A DNA stretch of 64,000 nucleotides from Methyloprofundus sedimenti. Lineage in GTDB: Bacteria; Pseudomonadota; Gammaproteobacteria; Methylococcales; Methylomonadaceae. Positions 1 through 64,000 of this stretch are shown piece by piece. A model generated the notes under the pieces. The model was not told where the DNA came from, ran no database searches, and saw nothing but the letters and a program-made list of their open reading frames with translations. The position numbers were made by a program, and so were the translations under genes. Within the stretch, counting starts at the first letter, position 1. Each line of letters begins with the position of its first letter. Location: NCBI RefSeq assembly GCF_002072955.1, contig NZ_LPUF01000001.1:2688896-2752895 (forward strand), written 5' to 3'.

Positions 1-1482
1 TGAAACCATGCCATCAGCATGATTTAAATGCACCATCATAGTTCCAAAATAGCTTACGTCAGACATAATATCATAAGCCATATCATAAGTAATGCCTTTC
101 TCTTTACGTAGATTAAAATATGCTTCAGCATATAAGGCACGTAACTCAGATTTTAAAGGATCAATTATATTAATATCGTCTAATTGCAGGCCGAGGCTCT
201 GAATTTTTTGCTGTATTTTGTCAACATCACCTAAAAGAGTAATTTTTACAATTTTTCTTAACAGTAAGATTTGTGCCGCACGTAAAATACGATCTTCGTC
301 ACCTTCAGGTAAGACAATATGTCTAATATTCTTTTTTGCGCGCTGAATTTGCTCATATTCAAACATTAATGGCGTCACCCTCTCAGGGTGCTCGGCACTG
401 ATACGCTGCCTCAGTTCCGAAAAATCCAGATTCGCCTCAACAAGACCTAATGCTGTCGCAATTTTTCGCTCATCTTGTGAATAAAAGCGCGATTTTACAT
501 CTTTTATTTGCATAGCTGTTGAAAAAGTATCGTGCTTAACCGATAAAACAGCAAAAGGCATATCGGCTAAACCCGCTAATAAATGCTGTACCTGAAACGC
601 AGTCCCTTGCTTGCCAGTTAACAACAAACCTGCTATCTGTGGATAGTTGCTAGAGGTATATGCCATAAAACAGCTAAGAATAATATCAGCTCGATCGCCC
701 GGCGTAATAATTAAATCCCCCTCGTCCAAAAGCTCAAGAAAGTTAGGAACTTGCATGGCTGCCACTTTATAGTTATTCACCAGCTTATTTAGAGTTTGCT
801 TATTTCCAGACAAGACTTGCGCACTTAATTGGCTGGAAATATTACCCATACTTGGCTTAAATAAAGAAGGTTCAACCGGCACAATATAAACGGGAAATCG
901 ACCCTCAGGTTTATGACTAAAACGTTTACGCAATGCCTCAACCTGCTCAACTGCCACTCCATTAATCACGCAAGCCAGTAAATCACAGTGAAATTCCTGC
1001 AAAGCATGTTTGAGCCCGCTAACAGCATCAATAATTTGTAAATCATTACGTCCTTGCCCTTGCACAACCGGCATAATCAGGCAACCCAGATTATTCGCAA
1101 GATCTGCATTAAAATCAAATTCAAAAACAGAATCATCACCCACATAATCCGGCCCAACACATAATACATGCTCACACTGTTCGCTAAGCGCACGAAATTT
1201 AGATAAAATTCTTTTTAATAATTCATCATATTTATTATTTTCAATTAATTCCTGGGCTTCTTTCATCTGGCAGCCGTACATAGCATCATTTGAAAACTCA
1301 ATCTGATACTTATGTTTTACCAGTTGAATTAATTCATCCTGCTTTTCTTGAGATTCAATAATCGGCCTAAAAAAACCGATTTTTCCTGCATAACCGGATA
1401 ACATATCCATTATGGCCAACATGATAATTGACTTACCACTTCCCTGTTCGGCGCCTGTTACGTAAATATTCTGTTTGTTCAT
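1..1482 (-). CDS. pta: Phosphate acetyltransferase, 5' part (runs off the window start)
   Basis: Reverse-strand reading gives an uninterrupted 494-residue N-terminal part starting at the ATG at 1482. It begins with a BioD-like P-loop domain (G-A-E-Q-G-S-G-K-S at about residues 10-18), followed by a DRTGG-type middle domain. The start of the PTA_PTB catalytic domain is visible (HIVLPEGDEDRILRAAQ, around residues 375-390). This is the long Pta architecture of about 700 residues seen in E. coli. The enzyme interconverts acetyl-phosphate and acetyl-CoA in the cytoplasm. No ackA lies next to it in the window. The phosphoketolase at 31891-34287 would supply acetyl-phosphate to it. The C-terminal third lies outside the window. 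Confidence 0.93.
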   Translation of the reverse strand, partial: MNKQNIYVTGAEQGSGKSIIMLAIMDMLSGYAGKIGFFRPIIESQEKQDELIQLVKHKYQIEFSNDAMYGCQMKEAQELIENNKYDELLKRILSKFRALSEQCEHVLCVGPDYVGDDSVFEFDFNADLANNLGCLIMPVVQGQGRNDLQIIDAVSGLKHALQEFHCDLLACVINGVAVEQVEALRKRFSHKPEGRFPVYIVPVEPSLFKPSMGNISSQLSAQVLSGNKQTLNKLVNNYKVAAMQVPNFLELLDEGDLIITPGDRADIILSCFMAYTSSNYPQIAGLLLTGKQGTAFQVQHLLAGLADMPFAVLSVKHDTFSTAMQIKDVKSRFYSQDERKIATALGLVEANLDFSELRQRISAEHPERVTPLMFEYEQIQRAKKNIRHIVLPEGDEDRILRAAQILLLRKIVKITLLGDVDKIQQKIQSLGLQLDDINIIDPLKSELRALYAEAYFNLRKEKGITYDMAYDIMSDVSYFGTMMVHLNHADGMVS

Positions 1483-1778
1483 TAATTAATCAGCTTTTTT
1501 GAGCCTTAAAACGATTGCCATTCCAAAAACTCAGTTAGTGAGTTATTGAATATAGTGAGATTTTAAATGCGAAGATAGGTGATGAAAATGGTGTATAACC
1601 ATACTGCATTAACAACTTAGTTATAAGTCAGGTATTTGAAAATTTAACATCTAGACATTATTAAATTAATCCAGAAAAATAAACATAATTAATCAAACCT
1701 GTAAATTTCAGTCTTTATATTTTAGCATTAATTGCGGGGTGTATACTTCGTGTTAAAAATTCTTTTTTGCTGCCTATT
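1483..1778. other. Intergenic, pta 5' side
   Basis: AT-rich stretch of 296 bases between the 3' end of the fad operon and the start of pta. It should hold the pta promoter. I see no gene and no convincing terminator hairpin or operator. Confidence 0.5.
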
Positions 1779-4079
1779 TCATTTTGAAAAAATACCGGTT
1801 AACTCTTCGGGGTCGAAATCATCCACCTGAATGGCAACTAATCTGGCTTGTTCCGCTGTGCTCAGTATATCTGCTTCAACCTGGCTAATGATGTTCTTAG
1901 CCATTGCACTTTTGATAATGGATAAGATTGGACCTTTATCTAACTTCCCTTGTTTTTGTGCCGCATGTATTTTAACTTCAACCGGTATTGCGGATAATAC
2001 TGCTTTAAATGCAACTTCTATCCTGCCAGTAGCATCTTCCGGATTGTCATTAATATATATACCTGAGGTTAAACGATCCCGAACCGGGCTATCGTTTAAA
2101 AGTAGCTGAGCAAGTTGTCCAATAAGCTTATCCTGGGGAGGCAAATAAGGCTTTCCCAATGGAAATAATGCGCTACGTAATATTAACGCCGGTATACGCG
2201 CGGGCAATAACCAGAAAACAGCCAGTAAGGATTGCTGGGCACGATGTAAGCTATATTGGCAAGCCCAATTCAGGAGTGCAATATCATCTTCCTGTGAGCC
2301 TTGGCCTTCAAAGTGTTTGAGCGCGCATGAACACAGATATAAATGGCTAAGCACGTCAGCCAAACGACCCGAGATTCTCTCTTTGCGTTTTAATTTACCT
2401 CCCAGTGTCAGCAGTGCAAAATCTGCTGTCAATGCAAAACTGCTACTAAGTCGAGCAAGTTGCTGGTAATAACGACGGGTATTTTTATCACCGGGGGTTG
2501 TGCTAAAACGTGCATTACTCAGCCCAAACCAAAAACTCCTCCCCATATTTGCCAGGAAAAAACCAATATGTTTACATAACACCTTGTCAAAATCTTTTAA
2601 GGCTATATTGATATCCGTTTCATTCAACGCTGTCATTTCGCTCTGTATATAAGGATGACAGCGCACCGCTCCCTGACCGAAAATCATCATGGTGCGAGTC
2701 AGAATATTCGCACCTTCCACAGTAATTCCCACGGGAATAATTTGATACAGCCGACCGATATAATTTGACGGCCCTAAACAAATACCAGAACCACCTTGAA
2801 TATCCATGCCATCATTGATAATACGCCGCATGCCTTCAGTTAACTGATATTTAACAATGGCTGAAATAACCGAAGGTTTATGCCCGTCATCCAGTGCGGC
2901 ACAGGTAACCTGGCGCGCTGCATCCATTAAATAAGTCGTTCCTGCCATACGTGCCAGCACTTCTTCTATACCCTCGAAAGCGCCAATCGGTAAATTAAAT
3001 TGGGTACGTACACGCGCATAGGCACCGCTGTTACGACAAACAAACTTAGCGGCTCCAACACTTAGCGCTGGCAAGGATATCGCACGCCCTGTAGACAAAC
3101 ATTGCATTAGCATTTTCCAGCCTTGCCCCACTCGCTCGGAACCACCAATAATCCAGGCTATCGGGATAAAAACATCTTTCCCCCAATTAGGCCCATTCTG
3201 AAAAGCGGAGTCTAATGGAAAATGTCGCTTACCTATGGAAATCCCTGCCGTATTTGTTGGTATCAGCGCCACGGTAATACCTAATTCACCTTTATCGCCC
3301 AATAAATGTTCCGGGTCATAGAGCTTAAATGCCAAACCCAATACTGTCGCTACCGGTCCCAGGGTGATATAGCGTTTTTCCCAATTTAAACGGATACCTA
3401 ATTGTTCTTTGCCTGCAAATTCAGCATAACAAACAACGCCGGTATCAGGCATTGCCCCCGCATCACTTCCAGCCTGAGGCCCGGTCAGTGCAAAGGCCGG
3501 TATTTCCTTTCCCTCTGCCAGGCGCGGCAGGTAGTGATTTTTTTGTTCTTCACTGCCATAAGCAAGTAGTAATTTAGCAGGCCCCAAAGAATTAGGTACC
3601 ATGACCGTAACAGCTGCTGAGGTACTACGACTGGCGATTTTCATAACAATCTGCGAATGTGCAAATTCACCAAACTCTAAACCCCCATATTGTTTAGGGA
3701 TAATGATGCCACAAAATCGGTTTTGTTTAATAAAGTCCCAGACTGCCGTAGACAAATCACGACGCATATGAGTAATATCCCAGTCATCTAACATGCTGCA
3801 TAAAGTCTCCACTGGACCATCGATAAAAGCCTGCTCCTCATCAGTTAAACTTACAGCGGGCAAATCTTTGAGTTTTTGCCAGTCAGGGTTACCCGTAAAT
3901 AATTCAGCATCCCACCAGGTATCACCTGCTTCCAGAGCCTCGCGTTCGGTTTGTGACATTTTAGGCAAAGCCTTACGCATTTTATTGAACAACAGACGGG
4001 TAAGAAAATTACGTCGTACCGGTGTTATAAATAGGCTAATAATCACGATTAAAACAATAAACAAGACTAATTCTGACAT
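1779..4079 (-). CDS. fadE: Acyl-CoA dehydrogenase, long FadE type
   Basis: 766 residues, close to the long FadE form (E. coli FadE is 814) rather than the 380-residue short-chain type. A hydrophobic N-terminal segment (about residues 3-22) suggests membrane attachment. The acyl-CoA dehydrogenase core follows (PKQYGGLEFG, ALTGPQAGSDAGAMPD, then GGSGICLGPSNYIGRLYQ), with the C-terminal DUF1974 extension typical of FadE. It catalyses the first, FAD-dependent step of beta-oxidation, forming trans-2-enoyl-CoA. It is the last gene of a minus-strand operon and starts 14 bases after the stop of the FadB-like gene. No ETF or fadD gene is nearby. Confidence 0.92.
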   Translation of the reverse strand: MSELVLFIVLIVIISLFITPVRRNFLTRLLFNKMRKALPKMSQTEREALEAGDTWWDAELFTGNPDWQKLKDLPAVSLTDEEQAFIDGPVETLCSMLDDWDITHMRRDLSTAVWDFIKQNRFCGIIIPKQYGGLEFGEFAHSQIVMKIASRSTSAAVTVMVPNSLGPAKLLLAYGSEEQKNHYLPRLAEGKEIPAFALTGPQAGSDAGAMPDTGVVCYAEFAGKEQLGIRLNWEKRYITLGPVATVLGLAFKLYDPEHLLGDKGELGITVALIPTNTAGISIGKRHFPLDSAFQNGPNWGKDVFIPIAWIIGGSERVGQGWKMLMQCLSTGRAISLPALSVGAAKFVCRNSGAYARVRTQFNLPIGAFEGIEEVLARMAGTTYLMDAARQVTCAALDDGHKPSVISAIVKYQLTEGMRRIINDGMDIQGGSGICLGPSNYIGRLYQIIPVGITVEGANILTRTMMIFGQGAVRCHPYIQSEMTALNETDINIALKDFDKVLCKHIGFFLANMGRSFWFGLSNARFSTTPGDKNTRRYYQQLARLSSSFALTADFALLTLGGKLKRKERISGRLADVLSHLYLCSCALKHFEGQGSQEDDIALLNWACQYSLHRAQQSLLAVFWLLPARIPALILRSALFPLGKPYLPPQDKLIGQLAQLLLNDSPVRDRLTSGIYINDNPEDATGRIEVAFKAVLSAIPVEVKIHAAQKQGKLDKGPILSIIKSAMAKNIISQVEADILSTAEQARLVAIQVDDFDPEELTGIFSK

Positions 4080-4093
4080 GGGATACCTCTATA

Positions 4094-6406
4094 TTAATTT
4101 CTGAGCGGTTTTCCGGTTTTAAGCATATGTTCCAGTCGAGCCAGCGTACCAGGCTGTTGCACCAGATATATAAAGCTTTCAAGCTCTAAATCAAGTATAT
4201 TCTGTTCAGTTAAAGGCTGAGTAATATCAGCATCACCACCACTTAATACCCGTGCCAGTTGCTGAGTTATTTGTACATCATAGGCTGATGCCTTGCCCGC
4301 TTTATGCATTGAATCTATTGTGATAGCCAAAGCTGACCAGGCACTTTTCCCGGGCAGTTGATAGACAACCTGTTCTGGTATTTGGTAATCATTTACCAAA
4401 GCCAGTGCTCGCGCTTTGGCATCAGCCAGCAAGCGTGATTTATTCATGCTAATAACATCAGAATTGGCCATATATAATAACTCTTTAGCTTCCTGAGCCG
4501 ATCCGGATACTTTAGCAAGTCCAATGGTTTCAAAAGTTTGCGCAATTGCTGGCATTGGACCTCCGGGACGTTTCGGTAATGTTAACCAACGCCCTAAAAG
4601 TTCCTTACAGCCCCCCCAGGCGGGCACCAGACCGACACCGACTTCCACTAGCCCCATGTATAACTCGGCATGCGCCTGAATAGCATCACAGTGAAGTAAG
4701 ATTTCACAGCCGCCCCCTAAAGCCAGTCCAGAAGGTGCGGCAACGACCGGAAAAGGCGCGTACTTTAATGCTCGAAAAGTATTTTGACCTAATTGCACTA
4801 TCGATTTGACAGTATCCCAATCTCCGCCAAGAATTGCAGGTGCCAATAAGTTTAAATTGGCGCCTGCTGAAAAATGTTCACCTTCATTATAAATAACCAT
4901 AGCTTTGTATTCAGCCGAGACTATAGCAATACTTTGCTGAATTAAGCCCATCGTATCAGGATTCTGCGTATTCATTTTGCTGTGAAATTCCAGACAAACT
5001 ATGCCATCGCCAATATCCCAGAGGCTTGCTGATGCATTTTCCTGAATAGCCGGTTTTTGTAATTTGATATCACTAAGCAGTATAACCCCGTCTGCTCGCT
5101 CTATCGGGCGGTAATTGCCTGACTTATCCCGGTATTGCAAAAGACCTGACTCAGTGCGGTATAAGCTTTTCCCATCAACGATAAGTTCAGGCAAAAGCTG
5201 GTGCTCTGGTTTGATTTTTTGCATAAACCATTCGACTCCTAAACGGTCTAACAGTTCAAATGGCCCATACCGCCAGTTATAACCAAGCCGCATTGCACTA
5301 TCTATAGCATTAATATTATCTGCAATTTCCGGGATTAATTCCGCAGCATAAATAAAGGTGGCTGACCATACTCGCCATGCATAAATACTCAGTGCATCAT
5401 CAGCTTCAAGAAATTGTCTTAAATCAGCCGGATTATGTGTTATTCCTTCAATTTTAAAACGTTTGCTCAGATGATAAGTCCCCCGCTGTAGATCAATCAC
5501 CTGTTTAATTTTTGTTTTACCTTCGGCTTGTAAACGATAGAAACCTCCCTTGCCCTTACGTCCGGTATTGCCCTCTGAAATCATGGTTTGTAATATCTGC
5601 GGCACCGCAGTAATGCTATGCAATCGGTCTTCAGGCTTTAACACCTGTTTAAAATTATTGAGTACATGCGGCATTAAATCCAGCCCGATTAAATCTAATA
5701 AACCAAATATGCCTGTTTTGGGAATACCAAACAGACTCAGTGCAGCATCACATTGCTCAACACTCAACTTAAGTTCAATGGCTTCCAATACTGCCGTTTG
5801 CATCCAGAATGTACCAATACGATTGGCAATAAATCCAGGTGTGTCTTTACAGAGTACGTTACCCTTACCTAATTTAACATCAGCAAAATCACAAACAGCC
5901 TGAAATAGATCTTGATCCAACTCAGCTGAAGTCACTAACTCCAGCAAGCGCATATAACGCGGCGGGTTAAAAAAATGCGTAATCATAAAGCGCCGCTTAA
6001 AACTACCTGTCTGCTTAGCGGATAATATTTTCAGCGGCAAAGTTGAGGTATTTGAGGAGATCAGCGTATTAGGCCCACAGATACGATCTAGCTTTTGATA
6101 CAATTCCTGTTTGATAGCCGGATTTTCAATCACAGCTTCAATCACCCAGTCGACCTCTGCCAGTTGCTCTAAATCGTCTTCTATATTACCCGCAGTAATC
6201 AATCGGGCATTTTTGCTGTGCATAAACGGTGCTGGCCTGGTTTTTAGCATTTTTGCTATAGCACCTTCAGCAATAGTATTACGCTGACTGCTGTCTTTAG
6301 CCACAATATCCAGTAAATAGACTGGAATGCCAGCATTAGCTATGTGAGCGGCAATACCACTCCCCATCACACCTGCACCAATAACGGCAACTTTTTCAAT
6401 ATTCAT
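4094..6406 (-). CDS. 3-hydroxyacyl-CoA dehydrogenase / enoyl-CoA hydratase, FadN-like domain order
   Basis: About 770 residues. I place the start at the ATG at 6406, which overlaps the thiolase stop as ATGA. A longer reading to 6454 adds a non-conserved arginine-rich leader. The N-terminal half is an NAD-binding 3-hydroxyacyl-CoA dehydrogenase (G10-x-G-x-x-G15; ITHFFNPPRYMRLLELV; FIANRIG). The C-terminal half is a crotonase domain with both hydratase signatures (LALGGGCE and the later GLVEVGVGLVPAWGG, each bearing a glutamate). The order dehydrogenase-then-hydratase is that of Bacillus FadN, the reverse of E. coli FadB. It carries out steps two and three of beta-oxidation and would pair with the adjacent thiolase. 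Confidence 0.9.
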   Translation of the reverse strand: MNIEKVAVIGAGVMGSGIAAHIANAGIPVYLLDIVAKDSSQRNTIAEGAIAKMLKTRPAPFMHSKNARLITAGNIEDDLEQLAEVDWVIEAVIENPAIKQELYQKLDRICGPNTLISSNTSTLPLKILSAKQTGSFKRRFMITHFFNPPRYMRLLELVTSAELDQDLFQAVCDFADVKLGKGNVLCKDTPGFIANRIGTFWMQTAVLEAIELKLSVEQCDAALSLFGIPKTGIFGLLDLIGLDLMPHVLNNFKQVLKPEDRLHSITAVPQILQTMISEGNTGRKGKGGFYRLQAEGKTKIKQVIDLQRGTYHLSKRFKIEGITHNPADLRQFLEADDALSIYAWRVWSATFIYAAELIPEIADNINAIDSAMRLGYNWRYGPFELLDRLGVEWFMQKIKPEHQLLPELIVDGKSLYRTESGLLQYRDKSGNYRPIERADGVILLSDIKLQKPAIQENASASLWDIGDGIVCLEFHSKMNTQNPDTMGLIQQSIAIVSAEYKAMVIYNEGEHFSAGANLNLLAPAILGGDWDTVKSIVQLGQNTFRALKYAPFPVVAAPSGLALGGGCEILLHCDAIQAHAELYMGLVEVGVGLVPAWGGCKELLGRWLTLPKRPGGPMPAIAQTFETIGLAKVSGSAQEAKELLYMANSDVISMNKSRLLADAKARALALVNDYQIPEQVVYQLPGKSAWSALAITIDSMHKAGKASAYDVQITQQLARVLSGGDADITQPLTEQNILDLELESFIYLVQQPGTLARLEHMLKTGKPLRN

Positions 6407-7545
6407 GACACTGCCTCCAGTATCGTTGCAATGCCTTGACCTCCTCCTATACATTGAGTTGCCAGAGCAAATTGTTTCTTCTCACGCTGCAGCAGACTCG
6501 CCGCCTTACCTGTAATTCGAGCACCGGTAGCACCTAAGGGATGCCCTAAAGAGATTGCTCCACCATCAATATTCAGCCTCTCTGCAGCAATTGGTAAATC
6601 CTGTAATACAGCCAGACTTTGAGCAGAAAAGGCTTCATTAAGTTCAACTATGTCCATATCAGACAGAGATAATTTAGCCCGTTGTAGTGCTTTTTTTGTC
6701 GCAGCAACAGGGCCAATACCCATAATTTCTGGCAAACAGGCGGATACGGCTATCGCTTTAATACGCGCTAATTTTGCTAATCCATGAGCATCGGCATACT
6801 CCTCACTACAGACCAGCACTGCAGCAGCACCATCGGTAAGCGGTGAAGACGTGGCCGCGGTAACACTACCATCTGATGAAAATGCTGGTTTCAACTCAGC
6901 CATGCTCTCCGCATTGGAATCAGGGCGCAGACATGTATCCCGAATAATTTGCGTCCCGCGACTGGATACGATTGGAATAATTTCCTCGTCCAGCAAGCCT
7001 TGCTGCTGGGCTAGATATGCTTTTTGCTGACTCAATAGTGCAAAAACCTCCTGATCAAACCGTGAGATATGATATTTATTTGCCAGATTTTCAGCTGTTT
7101 CACCCATATTGATATATGCCTGGGGATAGCGTTGATATAGCTCCGGGTTAGGTAAATAATTGTACCCTCCCATAGGTATCCGGCTCATCGACTCAACACC
7201 CGCACAAATATAGGCATCACCTGCATCCATCTGGATTGCACCCGCTGCAAAATGTATGGCCTGCATAGATGAACCACAAAATCGATTAATTGTTACACCC
7301 GCGACACTAACCGGGAGCTCTGCCAGATAAACTACCAGTCGAGCCATATTCATTCCTTGCTCTCCTTCAGGGAAAGCACATCCCAGAATTAAATCTTCTA
7401 TATCATTTGCATCAATACCCGATTTAGCAATCAGTGCTTTCACGACTTGTGCTGTCATATCATCTGCTCTGACAGTCATCAGAGCACCTTTATTAGCCGG
7501 AGTGAACGGCGACCTTGCGTAGGCTGCAATTACCACGTTTTTCAT
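6403..7545 (-). CDS. fadA: Acetyl-CoA acyltransferase (3-ketoacyl-CoA thiolase)
   Basis: 380 residues, a normal thiolase length. The nucleophile is C90 in NRFCGSSMQAIH. The second active-site region is GGAISLGHPLGATGAR, and the C-terminal catalytic cysteine is in TQCIGGGQG. It cleaves 3-ketoacyl-CoA to acetyl-CoA and a shortened acyl-CoA. It overlaps its upstream neighbour (stop of the acyltransferase/hydrolase gene) by 4 bases and its downstream neighbour by 4 bases, so the operon is probably translationally coupled. Thiolase families are hard to separate by eye, so a biosynthetic acetoacetyl-CoA role is possible; the operon favours degradation. Confidence 0.9.
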   Translation of the reverse strand: MKNVVIAAYARSPFTPANKGALMTVRADDMTAQVVKALIAKSGIDANDIEDLILGCAFPEGEQGMNMARLVVYLAELPVSVAGVTINRFCGSSMQAIHFAAGAIQMDAGDAYICAGVESMSRIPMGGYNYLPNPELYQRYPQAYINMGETAENLANKYHISRFDQEVFALLSQQKAYLAQQQGLLDEEIIPIVSSRGTQIIRDTCLRPDSNAESMAELKPAFSSDGSVTAATSSPLTDGAAAVLVCSEEYADAHGLAKLARIKAIAVSACLPEIMGIGPVAATKKALQRAKLSLSDMDIVELNEAFSAQSLAVLQDLPIAAERLNIDGGAISLGHPLGATGARITGKAASLLQREKKQFALATQCIGGGQGIATILEAVS

Positions 7546-9884
7546 GAGACTATCTCCCGTGTTGGTAAAGAGTGTACCTGTATATTTTCATTCTCCAGAA
7601 AGTGACATTGTTGCTTCAAAAAGTCATCAATCAAGCACCATATATTGTTGATATTTTCCATTAATATGCCATGTCGATCGGCATTGATGACATGCAATTT
7701 TTTTTCTATTGCACCCAGTTTTTTGAACACGGTCTCAGCACTCTGAATTGACACTACTGGATCCTGATCAGCATAAATTAATAAAGAAGGTGTTTGTATA
7801 TCAGGCAATAATTTTTCAATATCCTGGATTAACATGCGTAGTTCGTACAAAGCTCTTACAGGAGTATTGTGATAGTTGATTTCAGGGTGTTCAGGGGCGT
7901 TTTCGATAAAAGGTTTTACACCTTCAAATGATGACATCCATTGCACAAAAGTATTCGTGTTATGTAACAATGGCACTAGCATGAAGGTAGAATTTACAAA
8001 TTTTATCGGTACTGATACAGCAACTACGCCTAGTATTTCACTATGTCTTTCCGCCGCAAGTTTCAGTCCCAGAGCACCACCGGTTGAAAAGCCGATAACA
8101 AACATCCTGGGACAATGCGCCTGCAAAACATTGAAACCCCTTTGCACACCTTGAAACCATTGTTGATAACTCAATTCTCGTAAAGCATAAGGTGAAGTAC
8201 CGTGCCCTTGAATTCTAATACCCAGCACTGTATATCCTTGCTGTGCAAGGTAATGACCATATTCACGCAATTCAGCCGGGCTGGCTAACAAACCATGTAT
8301 CAATAATATTCCATAGCCATTGGGCTCTTCAGCTTGAATAAAAAATGGAGTGGGATCCGCCGTGACTGTTTCCAGTTGCTCTGTTATTGCATCACTGGTT
8401 TTAGGGCTAAAGCTTTTTTGTTCAAAAGCCAGATTGAGTTGCTCATCCTCAAAATGCCAGGCGGCTAACTGACAGGGATCAATTTTAAAATAGCTACGAT
8501 CAGCATCCATTAGGTGATCACGAATAATGCGTAAAGGTTCAGCTTCGTTGTTATAGACAGCAATAGGATTTTCCAGACGAATCTGGTCAAAATCATGATC
8601 GGCGCATAATTTGGGTAAAAAATGATAACACCCGTCCTCCTCGCTAATCAGTTCAGCTTCTTTGGCAATACAGATAAATTGATCAAAACGAGAATTAGTT
8701 CCATAAATCAAGTCACCATACTCATAAGGGTTTAACAAACTGCGATGTAAATGAATAGTGGTTTTCTTCTGTAAGGTTTTAATAGCAATATACAGAACTG
8801 TATAAAATTGTTTTTTAGTGATCTGTTGCCTATTAGCAGTGATAAGGCTCATGATTAGCGTCGAGGCTAAATGACTTAGATTCACCGTCACATTCGCATA
8901 AATTCTATGCATGTATTGATTGCGTGCACATTTTGCATTATTAACAAAATAATGGCCTAACAAACGTTCCCTCCAATTTCTGGGCGCAGTCTTCAGTTTG
9001 AATACATCATCAAGTTCAACAATATTTGGTGCCACTTTATCCATCATATAATGTGTATGCTTACCCCAGACACAACATGGATTGACAGGGTTTCCCATAC
9101 GTATATCCATATCCGTATCTTTGAGCATAATATTACTTTCGATTAATAATTCTTCAGATTGCCGCAGCGTCATTCCTTTAGAAAGCAACTCCACGCTTTT
9201 AAACAACAGGTTTTCCGAAGCACGAATTGGGTAAAAGGTAATATTGGAAGGTACAATTAAGGTAGGCTTGAGTGCTGAAGCCATGAGCTCGTCAAGATTT
9301 TCAAATTTAAGCAGCTCTTTCCAATGCTGCAAGCGATCCATATCTCTTTCATTAAACGCATAACGAATAGCAGCTTTCAACGCCTCTACACCCTGACCTA
9401 AAACAGCAGGGCCAGTATGTTGCTTACGCCTGTTACCGGCAATGCGTGAATAAATACTATAGTGGCCTTTTTTATCGATAACACGACGATCTTTTACCAT
9501 ACCACCTTCTGGAAAAATAATGACTTTACGACCGCGTAATATCTGCCCCGCTAACATGGCAAACAGACGTGGATGATCATGCGGAAAAACACCTACTTCT
9601 TTAAGGTAATTTGACAAAAAGTTAGTTTCACTAAAAAACTCACCCGATGCGATAGCGCAACTATAAACACCGGTTTTTTCATACAGCAGGAATTGAGGAA
9701 TAAATGTTTCGAAACGGGAAAAATGATTGAATAAGAAAATATCGCCTTGAAGAGTTTGCTCGTCGGCAAATAATTTGAGGTTAACACTCAATAATTTTTT
9801 AACTGCTCCAAATAACATTACCGAGCGCTTGTAATAGGCACTATCTATATCAGGCCAGTCTTCAGGATAATTCGTCTGTTTCAT
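7542..9884 (-). CDS. Fused acyltransferase / alpha-beta hydrolase, first gene of the fad operon
   Basis: 780 residues with two catalytic domains. Residues about 45-330 look like a PlsB/PlsC glycerol-3-phosphate-type acyltransferase: motif I is N-H54-F-S-R-F-E59 and motif III is F-P-E126-G-G-M-V. Motif I reads HX4E, whereas the family norm is HX4D. Residues about 520-770 form an alpha/beta hydrolase (LLIHGLLASPAELREYG, nucleophile elbow G-F-S-T-G-G, acid in YADQDPVV, histidine in NADRHGILME). It heads the operon and overlaps the thiolase start by 4 bases. A role in releasing or re-esterifying fatty acyl groups for beta-oxidation is inferred from context. Substrates cannot be read from the sequence. 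Confidence 0.75.
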   Translation of the reverse strand: MKQTNYPEDWPDIDSAYYKRSVMLFGAVKKLLSVNLKLFADEQTLQGDIFLFNHFSRFETFIPQFLLYEKTGVYSCAIASGEFFSETNFLSNYLKEVGVFPHDHPRLFAMLAGQILRGRKVIIFPEGGMVKDRRVIDKKGHYSIYSRIAGNRRKQHTGPAVLGQGVEALKAAIRYAFNERDMDRLQHWKELLKFENLDELMASALKPTLIVPSNITFYPIRASENLLFKSVELLSKGMTLRQSEELLIESNIMLKDTDMDIRMGNPVNPCCVWGKHTHYMMDKVAPNIVELDDVFKLKTAPRNWRERLLGHYFVNNAKCARNQYMHRIYANVTVNLSHLASTLIMSLITANRQQITKKQFYTVLYIAIKTLQKKTTIHLHRSLLNPYEYGDLIYGTNSRFDQFICIAKEAELISEEDGCYHFLPKLCADHDFDQIRLENPIAVYNNEAEPLRIIRDHLMDADRSYFKIDPCQLAAWHFEDEQLNLAFEQKSFSPKTSDAITEQLETVTADPTPFFIQAEEPNGYGILLIHGLLASPAELREYGHYLAQQGYTVLGIRIQGHGTSPYALRELSYQQWFQGVQRGFNVLQAHCPRMFVIGFSTGGALGLKLAAERHSEILGVVAVSVPIKFVNSTFMLVPLLHNTNTFVQWMSSFEGVKPFIENAPEHPEINYHNTPVRALYELRMLIQDIEKLLPDIQTPSLLIYADQDPVVSIQSAETVFKKLGAIEKKLHVINADRHGILMENINNIWCLIDDFLKQQCHFLENENIQVHSLPTREIVS

Positions 9885-10847
9885 GGTAACCTTCTTTTCC
9901 CGGATATTTAAAGATTAACCGGATGAGTTTTTAAGTTAGTGAGCTTATTTAATAATTCTTGCCAATATTAAAACTAAGTCGGATTTCTTACTAATTACTT
10001 ACAGCATAGTTTGAATTACTTGAAATATCCAGTTTGTAAATCCTTTTCCAATACAACAATACACTAAAAAAGTTTGTGGACTCTTCCCGACGGTCTTGTA
10101 TGTGCATTTATGCTCAAATAGAGAACATACGGCAATTATCAGGAATATATTGGTTTGATTTTAAATTTGGAATACCCTGTATCCTGAATTTCTCAAGCGC
10201 GCTTTCTAATTACTCCAACACTCATATTGAGCTGTTGTCAGTTGGTTTTTAGCGTCATTTCAAATACCTGTTTTATTGCTTTAATAATTTGGCAAAGCGC
10301 TATATATAAGCCATATTGGTCTGGTCAACTAACTGACAACATTGCTCCAGTTGCTACTCCATCTCCTTAACCTCAGTATTGCACCGAAGCGCTTGTAATT
10401 GCACTTTCATCAGATACAGTATATTTATATTACAGTTTCGGTCTAATCAGAGAGTGAGCTTTTCTGACTAGTGTTCTGTATGCTTGTCCGGGGATTAAGC
10501 AGCGAAAATGGCAGCCATTCATGAGTTGGTTTACTTCGTTATCTGCCTTTCAAAATTTGGTTCGTCTCTTTTTTGATAGCATCACTATAATTTTTTATCA
10601 CACAGTGAATGACTGCTTTTTAATCAACTTCGGTGAACTCAATTTTGTTGATTACCTGTCCTTTAAATGCCAAGATTGCAGCAGGAGTGTTAAAATTGAT
10701 TTAGTGCTTTATGTATAAAGCTGTAGAAAAGCTTATATTTACATTTATCGGGCGTTTTTAGCATCCTTTTTTTATATACAGAACTATAAAAGAGCAACAT
10801 TTACAGGTGTAAATATATAATTACATCTCAACAAACATATTATTTAC
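9885..10847. other. 963-base gap without a credible gene
   Basis: AT-rich DNA between the fad operon start and the VOC gene. It should contain the fad operon promoter. On the minus strand around 10190-10420 a reading with several stops resembles a decayed coiled-coil-like coding sequence (for example LQALRCNTEVKEME followed by a stop). I could not assign it to a family. A 65-codon plus-strand ORF at 10521-10718 shows no recognisable features. Confidence 0.45.
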
Positions 10848-11225
10848 ATGGCAAAATTAAACTTTTTATTACATCACTCCAGTCTAATGATTTCTGATTT
10901 AGACGCTTCTACTAAATTTTATACTGAAATTATCGGCTTACAGCAGGTGGCGCGACCTGATTTGGGCTTTCCAGGTGCATGGTTTCAGCTAGGTGAAAAT
11001 CAACAATTGCACATTCTTTTATTAGATAATATTGATCCGACAACAGGAAGGCCTGAGCATGGTGGCCGTGATCGGCATGTCGCGTTAACAGTCGATAATT
11101 TTGATTTAGTACGTGATTCTCTGGAAAAAAATAATATTTTTTATACAATGAGCAAATCCGGGCGCAAAGCTTTATTTTTCCGTGATCCTGATGCCAATGC
11201 AATTGAAATTATTGGTCGTGATTAA
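10848..11225 (+). CDS. VOC (glyoxalase/dioxygenase fold) protein
   Basis: 125 residues, a single vicinal-oxygen-chelate module. It starts LHHSSLMISDLDASTKFYTEIIGL, then QLHILLLD, DRHVALTVDNFD and ends FFRDPDANAIEIIG. The histidines near the first strand and in DRHVAL, and the glutamate in AIEII, sit where VOC proteins bind metal. The family includes glyoxalase I, dioxygenases and resistance proteins, and nothing here identifies the substrate. It is monocistronic, and the GDT1-type gene follows 100 bases later. The start ATG lacks a strong Shine-Dalgarno sequence but the fold begins directly after it. Confidence 0.8.
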   Translation: MAKLNFLLHHSSLMISDLDASTKFYTEIIGLQQVARPDLGFPGAWFQLGENQQLHILLLDNIDPTTGRPEHGGRDRHVALTVDNFDLVRDSLEKNNIFYTMSKSGRKALFFRDPDANAIEIIGRD

Positions 11226-11325
11226 TATAGTGATTGATGACTGGTTCGAGTTCATTCGTATAAAAAAATGAATTTAGTACTTTCCACGCCCAACTAACTA
11301 TTTATTACTCGCAAGACGATATACT

Positions 11326-11988
11326 ATGGATTTTTTGTCCTTACATCTGCCCACATCTTTTTTTAACTGGTTTACGCCTGTTAGTACCAGCTATGCTCTA
11401 ATTATTGCAGCTGAAATGGGCGACAAAAGCCAATTGGTTTGCATGACCCTGGCAGCTAAACACCGTGCTATGCCAATTATTCTAGGGGCTGTCATAGCTT
11501 TTGCTTTACTTAATACCCTGGCAGTGATCTTTGGGGTAGCCATTGCTAGCTGGGTTCCTGCTTATATTGTTGCCGCACTTGTTTGCGTACTTTTTGCAAG
11601 CTATGGAATCCACGCATTATTTTTTAACGGTGTTGAAGAGGAAGAAGAACAGCTACAAGAAAAAAGTGGCCATAATATTTTCTTTACCACCTTCCTGTTA
11701 ATTAGTGTAGCTGAATTCGGTGACAAGACTCAGCTCGCTGTTGTTGCATTGAGCAGCACTGCCCTACCTGAGGCAATCTGGATTGGATCTACACTCGCAT
11801 TAGCGACCACATCAATTTTGGGTGTTATCGCTGGTCGTACTTTATTAAAAAAAATACCACTGACATCATTACATCGTTTGAGTGGCTTTATCTTTATTAT
11901 TTTAGCTGGTTTTGCGGCTTATCAAGCTTATTCCCATTTTTATGCAGCCTTTGATTCTATTCCCCAATTCTTAACCACTGTACTGTAA
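11326..11988 (+). CDS. TMEM165/GDT1 (UPF0016) family cation transporter
   Basis: 220 residues, made of two homologous membrane halves. Each carries the family signature E-x-G-D-K-[ST]: EMGDKSQLVCMTLA near residue 30 and EFGDKTQLAVVALS near residue 130. A charged EEEEEQ loop separates the halves. Family members move Mn2+ or Ca2+ across membranes; bacterial members such as MneA export manganese. Six hydrophobic segments are visible, so it is an inner-membrane protein. I looked for a yybP-ykoY manganese riboswitch in the 100-base leader and saw none. It has no obvious operon partner. Confidence 0.88.
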   Translation: MDFLSLHLPTSFFNWFTPVSTSYALIIAAEMGDKSQLVCMTLAAKHRAMPIILGAVIAFALLNTLAVIFGVAIASWVPAYIVAALVCVLFASYGIHALFFNGVEEEEEQLQEKSGHNIFFTTFLLISVAEFGDKTQLAVVALSSTALPEAIWIGSTLALATTSILGVIAGRTLLKKIPLTSLHRLSGFIFIILAGFAAYQAYSHFYAAFDSIPQFLTTVL

Positions 11989-12052
11989 GATTGTCACTTT
12001 TTCCAGGTGCACGCAAAAGAACCGTTTCCGCTTGCTTTTCCAAATGTAACTT

Positions 12053-12690
12053 TTACAGTTCTGTATTAGCCAAAGCGACAAACTCATGTTCCTTGGTGAA
12101 TGCCCAAAAGCCATCGCTACAAAGAATAAAAGTTTCTCCTATCTGTGGAGCGAAAGAAACATGAATATCAGGTTTGAATTTATTAGTGATGCAAATACTT
12201 CTGGTGAGTTGATTTTGTTTCGGGTGTGTGTCCATTTTATGCTCAGCCAGTACACCTTCATCAAATAATTGCTGCGGAATCGAATGGTCTTTGGTCCGCC
12301 ATATAATGTCATTTTGATTGATTCGGTAAGTACGTGAATCACCGCAATGAACATTAATACTTCTTTAATCAGTTAGAATTAAAATGGTACACGTAGTATA
12401 AGCATTTTGAGCATCAGGAATATCGTAAAATCCTTTTGCCATCTTATCAATGGCATTATTAAACCACTTTAGTACGGTTTTTTCAGGTGCCTGATTAATT
12501 AAATGAGCATATTCAGTAGTAAGCTGCATAAAACTCTGGCAAAACAACCGGGCAGCAATGCCTAGTGCCCGCCTAAGCCATCTGCCACCAAAAATAAAGC
12601 ATAATCTTTATCAATTTTATAGAGCATATAATCCTGATTTTCTGCTCTATCTCCAATTGATGTAAGTTGATGAAAACTTATATGATGCAT
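12053..12690 (-). pseudogene. Broken PP2C-type serine/threonine phosphatase gene
   Basis: Reading the minus strand from the ATG at 12690 gives GDRAENQDYM and then LFLVADGLGGH, both PP2C motifs, before a TAG at 12562-12564. The coding signal resumes in another frame (AARLFCQSFMQL) to an in-frame TAA at 12365-12367. It continues in that same frame with VHCGDSRTYRIN and GETFILCSDGFWAF to a stop at 12053. So there is one frameshift near 12550-12570 and one nonsense codon. The final DN-containing PP2C motif also seems to be missing. The ATG overlaps the pdxJ stop by one base (TAATG), so it was the last, translationally coupled gene of the lepA-pdxJ operon. PP2C enzymes are metal-dependent protein phosphatases. 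Sequencing error cannot be excluded, but two separate lesions argue for decay. Confidence 0.85.
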
Positions 12691-13427
12691 TAGAGTCTTG
12701 CATTTCTCATAGTACGTTTCATATCTCTAACTGCTATTTCTAAACCCGAAAAAACGGCTTGGGCAATAATGGCATGGCCGATATTTAATTCAACAATTTC
12801 AGGTATTTTGCAGATCTCTTCAACATTGTATAAAGTTAAACCATGGCCCGCATTAACTTGCAGCCCCGCACTGTGAGCATAACTTGCAGCTTTCTGGATC
12901 CGCTCTAGTTCAGTCTTGCGTTGTTGTTGATTAACTGCATCTGCGTAACGCCCGGTATGCAACTCTATCACTGGCGCACCAGCGCTAACAGCAGCATCTA
13001 TCTGCCGTACTTCAGGGTCAATAAAAAGCGACACTTCTATATCAGACTCTGCCAGATATGCACAAGCGTGTTTCATCTTATCCAGACTCGAAGCAACATC
13101 CAAGCCCCCTTCTGTGGTTAACTCCTCTCTTTTTTCGGGTACCAGACAACAGGCAAAAGGTTTTACCTGGCTGACAATTTTGAGCATTTCATCTGTCACT
13201 GCCATTTCAAAATTTAGCCGCGTGTGGATGATATCCTTTAACAAATACATATCTCGATCTTGCATATGACGACGGTCTTCGCGCAAATGAGCCGTAATAC
13301 TATCAGCTCCTGCCTGCTCAGCTATTAAGGCAGCCTGTATTGGCTCAGGGTAACTTGTGGCTCTTGCCTGTCTTAAGGTGGCTATATGGTCAATATTGAC
13401 CCCTAACAAGATTAATTGCTTTTGCAT
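12690..13427 (-). CDS. pdxJ: Pyridoxine 5'-phosphate synthase
   Basis: 245 residues, the usual PdxJ length. The TIM-barrel protein starts [16 protein letters not shown] and carries [20 protein letters not shown], the [10 protein letters not shown] strand, the ELHTGRYAD motif and VNAGHGL near the C-terminus. It condenses deoxyxylulose 5-phosphate with 3-amino-1-hydroxyacetone phosphate to make pyridoxine 5'-phosphate. Its start overlaps the end of recO (stop at 13412), and its stop overlaps the PP2C pseudogene start. The order era-recO-pdxJ is common in gammaproteobacteria. Confidence 0.97.
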
Positions 13428-14125
13428 GATTTTTTTTGTATAAGTTTAGAAATTAAAATACGACTTTTCAGGGGCTTACCTTGCAAATAAAAGTCGATAA
13501 TCTGGCGCATTAGTTGCTTAGCTGCATTTAATTGCTGGGTATCGCTATACTTTCCATATCGCATTGCGATCAGTGTGGCACCATGAACCTGACCATTATC
13601 ATTAATGGTTGCCCCCTGCTCTATGTCGTATTGATAGGTGTGGACTGCTTGAATGGGTAACTGTGTCAGGTAATCAACATCTAATTGTAAGCCGTAACCT
13701 ATCGCTTGTAGTAACTGAATCTCAAAGGTACGTAAGGCCGCCTCAATCTCGCGAGTCGACTTTAATTGCTGTAAACAGGTCAAATAATTAAGGAATACAT
13801 CAGGATAAGGCTCGCCAACGGGTATAAAGCGCCTTAAGAGTTCATTGAGATAAAAACCACAGTATGTATTAAGACCAGGAAGAATCGTATCTGACTGGCC
13901 TGCTTCTACATGGCTTAACGTTTTAAGATTTCCCGAACCAATATAGCTAATATTTAGCGGGACAAAAGGTTGCAACAAACCCAGATATTTTGCCTTTTGG
14001 CGTCTGACGCCTTTGGCTATCAGCGAAACACGTCCGGATGTCTGAGTAAATACATCAATGATAAGACTGCTTTCCTGATAATTTTGATGGTGTAATAAAA
14101 ACCCCGCTTGCAGGCTTTGAGGCAT
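13412..14125 (-). CDS. recO: DNA repair protein RecO
   Basis: About 237 residues. I choose the ATG at 14125 because the conserved region begins [20 protein letters not shown]; the longer reading to 14167 runs into the end of era. The N-terminal OB fold is visible ([22 protein letters not shown]), followed by the helical part with [19 protein letters not shown] and the late [10 protein letters not shown]. RecO acts with RecF and RecR to load RecA on SSB-coated DNA. No zinc-finger cysteines are obvious, as in many gammaproteobacterial RecO proteins. It starts 4 bases after the era stop. Confidence 0.93.
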
Positions 14126-14129
14126 AAAA

Positions 14130-15011
14130 TTATTCTTTAAACCCCAGGCTTTGTATAGCACGTTCATTATCAGACCAACCCGATTTCACTTTGACCCACA
14201 ACTGCAAATAAACCTTAGAACCAATTAAATTTTCGATATCTTTTCTAGCCTCTATACCGATATTTTTTAGAAATTCCCCATGTTTACCTATCACTATATT
14301 TTTTTGAGTTTCGCGTTCTACCCAGATAAGTGCATAAATTTTAGTAATATGCGGCAGTTCTTCATATTTTTCAATTTCTACCGTCAAGGCATAAGGTAAT
14401 TCATCCCCCAGGCGGCGGGTTAATTTTTCTCTAATAATCTCAGCGACTAAAAAACGCTCAGGTCGATCGGTAATCTGATCTTCTGGATAAATAGTATTAC
14501 CTTCCGGTAACAGCTGCATAATTAGATTATCTAATAGATCCAGATTAGTCTGTTTTAAGGCGGATATCGGCACTATTTCTTGAAAAGGAAATTTCTTCTG
14601 TGCATCAGCAAAAAATGCAAAAATAGCTTCCTTGTTTTTTACTCTGTCGATTTTATTAACTGCCAGAATAACAGGGATATTTACACGTTCTAATTTTTTA
14701 AAAATAACATCATCATAATCCTGCCATGCCAGGCCATCAATAAGCCAGACTACCAGGTCTACTCCTAAAAGTGTCGTATCTGCTGTTCTATTAAGATAGC
14801 GATTAAAGGCTTTTTTGCTACTGTCATGCATACCCGGAGTATCCATATAGATAGCCTGGCCTTTATCACTGGTTTTAATTCCTAAAATCTGGTGCCGCGT
14901 GGTTTGTGGTTTACGTGACGTAATACTGATTTTTTGCCCTAATAAATGATTCATCAGGGTCGATTTTCCTACATTGGGCTGACCAATAAAGGCGACATAT
15001 CCGCAATTCAT
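14130..15011 (-). CDS. era: GTPase Era
   Basis: 293 residues. The GTPase domain has G1 G10-QPNVGKS17, the switch region TTRH, G3 D57-TPG60 and G4 NKID near residue 119. The C-terminal KH domain carries VIGKHGEFLKNIGIEARKDIE. Era binds the 3' end of 16S rRNA and is needed for 30S maturation and the cell cycle. The ATG overlaps the rnc stop (ATGA), the classical rnc-era coupling. Confidence 0.97.
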   Translation of the reverse strand: MNCGYVAFIGQPNVGKSTLMNHLLGQKISITSRKPQTTRHQILGIKTSDKGQAIYMDTPGMHDSSKKAFNRYLNRTADTTLLGVDLVVWLIDGLAWQDYDDVIFKKLERVNIPVILAVNKIDRVKNKEAIFAFFADAQKKFPFQEIVPISALKQTNLDLLDNLIMQLLPEGNTIYPEDQITDRPERFLVAEIIREKLTRRLGDELPYALTVEIEKYEELPHITKIYALIWVERETQKNIVIGKHGEFLKNIGIEARKDIENLIGSKVYLQLWVKVKSGWSDNERAIQSLGFKE

Positions 15012-15691
15012 TTTGAATCCCTGGCTATTTGTGCAAGCATAAGTTCTGCTGATTGTTGTTCGGCTTTTTTTCTTGAAATGCCGACACCGATAAATTTTTT
15101 ATCAAATAAAGTAATTGAGCATTCTACTTTAAAGGTTTGCTCATGTGGCAAACCCGTCTGGCTGATTAAAGAATACTCAGGAATATCTAATTGCCGAGCC
15201 TGCAAATACTCCTGTAACCGTGTTTTAGGATCTTTTTGCCAATTATCCAGATGCAAAGCCGCAATACGATCAGCAAATAAATCCAGAATCCAGGCTTTGC
15301 AGTTATCTATCCCTTGATCTTTTATTATCGCACCCATAATTGCCTCAACAGCATCGGATAAAATAGATGCGCGCCGATATCCGCCACTTTTTAACTCACC
15401 CGAACCCAAAATAAGATAATCACCAAAGTTATGCAGGCGTGCTAATTCGGCTAAAGACTCCTGATTCACCAGGCTGGCTCTAAGACGACTTAAAACACCT
15501 TCGGGAGCATCAGGGAATTTTTCAAACAGAGCTTCTGCAATAACAAAGCCTAAAATAGAATCACCTAAAAATTCCAGGCGCTCATTGTTTCTAGCGCCCA
15601 TACTACGGTGTGTAAGTGCTAAAACGAACCACTCAGGATGGTTAAAAGTCAGTCCTAGTTTTTTACTAAGACGTTCAGGCGCTTTGATCAT
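15008..15691 (-). CDS. rnc: Ribonuclease III
   Basis: 227 residues, standard length. The catalytic signature is E37-R-L-E40-F-L-G-D44-S, with the second acidic cluster in SDAVEAIMGAI. A C-terminal double-stranded RNA-binding domain covers about residues 155-225 (DPKTRLQEYLQ; GISRKKAEQQSAELML). It cuts double-stranded RNA in rRNA precursors and mRNAs. It overlaps the DUF4845 gene by 4 bases upstream and era by 4 bases downstream. Confidence 0.97.
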   Translation of the reverse strand: MIKAPERLSKKLGLTFNHPEWFVLALTHRSMGARNNERLEFLGDSILGFVIAEALFEKFPDAPEGVLSRLRASLVNQESLAELARLHNFGDYLILGSGELKSGGYRRASILSDAVEAIMGAIIKDQGIDNCKAWILDLFADRIAALHLDNWQKDPKTRLQEYLQARQLDIPEYSLISQTGLPHEQTFKVECSITLFDKKFIGVGISRKKAEQQSAELMLAQIARDSK

Positions 15692-16065
15692 TTAACCCCT
15701 ACTTCTATAGAATCATCAAAATCTACCCAGACACTTAAATTACCAAAAATCAGTTCTTTAACATGATAAACAATCTGGACTTTTAAGTACCCACCTCTGG
15801 AAGTAATTTTTACATTATTCTTTTTAACATCATAAACATAGTTCATATTAAATTGCTTGGATAGCGAGGTCCAGACTTCCTGCTTACTTTTTTTCTCTAT
15901 ATCGGTGCGATGTTTTAAGGTTTCCAATGCATGAACGACTTTACTGTGATTCATATATATAGGGCTTATTTTTAAGACCAATAAAGTAAGAAATGCAATA
16001 AGCCCTAAAATTAATATCAAAGAAATTAAAGTTATTCCCTGTTGTTTTTTATGCGTAGTATACAT
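15688..16065 (-). CDS. DUF4845 family membrane protein
   Basis: 125 residues. A short basic N-terminus (HKKQQG) precedes a hydrophobic helix (about residues 12-31) in the pattern ITLISLILILGLIAFLTLLV, reminiscent of type IV pilin-like N-termini. A small soluble domain follows. DUF4845 genes regularly sit between lepB and rnc in beta- and gammaproteobacteria, exactly as here. Function is unknown. A periplasm-facing single-pass protein is the likely topology. Confidence 0.85.
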   Translation of the reverse strand: MYTTHKKQQGITLISLILILGLIAFLTLLVLKISPIYMNHSKVVHALETLKHRTDIEKKSKQEVWTSLSKQFNMNYVYDVKKNNVKITSRGGYLKVQIVYHVKELIFGNLSVWVDFDDSIEVGVK

Positions 16066-16077
16066 ATGCCTGTCGTG

Positions 16078-16854
16078 TTATTTAATAACGGTACCAATAC
16101 GATTAAAACCAATACCGGTATTTTCCCAGTCCCAGTTCATCCAGATAAAAAATGCCTTACCAACCAGATTTTCTTCAGGTACAGTACCCCAGTAACGACT
16201 GTCATTACTGTTATCCCTGTTATCACCCATAACGAAATAATGTCCCTTCGGTACAATAAATGTCCCTTTAATATTAGGCGCATTATGATTGATTAAAATA
16301 TCATGTTCAACAGTCTGTAAATCTTCACTGACAAGTTCAGCTCCAGTCATCGTTTTCCCCTGTCCAACCCCTTGATAACGACCTAATGGAACTTGCTTCA
16401 TTGGAATGTCGTTAATGGTTAATTGTTTATTCATATAAGATATTCTGTCACCAGGCAAACCGATAACACGTTTAATATAATCAACGCTTGGATTTTTAGG
16501 ATAACGAAAAACCACGGCATCACCCCGTTCAGGTTCGTTAATTTCAATAATTTTTTTATTAATAACCGGTATACGAATACCATAAGTGAATTTATTCACT
16601 AAAATAAAATCACCTATCAATAGCGTTGGCATCATTGAGCCTGATGGAATTCTGAACGGTTCTGCTATAAATGAACGTAATATAAAAACAATTAACACTA
16701 CCGGAAAAAAAGAACGTGCGTATTCCACAATAAGTGGTTCATTTTCTTCAACATACTTAGTATTACTACGTTTAAGGTAATAGGCATAGCCACCCCAAAT
16801 AATTCCTGTTACTACAGTTGCTGAAAATAAAAAAAATGAGAAATCAAAATTCAT
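16078..16854 (-). CDS. lepB: Signal peptidase I
   Basis: 258 residues. It has two N-terminal membrane segments (about residues 5-25 and 48-64). The catalytic serine is S73 in PSGSMMPTLL, the general-base lysine is K128 in YIKRVIGLPGD, and the box E motif is MGDNRDNSNDSRYWG. The enzyme removes signal peptides from exported preproteins on the outer face of the inner membrane. It lies 15 bases downstream of lepA and 12 bases upstream of the DUF4845 gene. Confidence 0.97.
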   Translation of the reverse strand: MNFDFSFFLFSATVVTGIIWGGYAYYLKRSNTKYVEENEPLIVEYARSFFPVVLIVFILRSFIAEPFRIPSGSMMPTLLIGDFILVNKFTYGIRIPVINKKIIEINEPERGDAVVFRYPKNPSVDYIKRVIGLPGDRISYMNKQLTINDIPMKQVPLGRYQGVGQGKTMTGAELVSEDLQTVEHDILINHNAPNIKGTFIVPKGHYFVMGDNRDNSNDSRYWGTVPEENLVGKAFFIWMNWDWENTGIGFNRIGTVIK

Positions 16855-16869
16855 ATCTGTATCCTTACC

Positions 16870-18672
16870 TTAAGATTCTTTATTAACTTGTAAGACCGCC
16901 AAAAAGGCTTCTTGCGGAATTTCAATATTTCCTACCTGTTTCATGCGTTTCTTTCCAGCTTTCTGCTTCTCTAATAGTTTTTTCTTACGGCTAATATCAC
17001 CGCCATAACATTTTGCGGTTACATTCTTGCCCATTGACTTAACAGTAGAACGAGCAATAATTTTGCCACCAATAGCTGCTTGAATCGCAACTTCATACAT
17101 TTGCCGTGGAATTAACTCTTTCATTTTTTCCACTAATTCACGTCCGCGAGTCTGGCTTAAATCTCTGTGTACAATAATCGAAAGTGCGTCGACTCTATCG
17201 CCATTAATCAGCACATCTAATTTAACCAAAGCCGCTTCTTCAAAGCGTTTAAACTCATATTCGAAAGAAGCGTAGCCCCGGCTAACGGACTTAAGACGAT
17301 CAAAGAAATCCAGTACCACTTCACTTAATGGGAGCTCATAATGTAATGAAACCTGACTGCCCAGATATTGCATATTGACTTGTACACCACGTTTTGCGAT
17401 ACACAGAGTAATGACGCTACCCAAATATTCTTGAGGAACCAGAATATTCGCTTGAATAATCGGCTCTCGAATCATTTTTATAGAACCAATATCAGGTAAA
17501 TTGGCCGGATTATCAACATATAAAACGTCACCTTTATTGGTTTCGACCTCGTAAATAACGGTTGGTGCGGTGGTAATTAAATTGACATCATATTCGCGTT
17601 CCAGACGTTCCTGTATGATTTCCATATGCAACATGCCCAGAAAGCCACAGCGAAAACCGAAGCCTAAGGCTTGAGAGGATTCAGGTTCAAATTGCAATGC
17701 TGCATCATTTAAACGCAGCTTACTTAATGATTCACGTAAATCTTCATAATCATCTGAGCTAACCGGATAAAGCCCTGCAAAAACTCGTGGCTGAACTTTC
17801 TGGAACCCAGGCAATGCCTTGGCACACGGATTACCAGTCAGGGTAATCGTATCACCTACCGGCGCACCAAAAATATCTTTAATAGCACCGACAACAAAAC
17901 CTACCTGCCCTGTTTTTAACTCCAGTGTATCTAATCGTTTAGGGGTAAAAATGCCAATTCGTTCAGCAATAAAACTGTTCCCCGTGGACATAATAGTAAT
18001 TTTTTGCTTTTTACGTAAACTCCCATTAACAATTTTTACTAATGATACAACACCTAAGTAATTATCAAACCAGGAGTCAATAATAAGTGCTTGTAAGGGA
18101 CCTTCTACATCGCCTTCAGGTGGAGGAATAACATGAACAAGTTCCTCTAGAACCTCAGCAACACCCAAGCCTGTTTTAGCACTAATTCGCAAAGCTTGTT
18201 CTGCCGGAATACCAATGATGTCTTCAATTTCCTTAATGACTTTTTCAGGCTCCGCTGAGGGCAGATCAATTTTATTTAACACAGGCATGACTTCCAGGCC
18301 TAGTTCAATAGCTGTATAGCAGTTAGCAACACTTTGTGCTTCGACACCTTGTGCTGCATCGACAACCAGAATAGCTCCCTCACAAGCGGCCAATGAACGC
18401 GAGACTTCATAAGAAAAATCGACATGTCCCGGTGTATCAATAAAGTTCAACTGGTAAATTTCGCCGTTTTTTGCAGTAAAATTGAGAGTGACACTTTGCG
18501 CTTTAATAGTAATCCCTCGTTCTCTTTCTATATCCATGGAATCGAGAACTTGCGTATTCATTTCACGCGCTGATAAACCATCGCATAGTTGAATGAAACG
18601 GTCTGCTAACGTTGATTTCCCATGATCAATATGCGCAATAATTGAGAAATTTCGTATATGTTGTAAATCCAT
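16870..18672 (-). CDS. lepA: Elongation factor 4 (LepA)
   Basis: 600 residues, the standard length. The GTPase domain has AHIDHGKS at residues 13-20, the DTPGH motif and NKIDLP. The characteristic C-terminal domain includes [19 protein letters not shown]. LepA is a ribosome-associated translational GTPase implicated in back-translocation or 30S biogenesis. It is the first gene of the lepA-lepB-DUF4845-rnc-era-recO-pdxJ operon. The promoter should lie within 18673-18788. Confidence 0.98.
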
Positions 18673-18788
18673 TGTGTATTAATAAAAGAATAATCAGCAA
18701 CTAGCTTAAATGGGGTTGGTCGCTATTTAAAAAAGGTATTTTATCAGAAGCAGGCATGACAAGTGCTAAGTATTAATTGATTTAACCA

Positions 18789-19145
18789 TTAAGCACTTAA
18801 AACAACATCAAATCTATTGATAGTTGCAGTAATCTCATGTCTTTTTATCAGCGTTATTGGGATTAACAACTCATCTTGACTTAGTCCACGTTCAGTTAAT
18901 GAATCTTGTTCAACATAGATATTTTCAATATCATAGATTTCTAAAGAACGATAAATCGCAGCAATATCTTTACAGGCGATCTGTTCGCTAAGTTGATCTT
19001 TCTGCAAATGGTAGACTGCGTCATCTAATAGCAACATACTCACTTGTTGATCAAAAGCTGCAGCAATTAACACCTGATCTAAAACTTCCTGTACTTTAGA
19101 TCCCCTATATGCGGCCGCTTGCATCACAAACAAAAATGATTTCAT
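18789..19145 (-). CDS. tusC: TusC/DsrF-like sulfur relay protein, without TusB or TusD
   Basis: 118 residues, matching TusC/DsrF length (119 in E. coli). The DsrEF fold pattern is visible: MKSFLFVMQAAAYRGSKVQEVLDQVLIAAAFDQQVSMLLLDDAVYHL and a later ITLIKRHEI strand. TusBCD passes sulfur from TusA to TusE for 2-thiouridine formation in tRNA; Dsr relatives serve sulfur oxidation. Neither a TusD nor a TusB partner is adjacent. It is coupled to rppH by a TAATG overlap at 19145. The assignment to TusC rather than another DsrE-family member rests on length and pattern. Confidence 0.7.
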   Translation of the reverse strand: MKSFLFVMQAAAYRGSKVQEVLDQVLIAAAFDQQVSMLLLDDAVYHLQKDQLSEQIACKDIAAIYRSLEIYDIENIYVEQDSLTERGLSQDELLIPITLIKRHEITATINRFDVVLSA

Positions 19146-19678
19146 TATTGATGTTCACTCATATTGTCATTTGATAAATAGCTTGTTGCATCCACATCTA
19201 CTGAATTCAGCATTAATAAAGCACCTAATTCCATCATTGCTTTGCGGTAAACTTTACGTTTGAAATATACGACTGATTTTAGTGGCTCCCAATATTCGAC
19301 CCATTGCCAATCATCAAATTCAGGCTTGTTATGCCGATCGAGGGTAACATTGGCTTCATCTCCGACTAATTGTAACAAATACCAGATCTGTTTTTGCCCG
19401 ACACACAATGGCAGCGAATTACGCCGAATATACTTTTCCGGTAACCTGTACCTCAACCAATATCGAGTGCGTCCAATAATTTTGACATGCTTTGCATCCA
19501 GGCCCGTTTCTTCACGCAGCTCACGGAACATTGCCTGCTCAGGATTTTCTCCTGCTTCCATTCCTCCTTGAGGAAATTGCCATGAATTGACACGCGACCG
19601 TTTTGCCCAAAAGACATGTCCTTGCGCATTACAAAGGATGATGCCGACATTAGATCGGTATCCTTTTGAATCAATCAT
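19145..19678 (-). CDS. rppH: RNA pyrophosphohydrolase (Nudix)
   Basis: 177 residues. It starts MIDSKGYRSNVGIILCN, a typical RppH N-terminus. A full Nudix box lies at about residues 38-60 (G-G-M-E-A-G-E-N-P-E, then R-E-L-R-E-E-T-G-L). The downstream WLRYRLPEKYIRR and GQKQIWYLLQL segments are also RppH-typical. The enzyme removes pyrophosphate from the 5' end of triphosphorylated mRNA and so primes RNase E decay. It is followed by the TusC-like gene on the same strand. Confidence 0.95.
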   Translation of the reverse strand: MIDSKGYRSNVGIILCNAQGHVFWAKRSRVNSWQFPQGGMEAGENPEQAMFRELREETGLDAKHVKIIGRTRYWLRYRLPEKYIRRNSLPLCVGQKQIWYLLQLVGDEANVTLDRHNKPEFDDWQWVEYWEPLKSVVYFKRKVYRKAMMELGALLMLNSVDVDATSYLSNDNMSEHQ

Positions 19679-19851
19679 TGTTAAAACCTATTTTTTACTG
19701 TTCGCAATAAGACCTGTAATGATAAAATCTATCACTGAACATATAGGAACTCTTGTTATTCAGTCCCTATGAATTACTCATGTGTCCATTGTTCCATAAA
19801 TACATGAGTGATGCTATCAGCTAATATGAATTAACGGAAAACAAATCTACC

Positions 19852-20535
19852 ATGAGCTTAGCGATTTTCGATTTAGACAATACCCTGCTTGCTAACGATA
19901 GTGATTATTTATGGGGACAATTTTTAGTTGACCAAAAAATTGTCGATGCAAGTTATTATGCACAAGAAAATGAACGTTTTTATCAGGAATATAAACAAGG
20001 CCAATTAGATATTATGGAATTCCTGAATTTTTCTTTAAAACCACTCGCTGACAATACTCTGGAAAATTTATATCAATGGCGCTCTCAGTTTATAACAGAA
20101 GTTATACAACCTATTTTATTAGAACCTGCCCGCGAGTTAATCAGCAAGCATCAACAGATGGGTGATACATTACTGGTTATTACTGCGACTAATCAATTTG
20201 TTACCGAACCCATAGTAAATTTATATGGTATTAAACATTTATTAGCCACCATACCAGAGCTGATAGCTGATAGGTATACTGGTAAAGTATCGGGTACTCC
20301 GTGTTTTCAGGAAGGAAAAGTGGCCCGCTTGCAACAATGGCTACAAGATACCGGTTATAATCTAGAAGGCAGCTGGTTCTATAGTGATTCACATAATGAT
20401 TTACCGCTTTTAAAACTGGTTGACCACCCTGTTGCTGTCAATCCGGATGATGTATTGAAGCAATATGCCGAGCAAACAAACTGGCCAATCATCAGTTTGC
20501 GCGAACAGCGATGTCCAGTACATCATTTTAAGTAA
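19852..20535 (+). CDS. HAD-superfamily IB phosphatase (SerB-like)
   Basis: 227 residues. Motif I is IFDLDNTLLANDSD near the N-terminus, motif II is VITATNQ and motif III is YSDSHNDLPLL. The helical cap between motifs I and II fits HAD subfamily IB, which includes phosphoserine phosphatase and the histidinol-phosphatase-like HAD enzymes. The catalytic nucleophile is the first aspartate of DLDNT. The sequence does not fix the substrate. It lies upstream of glgX on the same strand but with a 107-base gap. Confidence 0.82.
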   Translation: MSLAIFDLDNTLLANDSDYLWGQFLVDQKIVDASYYAQENERFYQEYKQGQLDIMEFLNFSLKPLADNTLENLYQWRSQFITEVIQPILLEPARELISKHQQMGDTLLVITATNQFVTEPIVNLYGIKHLLATIPELIADRYTGKVSGTPCFQEGKVARLQQWLQDTGYNLEGSWFYSDSHNDLPLLKLVDHPVAVNPDDVLKQYAEQTNWPIISLREQRCPVHHFK

Positions 20536-20642
20536 AACCTATTCGGTCGGTGCATTAGCATTTATTTCTCGGTTTATCTGCTTCTTGCAGGATGATTACT
20601 GGACTTTCAAGGAATCGCTTATTATCATAATAAAAACCAAGT

Positions 20643-22829
20643 ATGGAAAATCGTATTTCCTCATTTAAAGCCAGTTTTTGCCGCTTACCGGCAAAACTAA
20701 TTAGCAGTTTCAACTTTAAAAATACAACTACAGTCTCCGTGAAAAAGACATTTAAAACTTCCCCAGGATCTCCTTACCCATTGGGTGCAAAATTAAAACT
20801 CGATGGTGCTAATTTCTCCATTTTCAGCCGTCACGCAACCTCTGTAGAACTTTTACTTTATGACAGCACAGATAGCCTTGAGCCGATTCAGGTTATTTAT
20901 TTGGAAAACGAAATAAATAAAACATTTTATTCATGGCATGTTCATATTCATGAGCTTCCTGCGGGCACCTGGTATACATGGCGTATGGATGGACCAAATT
21001 GCCCCTCTGAAAACGGCTTACGCTTCGATAAAGAAAAACACCTGCTTGATCCATTAGCACGCGTTGTAAGTGATAATCTCTGGGACAGAAGTAAAGCATG
21101 CTTACCTGGTGATAATGGCCATACGGCAATGCGCAGCCTGGTTGTTGACGAAAACTATGACTGGGAGGGAGACACGCCGTATTCTTTCAAAAGCGAAAAT
21201 GCCATTATTTACGAATTACACGTTGGTGGCTTTACCCGTGATAAATTATCAGGTGTGAAAAATCCCGGTACATTTTCTGCCTTGATTGAAAAAATACCCT
21301 ACCTGAAAGCTCTGGGTATTTCACATGTTGAGTTAATGCCGGTAATGGCTTTTGATGAACAAGATATTCCTCCAGGAACAGCAGCTCTCGGTTTAAAAAA
21401 TTATTGGGGCTACAGTACACACAGCTTTTTCAGTCCTCACCCAAGGTATTGTGTAACACCAGAAAAAGGAACTCATTTGGAGGAATTTCGTGACCTGGTT
21501 AAAGCACTGCACCAGGCGGAAATTGGCGTCATAATGGATGTGGTTTTTAATCACACATCTGAAGCGGGTTCTGATGGACCTGTAATCAACTTTAGAGGCA
21601 TAGGAAGCAGTATTTTTTATCATCTGGATGCAAATGATAAAAGTAAATTTCGTGATTACACGGGCTGTGGCAACACAGTTAATGCCAACCACCCCGTAGT
21701 AGCAAATTTTATTATCAGCTGCCTGGAATTTTGGGTGCGAGAAATGCATATCGATGGTTTCCGCTTCGACCTTGCGAGTGCTCTCGCTCGCGGTCAGAAT
21801 GGTGAAGTACTCCAGGATCCACCTATTTTATGGGGCATTGAACTCTCGGAACAACTCGCAAAAACCAAATTAATTGCTGAAGCATGGGATGCTGCCGGGC
21901 TGTATCAAGTGGGTAGCTTTCCAGGTTACCGCTGGGGAGAATGGAATGGAAAATACCGCGATATTATGCGTCGTTTTATCCGTGGAGATAAGGGGCTGAC
22001 TGCAGAAGTTGCTACCCGTCTCTGCGCTAGTAGCGACCTCTATAAAAAACAGGACCGCTTACCTATAAACAGCATTAATTTTATAACCTGTCATGATGGC
22101 TTTACTCTGAATGATCTGGTCAGTTATCACCATAAACACAACCTGGCGAATGGCGAAGATAACCGCGATGGTTGCAATAATAACATCAGCTATAACTGTG
22201 GTGCCGAGGGAGAAACTGATGATGTCAATATACTTGAATTGCGCAAAAGACAGGCAAAAAACAGTATCGCCATACTGTTATTAAGCCAGGGTGTTCCCAT
22301 GCTACTTTCGGGTGATGAAGTTCTTAATACCCAGAATGGCAATAATAATGGCTATTGCCAGGATAATGAATTAACCTGGTTTGACTGGAGCCTTACTAAA
22401 AAAAATTCAAATATGTTACTTTTTGTGCAGCAAATGATAGCGCTGCGCAAACGTCACCCATCCCTAATGAGGAGGCGCTTTCTTACCGGTGAATGTGTCC
22501 CTGGACGACATATCCCTGATATTCAATGGCATGGCATTAATCTCGGTGCACCACAATGGCTAGATCCTGAATCCCAGGTCCTGGCTTTTACCTTGGCGGC
22601 TGTTGACAATGAAGATGATGAAGCTGATTTACATGTCATATTTAATATGTCTGGAAATGAATTCAATATGCAAATACCAATAGTGGAAAATCGCAAATGG
22701 TATTTAGCTATTAATACGTCTTTAAGTTCAACCCAGGGTGGTGCTGTCAAACCTGAACAACAAACTCCTATAGGCGATCATAACTACTTTGTGCAAGCGA
22801 AATCAGTCGTCGTGCTTGAAGGCAGATAA
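20643..22829 (+). CDS. glgX: Glycogen debranching enzyme GlgX
   Basis: 728 residues. A CBM48-type N-terminal domain begins at SPGSPYPLGAKLKLDGANFSIFSRHA. The GH13 barrel follows with DVVFNHTSE, the nucleophile aspartate in DGFRFDLAS, the acid glutamate in LIAEAWDAAG and the stabilising aspartate in FITCHDGFT. It hydrolyses alpha-1,6 branches in glycogen or limit dextrins. About 38 residues precede the conserved region. The ATG used has no clear Shine-Dalgarno sequence, and a GTG at 20739 is an in-frame alternative. No other glycogen gene is nearby. Confidence 0.92.
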   Translation: MENRISSFKASFCRLPAKLISSFNFKNTTTVSVKKTFKTSPGSPYPLGAKLKLDGANFSIFSRHATSVELLLYDSTDSLEPIQVIYLENEINKTFYSWHVHIHELPAGTWYTWRMDGPNCPSENGLRFDKEKHLLDPLARVVSDNLWDRSKACLPGDNGHTAMRSLVVDENYDWEGDTPYSFKSENAIIYELHVGGFTRDKLSGVKNPGTFSALIEKIPYLKALGISHVELMPVMAFDEQDIPPGTAALGLKNYWGYSTHSFFSPHPRYCVTPEKGTHLEEFRDLVKALHQAEIGVIMDVVFNHTSEAGSDGPVINFRGIGSSIFYHLDANDKSKFRDYTGCGNTVNANHPVVANFIISCLEFWVREMHIDGFRFDLASALARGQNGEVLQDPPILWGIELSEQLAKTKLIAEAWDAAGLYQVGSFPGYRWGEWNGKYRDIMRRFIRGDKGLTAEVATRLCASSDLYKKQDRLPINSINFITCHDGFTLNDLVSYHHKHNLANGEDNRDGCNNNISYNCGAEGETDDVNILELRKRQAKNSIAILLLSQGVPMLLSGDEVLNTQNGNNNGYCQDNELTWFDWSLTKKNSNMLLFVQQMIALRKRHPSLMRRRFLTGECVPGRHIPDIQWHGINLGAPQWLDPESQVLAFTLAAVDNEDDEADLHVIFNMSGNEFNMQIPIVENRKWYLAINTSLSSTQGGAVKPEQQTPIGDHNYFVQAKSVVVLEGR

Positions 22830-22912
22830 TCTTCAGCCTTAAATGATTTAACTAACCTGCAGCAGTGCTTCTAAGTACAGGAAAAATCGGGTTTGCAAAA
22901 AAATCTGTATAC

Positions 22913-22964
22913 AATATGAGAATGGTACTTAAACCTAAGCACACTAAAGTACCATTCCCATATT
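22913..22964. repeat. Long palindrome downstream of glgX
   Basis: The 18-base arm at 22913-22930 pairs with 22947-22964 with one mismatch around a 16-base loop; the core is GAATGGTACTT. It could act as a terminator for glgX, but it has no T-run and is AT-rich, so a palindromic repeat element is equally likely. Confidence 0.6.
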
Positions 22965-23401
22965 ATCCGGGTATGTGATCATTATCACTAAGTTATTGCC
23001 TGTAAGTACAACTGATTATTAACAGAGTTCAATCTTTTTAGCATTCATTCACTACCCAGCTCAATAACTGGAGCATGTTTAATCAAGAAAAATCAAAAAC
23101 GATGATCTCCTGGTTTCCATTTATTAAGTAACCAATTGCATTTTCGGTTTTTAAACGATCAATAAAGATTGCTTTATTTCACCAAAAATTATTAAATTTT
23201 ATTCCCCCCTGGGATTGTAAATTTAACCTTTGATATAATCGATCTTGATTATAAAATTCAAAGCAGTACTTATATTCATCCTGTCATCCAGACATGGTCT
23301 GATAATCATTCATATAAATATTTACATATTTTACTGTTTACCATACGCGTTATACCAAAAATTTACCTGATACCCATAACCTTCAGCCATACTTAAGCTC
23401 G

Positions 23402-23482
23402 CTCGCCATTCCTTGCATGTTGTTAGCAGGAATCTATTGCTTAGGCCTATAGATTCCCGATAAAAGACTACTGGAATAACGA
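23402..23482. repeat. MITE-like palindromic intergenic repeat
   Basis: An 81-base imperfect palindrome. The inner arms GGAATCTAT (23429-23437) and ATAGATTCC (23449-23457) are perfect. The outer arms, CTCGCCATTCC on one side and GGAATAACGAAG on the other, also pair imperfectly. The pattern CGTCATTCC...GGGAATC is typical of small palindromic repeats dispersed in gammaproteobacterial genomes. Only one copy is seen in this window. Confidence 0.55.
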
Positions 23483-23842
23483 AGTTGATTTTTTTTAGCC
23501 AAATATCCTCTAACAAACAATCAATTACTTAGAGATCGAAAAGTGGCGAACTTAGGTTAAAATTATCTCTCTAATTAACAATACGCGAAAACCTATCAGC
23601 ACTGTTTTGTGGCTGAAATATCACTTCAACTAAAGGCTCGCGAGTAATTGCTAGTTTATTAATAGCCAAACTAATTCATAACCAAAACCAGACTTCTAAA
23701 TATCTTCTTCATGTGCTACTTGACAGGCACATGAGGTGTCTTTACCTTCTGTTTCAAAAATTTGATGTGATTCATCGCGGTTAATTCAAGCCCTAAATGT
23801 GACAGCTATCACTCACTTTCCTTTAAATTCTATCATTCCGAC

Positions 23843-26800
23843 CTATATTGCTATTTTTCCAGGAAAATCAGCACTGAGCGAACGTATATGCAAATCTCTT
23901 TGCGGAAAGGGGATCTCAATACCTTCTTGACGCAATGCTGCGATCAAGCGCAAATGAAGGTCATGTGTTACGGGTAAACGATGAGCTAATTCACTGACGT
24001 AGAAGCGAATAGAAAAATTAAGCGAACTGTCTCCAAACTCTAAAAAAAATACGCTAGGTTCCGGGACTTTAAGTACCAGAGGTGTGGAGCTTACTGCTGC
24101 TAAAATAACCTTATGTGCCAACTCTACATCTGCATCATAAGAAATACCTAGCGGTATCACAACACGCGTCACTGAATCAGTTAATGTCCAGTTAACCAGC
24201 TGATTAGTAATAAAGGCTTTGTTAGGTATAATCAATTCCTTCTGATCCCAGTCTATAATTGTCGTAGCGCGCATCTGTATCCGGGAGACCCTGCCACTAA
24301 TATTATCAACAGTGACAGTATCACCTACTCGAATAGGACGTTCGAATAACAAAATAATACCTGACACCATATTGGCAAAGATTTCCTGTAAACCAAATCC
24401 CAGACCCACGGTCAAGGCTGCAACCAGCCATTGCACTTTCCCCCAACTTCCACCTAATTCATTGGCCACCAAAATAAACCCCAGGGTGATTAATGCATAC
24501 TTAGCCAATTGGTTAATTGCATATCTGCTGCCTGCCTCTATTTCTAAACTCCTGAATACGAATACTTCCATTACGCCAGGAAAATTTATGACGGCAATAA
24601 TGATTAGAAAAGTGTAAAGACTAGCGATAATTAGATTACTCAAGGTCACAGCCTGAAGTGTTTCTACACTATTAATCATGACAGTTTGCTGCCACAAAAC
24701 AATATTATCTATAAATGAAAATGCAGGAAGCATATCTTTCCAGACTAACCAAAAACCAATCAATAAAAAAGTACTGATTAGTGCATTAACAATTTTTTCA
24801 GTTTGTTCATTAATTTTAGGTATATCAAGTAACTCATTATCAACGGCAATATTTTTTTCAACATTTGAAGATTCCGAACGTTGAGACTTTAGTCCTTCAG
24901 ACTTACTCTTTGTACGAGCATTTTTTAAAGCTAACTCTCGTTTGGTTAACCCAAGCCAGCGTAGTATTAAACTGTGTACTATGATAGCTATAAAGATCAT
25001 ACGCAGGGTAATAATAGCTTTCTGCTGTAATTCCAGAGCACTAATATAATATCCCATGATTGCAAAACCAAATATAGTGACTGGAATACAGGTAAATAAA
25101 ATTAACCAGAAATAACGTATATTAGCCCACCATAAATTGTTATTTTTAATAAAATAGTTATTTAAAATCCCTTTCCCAGGCATAAATAAACGTATTGCAA
25201 ATGTCAATAATACTATCGTAAAAACAATCAACCCTAGACGTCCAAGACTATCACTATGTTCTGCAGCATTATTGGCTGAGGTCATATAAATAAGAAAGAT
25301 GCAGGGAATAATGACAACCTGCAACCATGCAAGCTGTTTTCTAACCAGGCGTACTGACTTTTTTTGCCATCCAAAATGTAGTTCTGCAATACCCTGATCT
25401 TCCAGAAACCGACTAAAGAACTGTAATATCATTAAAACTATGGCTGCATGATGTAAGCCAGCTCCAATTGCACGGCTAAAATCTTCCTGAAAAGGAAGCA
25501 AACTTAACAACCAGCTTATATACATCAACATCAATGGCGCAGGCAGTACTACAATAAAATTAAATACCAGAACCTGAAATGTATAATAAATTTTATCTGT
25601 AAATGGTTTGCCAACTTTCTCTCTGATAGCACATACATCCTTCCTTATATAAGTGTTTACATATAATAATAAAAACCAGCATATTCCGGCAAATATACTC
25701 ATAAATAATTTACTATCAATAGCCTTTAATAACTCTTGTGTAAATTGTAACCAGCGAGCAGGTGAAATAAACCAACGCATTGAATGATACACATCTAATG
25801 GGTAATTTAAATCAACGGGTAGTGAACTGGGCACCCACAATAAGCGTTCATCCAGATAGGATGAATATTGGTCAATCTGAGTCAATAGTTGTTCGTTAGC
25901 AAATTTATAATCATCTAAAACCCGTAATTCTTTTAAATAGGTGTTACTTAGTTCAGTTAGTACATCCTTCTGATTATTTAGTAATTTCTGTAATTCTAGA
26001 CTAATTCCCTCAGTTTCTCCTGGCGAAATATCTGCTGCATAACCGTCTAATCGTATTTGCTGTAACTGCAGATCTAACTCGATTGGTATATTGAGTAATT
26101 GCTTTTGTCTCTGCTCAATCTTATACAATGCCAGGCTAATCTGGCTCGTCACATCACTTATATCGAATTGTTCTTGGTACTGCTGTTTATTATCGGCCAG
26201 ATTATTTCTTTGCTCTCGCAGAACGCGACCTAGAATGGGATTTAAGCCAGCGAGTTTTATTTTTTTCTCAGCGTTTTTAAAATCTTCTTCAATTGCCCTC
26301 TTGTAGGCTTCAATCTTATCTATTTCATGATCATATTGATTGATAGTCCGAACGATAGTTTGTAAATTTCGAATCGACTGAATATTATCCTGAATAATTT
26401 TCTGGATAACAGCTGGTTTTTCAGCACTTTCTCTTTCCGTTTTCAATAACTCTTCTTCCAGAGTTTCAGCTTTTTCTAACTGTAATTTCTCAGCTAGTGC
26501 CGCTTGCTGCTCAACAATGCCCTGCAAATATTTTTTTTGCACTGTTAACTGTTCCTGGCTTAGTTTGTTTAACCGAATTTGTAGCGGGTTACTTTCCGCT
26601 TCCAGCTCCAGTTTTTTAAGTTCTGCTAAAAGAGCATTAATTAAAGTATTTAAATTGATTTGATGTGCTTGATATTCATACTTATTCTCTGCAGGAAGAC
26701 GCGCAATATTAATGTCTGATTTTGCCTGCTTTAAACGCTTGTTTGCAATCAACGTTTCTTCCCTTATTTTTTGAGGTCGAAGCGATAAGTTATTTAATTC

Positions 26801-27244
26801 TGTTTCAAGTTTACTTAATTTATCGTCAACGGCTCTGAGCTTACTTTTTGTATTAACAATCAATAAATCTAATTCTTCTGCTGAATAATGCCGATCCTGG
26901 TTAAACAATTCTCCATATTCTTTGCTTACCGTAGCTTGCGCTTTAGTTCTTAGTTTTTCTGCTGCTGTTTGCAATGTTTCTTGATATGAATTTGAAAGAA
27001 ATTCAAACCACTTTTGATCGCCTATATTTTCATCTGCTAGTTGATACCAGTTCATCTCTCTAGCTTTACTTTCTGGATCAATTTCCTGCTTGGCAGCAAG
27101 TGTTTCCATTTTTTTTTGCAAGTCTTCGCGTGATATTTCAAAAGGCAATGCTTCTCCTGCGACCAGTTCCGCACAGACATTAACACTATGGCTAAACAAA
27201 CTGAGTGATAGAGCACACATAAATATAAAGTGTTTAATATGCAA
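23843..27244 (-). CDS. MscK/KefA-type large mechanosensitive channel
   Basis: 1133 residues, close to E. coli MscK (1120). A signal peptide (residues 1-25, ending near VCA) precedes a coiled-coil periplasmic region of about 450 residues rich in Lys, Glu and Gln. About ten membrane segments follow. The C-terminal MscS core has the pore-helix region LGFGLQEIFANMVSGIILLFERPIRVGD and the beta domain with TTIIDWDQKELIIPNKAF. Such channels release solutes on hypo-osmotic shock; MscK responds to external K+. MscM (YjeP/YnaI-like) is an alternative paralogue. It is transcribed divergently from nadB. Confidence 0.85.
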   Translation of the reverse strand: MHIKHFIFMCALSLSLFSHSVNVCAELVAGEALPFEISREDLQKKMETLAAKQEIDPESKAREMNWYQLADENIGDQKWFEFLSNSYQETLQTAAEKLRTKAQATVSKEYGELFNQDRHYSAEELDLLIVNTKSKLRAVDDKLSKLETELNNLSLRPQKIREETLIANKRLKQAKSDINIARLPAENKYEYQAHQINLNTLINALLAELKKLELEAESNPLQIRLNKLSQEQLTVQKKYLQGIVEQQAALAEKLQLEKAETLEEELLKTERESAEKPAVIQKIIQDNIQSIRNLQTIVRTINQYDHEIDKIEAYKRAIEEDFKNAEKKIKLAGLNPILGRVLREQRNNLADNKQQYQEQFDISDVTSQISLALYKIEQRQKQLLNIPIELDLQLQQIRLDGYAADISPGETEGISLELQKLLNNQKDVLTELSNTYLKELRVLDDYKFANEQLLTQIDQYSSYLDERLLWVPSSLPVDLNYPLDVYHSMRWFISPARWLQFTQELLKAIDSKLFMSIFAGICWFLLLYVNTYIRKDVCAIREKVGKPFTDKIYYTFQVLVFNFIVVLPAPLMLMYISWLLSLLPFQEDFSRAIGAGLHHAAIVLMILQFFSRFLEDQGIAELHFGWQKKSVRLVRKQLAWLQVVIIPCIFLIYMTSANNAAEHSDSLGRLGLIVFTIVLLTFAIRLFMPGKGILNNYFIKNNNLWWANIRYFWLILFTCIPVTIFGFAIMGYYISALELQQKAIITLRMIFIAIIVHSLILRWLGLTKRELALKNARTKSKSEGLKSQRSESSNVEKNIAVDNELLDIPKINEQTEKIVNALISTFLLIGFWLVWKDMLPAFSFIDNIVLWQQTVMINSVETLQAVTLSNLIIASLYTFLIIIAVINFPGVMEVFVFRSLEIEAGSRYAINQLAKYALITLGFILVANELGGSWGKVQWLVAALTVGLGFGLQEIFANMVSGIILLFERPIRVGDTVTVDNISGRVSRIQMRATTIIDWDQKELIIPNKAFITNQLVNWTLTDSVTRVVIPLGISYDADVELAHKVILAAVSSTPLVLKVPEPSVFFLEFGDSSLNFSIRFYVSELAHRLPVTHDLHLRLIAALRQEGIEIPFPQRDLHIRSLSADFPGKIAI

Positions 27245-27419
27245 AATTATGCCTCATGTTGTTATCGGAATTAAAAAATACCCGATCCACTAAAAAATCG
27301 TCAGAATAAGGTACTACGCAAGTGTACCCACGTGAAGTATAATACAATTCCAATCATCGAATAATATACTTTAATGATAGCCTTTATACGTTCTATTTTT
27401 CAGTCTCGAGCATTAAGCG

Positions 27420-29024
27420 ATGTCTAAACAGCAAAGCTATGATGTGCTTATTATTGGCAGTGGTGGAGCCGGCCTTAGCCTTGCACTTAAACTAGCTGAT
27501 CAATACAAAATCGCCGTTTTATCTAAATTTGCCCTGACTGAAGGTAGCACTTTCTATGCTCAAGGCGGTATATCTGCAGTTCTGGACTCTCAGCAAGCCT
27601 CAATAGAATCGCATATCCGGGATACTATTATTTCAGGTGCCGGCTTATGCGATCCTGATATAGTTAGACTCACCGTCGAGTATGGCAAAAAAAGTATCGA
27701 ATTCCTGCACCAACAAGGCATGGCTTTTACTGAACGGCAAAATAAAAAAGGTGAAGCTGAATTACACCTTAATCAGGAAGGTGGGCATTCTGAACGACGA
27801 ATCGTACATCATGCAGATGCTACAGGAAAAGCGCTATCACTCTCACTGATAGAAAAAGCGCAACAACATCAAAATATCACATTGTTAGAGTTTCACAATG
27901 CGATTGATTTAATTACCGCAAACAAACTTGGTTATAAACAACAACGGGTTTTGGGAGCCTATGTTTTAGATACACAAAGCAAACAAGTTAAAACAATTAC
28001 TGCGAATATTGTTGCCATTGCAACTGGCGGCGCAAATAAAGTGTATTTGTATACGACAAATCCCCAAATATCCTCCGGAGATGGCATTGCTTTAGCCTGG
28101 CGTGCAGGCTGTCGAATTGCCAATATGGAGTTCATGCAATTTCATCCTACCTGTTTATATCATCCTGATGGTCATTCATTTTTAATCAGCGAGGCTGTGC
28201 GTGGTGAAGGCGGCAAGCTGGTATTGCCTAGTGGTTATGCCTTTATGCATGACTATGACTCACGCGGTGAACTTGCCCCCAGGGATATTGTGGCTCGTGC
28301 AATTGATCATGAAATTAAAAAGCGCGGGATTGATTGTGTTTATCTGGATATTAGCCATAAACCTGCGGATTTTATAAAGCAACATTTTCCGTCAATTTTC
28401 CAACAGTGCCTTGATCTGAATATTGACATTACAATATCCCCTATCCCGGTTGTACCTGCCGCTCATTACACTTGCGGAGGAGTTATGACTGACAACTATG
28501 CGCGAACGGATATTCCCGGCTTATATGCTTTAGGTGAAGTAGCGCATACAGGATTACATGGTGCAAACCGTATGGCAAGTAACTCCTTATTAGAATGTCT
28601 GGTATTTGCTGAACGTGCCAAAGAAGATATTCTCCAAAAAGACCTTACACAAACCTTACCTAACATACCTGACTGGGATGAATCAAAAGTTATAGAATCC
28701 AAAGAAGACGTCATGATTGCACAGAACTGGGATGAACTGCGTCGTTTTATGTGGAATTATGTAGGCATAGTGCGCACAACACAGCGACTGCAAAGAGCCG
28801 CCCGTCGTCTGGAAATCTTAAAAACTGAAATAGCCGAGTACTATCAGCATTACCGTATCAATAGTGATTTATTAGAATTACGTAATCTAGTAATCGTTGC
28901 GGATTTAATCATCCAAAGTGCTTTAGCGCGTAAAGAAAGCCGAGGGCTACACTATACGCTGGATTATCCTGAACTGGATAAAACTCAAGATGGCGTAAAT
29001 ACTATCCTTACACCTGAAAAGTGA
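27420..29024 (+). CDS. nadB: L-aspartate oxidase
   Basis: 534 residues, normal NadB length. The FAD-binding N-terminus is DVLIIGSGGAGLSLALKLAD. The succinate-dehydrogenase-like signatures are present: TEGSTFYAQGGISAVL, EFMQFHPTCLYHP, EAVRGEGGKLV, SRGELAPRDIVARAID and HGANRMASNSLLECLVF. It oxidises L-aspartate to iminoaspartate, the first step of de novo NAD synthesis. No nadA or nadC is adjacent. An IS30 element sits 157 bases downstream. Confidence 0.96.
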   Translation: MSKQQSYDVLIIGSGGAGLSLALKLADQYKIAVLSKFALTEGSTFYAQGGISAVLDSQQASIESHIRDTIISGAGLCDPDIVRLTVEYGKKSIEFLHQQGMAFTERQNKKGEAELHLNQEGGHSERRIVHHADATGKALSLSLIEKAQQHQNITLLEFHNAIDLITANKLGYKQQRVLGAYVLDTQSKQVKTITANIVAIATGGANKVYLYTTNPQISSGDGIALAWRAGCRIANMEFMQFHPTCLYHPDGHSFLISEAVRGEGGKLVLPSGYAFMHDYDSRGELAPRDIVARAIDHEIKKRGIDCVYLDISHKPADFIKQHFPSIFQQCLDLNIDITISPIPVVPAAHYTCGGVMTDNYARTDIPGLYALGEVAHTGLHGANRMASNSLLECLVFAERAKEDILQKDLTQTLPNIPDWDESKVIESKEDVMIAQNWDELRRFMWNYVGIVRTTQRLQRAARRLEILKTEIAEYYQHYRINSDLLELRNLVIVADLIIQSALARKESRGLHYTLDYPELDKTQDGVNTILTPEK

Positions 29025-29180
29025 TGAAATATCATGACTAAGGTACTTACAATTGACGTCTCATCTGAAAATAATATTCTGCTATGTATATTTCACGCAA
29101 TTTTTTATAACTTGAGGTGAAGACAATAAAGTCATATATATTGATAATGTTTATAAAGATCCAAGCAATTCAAACTTCCC

Positions 29181-30269
29181 GAATTCATATAATAACTGCA
29201 ACACCTCTTTAAAGGGTTAGATGGTATAGTTTCCGTCGACTAAAACCTGAAACTAAAAAGAGGTGCTCAATGAACACGTTTAACCATCTAACCCAAGAGG
29301 AAAGATTTTACATTTATACGCAACTAAAACAAGGCTTTTCTAAGAATCAAATAGCCATCACATTGGGGCGTCATAAATCGACTATTGGACGTGAAATTAC
29401 GCGTAATACAGGTCAGTGTGGTTATCGTTACAAGCAAGCTGAGAGAATAGCTAAACAACGCCATATTGATAAGCCCAAAAACATCAAGATGACGGCTGAG
29501 TTACAACAGATAATAACGCCTTTAATCAAAGAGAAATGGAGTCCTGACTGTATTTCAGGACGCTTAAAACAACAAGGTAAGGACTCCGTCAGTCATGAGA
29601 CTATTTACCGTTATATTTTAGCTAACAAAGCAGCCGGTGGCGATTTGTATACTTATTTGAGGCATCAAGCCAAACCTTATCGTAAGCGATATGGAAAAAA
29701 TGATTATCGCGGAACGATACCCAGCCGTGTTGATATTGATGAGCGACCACAAGTGGTTGATGATAAAACGCGTTTAGGTGATTGGGAAGCAGATACTGTT
29801 ATCGGTAAAGGACATAAAGGCGTATTGGTGACGCTGACTGAACGGGTCTCAAAGCTCAACTTCGCCATCTCAATTGAGCGTAAAGAATCTGAATTAACGA
29901 AAGAGGCGATTATCAATGCTCTTGAGCCTTTTAAACGTTGGGTTCACACGATTACCTTTGATAATGGACGTGAGTTTTGTGGGCATGAAGCCATTGCAAA
30001 AACACTTGACTGCGGCACTTATTTTGCCAAACCGTATCATTCGTGGCAACGAGGTTTAAATGAAAACCACAATGGCTTATTAAGGCAATACTTCCCTAAA
30101 AAAGAACCTTTGGATAAGGTAACTCAAGATGAGGTTGATAGTGCAATTACAGCACTTAATCATCGTCCAAGAAAAGGGTTAAATTACAGAACTCCATGGG
30201 AAGTATTTTGCCAAATAACGGGGGTTGATATAAATAAATCACAGGGTGTTGCATTAATTGCTTGAATTC
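29181..30269 (+). mobile_element. Complete IS30-family insertion sequence
   Basis: Imperfect terminal inverted repeats of 25 bases (20 of 25 matching) lie at 29181-29205 and 30245-30269. Both begin GAATTCA and end TGCAACACC. The element is about 1089 bp and holds one intact transposase gene. I see no clear target-site duplication (CCC on the left, GCG on the right), so the exact ends may be off by a few bases. It lies between nadB and the methyltransferase gene and breaks no recognisable gene. Confidence 0.8.
29270..30265 (+). CDS. IS30-family transposase
   Basis: 331 residues, intact. The N-terminal helix-turn-helix reads LTQEERFYIYTQLKQGFSKN with GRHKSTIGREITRN. The DDE catalytic core has aspartates in LGDWEADTVIGKGHKG and TFDNGREFCGHE, and the glutamate in RGLNENHNGLLRQYFPK, the order and spacing of the IS30 family. 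A good Shine-Dalgarno sequence (AAAGAGG) precedes the ATG. The gene ends within the right terminal repeat, and no frameshift is seen, so the element could be active. Confidence 0.95.
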   Translation: MNTFNHLTQEERFYIYTQLKQGFSKNQIAITLGRHKSTIGREITRNTGQCGYRYKQAERIAKQRHIDKPKNIKMTAELQQIITPLIKEKWSPDCISGRLKQQGKDSVSHETIYRYILANKAAGGDLYTYLRHQAKPYRKRYGKNDYRGTIPSRVDIDERPQVVDDKTRLGDWEADTVIGKGHKGVLVTLTERVSKLNFAISIERKESELTKEAIINALEPFKRWVHTITFDNGREFCGHEAIAKTLDCGTYFAKPYHSWQRGLNENHNGLLRQYFPKKEPLDKVTQDEVDSAITALNHRPRKGLNYRTPWEVFCQITGVDINKSQGVALIA

Positions 30270-30412
30270 GCGCTTGGTCATTGGCATTTCATAGCGATTA
30301 GTTAGTTTTTAAAATAATATTTATCAAAATCCTGATAAAAAGATAAATTAATGATAAATAATATATTTTAGATTATTTATGCCTCTCACAATGACAATTT
30401 TATAGTTGCATA

Positions 30413-30991
30413 ATGCTCAGCACTCGATTTACCAAACACTCTTTAGTCACTGAAGTGCATAAAACTATTCAGCCGTATTTGTCTGATCAAAGCTTCAGTA
30501 TTGATGCGACTATGGGAAATGGTCATGACACTTTATTTTTAGCCAGACATAGTCATAAAGTCTATGCTTTCGATATACAGGAGAGCGCAATCAAGACAAC
30601 GCGCCAGCGCCTGGAAAATAATCACTGTTTGGATAAAGTTAATTTAATTCATGCAGGCCATGAAGAGATGCTTAAACATGTTCCGGTAAATAAAAATTTC
30701 GCTGCCATTATTTTTAATCTAGGCTATTTACCCCATTCAGACAGCGCTGTTATTACTCAGGAAAAAAGTACGATAAGAGCACTCAGTGCTGCAATAAGCC
30801 TGCTAAGTACGCATGGCATTATCAGTATTATGGCTTACCCAGGTCATACCGGAGGGCAAACAGAATTACAGGCTATTATCCACTGGTGTCATGACTTACA
30901 TAACAAAGACTTTGTAATTACCTTCATACGCAGTATGCAAGAAACAACTGATTCTCCAAGATTCTTTACTATCCAGCCCCCTACAAATTAA
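30413..30991 (+). CDS. Class I SAM methyltransferase, MnmM/YtqB family
   Basis: 192 residues. The SAM-binding motif I is IDATMGNGHDTLFLAR. The family signature is IIFNLGYLPHSD, followed by ISIMAYPGHTGGQTE. This set matches the rRNA-methylase-like YtqB family, members of which (MnmM) methylate the 5-aminomethyl group of tRNA wobble uridine. Which tRNA it acts on here is inference. It stands alone, with an IS30 copy upstream and the DUF6164 gene 167 bases downstream. Confidence 0.82.
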   Translation: MLSTRFTKHSLVTEVHKTIQPYLSDQSFSIDATMGNGHDTLFLARHSHKVYAFDIQESAIKTTRQRLENNHCLDKVNLIHAGHEEMLKHVPVNKNFAAIIFNLGYLPHSDSAVITQEKSTIRALSAAISLLSTHGIISIMAYPGHTGGQTELQAIIHWCHDLHNKDFVITFIRSMQETTDSPRFFTIQPPTN

Positions 30992-31158
30992 ACAAGACAT
31001 AAACCGGCTCCTTTATCTTGCATTTTCAATCCAAGTCTTAATTGCCCTTTGTCCTGGTATCTTGTCTGGACTTTTTTCTGGCATAAAGATAGCATGAATT
31101 AATTAGGTAGATATTGCTTTTCTAGAAAATATTATTAAACATTCAGACTAACACAACA

Positions 31159-31524
31159 ATGGCCCTATTACTTTTTTCTTTACGACATGTACCTGATGAT
31201 GAAGCAGCTGATATCCGTGAATTATTGGAGGAAAACCAGATCGATTTCTATGAAACCAATGCCGGCAACTGGGGTATCTCGATGCCTGCCATCTGGTTGC
31301 GAGATAAACAACAACATGAATATGCCCGTCAACTGATTGATGAATATCAGCAGGAGCGGTGTAAAGTTATTCAAGCAGAATATGCCAGGTTCAAACAGAC
31401 AGGTGAAGCCAATACTTTTTTAAAGAACCTGTGGCATTATCCCGCACAAACAATTCTGTTTATCTCAGCAATCATTTTGGTACTTTATGTATCAATCAAG
31501 CTGGTGCTGGAATTTGGGTTGTAG
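31159..31524 (+). CDS. Small membrane protein, DUF6164-like
   Basis: 121 residues. A soluble N-terminal part (LLFSLRHVPDDEAADIRELLEEN, then WGISMPAIWLRDKQQHEYARQLIDEYQQER) resembles the DUF2007-like domain that binds near membranes. A single C-terminal transmembrane helix follows (about residues 96-118). I believe this is the DUF6164 family; its function is unknown. It is convergent with the tatD remnant. In an ancestral arrangement it may have been next to tatD itself. Confidence 0.7.
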   Translation: MALLLFSLRHVPDDEAADIRELLEENQIDFYETNAGNWGISMPAIWLRDKQQHEYARQLIDEYQQERCKVIQAEYARFKQTGEANTFLKNLWHYPAQTILFISAIILVLYVSIKLVLEFGL

Positions 31525-31569
31525 ATTATTCCTTGTTCTCAGCTGAAACAAAGGAACAAGCATAACAGT

Positions 31570-31764
31570 TACTTAAAGCACGCAATTTTTTTGGAGCGCA
31601 GAGGCAGACGGGCATCTGCACTAAGCAGGCAAGGAACCTACGCTCCTAAGATGAAATTTCACATATTCCTAAACACTATACAAACATATAAAATTATCCT
31701 TAGATTACCGAGAAAGAGTCTCGATATCTGCCTCACGCAAGCCTGCTATATACTGCGCCACATG
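31570..31764 (-). pseudogene. Diverged second copy of the tatD 3' end and downstream flank
   Basis: Bases 31661-31764 align without gaps to 34943-35046, the last 31 or so codons of tatD plus flank, with 72 of 104 identical. On the minus strand it reads HVAQYIAGLREADIETLSR, a stop, then SKDNF, against HVAQYLADLRETSLDIITR in tatD. Even the tatD TAG stop codon is conserved. Beyond the stop, both copies share a TTTTTTTGGA[AG]CGCAGA stretch (31586-31602 here, near 34869-34884 in the other). The remnant has an internal stop and no 5' part. The two copies are in direct orientation, 3282 bp apart, and bracket xfp. Confidence 0.8.
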
Positions 31765-31809
31765 CTACCATTAAATTAAGTCGTGCGTAGTGACTGCTTT
31801 AATCTATAT

Positions 31810-31842
31810 AAGCGGAATTGAATCACAGATCCATTTCCGCTT
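31810..31842 (-). terminator. Possible xfp terminator hairpin
   Basis: Perfect 8-base arms AAGCGGAA and TTCCGCTT around a 17-base loop, 49 bases beyond the xfp stop. No T-run follows, so termination is uncertain. Confidence 0.35.
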
Positions 31843-31890
31843 CAGTTCTCAGAACGATTTAAACATTTCCATTTTTACAAGTCATGATCC

Positions 31891-34287
31891 TTAATAAGGC
31901 CAAACCCACTGATCATCTTCAGGTTTGTCAATACCATGTTCATAAGCATAGTTACGACAGTCAATTTGTTGATCACGCAGATGTTCTTTAACGTGAGCAC
32001 CTGAAATCTGTAAAGATGGAATACGATCGATGGCATCTATTGCCAGGCTGAAACGGTCGGTTTCGTTTTGAATAGCCAATTCCAGAGGGGTATTGATACT
32101 GCCTTTTTCCTTGTAGCCGCGCACATGCAAATTCTTATGGTTATTGCGACGATAAGCCAGCCTATGAATTAGCCAAGGGTAACCATGAAAATTAAAGATG
32201 ACCAGTTTATCAGTAGTGAACAAGCTATCAAAATCACGATCCGAAAGCCCATGTGGGTGCTCACTGCTGGGTACTAATTTGTATAGATCCACGACATTGA
32301 TAAAGCGAATTTTGATTTGCGGAAAGTTCTCACGCAATAAGACAACCGCGGCTAAGGCCTCCTTGGTTGGAATATCTCCCGCACTGGCCATCACTAAATC
32401 TGGTTCAAAACCGCTATCGTTACTCGCCCACTCCCAAATACTAATACCTTTGGTGCAGTGCTTAATGGCTGCATCCATATCCAGGTATTGCAGATGTTTC
32501 TGTTTATCGGAAACAATCACATTTATATAGTTGGTGCTTTGCAGGCAATGATCTGCAACAGAAAGCAGACAGTTCACATCCGGTGGCAGATAGATACGGG
32601 TAACGGATGGGCTCTTGTTGACAACCAGATCAATAAATCCCGGATCCTGATGGGTAAATCCATTGTGATCCTGCCGCCAAACGGTAGAAGTAATCAGCAG
32701 GTTGAGCGATGAGATTGCCGCGCGCCAAGGTACATCCTTGGACATGGCGAGCCATTTTGCGTGCTGGTTAAACATGGAATCAATCACATGTACAAATGCT
32801 TCGTAGGTAGAGAAGAAACCATGCCGTCCGGTCAGTAAATAACCTTCCAACCAGCCTTCCAACGTATGCTCAGAAAGCATTTCCATTACTCGGCCATCTG
32901 GCGATAGTTCGCCGCCGTCAGCATCTTTCGGTAGATAATCCGCTAACCAAGTTTTTTTGCTTGCAGCATAAATGTCGTCCAGCTTGTTGGAGCTATTTTC
33001 ATCGGGGCCAAAGACACGAAAATTACTCATGTTTTCGCTCATGATATCGCGCAGGAATTTGCCTAGCGGTCGCGTGTTTTCCGCAGTGATTTTACCAGGA
33101 TTTTCTAGGACCAGCGTGTAATTCCTAAAATCCGGCATACGTAATGCTTTGCGCAACAAGCCACCATTAGCATGCGGATTCGTGCTCATGCGCTGTGTAC
33201 CTTTAGGCGCCAGCGCCTTAAGCTCGGGGATTAATCTACCGTTGCCATCAAATAATTCTTCGGGGTTGTAACTGCGCAGCCAATCTTCCAGTTGTTGCAG
33301 ATGCGCTGGGTTTTCTTTTACACCTGCAAGAGGCACCTGATGTGCACGCCAAAATGCCTCCACCTTGTGACCATCGACTTCCTTGGGACCTGTCCAGCCT
33401 TTAGGGCTGCGTAAGATGATCATTGGCCAGAGAGGACGTGCTGGAATACCTGTGCGGCGTGCATCTTCCTGAATGCGTCGAATTTCCAACACACAAGTTT
33501 CCAAAACACTTGCCATCAATTGATGCATTGTTTCAGGGTCACAGCCTTCCACGAAATAGGGTGTATAACCGTAACCTTGGAACAGACTTTCCAGTTCCTG
33601 GTGAGAAATCCGCGACAATATTGTCGGATTATTGATTTTATAACCATTCAAGTGCAATATCGGCAATACCGCGCCATCACGTATAGGATTGAGGAATTTA
33701 TTAGAATGCCAGGAAGTCGCCAAAGGCCCTGTTTCCGACTCACCATCACCTACCATGACCGTTACAATCAAATCAGGATTATCATAAGCCGCACCGTAAG
33801 CATGAGAGATACTATAACCTAGCTCACCGCCTTCATGAATGGAGCCTGGTGTTTCAGGTGTGCAGTGGCTACCGATACCCCCAGGGAAAGAAAACTCCTT
33901 GAAAAACTGCAATAACCCCTCTTCATCTTCGCCTTTATTGGGATAAATTTCCGAATAGCTCCCTTCAAGATAAGCCGGAGCCAATACCCCTGGTGCGCCG
34001 TGGCCTGGTCCCGCCATAAAAATAGCATCAAGCGCATACTTGTTAATAAGCCGGTTCATATGGATATAGGTAAAGCTCAGGCCAGGACTTGATCCCCAGT
34101 GCCCAAGAAGCCTATTTTTAATATGCTCAGGCTTTAAAGGCTCCTTTAAAAGAGGATTCTCACGCAGATATATCATACCAGCGGCGAGGTAATTACAAGC
34201 TTCCCAATAAGCATTAATTCTGTGCAACTCAGCTTCATTTAAAGGCGTGCCAGGAGATGAGTTTGTTGAACTATTTGATTCAGTCAT
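31891..34287 (-). CDS. xfp: Phosphoketolase (xylulose-5-P / fructose-6-P)
   Basis: 798 residues, the normal length. Typical motifs are [22 protein letters not shown], the thiamine diphosphate-binding [37 protein letters not shown] and [19 protein letters not shown]. It cleaves xylulose 5-phosphate (or fructose 6-phosphate) with phosphate to acetyl-phosphate and glyceraldehyde 3-phosphate (or erythrose 4-phosphate). A good Shine-Dalgarno (AAGG) precedes the ATG. By eye, its GC is higher than that of its neighbours. It is monocistronic, with no adjacent ackA. It is bracketed by direct copies of the tatD 3' end, which suggests acquisition or a rearrangement at this spot. Confidence 0.96.
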
Positions 34288-34950
34288 AGGTATGCCTTTT
34301 TAAAGTGGTTGAAAAAGATAAATTATAGCCAATAGTCAGGAACAAGATAAATACAGTTTATTATAGGAAATTATCTATCGAGATTATGACAATTGTATTA
34401 ATCAGACTGATGCTGCTCAACATAGGTCGTAAAAATCCAGACCTTAGAACGTCACTTTTTAGGCAGTAACAGAGTTTAAAATAGCTCGCAAAATGCCATA
34501 GTTATATTAGATTGTAATAAAACTATAATATTTAATCAATAGAATATCATGTGCTATAAATCGCATGTCACTGATCATTTTAGAAGTTACGCATTGACGA
34601 CAGGTTGAAATTCTGGGTTTAAATGGCTTATATTTGGCATAAACGACTCAATAAATGAAGCCATGATGTCTTTGAATAAATTTCGTTGCACACTATAGCA
34701 ATTACTAATTTTCTCCGCGAAGTTCAATTTGCCAATGCCAATCATGTTGTTCGGTAAAATCCCTACTGTCAAAGGACTTGGTTTGCTCGTCATTAGTTAG
34801 TGCATGGATACAAGTATAACAGCAGTATCGCTTGCCAAGAGGTGAGCATCAAATAACTTAGGCAAACATTTTTTTGGAACGCAGACTCTCGGCCTGAATT
34901 GAGCAGACAAACCGCCTCAAATCTTGATATTTTGTTTTTTATACATATTT
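34288..34950. other. 663-base gap between xfp and tatD
   Basis: It should hold the xfp promoter. A 68-codon minus-strand ORF (34587-34793) has an ATG and no recognisable domain. Another frame of the same DNA reads DFTEQHDWHWQIELRGEN before a stop, which also looks protein-like. This may be decayed coding DNA carried in with xfp. The part from about 34853 is the downstream flank of tatD and is duplicated at 31570-31660. Confidence 0.45.
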
Positions 34951-35721
34951 CTAAACGTTAAACAAACGCCTAAAATTTTCATTAGACTGCCGGGTAATAA
35001 TGTCCAGACTGGTTTCACGTAAATCCGCCAAATATTGTGCAACATGTTGCACATAAATAGGATAGTTGGATTTGCCGCGAAATGGAACCGGGGCGAGATA
35101 AGGTGAGTCGGTCTCTATTAGATAACGATCAGCAGGGACTTTTTTAGCCACTTCCTGAATTGCTTTAGCATTTTTAAAAGTCACAATTCCGGAAAATGAA
35201 ATATAAAAATTCAAGTCCATTGCTTGCCGGGCAAAATCCCAATCCTCGGTAAAGCAATGAATGACACCTCCAACTTCATCAGCACCCTGCTCTTTTAGTA
35301 AGCGTAAAGTATCTTTAGCTGCATCGCGGGTATGGATAATAAGCGGCTTTCTGGTCGCTTTGGATGCAGCTATATGATTTTTAAACCGCTCATGCTGCCA
35401 GGTCAAATCCCCTTCACTACGAAAATAATCCAGTCCCGTTTCGCCAATAGCTACCACACGCTTATTTTCTGCCAAGGCGATTAATTCATCAGTACTGGGG
35501 TCCTGCCCTTCATCTACATTAGGATGTACACCTACTGATAAAGAAATATTCTGATAAGGCTTTACCAGATCACTCATTGCGGGATAAGCCTCAAGATCAA
35601 TGCTAATACATAGCATATGTTCAATTTTATTTTTTACTGTTGCCTGCATAAAACAGGAAAAATCATTCTCATAAGGGGTTAAATCGAGTTTATCCAGATG
35701 ACAGTGTGAATCTATTAACAT
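34951..35721 (-). CDS. tatD: TatD-family metal-dependent hydrolase (YcfH/TatD DNase)
   Basis: 256 residues. Metal-binding and catalytic motifs of the family are present: SHCHLDKLDL, GVHPNVDEGQ, the glutamate in IGETGLDYF, PLIIHTRDA, VIHCFTEDW and the aspartate in IETDSPYLAPVPFRGK. Members are 3'-5' exonucleases or deoxyribonucleases acting in DNA repair. YcfH and TatD cannot be told apart here. Its 3' end is duplicated at 31661-31764. It is divergent from mobB, and a palindrome lies between the two starts. Confidence 0.9.
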   Translation of the reverse strand: MLIDSHCHLDKLDLTPYENDFSCFMQATVKNKIEHMLCISIDLEAYPAMSDLVKPYQNISLSVGVHPNVDEGQDPSTDELIALAENKRVVAIGETGLDYFRSEGDLTWQHERFKNHIAASKATRKPLIIHTRDAAKDTLRLLKEQGADEVGGVIHCFTEDWDFARQAMDLNFYISFSGIVTFKNAKAIQEVAKKVPADRYLIETDSPYLAPVPFRGKSNYPIYVQHVAQYLADLRETSLDIITRQSNENFRRLFNV

Positions 35722-35763
35722 GTTTATAAGAATCTCTTGGTAACATTAATTATAAAGTTTTTT

Positions 35764-35796
35764 ACTTGGTGCGCTAAGCCTGGCACCAAGTATAAT
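35764..35796. promoter_or_regulatory. Palindrome and -10-like box between tatD and mobB
   Basis: Perfect 9-base inverted repeat ACTTGGTGC (35764-35772) and GCACCAAGT (35783-35791), overlapping a TATAAT at 35791-35796. It lies in the divergent promoter region, 35 bases upstream of mobB. It could be an operator or simply a stable hairpin. Confidence 0.4.
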
Positions 35797-35830
35797 ATGG
35801 CTATGTATTACTATAAATGCTTAATCTAAC

Positions 35831-36355
35831 ATGAAAAACGCTCTGATCCCAATATTAGGTTTTGCTGCACCAAGCGGTACGGGGAAAACCACCTTATTAA
35901 CCCAGCTGATTCCTCGGCTAAAGCAACATAATATGCGTGTCGGTTTGATAAAACACAGCCATCATAATTTTCAAATTGATAAACCCGGTAAAGATAGTTT
36001 TCGCCTGCGTGAAGCGGGCGCTACTCCCGTTATGCTGGTCTCTAGTCATAGAAGTGCGCTTATTACCGAGTTTGCTACACCAACAGAACCCAGTCTGGAT
36101 GATCAACTTAAGTATTTTGACCAATCCTGTCTGGACTTAATTCTGGTTGAAGGCTTTAAGAAAGAACACTTCCCTAAAATCGAATTACATCGCCCCAGCC
36201 TTGAACAACCGGTGTTTTATCCTGATGACGCCTCTATCGTAGCCATTGCTTCAGATCAGGCGATAGATTTAGAAAGAGAAATTGTCAGTCTGGACCTAAA
36301 TAATATTCCACAAATAGCAGATTTCATCCTGCATACTTTTTTAAACAAATCATGA
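35831..36355 (+). CDS. mobB: Molybdopterin-guanine dinucleotide biosynthesis adapter MobB
   Basis: 174 residues. The P-loop is A13-PSGTGKT20, followed by IKHSHHNFQIDKPGKDSFRLREAGA and DLILVEGFKKEHFPKIELHR, both typical of MobB. It is a GTP-binding partner in attaching GMP to molybdopterin. The gene overlaps moeA by 4 bases (ATGA). A molybdenum or tungsten enzyme must exist elsewhere in the genome. Confidence 0.94.
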   Translation: MKNALIPILGFAAPSGTGKTTLLTQLIPRLKQHNMRVGLIKHSHHNFQIDKPGKDSFRLREAGATPVMLVSSHRSALITEFATPTEPSLDDQLKYFDQSCLDLILVEGFKKEHFPKIELHRPSLEQPVFYPDDASIVAIASDQAIDLEREIVSLDLNNIPQIADFILHTFLNKS

Positions 36356-37584
36356 CGGATTTATGTCATTCAAATTCTTTAATTAGTCTTAGTCAGGCTT
36401 TAGAAAACATTTCTAATACACTTTCGCCTGTTAAAGGTGAAGAAGTCGTTAATTTACATACCGCACTAGGCAGAGTATTAATTGAGAACTGCAGCGCTCC
36501 TTTTGACCTGCCCGCTTTTCCAAATTCTTCTATGGATGGCTATGCGTTTACTAGTGCAGATATCCAGAAATCAGCATTTGAGTTGATTCAGGCTGGTATA
36601 TCATGGGCTGGCCGACCTTTTGACGGAATACTTGCTCGCGGTCAATGTGTGCGAATTTTCACCGGGGCAGTTGTACCTGCTGGTGCTGATAGTGTGATTA
36701 TGCAGGAACTGGTAGAGGCAATAGATTCTACTATCCGTTTCCCTGCTAACACTCAGGCACGTCAGAATATTCGTTTCGTTGGTGAAGATGTTAAACAGCA
36801 CGAATGTTTATTGCTGGCGGCAAAACAATTAACTGCGATCGATTTAGGCTTGCTTGCCTCTGCCGGTATTTATGAAGTGCGTGTTAAACGTAAAATACGC
36901 ATTGCTTATTTTTCTACTGGAGATGAATTGCGCCCTGTTGGGAGTCGTTTAGCCGAAGGTCAGATTTACGATAGTAATCGTTATACATTAGCCGCTTTAC
37001 TCGAAAACCCTTGCCATCAAGTCAATGATCTCGGAGTTATCGCGGATAATAAAGCACAGATCCGCTTAAGCCTGTTGCAGGCAGCACAAAGCCATGACGT
37101 GATAATCACTACAGGCGGAGCATCTGTTGGGGATGCCGATTTTATTAAGGAGATTTTAGATGAAATCGGGCGAGTAGATTTCTGGAAGCTCGCCATAAAG
37201 CCTGGGAAACCTCTTGCTTTTGGGCGTATTCAGGATTGTTATTTCTTCGGTCTGCCCGGTAATCCCATATCGGTCATAGCCACTTATCAACAAATTGTAA
37301 CGCCTGCGCTGCGTCAATTAACGGCTTTAACTCATAAGGTCATTCACCTCAAAGCCGTTTGTAAAAGTCCTTTATATAAAAAACCTGGCAGACAGGAGTT
37401 TCAACGCGGCGTATTAAGCCAGAATAACTCAGGTGAATTTGAAGTTATCTCTGCAGGTAAACAAGGTTCAAATATATTAAGTGTCGGTAGTCGCGCTAAT
37501 TGTTATATTATCCTGACAAGTGAACAGGGAAATGTAGACCCTGGCAAACTCGTTCTGGTAGAGCCTTTCAATTTATTTTTATAA
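36352..37584 (+). CDS. moeA: Molybdopterin molybdenumtransferase MoeA
   Basis: 410 residues, the standard length. Typical segments are PNSSMDGYAFTSAD, RIFTGAVVPAGADSVIMQE, YFSTGDEL, DSNRYTLAALL, TTGGASVGDADFIKE and FGLPGNPISV. It inserts molybdate into adenylylated molybdopterin. It is coupled to mobB and followed after 17 bases by bcp, so the three are likely one transcript. Confidence 0.96.
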   Translation: MTDLCHSNSLISLSQALENISNTLSPVKGEEVVNLHTALGRVLIENCSAPFDLPAFPNSSMDGYAFTSADIQKSAFELIQAGISWAGRPFDGILARGQCVRIFTGAVVPAGADSVIMQELVEAIDSTIRFPANTQARQNIRFVGEDVKQHECLLLAAKQLTAIDLGLLASAGIYEVRVKRKIRIAYFSTGDELRPVGSRLAEGQIYDSNRYTLAALLENPCHQVNDLGVIADNKAQIRLSLLQAAQSHDVIITTGGASVGDADFIKEILDEIGRVDFWKLAIKPGKPLAFGRIQDCYFFGLPGNPISVIATYQQIVTPALRQLTALTHKVIHLKAVCKSPLYKKPGRQEFQRGVLSQNNSGEFEVISAGKQGSNILSVGSRANCYIILTSEQGNVDPGKLVLVEPFNLFL

Positions 37585-37601
37585 ACAAGGAGCATTCAAA
37601 C

Positions 37602-38057
37602 ATGTTAGAACTCCATCAAAAAGCACCTGATTTTGCACTTTATGACGCGCATGAAAAATTGTATCAATTGTCAGATTATCGGAATCACTGGCTGGTTATT
37701 TATTTTTACCCGAAAGACAATACCCCTGGTTGTACAAAAGAAGCCTGTGCAATCCGTGATGATAGTGAAGCATTTGCTAACATGAACACCAAGGTCATAG
37801 GTATCAGTACTGATAACAGCAAAAGTCATCTTGGTTTCAGCACAAAGCACTCTTTACCTTTTACACTGCTTGCCGATCCTGAAGGCAAGGTCTGTGCTGC
37901 TTATGATGCTTTATTTAAACTAGGTCCGATTAAATTCTGTAAACGGCATAGTTTTATTATTGATCCAGACGGGAACATTGTGAAAATATATCGTACAGTT
38001 TCACCCAGTTTGCATAGTCAGGAGCTGTTAAAGGATTTACAAGATTTACAAAAATAG
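37602..38057 (+). CDS. bcp: Thioredoxin-dependent peroxiredoxin (Bcp/PrxQ)
   Basis: 151 residues. The peroxidatic cysteine C44 and resolving C49 lie in YPKDNTPGCTKEACAIRDD, the atypical 2-Cys PrxQ arrangement with four residues between. The thioredoxin fold is complete up to RHSFIIDPDGNIVKIYR. It reduces peroxides and lipid hydroperoxides in the cytoplasm. A clear Shine-Dalgarno (AAGGAG) precedes the ATG. A strong bidirectional terminator follows. Confidence 0.95.
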   Translation: MLELHQKAPDFALYDAHEKLYQLSDYRNHWLVIYFYPKDNTPGCTKEACAIRDDSEAFANMNTKVIGISTDNSKSHLGFSTKHSLPFTLLADPEGKVCAAYDALFKLGPIKFCKRHSFIIDPDGNIVKIYRTVSPSLHSQELLKDLQDLQK

Positions 38058-38110
38058 ACAATTAACTATTCTGAGACTATCCTCAGGAGAATAAGCATTA
38101 ATATTTTATC

Positions 38111-38151
38111 GGGTTACATTTTTTAATGCTACGCAATAAAAAATGTAACCC
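38111..38151. terminator. Bidirectional terminator between bcp and the TetR gene
   Basis: Perfect 14-base stem GGGTTACATTTTTT (38111-38124) and AAAAAATGTAACCC (38138-38151) with a 13-base loop. The A/T ends of the stem give a T-run on either strand, as expected between convergent genes. A second small hairpin (CCTTC/GAAGG) with T-rich sequence follows at about 38150-38172. Confidence 0.8.
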
Positions 38152-38162
38152 TTCCGAAGGTT

Positions 38163-38756
38163 TTATTTCTTTACAATAGTTGCCCAGGCGGATAACCAGG
38201 CATCGCCTTCATAATAATCAGCTTTCTTTTTTAAATTACCGGTTAACACTTGTTTTAAGGTATTTTCAATAATACCAAAAAAATGACAATAAGCACGTTG
38301 CCCATCAATCGCTTTAATCTCGCCTTCCTTAATTCCATTCTGTAAAATTTTAATAATTTTTACAAAAGGGGGCGTTTCCATTATGGGTTTCTCTTCAGGT
38401 AAAAATTCACTGATATTTAGCACTAATAGAAACTGCATCACTTCTGGTGCTTCATCAGTTAAACGGAACCATAAATCGACAATTTCTCTAAGCTGTTCTG
38501 ACGACTTTCGGTTGCGTCTGCGTATATCATCAATCGAAACATTTAACCTATCGATAATCCATAGATATAAGGCCTGGGCAATTTCCTGTTTATTTTTAAA
38601 ATGCTTATATATCCCGGCACTTGTTTTAACCCCGGAAAGCTCAGCAATTTCAGTTAATGATGTATTAAAATAGCCCTTTTCTGCAAATAATTTCAAAGCC
38701 GCAACTAAAATATCATTATGCAGTTCTTCTTTGTCTTTTTGTATTTCCTGATCCAT
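38163..38756 (-). CDS. TetR/AcrR-family transcriptional regulator
   Basis: 197 residues. The N-terminal helix-turn-helix domain reads ILVAALKLFAEKGYFNTSLTEIAELSGVKTSAGIYKHFKNKQEIA (about residues 15-60), a typical TetR DNA-binding domain. The C-terminal ligand-binding part has no recognisable ligand signature. No efflux pump or other obvious target is adjacent: pgsA lies upstream on the same strand and bcp is convergent. The regulated genes are not identifiable from context. Confidence 0.88.
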   Translation of the reverse strand: MDQEIQKDKEELHNDILVAALKLFAEKGYFNTSLTEIAELSGVKTSAGIYKHFKNKQEIAQALYLWIIDRLNVSIDDIRRRNRKSSEQLREIVDLWFRLTDEAPEVMQFLLVLNISEFLPEEKPIMETPPFVKIIKILQNGIKEGEIKAIDGQRAYCHFFGIIENTLKQVLTGNLKKKADYYEGDAWLSAWATIVKK

Positions 38757-38795
38757 GTTGTTTTTTTTAGATTTATTCCAGTCTATTATTATTGA

Positions 38796-39353
38796 TCAAT
38801 TTGTCATGGAGCTATAGGCGACTTTTAAATAACTCATCATTGACCAAAGAGTTAAAATTGCCGCTATATACAACATGACCAAACCGAATAATTGCATCGA
38901 TACGCCCACAAATTCTTCACTATACAACAAACAACCAATGGCAATCATTTGCGCTGTTGTTTTCCATTTTCCTATTTGTGAAACTTTTACTGTCGCGTGC
39001 TGGCCAATTTGAGCCATCCACTCGCGTAATGATGAAATCGTAATCTCTCTACCAATAATAACCGCAGCAGGTAGTGTCATCCAGATACTGGACTCTGCCT
39101 GAACTAATAAAACTAAAACAAAGGCTACCATAATCTTGTCAGCGACAGGATCTAAAAAAGCACCAAACTTGGTTTCCACTTGCATTTTTCTTGCTAAATA
39201 GCCATCTAACCAATCAGTAATCCCAGCTACTATAAAAATAAACGTCGTAGCAATATTAGAGTATTCCCAGGGTAGATAGAAAAAAATGGCTAATATGGGA
39301 ATTAACGCAATACGTGTTAGAGTTAGTAAAGTGGGTATATTTAAGTTAATCAT
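38796..39353 (-). CDS. pgsA: CDP-diacylglycerol-glycerol-3-phosphate 3-phosphatidyltransferase
   Basis: 185 residues. The CDP-alcohol phosphotransferase motif D-G-x2-A-R-x8-G-x3-D-x3-D is visible as DWLDGYLARKMQVETKFGAFLDPVADK. Four or more membrane helices are present. It makes phosphatidylglycerol phosphate, the committed step to phosphatidylglycerol and cardiolipin. The start overlaps the uvrC end by 8 bases; uvrC-pgsA is a common gammaproteobacterial pair. Confidence 0.95.
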   Translation of the reverse strand: MINLNIPTLLTLTRIALIPILAIFFYLPWEYSNIATTFIFIVAGITDWLDGYLARKMQVETKFGAFLDPVADKIMVAFVLVLLVQAESSIWMTLPAAVIIGREITISSLREWMAQIGQHATVKVSQIGKWKTTAQMIAIGCLLYSEEFVGVSMQLFGLVMLYIAAILTLWSMMSYLKVAYSSMTN

Positions 39354-41196
39354 CTTGATGATGGAATGTATCGTATATTCGTTGCGCTAGTTGTCGGCTA
39401 ATTCCATCTATACTGCAAAATGCATCAACACCTGCTCTTGAAATTGCTTGCATACCGCCAAACTGCTTTAATAAAATCTGTCGCCTTTTAGGACCTAGTC
39501 CTGCAATGGTTTCTAAAATTGATTCTTTTTTTGCTTTTCCCCTGCGAGCTCTATGTCCTGTAATAGCAAATCTGTGCGCCTCATCTCTGATATGCTGAAT
39601 CAGCAGTAAACCGCTTGCCCCAGGTGTCACATCAATCGGCTGCTCCTGACCAGGTAAAATCATTTTTTCCATACCAGCTTTCCTATCAGGACCTTTAGAA
39701 ACACCGACTATCATAACACTATTTACCTGTAATTCCGCTAATGCCTTTTCAGCTTCATTCACCTGGCCTTTGCCACCATCAATAAATAATATATCTGGTG
39801 CTTCATGTTCGCCCTTAACCAGGCGTTTAAAGCGCCTGGATACTGCTTGATAAATTGCGGCATAATCATCGCCGGGGGTAATTCCGGCAATATTAAAGCG
39901 ACGGTAAGCCGATTTTACCGGGCCTTCTCGATCAAATACCACGCAAGATGCAACCGTATACTCGCCCCGAGTATGACTAATATCAAAGCACTCCAATCGT
40001 TTAGGCATTTCCTGACAACCCAGTTCCTCTTGTAAACTTAAAAATCGTGCGTAAAGGCCTTGTTTATCTGCTAACTTAGTGAGTAATGCATTGTCTACAT
40101 TTGCACAGGCCATTTGCAACCATTTGGCGCGATCACCACGCACATTAGTTGAAATTGCCACTGCATGCCCCGCATGATCAGTTAATACTTCGACTAATAA
40201 TCCCTTTTCTTCAGGCGTATGACTGACAATGAGTTCATATGGAACATTTTTATCTAAATAATATTGCGCAATGAATGCTTGCAAAATATTTTCCGGAGTA
40301 TATTCATCTCTAATTTCAGGAAAGAAAGTTTTATTGCCCAAATTCTGTCCATTACGAATAAAAAAAATTTGCACACAGGCAATACCTGCCTTCGTTGCAC
40401 AGGCAACGATGTCAACTTCACCACGTTCTCCATGCACATAGTTTTTCTCTAAAATGGTACGTAATTGACTAATCTGGTCCCTGACTTGTGCTGCCTGTTC
40501 AAATTCTAGATCGGTAGCCAGCTGGTCCATATCATGTATTAACTTATCAATCAATAAGCTGCCCTTACCTGCCAGAAATAGCTTGGTATTATTGACATCC
40601 TCGGCATATTTTTCCTGACTAATCAAACCTACACAAGGTGCCGTACATCGTTCTATCTGATGCTGTAAACAAGGTCTGGAACGGTTTTTATAATACGAGT
40701 CTTCACACTGACGTACGGGAAATATTTTTTGTAATTGCTTTAAGGTTTCTCTTACCGCTCCTGCACTAGGGTAAGGACCATAATAATTACCTCTTTTCTT
40801 TTTTGCTCCGCGATGTGAACTAATTTGCGGGAATTGTTGTTCAGAAGAGATGTAAATAAAAGGATAGGATTTATCGTCTCTTAAACAGATGTTATATCGC
40901 GGTTTATGTTTTTTAATCAGCTGGCTTTCTAGTAATAGTGCCTCGCCTTCCGTGTGCGTTACGGTGACTTCTATACGTTTTATTTTTGCAACCATTACCT
41001 GTTGCTTTGGGGATGCAGCACCTTTTCTAAAGTAACTAGAGACCCTGTTTTTTAAATTTTTAGCTTTGCCTATATAAACAATAGTGTCTTTATCATTGAG
41101 CATTTTATAAATGCCTGGCAAACGTGTCAGGTTTTTCAGGAAATCTTCTATATCAAATGCCTGTTGACTATTTGCTGTTTTATCAACTTCTGTCAT
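39346..41196 (-). CDS. uvrC: Excinuclease ABC subunit C
   Basis: About 616 residues from the ATG at 41196; a longer reading to 41277 adds a non-conserved leader. The N-terminal GIY-YIG nuclease is LPGIYKMLNDKDTIVYIGKAKNLKNRV. A zinc or iron-cluster-type cysteine cluster follows (CEDSYYKNRSRPCLQHQIERCTAPC), then the UVR motif (LEFEQAAQVRDQI), the RNase H-like C-terminal nuclease with CFDISHTRGEY and DILFIDGGKGQV, and tandem helix-hairpin-helix motifs at the end. It makes both incisions in nucleotide excision repair. The partner uvrA is also in this window at 49682-52510. Confidence 0.96.
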   Translation of the reverse strand: MTEVDKTANSQQAFDIEDFLKNLTRLPGIYKMLNDKDTIVYIGKAKNLKNRVSSYFRKGAASPKQQVMVAKIKRIEVTVTHTEGEALLLESQLIKKHKPRYNICLRDDKSYPFIYISSEQQFPQISSHRGAKKKRGNYYGPYPSAGAVRETLKQLQKIFPVRQCEDSYYKNRSRPCLQHQIERCTAPCVGLISQEKYAEDVNNTKLFLAGKGSLLIDKLIHDMDQLATDLEFEQAAQVRDQISQLRTILEKNYVHGERGEVDIVACATKAGIACVQIFFIRNGQNLGNKTFFPEIRDEYTPENILQAFIAQYYLDKNVPYELIVSHTPEEKGLLVEVLTDHAGHAVAISTNVRGDRAKWLQMACANVDNALLTKLADKQGLYARFLSLQEELGCQEMPKRLECFDISHTRGEYTVASCVVFDREGPVKSAYRRFNIAGITPGDDYAAIYQAVSRRFKRLVKGEHEAPDILFIDGGKGQVNEAEKALAELQVNSVMIVGVSKGPDRKAGMEKMILPGQEQPIDVTPGASGLLLIQHIRDEAHRFAITGHRARRGKAKKESILETIAGLGPKRRQILLKQFGGMQAISRAGVDAFCSIDGISRQLAQRIYDTFHHQDD

Positions 41197-41575
41197 GTAA
41201 AGAAACTCATTAACTTTAATAGAGATTTGTCGTAAGTGGTAAACACGGCTATAAGTCACTCCATTGAATAACGACATTACACGTAACAGTAAGCGTAGTC
41301 ACTGATGCCACTTCAATTTGTAATGAAAATATGGCCCCCTCTCACCGTGCCGTTGACCTATGCACCATATTAATTACGTAAAAAAGGTATCTGACATAAA
41401 TACCAGCCTAATTGAACTTAATATCGCAAAAAAATATTTCATTTTTATAGAATAAAAAAAGCTAATGCTTAGATTTAGTCAGCTATGTAACGATAATCCA
41501 AGTTGCGATTAATAAACACATCTACTAGAAATTTTGCCCTTGATCATATAGTTAGTGAGAATTTCTGTATTAATA
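41197..41575. other. Intergenic, uvrC upstream region
   Basis: 379 bases holding the presumed uvrC promoter. An 8-base inverted repeat, CCCTTGAT (41537-41544) and ATCAAGGG (41575-41582), straddles the globin stop codon and might be a weak terminator for that gene. Nothing else is recognised. Confidence 0.4.
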
Positions 41576-42097
41576 TCAAGGGTAAGCAGTCTTTTTCATA
41601 GTAGAGGCTATCAAACTATAAGCTGTCACCCAGGCATCTTCTACTTCATCGGTAAAATAATCACCCAGATTCTGTTCTAAAACCCATAATAAAGCCGCTC
41701 CGACCGTTTCATAATGAGCCGCCTGCACACCATATATAATATGTCGATTACCCATCGCCTGAAGCATAGCTTCAACAGCTTGAAAATCGTCTATAGAGTT
41801 GACTACGACATTTAAGGTGGTCATTAGTTTTTCACCTTGAAAATCTAACTTGCCACGAAATAACGATTTAACTTTAGGGTCTAATTCAAACAAGCGTATA
41901 TAAAATAATTCAGCGAATTTTTCTTTAACAGGCATAATTCGTCGCCAGGAATTTCGAATATATTTTATCTGTTCAGGTGTCAGAGGATATGGCTCTTCCT
42001 CTATATATTGTTGTGCGTATCTTGCTTGATTTTTTTTATTTTGAATGAGTAACAAGTACGCTAATAAAATTACCATAAATAAAACACCATACATCAT
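41576..42097 (-). CDS. Single-domain globin with N-terminal membrane anchor
   Basis: About 173 residues. I place the start at the double ATG at 42097, preceded by AGGA; the longer reading to 42163 adds an unlikely leader. Residues about 2-20 are strongly hydrophobic (YGVLFMVILLAYLLLIQ), then a basic stretch, so the globin is anchored facing the cytoplasm. The globin domain follows: LTPEQIKYIRNSWRRIMPVKEKFAELFYIRLFELDP, with the proximal histidine in HYETVGAALLWVLEQNLGDYF. There is no FAD/NAD reductase domain. It may bind O2 or NO. It is flanked by glnS and uvrC, without functional partners. Confidence 0.82.
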   Translation of the reverse strand: MMYGVLFMVILLAYLLLIQNKKNQARYAQQYIEEEPYPLTPEQIKYIRNSWRRIMPVKEKFAELFYIRLFELDPKVKSLFRGKLDFQGEKLMTTLNVVVNSIDDFQAVEAMLQAMGNRHIIYGVQAAHYETVGAALLWVLEQNLGDYFTDEVEDAWVTAYSLIASTMKKTAYP

Positions 42098-42124
42098 AAG
42101 AAAATCCTCATTATTTGCCTGCTT

Positions 42125-42200
42125 CCCACGTCCAGTTCTGTAAAGCAGTGCTATACGTGACATAAGGTGTCACACACCGTATTCCTGCACTGGACATGGG
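42125..42200. repeat. Nested inverted repeat between glnS and the globin gene
   Basis: Outer arms CCCACGTCCAGTT (42125-42137) and CACTGGACATGGG (42188-42200) pair at 11 of 13 positions. Inside is a hairpin GTGAC (42157-42161) and GTCAC (42169-42173). It could be a small mobile palindrome, a glnS terminator or a regulatory hairpin for the globin gene. Confidence 0.45.
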
Positions 42201-42226
42201 AACAAACAATAGTATAAAACTAATTA

Positions 42227-43882
42227 CTAAACCCAGGTATCACGTAAAGTAACAGTACGATTAAACACTAGCTTGCCAGCCAAACTATCCTCAGTATCCA
42301 GACAGAAATAGCCTACCCGTTCAAATTGAAAACGACTGCCTAATTCAGCTCCCGCAAGACTGGCTTCAACTTTAGCCGCCGCTATAACTTGCAGCGAGTC
42401 AGGATTTAAAGCATCACAAAAATTGTCTTCTGCACCCGGATTTGGCACTTTAAATAGCCTGTCATATAAACGCACTTCAGCATTCAGCGCATGAGCAGCG
42501 GATACCCAATGAATCACACCCTTTACTTTTCGTCCTTCTGGATTTTTACCTAAAGTGTTTGCATCATAAGTACAACGCAGTTCAACAACTTTGCCCTCGG
42601 CATTTTTTATCACCTCATGACATTTAATCACATAAGCGCCACGTAAACGTACCTCGCCACCTGCTATCAGGCGTTTGTACTTAGGAGGTGGCACATCGGC
42701 AAAGTCATCCTGATCAATATAAACTTCTTTTGCAAATGGAACTATCCGCTTACCCATTGCTTCAATTTGTGGATGATTACTCGCTTCTAAGTGTTCGACT
42801 AGATCATCAGGATAATTTTCAATCACCACTTTTAGTGGGTCTAAAACTGCCATTACCCTGGCGGAAGTATTATTTAAATCTTCACGAATACAGTTTTCCA
42901 GAACCCCCATTTCAATCGACGAATCTTTTTTAGTGACGCCAATGCGTTCACAAAAATCACGAATAGCAGACGGGGTAAATCCCGCACGTCTCAAGCCTGC
43001 AATTGTTGGCATACGAGGATCATCCCATCCACTCACATGCCCATCAACTACCAGTTGATTTAATTTACGCTTACTGACTATTGTGTATTTCAGTTCTAAA
43101 CGTGCAAATTCAATTTGCCGTGGATGACAATCAATCGTTATATTATCCAGCACCCAGTCATACAACGGGCGATGATCGGCAAATTCAAGCGTACATAAAG
43201 AATGCGTAATACCTTCAATGGCATCTGAAATACAGTGCGTATAATCATACATCGGATAAATACACCACTCATCACCTGTGCGCTGGTGATGTACACGACG
43301 GATCCGATATAAAGCAGGATCACGCATATTGATATTAGACGATGCCATATCAATTTTGGCACGTAATAAATATTGACCATCGGCAAATTCACCCGCACGC
43401 ATACGGGCAAATAAATCCAGATTTTCTTCTATACTGCGATTGCGATCAGGACTTTCTTTACCCGGTTTAGTCAGAGTGCCCCGATATTCCCGAATCTGAT
43501 CAGCATTTAAACTGTCAACATATGCCAGACCTTTTTCTATCAGCTCTACAGCATAATTATATAAAGCTTCAAAGTAGTCAGAAGAGTGCCTTAACTCTGC
43601 CCATTCAAACCCCAGCCAGTGCACATCTTTTTCGATTGCACGCACATATTCAATGCTTTCTTTTTCAGGATTGGTATCATCAAAACGTAAGTTACATAAG
43701 CCATTATTTTCAGCTGCAACACCAAAATTCAAGCAGATTGATTTAGCATGGCCTATATGTAAAAAACCATTGGGTTCAGGAGGGAAACGAGTTATAACTT
43801 CCCTATGTTTGTTTTCAGCCAGGTCTTTTGAGATTATTTGACGTATAAAATTTGTAGCAGGAATGCTTTCAGGTGTTGACAT
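42227..43882 (-). CDS. glnS: Glutaminyl-tRNA synthetase
   Basis: 551 residues, the usual length. The class I HIGH motif is [21 protein letters not shown] and the KMSKS counterpart is [13 protein letters not shown]. Other GlnRS-specific segments are [37 protein letters not shown] and the C-terminal anticodon-binding barrels. It charges tRNA-Gln. It stands alone, divergent from the ion-channel gene. Confidence 0.97.
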
Positions 43883-44031
43883 TGAGTATATGGATCAATT
43901 GTTAGTTAAAGCACATTGACTATAACAATGCGCATGATAAAGGGTGATTTTATCTTGTAATCTGGAGCATTAAGATACCATAATATATTGCGATAGCAAC
44001 TATAATCACCCTATTCTATCAAGCAAATTAA

Positions 44032-44913
44032 ATGACTATTATGCAAGCGCCTAAAACCAGAAAAATCAAGGTGAATTACAATACCGGTGAGCATTTGTCA
44101 CCCTGGCGTGAATCACTCAACGACATTATTTTTGGCGCCGAAACTCAGACAGGGAAGTTTTTCGATATCGTGCTGATCATCGCCATTGCTATTAGCGTGT
44201 TATCGGTTATGCTCAGTAGCGTAGACGCAATTCACAAGGAATACAGCAAGATATTTTTTTATACCGAATGGACTTTTACCATTTTATTTAGCGTTGAATA
44301 TATCTTACGTTTAATCTCGGTACGTCAACCTAAACTCTATGTACGCAGTTTTTTCGGGATTATTGATTTACTGTCCATCTTACCTACTTATATAGGTCTG
44401 CTGCTACCCGGCATAAAATACATGCTGATTATTCGCATACTGCGCTTATTAAGAATTTTTCGTATTTTTAAGCTGGCCGAATATGTTGAAGAAGCTGAAA
44501 CCCTGATGACTGCATTAAAAAACAGCAGTCAAAAAATTCTGGTGTTTTTGTATACTGTTTTAACTCTTTCCATTATATTCGGCTCTTTGCTTTATGTGGT
44601 TGAAGGCAGTGATTCAGGCTTTACCAGTATCCCAAAATCTGTGTATTGGGCGATCGTTACCCTAACTACCGTGGGCTATGGCGATATTGCTCCACAAACG
44701 CCATTAGGCCAGATTATTGCTGCTATTATCATGATTATGGGTTATGGCATTATCGCAGTACCTACCGGGATTTATAGTGCTGAACTCATCAAGTCTTATT
44801 ATCCAGCGAAAATCTCGAATGACGCTTGCCCTAATTGCGGAAAAATTGGCCATGATACTGATGCAGACTTTTGTAAGTATTGCGGCGGGAGTTTAGCTGA
44901 AGTTAATGAATGA
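44032..44913 (+). CDS. Voltage-gated-type potassium channel with C-terminal zinc ribbon
   Basis: 293 residues. Six membrane segments are visible. The S4-like helix has arginines at 135, 138, 141 and 144 (IIRILRLLRIFRIFK). The pore helix and selectivity filter T213-VGYGD218 are those of a K+ channel. After S6 comes a short linker, then a zinc ribbon with C266-x2-C269 and C281-x2-C284 in place of the RCK domain often found in bacterial channels. It is an inner-membrane protein transporting K+. It is monocistronic and divergent from glnS. Confidence 0.9.
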   Translation: MTIMQAPKTRKIKVNYNTGEHLSPWRESLNDIIFGAETQTGKFFDIVLIIAIAISVLSVMLSSVDAIHKEYSKIFFYTEWTFTILFSVEYILRLISVRQPKLYVRSFFGIIDLLSILPTYIGLLLPGIKYMLIIRILRLLRIFRIFKLAEYVEEAETLMTALKNSSQKILVFLYTVLTLSIIFGSLLYVVEGSDSGFTSIPKSVYWAIVTLTTVGYGDIAPQTPLGQIIAAIIMIMGYGIIAVPTGIYSAELIKSYYPAKISNDACPNCGKIGHDTDADFCKYCGGSLAEVNE

Positions 44914-45037
44914 AACATCACACAAGCTAATCTGCCATACACATCTAGGCAATTGTTACTCTGGAGAGTAGATTTTTGCCTGCCCGAGTAACAAGCTGCA
45001 GACAGGATAAAACCAACTCCCCCAATGCTATGTGTGA

Positions 45038-45577
45038 TTAATGCCACCCGCCATACTGCGTGGTCGGATCACCACGAAAACCGGTAGAGGTTTTATTTGC
45101 ATCAGGCACACCCACAGTGCTATCAGCTGCCAAAACCATATTCGCACGAGTATAGCCACCTAACTCCTTAGCTCGATTAGCAATTTTAGTTGTTAACGGA
45201 CTAATATCATATCTGGATACTGCCGTTGAAATAACCACCGCTTTTAACTTTTCGGAGCTACCTTTAGGATTAACTGTGATCACAATCGGCAAGGTCGTTC
45301 CAGCTGGAATTTCAACGCTATAATTTTTACTATTGTCCAGGCTGGCAGTAGCAACCACACGGCCAGTCTCATCCACTACGTTAATATCACCTTCCCGAAC
45401 GGGTCCTTTTTCATCTAAAACAGTGCCTTTCAGTACCTTAGCTTGTTTATATTTTTGCACTGAAACCTTAATAGCTGGTGATTTTTTTTGCTGATCACCG
45501 CAAGCACTTAAAAGCAGACTCGTCATTGATGTGATAAATACCGCTTTGATCATTTTATTTTTATTATAAACATGCAT
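45038..45577 (-). CDS. Putative lipoprotein of unknown function
   Basis: About 179 residues. I choose the ATG at 45577, preceded by GAGGAAG; a TTG at 45583 is less likely. A basic n-region and hydrophobic stretch end in the lipobox LLLSAC, so the mature protein is probably a lipid-anchored periplasmic or outer-membrane protein. A carboxypeptidase-regulatory-like beta domain may follow (KVLKGTVLDEKGPVREGDINVVDETGRVVATASLD). The C-terminus is hydrophilic and Gly/Thr-rich. No close family is recognised. It is convergent with the channel gene. Confidence 0.75.
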   Translation of the reverse strand: MHVYNKNKMIKAVFITSMTSLLLSACGDQQKKSPAIKVSVQKYKQAKVLKGTVLDEKGPVREGDINVVDETGRVVATASLDNSKNYSVEIPAGTTLPIVITVNPKGSSEKLKAVVISTAVSRYDISPLTTKIANRAKELGGYTRANMVLAADSTVGVPDANKTSTGFRGDPTTQYGGWH

Positions 45578-45583
45578 GAGCAA

Positions 45584-46057
45584 CTTCCTCTCTATTAATT
45601 AGTATTCGAACTTGACTTGAGCATGAACACACCCGCCCCTTATAAAAGTTGTATCATTATATCGCAATGTACTCATTATTTTATTGCTTGCTTAATGTCT
45701 TCCACTCGGCGTCACTATGGGCTATTTGAATTAATTTATTTCCGCCTGTAAATCTTTCTTTTTTTTAAAAAAATTTTATTTTACCTTAATTTAAACCTGG
45801 TTACCTGAACAAATGATCTGCCCCTAATTTTAGATGTTAACATTCAATCGTTTCCACCCAAAGCTAGTACAGTGTGAATTTATAGCCCTATATCTTGAAT
45901 TCTAGATACCATAGATGTATTAGCATTTATTTATTTAATAATGCTTCTGGCATTGAAAGCTTAATCAAATTAAAATGATGAAGATATATTATGAACTAAG
46001 TGTGATTTTTCTAAATTCACGCTTTTTAACCTCTCATTTTGAACTTAACCTCTATTG
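45584..46057. other. 474-base AT-rich gap upstream of cysD
   Basis: It should hold divergent promoters for the lipoprotein gene and cysD. Long T and A runs occur near 45750-45790. No gene, repeat or clear operator is recognised. Confidence 0.5.
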
Positions 46058-46966
46058 ATGACAAATCATAAACTGACCCACCTGAAAGAACTGGAAGCTG
46101 AAAGTATCCATATTATTCGTGAAGTTGCAGCAGAATTTGACCGTCCGGTAATGCTTTACTCTGTGGGTAAAGATTCAGCGGTAATGTTGCATTTAACACG
46201 TAAAGCCTTTTATCCAGGAAAACCACCTTTTCCATTGATGCATGTTGATACCACATGGAAATTCAAGGAAATGATTGAGTTTCGTGATAAATATATCAAA
46301 GAACTCGGTTGGGATTTAATAGTTTATTCAAATCAAGATGGTATCAATCAAGGTATCGGACCGTTCACCCATGGCAGCAAAAAACACACTGACGTGATGA
46401 AAACCGAAGGTTTAAAACAGGCACTGAATAAGTATAAATTTGATGCTGCTTTTGGTGGTGCGCGACGAGATGAGGAAAAATCTCGTGCCAAAGAACGTGT
46501 TTATTCATTTCGCGATAAAAATCATGGATGGGACCCTAAAAATCAACGTCCTGAGTTATGGAACATCTATAACGGCAAAATTGACCAAGGCGAAAGTATT
46601 CGTGTTTTCCCTATTTCTAACTGGACAGAGCTGGATGTATGGCAATACATACACCTGGAAAATATCCCGATTGTTCCGCTTTACTTTGCTAAAAAACGTC
46701 CCGTTGTTGATAAAGATGGCATGTTAATAATGGTCGATGACGATCGCATGCCAATCGGCCCTGATGATAAAATTGAAATGAAAATGGTACGTTTCCGTAC
46801 TTTAGGTTGCTACCCGTTAACAGGCGCGGTGGAATCAACTGCCACTACGCTACCAGAAATTATTCAAGAAATGTTATTAACCACCACGTCTGAACGTCAG
46901 GGTCGATTAATTGACCATGACTCAGCAGGCTCAATGGAGCAGAAAAAGCGTGAAGGCTATTTTTAA
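46058..46966 (+). CDS. cysD: Sulfate adenylyltransferase subunit 2
   Basis: About 302 residues from the ATG at 46058; a TTG three bases upstream is possible. The PP-loop ATP pyrophosphatase motif is [15 protein letters not shown], followed by the CysD segments [22 protein letters not shown] and [29 protein letters not shown]. With CysN it forms adenosine 5'-phosphosulfate from sulfate and ATP. It is upstream of cysN by 51 bases. No cysC, cysH or sulfate transporter gene is in the window. Confidence 0.97.
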
Positions 46967-47017
46967 TAAATTTCTCTTTTCGATTTTTGCTTAATCTCAT
47001 TTCAGGAAATAAACACC

Positions 47018-48646
47018 ATGTCTCACCAATCTGACTTAATTAGTACCGATATAGACGCTTATCTGGCGCAACACGAACGCAAAGAATTATTACGTTTTTT
47101 AACCTGTGGTAATGTCGATGACGGCAAAAGTACGCTGATCGGTCGCTTGTTATACGATTCAAAAATGATCTATGAAGATCAATTAGCAGCCGTGCAGTCT
47201 GACAGTGTTAAATCAGGCACTACGGGGGCAGGAAAAATAGATTTAGCACTATTGGTTGATGGTTTACAGGCAGAGCGTGAGCAAGGTATTACTATTGATG
47301 TTGCGTATCGTTACTTCTCTACCACAACGCGTAAATTTATTATAGCGGACACCCCGGGGCACGAGCAATATACGCGTAATATGGCAACCGGCGCATCCAC
47401 GTGTGATCTTGCCGTTATTTTAATCGATGCGCGTTATGGCGTACAAACGCAAACCAGACGTCACAGCTTTATTGCTTCATTATTGGGTCTTAAACATATC
47501 ATTGTCGCTATCAACAAGATGGACTTAATGGACTATAGTGAAGAAGTCTATGAAAAAATAAAGGCTGATTATTTAGACTTTATTAAGGAACTGGATGGTT
47601 TAGATGATATCTACGTTATCCCACTGTCTGCTTTAGACGGTGATAATGTGGTCAATAAAAGTACAAATATGCCCTGGTATACAGGTAAATCCATGATGGA
47701 AACTCTTGAAACAGTGGAAATTTCAGAAGATGGCAACTTTCAAGACCCGCGTTTTCCAGTGCAATATGTTAACCGCCCTAACCTCGACTTCCGTGGTTTT
47801 TGCGGCACAGTTGCCTCAGGCGTTTTCCATAAAGGCGATGCAGTAACAGCCTTACCATCAGGAAAAACCAGTACCATCAAGTCTATAGTAACTTTTGATG
47901 GCGAGCTTAAAGAAGCTTTTCCGCCTATGGCTGTGACCTTAACACTCAACGATGAAATTGATATTAGCCGTGGCGATACTATTGTCAGTAGTGATAATCT
48001 TCCAAGCGTAGCTGATAAATTTGATGCCAGTATCGTCTGGATGACTGAAAATCCACTGATTCCAGGCAAGCAATATATTATTAAATTAGCCACTCGCAGT
48101 GTTTCAGGGTCAATTGCCAATATTCAGCATCGTATCGATGTTAACACCTTAGAACACCACGATGCCAAAGAGTTAAAACTGAATGAAATAGGTGTCTGCA
48201 CTGTTTCGGTCAATGCACCTGTAGTCTTTGATGCCTATAAACGAAGCAAAGGCACCGGTGCCTTTATTATCATTGACCGCCTGACTAATGTCACAGTGGG
48301 TGCCGGAATGATTTCCGGTCAAAGCATGAATGCTGAATTAAGCCATGTCAGTGCCGAAGAACGAGCCGCACGCTTTGGACAAAAAGCAGTTGCAATTGCT
48401 TTGACAGGCACAGATAGCGAACAAATAGCTTATCAATTAGAAAGAAAATTATTTGACAATGGTCATGCAGCGACTGTTTTAGCTGCAGACTTAGTCCAAA
48501 TTGATGCCGCGATTTCAGTAATTAAACAGGCTGGCTTGATTTGCCTGTGTACTATCGATGCAAGCTGCGATCTCAGTTTTGACACTGATAAGATCACTCT
48601 TGACCAGATTCATTTAGCTCTAAAAAAGCAAAATATCATTCTATAA
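47018..48646 (+). CDS. cysN: Sulfate adenylyltransferase subunit 1 (GTPase)
   Basis: 542 residues. The elongation-factor-like GTPase has [36 protein letters not shown] and NKMDLMDY. Two beta-barrel domains follow. The length and C-terminus fit CysN followed by an extra region of about 80 residues lacking a P-loop, so it is not the CysNC fusion with APS kinase. GTP hydrolysis drives the CysD reaction. A Shine-Dalgarno (AGGA) precedes the ATG. Confidence 0.96.
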
Positions 48647-48724
48647 TAATTTTTTTTAATATATTGAGCCGAGCTGTACAAAGCTCATTTTATAGAACTT
48701 TATCAATAAATAAGGAACAATTAA

Positions 48725-49612
48725 ATGTCAAAAAAAATCACTAAGGCCGTATTTCCGGTCGCTGGAATGGGAACCCGTTTTCTACCTGCCACCAAAGCTA
48801 GTCCCAAAGAAATGCTGCCTATAGTCGATAAACCGTTGATACAATATGCGGTAGAAGAAGCTGTTGCAGCTGGCATAGACACAATGATTTTTGTTACCGG
48901 TCGTAACAAACGCGCAATCCCGGATCATTTTGATAAATCTTACGAACTAGAAAACGAATTAGCTGCAAAAGGCAAAACTAAGGAATTGGAAATGATACAA
49001 AATATCATTCCACCACATGTTTCCTGTGTTTTTATACGTCAATCTCAAGCATTAGGCCTTGGGCATGCTGTTTTGTGTGCAAAACCTATTGTCGGCAATG
49101 AACCTTTTGCAGTTATTTTAGCTGATGATTTAGTCGAAGATGCTGAGCGTGGTTGTATGGCACAAATGACACAATTATTTGCTCAACAATCCTGCTCTAT
49201 CCTAGGTGTTGAAAGAGTTGATCCGAGAGAAACAGATAAGTACGGTATCGTACAAATAGAAAGCAATGACACTTCTGCAAGTAAAGTGACCTCTATTATT
49301 GAAAAACCGAAGCCTGATGCCGCACCGACAAATCTGGCGGTTATTGGACGCTATATATTAACCCCCGCTATTTTTGATAAAATTGAAAAAACAGATAAAG
49401 GCGCTGGCGGTGAAATTCAGCTCACCGATGCTATTTCTGAGTTGCTGAAAGACGAAAAAGTATTGGCTTATGAATTTGAAGGTACTCGATATGACTGTGG
49501 TTCTAAATTAGGTTTTTTAATTGCAACCGTAGAACATGGTTTGCTACATAAAGATTTAAAAGATGATTTTCTTGCTTACCTAAAGTTACTTGCAAAAAAA
49601 CATAACAAATAA
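48725..49612 (+). CDS. galU: UTP-glucose-1-phosphate uridylyltransferase
   Basis: 295 residues. The nucleotidyltransferase signature is [38 protein letters not shown]. Further GalU segments are [24 protein letters not shown] and [12 protein letters not shown]. It makes UDP-glucose for polysaccharide and envelope synthesis. A clear Shine-Dalgarno (AAGGA) precedes the ATG. A hairpin follows before uvrA. Confidence 0.97.
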
Positions 49613-49638
49613 ACTTGTGTATGCTTTTTCTTTGTCTC

Positions 49639-49665
49639 TGGGGAAAAGCGTTTTATACTTCCCCA
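49639..49665 (+). terminator. Possible galU terminator
   Basis: Stem TGGGGAA (49639-49645) and TTCCCCA (49659-49665) with a 13-base loop, followed by TTTATTATATT. It lies 26 bases beyond the galU stop and just ahead of uvrA. Confidence 0.6.
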
Positions 49666-49681
49666 TTTATTATATTCGCTG

Positions 49682-52510
49682 ATGGATACAATTAGCATAC
49701 GTGGTGCTAGAACGCATAATCTTAAAAATATCGACCTTGATTTACCTAGAGACACATTGATTGTTATTACCGGTTTATCCGGTTCAGGCAAATCATCACT
49801 CGCTTTCGATACCATTTATGCTGAAGGACAACGCCGATATGTAGAATCCTTGTCGGCTTATGCCCGCCAATTCCTTTCCATAATGGAAAAGCCTGATGTC
49901 GATCATATCGAAGGCTTATCTCCTGCTATCTCCATAGAGCAGAAATCCACATCACATAATCCTCGTTCCACAGTAGGAACCATCACCGAAATCTATGATT
50001 ATTTAAGGCTTTTATATGCTCGGGCCGGCACACCCTGTTGTCCTGAACACGGGCTGTCGCTTGCAGCACAAACTATTAGCCAGATGGTTGATCATGTACT
50101 GGAACAACCTGAAGGTGAACGTTGGATGCTCTTGGCACCTGTGGTAAATGATCGCAAAGGGGAGCATATTCAATTACTGGAAGACTTGCAGGCACAGGGC
50201 TTTATTCGTGCGCGTATTGATGGAGTGGCTTATGAACTTGATGAGTTACCCGAGCTGGACGGCAAGAAAAAACATACCATTGAAGTCATAGTTGACCGTT
50301 TCAAAATTCGTGAAGATATAAAACTTCGCCTGGCTGAATCCTTTGAAACCGCTTTAAGAATTGCTGATGGTGTGGCTACTGCAGTTTGCATGGATGACGA
50401 CCGCAAGGATCCCAGGCAACTGATTTTTTCGGAAAAGTATGCCTGCTCACAGTGTGGCTATAGCATTACCGAACTAGAACCGCGCATATTTTCCTTTAAT
50501 AACCCCAAGGGAGCATGCCCAGCTTGTGATGGTCTGGGTATCAAACAGCATTTCGATCCTGAGCTTGTAGTGCATAATAAAGAACTCAGCTTGGCCGCTG
50601 GCGCAGTGAGAGGCTGGGACAGACGTAATGCCTATTATTATCAAATAATCTGCTCGCTTGCTGAACATTTTGCTTTTAGTCCTGAAACACCTTTTCAAGA
50701 ACTGAGTGAGGAAATTCAGCAGATCATTCTTTATGGGAGTGGACGTAAAGCGATAGACTTCACCTTTGTTACTGGTAGTGGTAAAAAGCGTAAAAAACGG
50801 CATAGCTTTGAAGGTATTATCGCCAATATGGAGCGCCGTTATCTGGAAACAGAATCTCAAGTGATACGTGATGAATTAGCAAAATATCAGACAAATATAC
50901 GCTGCCCAAGTTGCCAGGGCTCACGTTTAAATATGGCTGCTCGCAATGTATTTATCGACTCCAGGCCACTTTACGAAATTACAAGACTACCCATTCGACT
51001 GTGCCTGGTTTTTTTTCAAACACTGCAACTACCTGGACAACGAGGCCAAATTGCTGAAAAAATTGTTATTGAAATTCAGCAACGCCTGGAGTTTCTGGTT
51101 AATGTTGGCCTTGATTACCTTACTTTAGATCGCAGTGCCGATACCCTGTCTGGTGGTGAAGCTCAACGCATTCGTCTGGCCAGCCAAATCGGTGCGGGAC
51201 TGGTAGGCGTAATGTATGTTTTAGATGAACCTTCTATCGGTCTACATCAGCGTGATAATGATCGCTTGCTAAAAACACTATTTAGACTTCGCGATTTAGG
51301 CAATACTGTGATTGTCGTGGAACATGATGAAGATGCAATTCGTGCAGCACAATATATCGTGGATATAGGTCCCGGTGCCGGTGTTCATGGAGGGCAGATT
51401 ATTGCTCAGGGAACACCTGAAGATGTGATAAATAACGAGCATTCAATTACCGGACAATACCTTTCTGGAAAACTTGCCATTACCGGTCCTAGGCAACTTA
51501 CAGCGAAAAATGATAAACAACTGATTACAGTACGTAATGCACACGGAAATAATTTAAAAAATATCGATGTCAACTTCCCTATCGGTCTATTTACTTGTGT
51601 GACAGGCGTATCTGGTTCCGGTAAGTCAACACTTGTTAATGACACTTTATACCGCTATGCAGCCCGCGCCATTAATCGCGCCACCACCTTACCTGCACCT
51701 TGTGATGCCGTCGAAGGGTTAGAAGATTGCGATAAAGTAGTTGATATAGATCAAAGCCCAATTGGCAGAACACCTCGCTCTAATCCAGCCACCTATACGG
51801 GATTATTCACCCCTATCCGTGAACTTTTTGCTGCCACTCCCGAATCCCGTTCTCGTGGCTATACACCCGGCAGATTCAGCTTTAATGTTAAAGGGGGACG
51901 TTGTGAGTCTTGTAGAGGCGATGGTGTTGTCAAAGTAGAAATGCATTTTCTACCTGATGTTTTTGTACATTGTGATATCTGTGCAGGTAAACGTTATAAC
52001 CGTGAAACACTGGAAATTCGTTATAAAGGCAAAACCATTAATGAAGTTCTGAAGATGACCGTTGAAGAAGCCTATCTGTTCTTTAAACCAGTCCCCGTTT
52101 TGGCGCGTAAACTGCAAACTATGCTAGATGTCGGCTTGAGTTATATTACCCTTGGGCAAAATGCGACCACCCTGTCTGGCGGTGAAGCACAGCGTGTTAA
52201 ATTATCCAAAGAACTCTCCAAGCGTGATACCGGAAAAACACTCTATATTCTGGATGAACCTACTACCGGTCTACATTTCCACGATATACAACAATTACTT
52301 AATGTCCTGCATACCCTGCGCGACCATGGCAATACTATAATTGTTATCGAACATAATCTGGATGTTATTAAAACAGCAGATTGGCTAATTGATATAGGCC
52401 CTGAAGGCGGTGATGGCGGTGGAACTGTGGTCGCTGAAGGAACACCAGAGCAAGTATCAACTATGGAAAAATCCTATACAGGTCATTATCTAAAACGTTT
52501 TTTTAATTAG
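49682..52510 (+). CDS. uvrA: Excinuclease ABC subunit A
   Basis: 942 residues, the normal length. Two ABC ATPase modules are visible. The Walker A motifs are [14 protein letters not shown] and [13 protein letters not shown]; the signature motifs are [17 protein letters not shown] and [16 protein letters not shown]. Zinc-binding pairs are present (CSQCGYS and CPACDGLG in the first half; CESCRGDG and CDICAGKRY in the second). UvrA dimers detect bulky DNA lesions and load UvrB. Confidence 0.98.
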
Positions 52511-52687
52511 TGTTTATAATAATAGGGAATTACTGAAACAGCTTATTAAATACGCCTAAAGCCACGTCGAATAACCGCTTGTTAAGGATAGTTTTTAGTA
52601 ATTAGCAGACAAAAAAGAATTCTAGTATTTGGATAAGGCATTGCTTGCGTGCCTTTTAACATTTCCTACACATACCAAGGAAAAAAT

Positions 52688-54472
52688 ATGCAATCGTTTA
52701 TACAGCCAGTGATTGACAGATATGGAACTTCTTCTGATCAATTACTTCCTATCTTACGAGATATTCAATCCGAATTTCAGCATATTCCTGCTGAAGCCAT
52801 AGAATGTGTTGCGCTATCTCTCGATATACCCCGCACACAAATTATCAGTGTCATAGAGTTTTATAGCTTTCTTCATTCTACTCCACAAGGCAAGTATGCC
52901 CTGCTGGTAAGTGATTCAATTACGGATCATATGCTGGGTAAACAGGATTTAATGTCCTATATGGCCAGCCAGTTAAAAGTAAGCATAGGCGAACTTCGCA
53001 CCGACGGTTTAGTCAGTTTAAATAATACTTCTTGCTCAGGCATGTGTGATCAAGGTCCTGCCGGATTAGTCAATGGCTATGCTTTAACTAATCTGGACCG
53101 TCCGCGTATTGACGCTATTGTTAAACTTATTGAGCAGAATATCCCTGTGCAACAATGGCCAAGCGAGTTTTTTATGGTAAAAGATAATATTTACCTGCCT
53201 GGCTTATTACTGCAAGATCCAATAGCACCTGGTGATGCTTTAAAAGCTCGTTTTCAAAAGGGTTTGCAACAGACCTTGACAGAAATTGATGTCTCTGGAT
53301 TACGTGGTCGTGGCGGCGCCGGATTTAAAACGGCCATGAAATGGCGTTTTTGTTCTGAAGAAATAGAAACGGAACGTTATGTGGTTTGTAATGCTGACGA
53401 AGGCGAGCCAGGAACGTTTAAAGACAGAGTCTTATTAAACACATATGCACATCAGGTATTTGAAGGCATGACTTTATGCGCAAGTATTATTGGTGCAGAA
53501 CAAGGTTTCTTGTATCTTCGTGGTGAGTACTTGCATTTATATGACAAATTACAAAATATTCTGCAACAACGCCGCCACTCAGGATTATTAGGTAACAATA
53601 TACTGGAACAAGGCTTAAACTTTGATATTGAAATACGTATGGGATGTGGTGCGTATATTTGCGGCGAAGAGTCTGCCTTAATAGAATCTCTTGAAGGTAA
53701 ACGCGGCATACCCAGAAACAGGCCGCCCTACCCGGTATCTCAGGGTTATCTTAACAAACCCACCGTAGTTAATAATGTAGAAACCTTTTTTGCGGCAAGT
53801 AAAATTGCACTCGAAGGTGGGCAATGGTTTGCTGATGTTGGGACAAAACAATCACAAGGCACGAAAATACTGAGCATTAGTGGTGATTGCACAAAACCGG
53901 GCATCTACGAATATCCATTTGGAACCAGCATTAAACAAGTACTGCACGATTGTGGCGCGGCATCAGATATCTTAGGCATACAAATTGGCGGCCCTTCAGG
54001 TACTTTTATAGCAGAGAATGAAGTTCACCGTACCCTGGCATTTGAAGATCTCGCCACAGGCGGTTCCTTTATCATTTTCAATCAATCACGCAATATCCTC
54101 GATATTGTCAAGAACTTCACTCATTTTTTTGCGCATGAAAGTTGCGGCTTTTGCACACCTTGTCGAGTCGGAACGTTACTCTTAAAAAAACAGCTGGATA
54201 AAATAACCGAGGGCTACGGCTCTGCGGGGGATGTTGCAGCGCTGGAAGAACTCTGTCAACTGGTTAAGAACCTGAGCCATTGCGGTTTAGGGCAAACAGC
54301 TGCCAATCCGATTTTGTCAACCTTAGAACGTTATCCTGAAAGCTATCAGCAACGCTTGAAAAAAATCAGTTATGAACCTGGCTTTGATTTAGATGCTTCA
54401 CTGGAAACTGCCAGACGTTTAGCTAATCGTAACGATGCCGGTGCACACTTGGCACAAGTAGAGGAAGATTAA
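52688..54472 (+). CDS. hoxF: NAD-reducing hydrogenase diaphorase subunit HoxF (HoxE-like domain fused)
   Basis: About 594 residues from the ATG at 52688, preceded by AAGGA; this matches Ralstonia-type HoxF (about 600). Residues 1-150 are a NuoE/HoxE-like [2Fe-2S] domain with NTSCSGMCDQGPAGLVNG. The NuoF-like part has the FMN/NADH-binding segments LRGRGGAGFKTAMKW, CNADEGEPGTFKDR and GCGAYICGEESALIESLEGKRG, and the [4Fe-4S] site CGFCTPCRVG. It passes electrons between the hydrogenase module and NAD+. hoxU starts 3 bases later. Confidence 0.94.
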   Translation: MQSFIQPVIDRYGTSSDQLLPILRDIQSEFQHIPAEAIECVALSLDIPRTQIISVIEFYSFLHSTPQGKYALLVSDSITDHMLGKQDLMSYMASQLKVSIGELRTDGLVSLNNTSCSGMCDQGPAGLVNGYALTNLDRPRIDAIVKLIEQNIPVQQWPSEFFMVKDNIYLPGLLLQDPIAPGDALKARFQKGLQQTLTEIDVSGLRGRGGAGFKTAMKWRFCSEEIETERYVVCNADEGEPGTFKDRVLLNTYAHQVFEGMTLCASIIGAEQGFLYLRGEYLHLYDKLQNILQQRRHSGLLGNNILEQGLNFDIEIRMGCGAYICGEESALIESLEGKRGIPRNRPPYPVSQGYLNKPTVVNNVETFFAASKIALEGGQWFADVGTKQSQGTKILSISGDCTKPGIYEYPFGTSIKQVLHDCGAASDILGIQIGGPSGTFIAENEVHRTLAFEDLATGGSFIIFNQSRNILDIVKNFTHFFAHESCGFCTPCRVGTLLLKKQLDKITEGYGSAGDVAALEELCQLVKNLSHCGLGQTAANPILSTLERYPESYQQRLKKISYEPGFDLDASLETARRLANRNDAGAHLAQVEED

Positions 54473-54474
54473 TC

Positions 54475-55194
54475 ATGAGTAAAACAATCACCATAGATGG
54501 CAAGGAAATACCTTATGAAGATGGCCAGACTATCATGGATGCAGCTATCGCAGCCGACATTTATATTCCGCATTTATGCCATGATCCAGACTATGAGCCC
54601 CATGGTAGTTGTAAACTTTGTACGGTCAATGTTAACGGCAGAAATTGCTCAGCCTGTACTTTCCCTGCACTGGAAGGACAGAACATTATCAATCAAAGTG
54701 CCGATCTGGAACAGGATAGAAAACGCATAACCCAAATGCTATTTGTGGAAGGCAATCATTTTTGTCCTTCATGCGAAAAAACAGGTGACTGTCAATTACA
54801 AGGCGTCGCCTATTATTTAGATATGCATGATAACCATTTCCCGCATTTTTTTGCCAATCGAGAAATGGATGCCTCACATCCGGATATTTTAATCGATCAC
54901 AACCGCTGTATTTTTTGTAATTTATGTGTGCGAGCCAGCCAGGAAAAAGACCATAAAAATGTCTTTGCAATCAGTGGCCGTGGCATGAACAAACATCTGA
55001 TTGTTAATTCTATAACAGGCAAATTAAAAGACAGCAATATCCATATTAATGATCATGCCGCGCATATCTGTCCAACAGGTGCAATCCTGATTAAACGCAC
55101 AGGCTATAAAGTGCCGATTGGAGAACGTACCTACGATAAACAAAAAATTGATGCCGTCGCATTAGCTAAGGAGAACAAACATCATGGCCGCTAA
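54475..55194 (+). CDS. hoxU: NAD-reducing hydrogenase diaphorase subunit HoxU
   Basis: 239 residues, typical HoxU. The N-terminal [2Fe-2S] ligands are in CHDPDYEPHGSCKLCTVNV. The NuoG-like His/Cys site is HFCPSCEKTGDCQLQ. A ferredoxin-like 2x[4Fe-4S] region follows (CIFCNLCVRASQEKD and HICPTGAIL). It links HoxF to the hydrogenase small subunit HoxY. It overlaps hoxY by 11 bases. Confidence 0.94.
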   Translation: MSKTITIDGKEIPYEDGQTIMDAAIAADIYIPHLCHDPDYEPHGSCKLCTVNVNGRNCSACTFPALEGQNIINQSADLEQDRKRITQMLFVEGNHFCPSCEKTGDCQLQGVAYYLDMHDNHFPHFFANREMDASHPDILIDHNRCIFCNLCVRASQEKDHKNVFAISGRGMNKHLIVNSITGKLKDSNIHINDHAAHICPTGAILIKRTGYKVPIGERTYDKQKIDAVALAKENKHHGR

Positions 55195-55723
55195 GTTAAG
55201 AGTTGCCACAACCTCATTGGCAGGTTGTTTTGGTTGCCATATGTCTTTCCTGGACATAGACGAACGCATGATCGAATTAGCTCAACATGTCGAATTCGAC
55301 CGTTCCCCTATTACCGATATAGAACATTGCGGTCCTTGTGATATAGGCTTAATTGAAGGGGGCGTCTGTAATTCAGAAAATGTGCATACGCTACGCGAAT
55401 TCCGTAAAAACTGTAAAGTTCTGGTTGCCGTAGGCGCTTGTGCCATTAACGGCGGCTTGCCCGCCATGCGCAACCATTTTAAGCTCGAAGACTGTCTGAA
55501 TGAATCTTATATTGATGGCATGGGTTTAGAAAATGCACAAATTCCCAGCGACCCCGAACTACCATTACTTTTAGATAATGTACATCCCATTCACGAGATA
55601 GTAAAAGTAGACTATTACATGCCCGGCTGCCCACCCTCAGGTGATGTATTCTGGTCATTTTTAAGTGATATTATTGCCGGACGGGAACCGAGTTTGCCTT
55701 ATGAACTGGTGCATTTTGATTGA
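55184..55723 (+). CDS. hoxY: NAD-reducing hydrogenase small subunit HoxY
   Basis: 179 residues. The ligands for the proximal [4Fe-4S] cluster are all present: C15 and C18 (SLAGCFGCHMSF), C86 (AVGACAING) and C149 (MPGCPPSGDVFW). The gene looks intact. HoxY must pair with the NiFe large subunit HoxH, whose gene normally follows directly, as in the hoxFUYH order. Here the next gene, 60 bases on, is a VOC protein. No HoxH motif is visible in any frame downstream, so the large subunit is either elsewhere or lost. Confidence 0.93.
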   Translation: MAAKLRVATTSLAGCFGCHMSFLDIDERMIELAQHVEFDRSPITDIEHCGPCDIGLIEGGVCNSENVHTLREFRKNCKVLVAVGACAINGGLPAMRNHFKLEDCLNESYIDGMGLENAQIPSDPELPLLLDNVHPIHEIVKVDYYMPGCPPSGDVFWSFLSDIIAGREPSLPYELVHFD

Positions 55724-55783
55724 TGTGTGCGGATCAAGTTTAAAATGCAACGGATTGGAAAAGCCTGAAACCAGGAGAAATCC

Positions 55784-56179
55784 ATGCAGGAAATTACCGG
55801 AATTAACCATATAGGCATAAGAGTAAGTAACCTTGAGCGGGCAAGGGAATTCTATGAACAACTCGGGTTTGTATTTATAGTCGGCCCAATTGGCCCTGAA
55901 CCGGTTGCAATAATGGAGCATCCATCCGGCGTTAATATCAATTTTATTCTTAATGCCAATTCAGGTAGCACTGAAAATATACTGATGGATATCCCTGCAA
56001 AGCACCCTGGATACACGCATTTCGCACTGAATGTTTCTAATATAAAATCTGTAGAGAAAACTCTAATTAAACTGGGCATACCTGTCACAGAAGGCCCAAT
56101 TAAACTGACCGATGGTGGAGTTATGTTATTTATTCGTGATCCTGATAATAATGTTATCGAATTTCACCAGAACGCATAA
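55784..56179 (+). CDS. VOC-family protein next to hoxY
   Basis: 131 residues, one VOC module. It starts ITGINHIGIRVSNLERAREFYEQLGF; the metal-ligand positions are the first-strand histidine, the histidine in YTHFALNVSN and the glutamate in NNVIEFHQN. It may be a glyoxalase-like isomerase or lyase. The CCAGGAGAAAT ribosome-binding site is good. Its position at the spot where hoxH is expected is probably the result of an insertion or deletion rather than a functional link. It is not closely similar to the VOC gene at 10848. Confidence 0.78.
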   Translation: MQEITGINHIGIRVSNLERAREFYEQLGFVFIVGPIGPEPVAIMEHPSGVNINFILNANSGSTENILMDIPAKHPGYTHFALNVSNIKSVEKTLIKLGIPVTEGPIKLTDGGVMLFIRDPDNNVIEFHQNA

Positions 56180-56262
56180 CAAAATGGCCATATCTTAGAT
56201 TGACTCAAAACAACTATCAGTGAGCATTCAACAATTTAGCTAAAAGCAAAGGAAACTAAGCA

Positions 56263-57915
56263 ATGCAATATTTCATCAAACCTCTGGCCGTCCTCGCAGC
56301 CTGCACCTTGCTGGCGGCACCCAATCTGACCACCGCCCAGGCGAGTGACGTAATCCCCCCCTCGCTGATTACACCGGATAAAATGGAAACATCCCTCGGC
56401 ACGCTTGAATTTAAAGACGGCGCGCCGAGCAATGAGACTTCCACCACGGTTTATGACTACCTCGACCTGATGCACGCTGTCGAGGCTTATACGAATGCCT
56501 ATCAGGGCGCCTCAGTGGCATCCCTGTTTAAAGGTTTCCACGCGGCTGGAGTGTCTGACAACACGGCTATTGTCTGGTCGGAACTGATGGATTCTAAGTC
56601 TCTATTCCTGACGGCTAATGCAGATACGGTTTATTTTTGGGTCAACGTTGACCTAAGCAAGGGCCCAATCGTAGTCGAAACACCCCCAATGGCATTGGGT
56701 GTTATGGACGACAGCTGGTTCCGATGGGTTACTGACTTTGGCTTGCCTGGCCCAGACCGTGGTGAAGGCGGGAAATACCTGCTGGTTCCACCTGGCTACA
56801 AAGGTGAGCTACCTGAAAGCGGTTACTTTGAGAATAAAGTACGTACAACTCGCGTAACCATGCTTGGTCGTTTGTTTCTAGAAGACAACAGTCCAAAAAA
56901 ACCGGTCGCGGTAATCAAGAAAACACTCAAAATTTATCCGTATGAAGCCGGTGGATACGGCACCAGTATCGCTTCTGCCTTACAAGGAAAAGCGACTTTA
57001 TTACGTTCGCCGAAGCATAAACTGGAATGGAGTTTCTTAAGACCTCAACCACCTGTGAAATTCACTGAAGGTACTGGCCTGGCTATCAATACAATCCCAC
57101 CAAGTGATTACAGTTACTTTGAATTAATCAATGACGTGGTTCAACGTGAGCCTGCGGATTCTCTTGACGCAGAAATTCTTGGTTCACTCGCAGCTATCGG
57201 TATCGTCAAAGGTAAAAAGTTTAACCCTGACGCGAGAATGAAGCAAATTCTTACTGACGCCGCGGCTATCGGTTCGGCGACTGCTCGTACCTTAAACTGG
57301 AACCCACGTGATACAGAAGGATTTAGCTACTATCCTAACTCTACCTGGACTAACATGCTTTTTGTTGGCGGCTATAACTTTGAGACACCCCCACCGAAAG
57401 TTAGCGCGGATGGAACTATCACGCCCTATCCCGCAACCGGGGCCCGTACACTCAACTCTCGTACGGCAATGTTCTTCTACGCAACAGGTATTACTCCCGC
57501 GATGGTTATGCGCCTGACAGGCATAGGCTCACAATATCTTGCGTCATTCAAAGATTCCCATGGCGACTACTTTGATGGAGCAAAGACCTACAAAGTGACA
57601 CTACCTAAAGGTATCCCTGCTGAGAAGTTCTGGTCTTTGACGCTTTATGACAACCAGACACGTTCAATGCTACAGACGCCACAGCGCTTTCCGCGTGCCG
57701 GCAGTCAAAGCTATCCTGGACCAGCAGCTGTCGCTAACGCCGATGGTTCTACGACCGTGTATTTCAGTCCTAAGAAACCCGCTGGAGTGAACGATGGTAA
57801 CTGGATTCAAACTGATCCGGCTAAAGGATGGAACACTTTGATACGCTTCTACAGTCCACTGGAATCATTCTTCAACAAAACCTGGCGTCCAAGTGAAATC
57901 GAGTTGGTGAATTGA
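56263..57915 (+). CDS. Exported DUF1254/DUF1214 protein
   Basis: 550 residues. A Sec signal peptide (about residues 1-28) ends AQA-SD, so it is exported to the periplasm. The DUF1254 part has YDYLDLMHAVEAYTNAYQGASVASLF, followed by SLFLTANADTVYFWVNVDLSKGP. The C-terminal DUF1214 part has EKFWSLTLYDNQTRSMLQTP. The family is widespread but uncharacterised biochemically. By eye its first part is richer in GC than the hox genes. It is followed by a second DUF1254 gene 18 bases on. Confidence 0.85.
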   Translation: MQYFIKPLAVLAACTLLAAPNLTTAQASDVIPPSLITPDKMETSLGTLEFKDGAPSNETSTTVYDYLDLMHAVEAYTNAYQGASVASLFKGFHAAGVSDNTAIVWSELMDSKSLFLTANADTVYFWVNVDLSKGPIVVETPPMALGVMDDSWFRWVTDFGLPGPDRGEGGKYLLVPPGYKGELPESGYFENKVRTTRVTMLGRLFLEDNSPKKPVAVIKKTLKIYPYEAGGYGTSIASALQGKATLLRSPKHKLEWSFLRPQPPVKFTEGTGLAINTIPPSDYSYFELINDVVQREPADSLDAEILGSLAAIGIVKGKKFNPDARMKQILTDAAAIGSATARTLNWNPRDTEGFSYYPNSTWTNMLFVGGYNFETPPPKVSADGTITPYPATGARTLNSRTAMFFYATGITPAMVMRLTGIGSQYLASFKDSHGDYFDGAKTYKVTLPKGIPAEKFWSLTLYDNQTRSMLQTPQRFPRAGSQSYPGPAAVANADGSTTVYFSPKKPAGVNDGNWIQTDPAKGWNTLIRFYSPLESFFNKTWRPSEIELVN

Positions 57916-57933
57916 TCAAAATTGGAGCATAGC

Positions 57934-59403
57934 ATGAAAATAACAAGGCGTAGATTTCTGAACGCAGCGATGGCAAGTATCATTACCTTAACCTTTATCA
58001 CTGGTTGCGCGGTCAAGAACGACGCCATCGTGCAAGCGGAGAAAAATGAGAACAATGCACCTGGCATCGCCGAAACCAAGGCTATTGCCGAGGAAGGCTT
58101 TATTTATGGTTTGCCCATCGTAATGAACTATGCGGTGATGTATGCGTTCAGCGTGGACAAAAACTCCAGTCAATACAAAGCTCCGTTTAACGTCATCGAT
58201 AACTTGCATCGTGTCTTCACCTACAAAGACACGGCCATCATCTCGCCTAACAGCGACACGCCTTATTCTTCTTTGTGGCTAGACTTGCGCACCGAACCAA
58301 TCGTGCTGTCGGTTCCCGCTGTGGAAAAGGAACGTTACTTCTCGGTAATGCTGTGTGATGGCAACACCTACAACTATGGCTATATCGGCAGCCGCGCCAC
58401 TGGCAATGAACCCGGCGACTACCTCGTAGTTGGTCCTGACTGGAAAGGCGAAACACCGGCGGGCATCAAGAAAGTTTTCCGCTCCGGCACCCAGTTCTCC
58501 CTGGTTGCCTACCGCACTCAGCTTTTTAACCCTGATGACATGCTGAACGTGGAGAAGGTCCAGGCCGGTTACAAAGTACAGCCGCTGTCGGCGTATCTTC
58601 ACCAGCCCGCGCCACCCGCGGCCCCAACTATCAACTTTCCGCCGATTGACAAGGAGTTGGTCAAAAAGAACTTTTTCCAGTATCTCGACTTTGCCTTGCA
58701 ATTCGCTCCGGGCACTCCGGAGGAAGCGGAAATTCGTTCCAAACTTGCTCGCATCGGTATCGGTGCCGGTAAGAAGTTCAATTTTGAAGAACTTGATCTG
58801 GAACACATGCTTGAAGTGGGATTGGGTATGAAAGCCGGCGAGGCCAAAATCGAGGCCATCATTGCTGCGGGCGGCAAGGATCAACATGGCTGGCGCGTCG
58901 GTGGGCTAGCCGGCGGCAATGCTGCCTACTTTAGTGGCAATTGGCTGGCTCGCGCCGGCTTGGCGAAAGCAGGCATCTACGCAAATGACCCGGCTGAAGC
59001 TATGTACCCATTGGCTAAAGTGGATGCTAACGGCGCACCGCTCGACGGTAGCAAACATAATTACACGCTCACTTTTGCTGCTGGACAGTTCCCGCCGGTG
59101 AACGCTTTTTGGTCCGTGACGCTGTATGATGGCAAGAGCCAGCTCCTGATCAAAAACCCCATCAACCGTTACCTCATCAACTCGCCGATGTTGCCGAACA
59201 TGAAACTAAACAAGGACGGCTCGCTGACGATGTATATCCAGAAAGACTCTCCTGGTGCGGCTAAGGCAAGCAACTGGCTGCCCGCACCGAATGATACCTT
59301 CTATCTACTTCTGCGCCTCTACTGGCCCAAGACGGAAGCGCCTTCCATCTTGCCGCCCGGTGAAGGCACATGGCAACCGCCCGGCATTGTGAAGGTGAAA
59401 TGA
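57934..59403 (+). CDS. Second DUF1254/DUF1214 protein, Tat-type lipoprotein signal
   Basis: About 489 residues from the ATG at 57934, preceded by GGAG with 6 bases spacing; the TTG at 57922 is less likely. The N-terminus is MKITRRRFLNAAMASIITL, a twin-arginine motif (TRRRFLN), followed by a lipobox-like FITGC near residue 25. It is thus probably a Tat-exported lipoprotein. DUF1254 (EGFIYGLPIVMNYAVMYAF, ISPNSDTPYSSLWLDLRTEP) and DUF1214 (NAFWSVTLYDGKSQLLIKNP) are both present. Its GC is clearly higher than that of the hox and housekeeping genes, which suggests transfer. The function is not known. Confidence 0.85.
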   Translation: MKITRRRFLNAAMASIITLTFITGCAVKNDAIVQAEKNENNAPGIAETKAIAEEGFIYGLPIVMNYAVMYAFSVDKNSSQYKAPFNVIDNLHRVFTYKDTAIISPNSDTPYSSLWLDLRTEPIVLSVPAVEKERYFSVMLCDGNTYNYGYIGSRATGNEPGDYLVVGPDWKGETPAGIKKVFRSGTQFSLVAYRTQLFNPDDMLNVEKVQAGYKVQPLSAYLHQPAPPAAPTINFPPIDKELVKKNFFQYLDFALQFAPGTPEEAEIRSKLARIGIGAGKKFNFEELDLEHMLEVGLGMKAGEAKIEAIIAAGGKDQHGWRVGGLAGGNAAYFSGNWLARAGLAKAGIYANDPAEAMYPLAKVDANGAPLDGSKHNYTLTFAAGQFPPVNAFWSVTLYDGKSQLLIKNPINRYLINSPMLPNMKLNKDGSLTMYIQKDSPGAAKASNWLPAPNDTFYLLLRLYWPKTEAPSILPPGEGTWQPPGIVKVK

Positions 59404-59416
59404 TTCGTCAGTGAAA

Positions 59417-59432
59417 CGCGCGGGTCGTCTCT
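59417..59432. other. Left half of a stem-loop split by the group II intron
   Basis: GCGCGGGTCGTCTC here pairs with GAGACTGCTCGCGC at 61478-61491 when the intron is removed, giving a stem of 14 pairs with one mismatch and two G-U pairs around the loop TCAC. It starts 14 bases beyond the DUF1254 stop. A transcription terminator is a plausible identity, though neither side has a T-run. Confidence 0.65.
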
Positions 59433-61474
59433 ATCGGGTCAGAGGGAGCCGCAGCTCCCGTCTGCCCACAGAACCGTGCGTACGGGTCCGTACACGGCTC
59501 CTCACGCAAGACGTATCCATTGAGAAACTTCAAACCAATGCTCTAACTTTCGGTCGGATCGTATTTCCTGCCCTTTCAGATTTATAAACCAACTGTTCGG
59601 ATAAGCCCTCGTCACTGCTCGCGCATTGGAGAGTTGCCACCGTTTGTTGTTTGAAAAGACGGCTTTTGATGCTTGTTTTCGTGGTACGCCCCGTTTGACC
59701 AGTTTTCGATATAGATGCTGTTTTCTCTTTTGTTGATCGACTATTCGTGATCGTAGTCGTCGCCTGATATGGGCTTCGATTTTATTCAATTGTGAGGGGT
59801 AGTAAGTCAAACTGTAGTAATTTGACCAGCCCACATACCATTGATTGATCTCGTCCAGTGATGTATCCAGAGTCTGATGTGTACCTCGCGGTGTCAGTGC
59901 TTCGATTTCACTCATGGCTGTTTGCAGGGCTTTATGCGCAATGGCAATTGTCCCCTTAACCACGGTAAAACCTAAAAACTTTACCGCATCGGATTTAGCC
60001 ACCTGGCTTTTCTCCTGATTCACTTTCAGTTTCAGCTTCTTTTCGATGAATTGGCTGACTTTTTCCATCACTCGATCTGCCGCTTTTTGCGATTTTACGA
60101 AGATATTACAGTCGTCCGCGTACCTGCAAAATTCCAGTCCACGTTTTTCCAATTCCTGATCCAGTTCATCCAGAACGATATTGCTCAGCAAGGGACTGAG
60201 TGAGCCCCCTTGCATTGCGCCTTCCTTGCTGGGGTTGACGATGCCATTGATCATGACGCCGCTACGCAACATGTTTCCGACTAGGCGAAGTATCCGTTTG
60301 TCGGATATTTTCTCGCCCATTCGGGCTATCAGCCTGTCGTGATGGATTCTATCAAAAAACTTGGATAGATCTATATCCACCACGTAGGGCTTGCCACTGT
60401 TCACTATCTGTTGTGCCGCTTGTACCGCTTCGTGCTGGCTTCGCCCTGGGCGAAATCCATAGCTGTGCGGTGAAAAATGCGGATCAAAGACCGGTTCCAG
60501 CAGTAGCTTTAATATTGTTTGTACCACTCGATCCCGTACCGTCGGTATGCCGAGTAGTCGTACACCTTTGCCTCCCGGCTTGGCTATTTCTACTCGACGG
60601 ACTGGCGAGGGTTGATAAGTCCAGTTTGCGAGTTCCTCTTGCAACTGACTTAGCTCTTCGTCTAAACGAGTTTCAAAGTCTGCAATGGTTATTCCGTCTA
60701 TGCCGGGTTTACCTTTGTTTTTCTTTACCTGTTTAAAAGCGACGCCCAAGTATAAGGTTGAGCATAACTGGTCGAAAAGTCTGGGTTCCTCTATTAATAG
60801 GTCGTGTTCGTTCATTTCACTTTTTTTTCTTTCTTTTGCAATGGGATTTCTTCAATCTCGCACAACCGATTCGTTCACTGTTTACGACGCGAATAGAGGG
60901 TTGTTCCTGTTAGGCTGATCTCAGTCCATCAGTTTATAATCAACGGCCATGGCCGCTTACGTGTTCCGCCCTTCACCTCCAACGTCCTGTTGCTGATTTG
61001 ATGTTTTACCCTCCTTCATGTCACCATGAATTCATCGGCACCAAACTTTACGATTACTATGGCTTCATCTGAAAACCCTCGGTTCATAACGTCTACATTA
61101 CTGTAGCGCTTAGGGCTTAAGAAGTCGCAGTTACTCCGACCCAAAGCCGACGGCTCTGTAGTGGGTAAGATAGTCAACTATCTCTCGATCTACCTACCTT
61201 CAATACAACAACACGTTACGGTGAGAATATTGGACTTCGGTGGTCGCGGGCACCTTATCCCCTTGTTGCCGCCTTACGAAGGTTCACTTTCGTTTAGGTG
61301 ATCGATTTGGCTAGAGCTTCCTTCAGATTCCGCATTGGCTCCCAATAACCGTGTTTCCCTGTTGGGTAGCTACCGGGAGTTTCTTTGGACACCCTTGCTT
61401 TCGCCTACTTTTTCCCTTCTCACAGGGCAAAGGCTGGATTTCCACCAGCTAGCTGACTATCATGCCAGTCACAC
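59433..61474 (-). mobile_element. Group II intron
   Basis: On the minus strand the intron runs from GTGTGACTGG at 61474 (matching the 5' consensus GUGYG) to CCGAT at 59433 (ending in AY). The length is about 2042 nt. Domain V is at 59471-59500 (GAGCCGTGTACGG, then GCACGGTTC) directly beyond the maturase stop. The domain VI hairpin (GGGAGC/GCTCCC) is at 59444-59459. The long 5' RNA part (60816-61474) would form domains I-III. The flanks joined together make a stem-loop (59417-59432 plus 61475-61491), so the intron sits in a hairpin loop. Inserted in antisense orientation to the DUF1254 genes. Confidence 0.85.
59502..60815 (-). CDS. ltrA: Group II intron reverse transcriptase/maturase
   Basis: 437 residues, intact. 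The reverse transcriptase motifs run from KGKPGIDGITIADFE and GVRLLGIPTVRDRVVQTILK through SYGFRPGRSQHEAVQAAQQ and VDIDLSKFFDRIHHDRL to the active-site YADDCNIFVKS. The usual PQGG before it reads GAMQGGSLSPLLSN. The maturase (X) region follows (NQWYVGWSNYYSL) with a basic C-terminus. No HNH endonuclease domain is present, so retrohoming would rely on primers other than a cleaved bottom strand. It is encoded within intron domain IV. Confidence 0.93.
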   Translation of the reverse strand: MNEHDLLIEEPRLFDQLCSTLYLGVAFKQVKKNKGKPGIDGITIADFETRLDEELSQLQEELANWTYQPSPVRRVEIAKPGGKGVRLLGIPTVRDRVVQTILKLLLEPVFDPHFSPHSYGFRPGRSQHEAVQAAQQIVNSGKPYVVDIDLSKFFDRIHHDRLIARMGEKISDKRILRLVGNMLRSGVMINGIVNPSKEGAMQGGSLSPLLSNIVLDELDQELEKRGLEFCRYADDCNIFVKSQKAADRVMEKVSQFIEKKLKLKVNQEKSQVAKSDAVKFLGFTVVKGTIAIAHKALQTAMSEIEALTPRGTHQTLDTSLDEINQWYVGWSNYYSLTYYPSQLNKIEAHIRRRLRSRIVDQQKRKQHLYRKLVKRGVPRKQASKAVFSNNKRWQLSNARAVTRAYPNSWFINLKGQEIRSDRKLEHWFEVSQWIRLA

Positions 61475-61790
61475 CACGAGACTGCTCGCGCATTCACAGA
61501 CAGGAAAGAGGATACTCAACTATAGACGCGCCATTTTTTCCATATGAAACTGCAGAAGAAAAAAGTAATTTAATAATTTAAATTTACTCTGACCTCAGTT
61601 TTCTAGTGCTTGTAATTAGCACATAAGTCTGTCACCCTATTCATAGGTCAGTTGTTTGCGGGTAATCTTTGTTCTCTATCTCTTACTGGAGAATAAACGA
61701 TCAGACTGCAGGTGATTGGCTGTTTATTCTATCTAATTCAAGTTTTGCACTTGTTGGTTGAATCCAAGAAATATTATTAAAGGAAACAAA
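61475..61790. other. Flank and leader between the intron and the small secreted protein
   Basis: The first 17 bases are the right half of the hairpin broken by the intron. The rest is AT-rich and should contain the promoter of the following small gene. No reading frame is recognisable. Confidence 0.4.
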
Positions 61791-61997
61791 TTGAAAAAAT
61801 TTATATTAACAATCGTATTGAGTTTTTTTGTATCTGCAATAGCAGTTGCTGGTGACCAAGTAATGAAGAATGACAACCCCAACGCTTCAGAAATGGAAGG
61901 AAAGCATATGAAGAATTCTAACCAAAATTCTTCACGTTTTGACACAGTAGTGGAAAAAACAAATAAACCATATACAGCTATCAAGTACCAAAAATAA
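61791..61997 (+). CDS. Small secreted protein
   Basis: 68 residues from a TTG start at 61791, chosen because AGGA lies 6 bases upstream and the signal peptide then begins (M)KKFILTIVLSFFVSAIAVA. Predicted cleavage is after AVA. The mature part is about 48 residues, hydrophilic, rich in Asn, Lys and Ser, with no cysteine, ending KPYTAIKYQK. A start at the TTG at 61758 is the alternative. No family is recognised and no partner gene is adjacent. Confidence 0.55.
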   Translation: MKKFILTIVLSFFVSAIAVAGDQVMKNDNPNASEMEGKHMKNSNQNSSRFDTVVEKTNKPYTAIKYQK

Positions 61998-62335
61998 CTT
62001 TAGTTATAGTGTAGCAAAAGATCAATTTAGTATTTTAAATAGCTCCCAGCGCCATAGTAAATGGATATGGGGTTACCCAAACATTAGGCAAGCATATAAA
62101 AACGAGTCACCTGTTTGCTGAGTGGTCGTATGGAGCAATGACATAATACGGAAATTTCGTGTTCTACGTTGTTTTATACGAGCGACTTATTTTATTTAAA
62201 TCTTGATGTTAAAAAATATTCCTCACCCACGATATGTTTGATAAGAGAAGAGCAAAGTGACCAGAAGTTAAGGTCTGATGTCTTGTACTACTTTTATAAC
62301 AATTTTCTTCACCAGTCGAGCTGGTGATAAAAGCA
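61998..62335. other. Gap with no recognised gene
   Basis: About 340 bases between the small secreted protein and the tiny ORF downstream of yigZ. A short hairpin near 62310-62327 (CACCAGTCGAGCTGGTG) could be a terminator for the minus-strand genes. Nothing else is seen. Confidence 0.4.
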
Positions 62336-62473
62336 TTATTCTAGTAACAGTTCGCTGTGGGTTGCTAGCAGCATTTCTGTATACAATTTGATTAAATCTT
62401 TAAAAGCGATTTCGTTGGCGACTATCAGCTTGTCAAAATAATTCCAATCTTGCGGGCTATTGGTAAACTCCAC
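62336..62473 (-). CDS. Possible 45-residue ORF overlapping the yigZ end
   Basis: A GTG-started reading of 45 codons (GTG at 62471-62473, TAA at 62336-62338) overlaps the last 17 bases of yigZ. Its sequence looks like an amphipathic helix (FDKLIVANEIAFKDLIKLYTEMLL). No ribosome-binding site is evident. It could be a real small protein, a remnant of a helical protein such as a phasin, or chance. Confidence 0.3.
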   Translation of the reverse strand: MEFTNSPQDWNYFDKLIVANEIAFKDLIKLYTEMLLATHSELLLE

Positions 62474-63041
62474 CCGGATAAAGCTTTAAAAAATCATCAC
62501 TCTGACTTGCCGGCAATTGAACAAGCAACTTAACTTGCCCGGTAAAATCCTTGCTAATAATTTCTCCAGAGAAATTGTTCAAAGTATATTCAAATGACTG
62601 CAGTTGATTATAATCAACAACAAATAACAATGTAGCCAGCTCAATAAATTCGATAATATCAGCTACTTCAATGGCTTGTTTAGCGGCATTACCATAGGCG
62701 CGCGTCAAACCTCCTGCACCTAATTTAATCCCGCCAAAATAACGCACCACCACACACAATACGTTAATTAAGTCATGTCCTTCTATATATTTAAAAACTG
62801 GTTTTCCAGCCGTTCCTGAGGGCTCACCCGCATCATGAAACCGGCAAATAATACCTTTCTCTGTTTTAATGCGGTAGGCAAATACTATATGGTTTGCAGA
62901 TGCATGCTCGGTACTTAAATTTTTTAAATAGTCGACTGCTTGTGTTTCACTGCTACAGGGATAAATTAAGCCGATAAAGCGTGATTTCTTAATACTTTCT
63001 TCTATTTTGGCCGGGTCTTTAACGCATTGCACTCGATTCAC
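62457..63041 (-). CDS. yigZ: YigZ/IMPACT-family protein
   Basis: 194 residues, slightly shorter than E. coli YigZ (204). The N-terminal IMPACT domain has KKSRFIGLIYPCSSETQAVDYLKNL, then the conserved HIVFAYRI, FHDAGEPSGTAGKPV and VVRYFGGIKLGAGGLTRAYGNA. A short ferredoxin-like C-terminal domain follows. The family is conserved from bacteria to eukaryotic IMPACT, a regulator of translation stress; the bacterial role is unclear. It lies 46 bases downstream of rlmG on the same strand. Confidence 0.93.
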   Translation of the reverse strand: MNRVQCVKDPAKIEESIKKSRFIGLIYPCSSETQAVDYLKNLSTEHASANHIVFAYRIKTEKGIICRFHDAGEPSGTAGKPVFKYIEGHDLINVLCVVVRYFGGIKLGAGGLTRAYGNAAKQAIEVADIIEFIELATLLFVVDYNQLQSFEYTLNNFSGEIISKDFTGQVKLLVQLPASQSDDFLKLYPGGVYQ

Positions 63042-63087
63042 CTATGAGTTTGCTTTCTTTTATACCTCAGAATAATATGCTTTTTTC

Positions 63088-64000
63088 TCAATTAGAAGCT
63101 TTAACAATAATAAATTTCGCATTCGAAGCGACAAGCTCGACGCTAGAAAAATATTTTTTCAAACTTGCCTGATAACCCAGGTGGCGATTACCAATGACCC
63201 ACAATTCACCACCTGTACGTAATACTTTTTTTGCCTGATTAAACATGCGCATGGCAATATGACTACCAATTGTTGTTTGCTGGTGAAAAGGCGGATTACA
63301 TAAAACCAGGTCAATACTATCAGGCGCAAAATCGGTTAATGCATCTGCAGCCGTAAATGTTGCTTTTCGAGTTTTAAATGCATGCTCAAAATTTTGCTGT
63401 GCTGAAGCCACAGCCATAAATGATTCATCTATAAAATGTAGCTGAGCAGCAGGATTGTTTGCAGCAAAAATAAGTCCGACTAAGCCATTTCCACAACCCA
63501 GATCGACTACTTGCCGGTATTTATTATGTTGCGGCAAATTCGCCAAAAAATAACGCGTGCCTATATCCAGGTTTTTATGTGAAAAAACATTGGCATGATT
63601 ACAAATCTGATAATCGGTATTTTCCAGTTGATATGTGAGCGGATAGGGATTAGCCGGAATACAACGCTGCTCATCAGGCGTTGCATAAATTAAACGCGCT
63701 TTTTTAACGGCTTTTGACGGTACGGTTCTACCCACCAGGCGTTCAACTGTCTGCCATACTGAAGCGGGTAGATTTTTAACCATACCCGCGACAATAAGCT
63801 GGGTATCCGGTTTTAAAGCACTCTGCAGACGAATTAAAATATCTTCTAAATAAGCTAACGTTTTAGGTACTTTAATCAAAATAAAATCAAACTCACCAGC
63901 TGGCAATCGTAAACTATTAAATAATTGTACTGCATCTACTGGCAGCGCATTTAGCGCTAAATTTGCAACAGTTGCCTGCTGGGAAATAAAAGAATCTGAG
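63088..64000 (-). CDS. rlmG: 23S rRNA (guanine-1835-N2) methyltransferase, 3' part
   Basis: The reading is open to the window edge, so the N-terminus lies outside; 303 codons are visible. An N-terminal RlmG/RsmC-like domain (DFILIKVPKTLAYLEDIL, VKKARLIYATPDE) is followed by the SAM-binding domain with VVDLGCGNGLVGLIFAANNP, the FIDESFMAVASAQQN segment and the catalytic motif LVLCNPPFHQQ. The NHANVFSHKNLDIGTRYFLANLP stretch matches RlmG rather than RsmC. It methylates G1835 of 23S rRNA. Confidence 0.92.
   Translation of the reverse strand, partial: SDSFISQQATVANLALNALPVDAVQLFNSLRLPAGEFDFILIKVPKTLAYLEDILIRLQSALKPDTQLIVAGMVKNLPASVWQTVERLVGRTVPSKAVKKARLIYATPDEQRCIPANPYPLTYQLENTDYQICNHANVFSHKNLDIGTRYFLANLPQHNKYRQVVDLGCGNGLVGLIFAANNPAAQLHFIDESFMAVASAQQNFEHAFKTRKATFTAADALTDFAPDSIDLVLCNPPFHQQTTIGSHIAMRMFNQAKKVLRTGGELWVIGNRHLGYQASLKKYFSSVELVASNAKFIIVKASN

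Follow-up and report, generated by a model that had tools for sequence, protein, structure and literature searches.

In the 64-kb stretch of DNA analysed here (the window), from the deep-sea methanotroph Methyloprofundus sedimenti, an intact gene (xfp) for the sugar-splitting enzyme phosphoketolase lies between a full-length tatD-family gene and a truncated second tatD end (Table 1). Positions 31661-31764 and 34943-35046, both on the minus strand and 3282 bp apart, agree at 72 of 104 positions without gaps, the same count, orientation and spacing as in an earlier note on this DNA. We found this similarity to be above chance. Compared with every position on either strand of the window, the 104-mer gave 27 identities on average (sd 4.5); its best place besides itself was 34943, and the runner-up reached 48. 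BLASTN of one intergenic region against the other returned E 2e-8, and a gapped alignment of the two regions lengthens the match to 142/222. Furthermore, an HMM made from 15 genus tatD C-termini, searched against the six-frame translation of the window (stops written as X), produced just two hits, one on the intact end (E 2e-20) and one on the remnant (31672-31764, E 4.6e-11).

Table 1. Features of the tatD-xfp locus, in window coordinates.
Feature	Coordinates	Strand	Evidence or remark
DUF6164 gene, likely the original convergent downstream neighbour of tatD	31159..31524	+	Pfam PF19661; adjacency without xfp in G002
MITE-b, decayed palindromic dispersed repeat of ~125 bp, after the tatD remnant, from the remnant's stop codon	31550..31672	-	blastn, alignment, model R1
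tatD remnant, last 31 codons and stop, one internal stop, 5′ part gone	31669..31764	-	HMM E 4.6e-11; 72/104 to intact gene
xfp downstream flank, between xfp and tatD remnant	31765..31890	-	without a match among the xfp loci compared
xfp, phosphoketolase, 798 aa, intact	31891..34287	-	Pfam XFP_N/XFP/XFP_C; NCBIfam NF003617
xfp upstream region	34288..34580	-	~150 bp adjoining the gene weakly like DNA upstream of other-genus xfp
IS701-family remnant	34581..34804	-	94-96% nucleotide identity to full own-genome copy
MITE-a, more decayed repeat of the same kind, from the intact tatD stop codon	34836..34954	-	blastn, alignment, model R1
Intact tatD-family gene, sole full copy in the genome	34951..35721	-	Pfam PF01026; NCBIfam

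The remnant translates as HVAQYIAGLREADIETLSR*SKDNFICLYSV*, with a single internal stop (TAA) ahead of the terminal stop common to both ends, as the earlier note had read it. Since its homology to the TatD-family C-terminus is in frame (E 2e-4 in the genome search) and it is both disrupted and devoid of its 5′ part, it is a tatD pseudogene fragment. The intact gene exceeds the cut-off of TIGR00010, while its best NCBIfam profile, PRK10812, stays under its own. Its end is of the kind usual for tatD in Methyloprofundus, and the identity of the gene to relatives in 96-nt windows revealed no clear breakpoint of the kind expected from a mosaic. The suggestion that foreign DNA had entered at the tatD 3′ end and supplied a replacement end is upheld as to a likely insertion and not as to the replacement.

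The resemblance of the two ends had also been seen to run past the stop codon, into TTTTTTTGGA..CGCAGA. This is indeed the case, but the stretch belongs to a dispersed MITE-like repeat and is not tatD flank as such. At both tatD ends this palindromic element of about 125 bp begins in the stop codon, a feature that the earlier note missed. In G009 the repeat is 127 bp long and self-complementary, with terminal inverted repeats TTAGGAATG...CATTCCTTA and a strong hairpin (z -6.87); of nine distinct copies read, six equal the consensus, two are 99.2% and one 98.4% identical to it. The TTA at each end would fit a target duplication but may be part of the element. MITE-b matches this repeat at 70% (blastn E 1.8e-10), and its full-length alignment scores 49.7, against a maximum of 16.3 over 500 shuffles; for MITE-a the corresponding values are 65%, E 9.7e-6, 36.8 and 18.5. 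Both window repeats are thus MITE-like repeats of the G009 type. They are also matched by repeat model R1, in which both copies were themselves included, and the own genome holds 23 repeat-model matches, a count in which near-palindromes may appear twice. The G009 element resembles bacterial MITEs in its length, terminal inverted repeats, hairpin and many near-identical copies, whereas both window copies are decayed and fold no better than shuffles (z -1.15 and +1.29).

When the repeat model was run over ten other tatD loci of the genus, none showed the repeat at the tatD stop. Of the 29 other repeat copies examined, one begins where an open frame has its stop codon, whereas both tatD ends carry the repeat from the same base of that codon; two separate insertions are therefore less likely. 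They nevertheless keep some probability, because neither MITE-a nor MITE-b is the other's best match and their direct resemblance is weak: the distance ranges from 22/103 to 36/111 depending on gap costs, and under the gap setting that yields the latter value shuffles have a mean of 0.41 and a minimum of 0.20, a poor separation.

The "short decayed segment" previously described beside xfp is present and turned out to hold a truncated IS701-family fragment. It aligns to a full copy elsewhere in the genome (NCBIfam NF049921, 389.9 bits, cut-off 250) at 94% over 150 bp and 96% over 81 bp; in the window the right end is retained, the left end is gone and about 120 bp have been lost internally between two 7-base repeat copies. 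The likeness to an IS701-family insertion sequence is that of a remnant. Because it has diverged much less than the tatD ends have, the element is unlikely to have caused their duplication and was probably inserted later. A 68-aa ORF in this spacer, on which Pfam was silent, was explained by the genome search, and Rfam gave no match over 30900-35800. Between the two tatD ends, the interval to which the scan was limited, only xfp and the IS701 fragment were recognised and no integrase gene, in agreement with the earlier note.

A relative with DUF6164 convergent on tatD and without xfp had been predicted, and G002 has this arrangement. There, nadB-mraW-(transporter)-DUF6164 faces tatD-mobB-moeA convergently across some 480 bp, with neither xfp nor a second tatD end. 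Flanking xfp, towards mobB as well as towards DUF6164, the window retains neighbours that lie together in G002. By genome search, a second tatD end occurs in one of the 18 genus genomes, that of Methyloprofundus sedimenti. Among open-licence papers, no title or abstract start dealt with this locus.

The xfp gene, with a single match in its own genome (itself), is 87-90% identical to other-genus xfps and 61-65% identical to seven full-length genus xfps (64 and 53% for two partial ones). This type is common in other genera and present in 1/18 genus genomes; it was found in none of the 17 others searched, several of them incomplete, nine of which have a different xfp type or a fragment and eight no xfp that we could find. 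The comparison of base composition proposed earlier sets xfp apart from its surroundings (GC3 0.436 versus 0.30-0.40 in six nearby genes). A tree, likewise proposed, joins the window xfp to two g13 sequences with support 0.96, within a sample of 37 sequences (its own, the seven full-length genus copies and 29 of the best-listed loci, of 232 genomes in the order with a match). Since xfp is conserved at 86-93% between genera, identity alone proves no transfer. In 20 other-genus xfp loci the neighbours differ from those in the window, and none of them shows tatD, repeat and xfp in that order, as a donor might. About 150 bp upstream of the gene weakly match 4 of the 28 loci compared at 61-72% (blastn E 5e-6 to 0.035). 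The downstream flank has no match in the xfp loci compared, and the other-genus match rows listed begin at 31874 or later. Considering the G002 arrangement without xfp, a type of xfp found in none of the 17 other genomes searched and the deviant GC3, we regard it as likely that this lineage acquired an insertion.

Compared over 93 nt, the remnant has 24 differences to the tatD of G001, 26 to that of G015, 27 to that of G002 and 31 to the intact gene in the window, a divergence close to that between tatD ends of different genus genomes. The differences between the two window copies lean to third codon positions (17 of 31, against 14 of 62 at the other two). Placed over 39 branches, the remnant fits best with G015, with 14 others within 4 log units; among these are the branch of the intact copy, 0.8 log-likelihood units below the best, and the stem leading to the other-genus sequences, 3.7 below (AU 0.083). 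A position among the five other-genus sequences was rejected (loss of 18.5 to 31.5 log units, AU 0.006 or less). FastTree instead joins the remnant to G001+G002 with support 0.55. The backbone tree has the other genera next to G002, perhaps as a long-branch artefact. Neither the 93-nt comparison nor the tree includes G003, whose contigs end inside tatD and inside DUF6164, or G012, where tatD was not found; the tree also omits L014 (a duplicate of G011), and L017, L028, L029 and L046 are in the 93-nt table only. By its sequence, the remnant could be the native end, the donor end or a decayed duplicate.

A Campbell-type single crossover through the 3′ fragment of a gene leaves a full-length gene, the insert and a 5′-truncated second copy in direct orientation. 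We tentatively favour, at somewhat less than an even chance, that the locus is an old insertion scar in which xfp integrated via a shared tatD-end-plus-repeat. Originally, DUF6164 would have been convergent on a tatD with the MITE-like repeat in its stop codon. The incoming DNA would have carried a second, related Methyloprofundus tatD end with its repeat, linked to an xfp from another Methylococcaceae lineage, and may have recombined with the chromosome through the shared stretch by single-crossover or one-sided homologous integration. The outcome would be mobB, intact tatD, repeat, xfp, truncated tatD end, repeat and DUF6164; later the redundant end would have decayed, and an IS701 element would have entered behind tatD and been truncated. 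We infer the order of these steps, the recombination route and the gain, rather than retention, of xfp. A donor and a recipient sharing the repeat are both unseen, since the ten other genus tatD loci lack it at the stop. Homology-facilitated illegitimate recombination (HFIR) has been described as dependent on RecA in S. pneumoniae, A. baylyi and P. stutzeri (PMC6382021). The full gene, the insert and the 5′-truncated direct second copy liken our locus to Campbell-type integration and HFIR; the differences are that here the event is read from sequence and that the copies differ at 31/93 sites.

Nearly as likely as integration is a tandem duplication followed by replacement, and 93 nt cannot separate the two. 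In this alternative, tatD and its repeat would have been duplicated within the lineage, and xfp, arriving later between the two, would have cost the second copy its 5′ part; the end left over then decayed. The repeat at the same base in both copies, the own-branch placement so near the best and the remnant's pN from the genus consensus (0.22 versus 0.05-0.19 in 11 functional members, as for a pseudogene) argue for it; the pN/pS of 0.40, against 0.09-0.39 in these members, leaves the coding signal ambiguous. However, two events are required. The third-position bias between the copies argues against a decay from the own copy that was neutral throughout, as does the finding that, at first and second codon positions, the remnant lies as close to G015 and G001 (9 and 10 of 62) as the intact copy does (9 and 10). 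The wide occurrence of this xfp type in the family and its usual level of identity to other genera would agree with a further reading, in which the genus had the gene from the start and this genome alone retained it, with the tatD-end duplication an unrelated accident. We consider this unlikely: the type was found in none of the 17 other genus genomes searched, several of them incomplete, repeated losses would be needed, and its position is unique.

We consider it very unlikely that a site-specific integrative element had its attachment site in the tatD 3′ end, provided that end anew and shed its integrase afterwards. The architecture of intact gene, insert and displaced end would fit. As to tatD, which the earlier note did not know as a standard integration site, a review table gives its 5′ end as the site of a streptococcal IME whose integrase is of the tyrosine type (PMC5704250; see also PMC5357655), and streptococcal IMEs are placed at guaA, rpsI, rpmG and the tatD 5′ end (PMC5357655, PMC5704250, PMC7563491). 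In these IMEs, as in our locus, a conserved gene has the insertion at its end and direct repeats are present, but here the opposite (3′) end is involved, the insert is a lone metabolic gene, and no integrase, relaxase or att core was recognised. Nothing points to a site-specific integrase; the longest exact run within the coding repeat is 7 bases, although decay may mask an att core, and the two ends are about as diverged as those of different genus genomes. We give very little credence to the idea that two same-orientation MITE copies in tatD stop codons act as portable homology, bounding a cassette of xfp and tatD tail able to go into or out of the chromosome through recombination at a gene end with the host gene left unbroken.

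Altogether, the locus reflects ordinary genome plasticity and probably bears the mark of DNA inserted or duplicated long ago. If our preferred reading is true, it would be a well-dissected case of a known process and not a new one, in which a repeat at a gene end is a possible anchor for integration. Methyloprofundus sedimenti carries a family-typical xfp at a place unseen elsewhere, while the relatives sampled have a different xfp or none that was found; this may be a route by which a central-carbon gene, phosphoketolase, is replaced in a lineage.

We found that the duplicated tatD end proposed in the earlier note is real. The two stretches are identical at 72 of 104 ungapped positions, whereas a scan of the 104-mer over both strands of the window gave a mean of 27 identities and 48 at the best place besides itself and tatD. 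Searched in six frames with an HMM of 15 tatD C-termini of the genus, the window gave two hits and no more (E 2e-20 and 4.6e-11). The genome itself (6 contigs, 4,290,526 bases) holds one full TatD-family gene, whose nearest named relatives come from Bathymodiolus methanotrophic symbionts and Methyloprofundus MAGs, so that tatD assigns the window to Methyloprofundus. A 48-residue C-terminal query detected the second end (E 2e-4); in the other 17 Methyloprofundus genomes (labelled G with a number) it returned just four extra matches, at E 0.18 to 0.90, and none of any kind in G012.

Features of the tatD-xfp region (window positions)
Feature	Position	Strand
IS30-family transposase gene	29270-30265	
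mraW-DUF6164 spacing	30992-31158	
Match to start of G002 transporter-like gene	31009-31121	
DUF6164 gene	31159-31524	+
Repeat behind remnant (MITE-b)	31550-31672	
Duplicated stretch, remnant copy	31661-31764	
tatD remnant	31669-31764	-
xfp (phosphoketolase)	31891-34287	-
IS701-family fragment	34581-34804	
Repeat behind intact tatD (MITE-a)	34836-34954	
Duplicated stretch, tatD copy	34943-35046	
Intact tatD	34951-35721	-

A relative in which DUF6164 and tatD adjoin without xfp, as looked for in the earlier note, is G002, where the order is nadB, mraW, a 721-residue transporter-like gene, DUF6164, about 480 bp and tatD-mobB-moeA-bcp, oriented as in the window. Both flanks of the insert thus retain an arrangement common to G002. 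The tatD-mobB-moeA order also occurs in G007, where DUF6164 was not found, and in G013, where DUF6164 is on a different contig; at the remaining loci read, mobB did not fall within the sequence covered, several of those contigs being short.

Further differences were seen on the DUF6164 side. The IS30-family gene separates nadB from mraW, two genes that adjoin each other in G002, G013, G016, G009 and G005. The mraW-DUF6164 spacing is about 2.2 kb in G002, G013, G016 and G009 and 167 bp here; in G002 this stretch carries the transporter-like gene (dicarboxylate type with a solute-binding part, as read by eye). Since the short spacing includes a 69% match to the start of that gene, its loss here seems likely. 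The tatD of G003 shares 92% identity over 235 residues; contigs of that genome break off within tatD (L155, C304) and within DUF6164 (C153:1-132), near the start point of the remnant here, and the assembly gap might hide a similar arrangement.

Similarity does continue beyond the tatD stop, as had been noted, but the shared TTTTTTTGGA..CGCAGA belongs to a MITE-like repeat, since copies of the element could be read in G009 and both window repeats align along its whole length, from the stop codon of the respective tatD end onward. Alignment scores were 49.7 and 36.8, against maxima of 16.3 and 18.5 in 500 shuffles each. A point against this is that the likeness between the two window repeats is no more than weak and that each is matched better elsewhere. 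The query 31540-31672 found 31 matching places in G009; the element is 127 bp long, with TTAGGAATG...CATTCCTTA ends and a central stem GGAGCGCAGG...CGTCTGCGCTCC. Of nine distinct copies set against the consensus, six agreed with it fully, two at 99.2% and one at 98.4%; such near-identity suggests a recent spread in G009. Folding as single-stranded DNA was strong for the G009 copy (z -6.87) and not strong for the window copies (z -1.15 and +1.29). A covariance model was built from five copies of G009 together with the two of the window, which match by construction; it had matches in 17 of the 18 genomes of the genus (99 in G009, 23 in this genome, near-palindromes possibly counting on both strands). 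Members of the family, which have TTAGGAATG-like ends and a central hairpin that varies, are spread across Methyloprofundus (L157-L165, L269-L288).

What has to be explained is so a MITE-like repeat at the identical base in both tatD ends. Only one of 29 further copies (12 from the own genome, nine from G009, eight from four other genomes) starts at an ORF stop codon, and the model found no repeat at the tatD stop in the ten tatD loci of the genus scanned with downstream sequence. A further copy in the own genome (L280, G000:C1:1789606-1789730) likewise has its start right at the stop of an open frame of 130 codons. The TTA at the tatD stop also occurs in G001, G002, G007 and G015, which end in GTTTAA or GTTTAG; from it onward, G002 reads TTAGGGATGT and the repeat TTAGGAATGT, a likeness that may be chance.

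Across 93 nt, 31 positions separate the remnant from intact tatD (17 of 31 third positions, 14 of 62 first and second positions), and 24, 26, 27 and 33 separate it from G001, G015, G002 and G007. When 39 branches were tried, placement with G015 was best and the branch of the intact copy in this genome 0.8 units lower; 14 branches fell within 4 units of the best, including the stem of other-genus sequences, while positions among those sequences were rejected at 18.5 to 31.5 units below. Measured against the genus consensus, the remnant shows synonymous divergence (0.54) similar to that of functional members (0.48-0.74), and its non-synonymous divergence (0.22) is the highest of twelve (the rest 0.05-0.19). 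As far as 93 nt can tell, this fits a tatD end of Methyloprofundus type whose divergence was partly constrained and which later decayed.

The xfp reading frame is intact. Matches occur in nine of the 17 other genomes of the genus (seven full-length at 61-65% identity, two partial at 64 and 53%) and in none of the remaining eight, completeness across the 18 ranging from 63 to 100%; where both genes were found, xfp is on a different contig from tatD or at least 47 kb off. Among 311 genomes of the order, 232 carry a match, the best 29 after the own xfp being 87-90% identical and from several other genera. A tree of 37 sequences puts the xfp of this genome inside the other-genera type, beside two sequences of another genus, g13 (support 0.96), and sets the genus type apart on a long branch. 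Identities among 13 other-genus xfp sequences are 86-93%, compared with 67-76% for uvrC to other genera (16 genomes; 85-91% within the genus, eight genomes); xfp is therefore a slow gene, whose identity by itself does not prove transfer. The suggested codon-use check did reveal a raised GC3 (0.436, where six nearby genes have 0.30-0.40), and this, the patchy presence (1 of 18) and the position favour a gain of xfp. The long-branched type is carried by G016, G006, G010, G012, G005, G009 and G014 (L102-L108; 61-65% to the own xfp), and xfp has apparently been replaced in Methyloprofundus.

Besides xfp, the sole recognisable item between the tatD ends is the IS701-family fragment, which matches a full-length own-genome copy in two blocks at 94% and 96% identity. 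Its right end is kept, its left end is missing, and an internal deletion of about 120 bp is bounded by a 7-base repeat present twice. Because the fragment is far less diverged than the tatD ends, it probably arrived later. Among the matches listed for 31765-34580 in other genera, only about 31874-34304, the xfp gene, was covered; weak similarity upstream of xfp was seen at four of 28 other loci. Neighbours at 20 other-genera loci, named by eye from the sequence and not by family search, were often acetate kinase-, glycogen phosphorylase-, phosphoglycerate-mutase- or V-type-ATPase-like genes.

The core idea of the earlier note, that DNA was inserted or duplicated at the end of tatD, is partly supported. 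One homologous exchange through the shared tatD end plus repeat, or a one-sided integration, would in a single step produce the complete gene, the inserted DNA and a second end that lacks its 5' part. One-sided integration is documented in RecA-dependent form as homology-facilitated illegitimate recombination (PMC6382021). A tandem duplication followed by replacement would fit nearly as well, at the cost of two steps. As for an integrase, tyrosine integrases of streptococcal IMEs use tatD (PMC5357655, PMC7563491), so that tatD can be an integration gene; a review table (PMC5704250) places that site at the 5' end, and nothing at this locus points to an integrase. We conclude that the locus is an old scar, ordinary in kind and nice in its anatomy.
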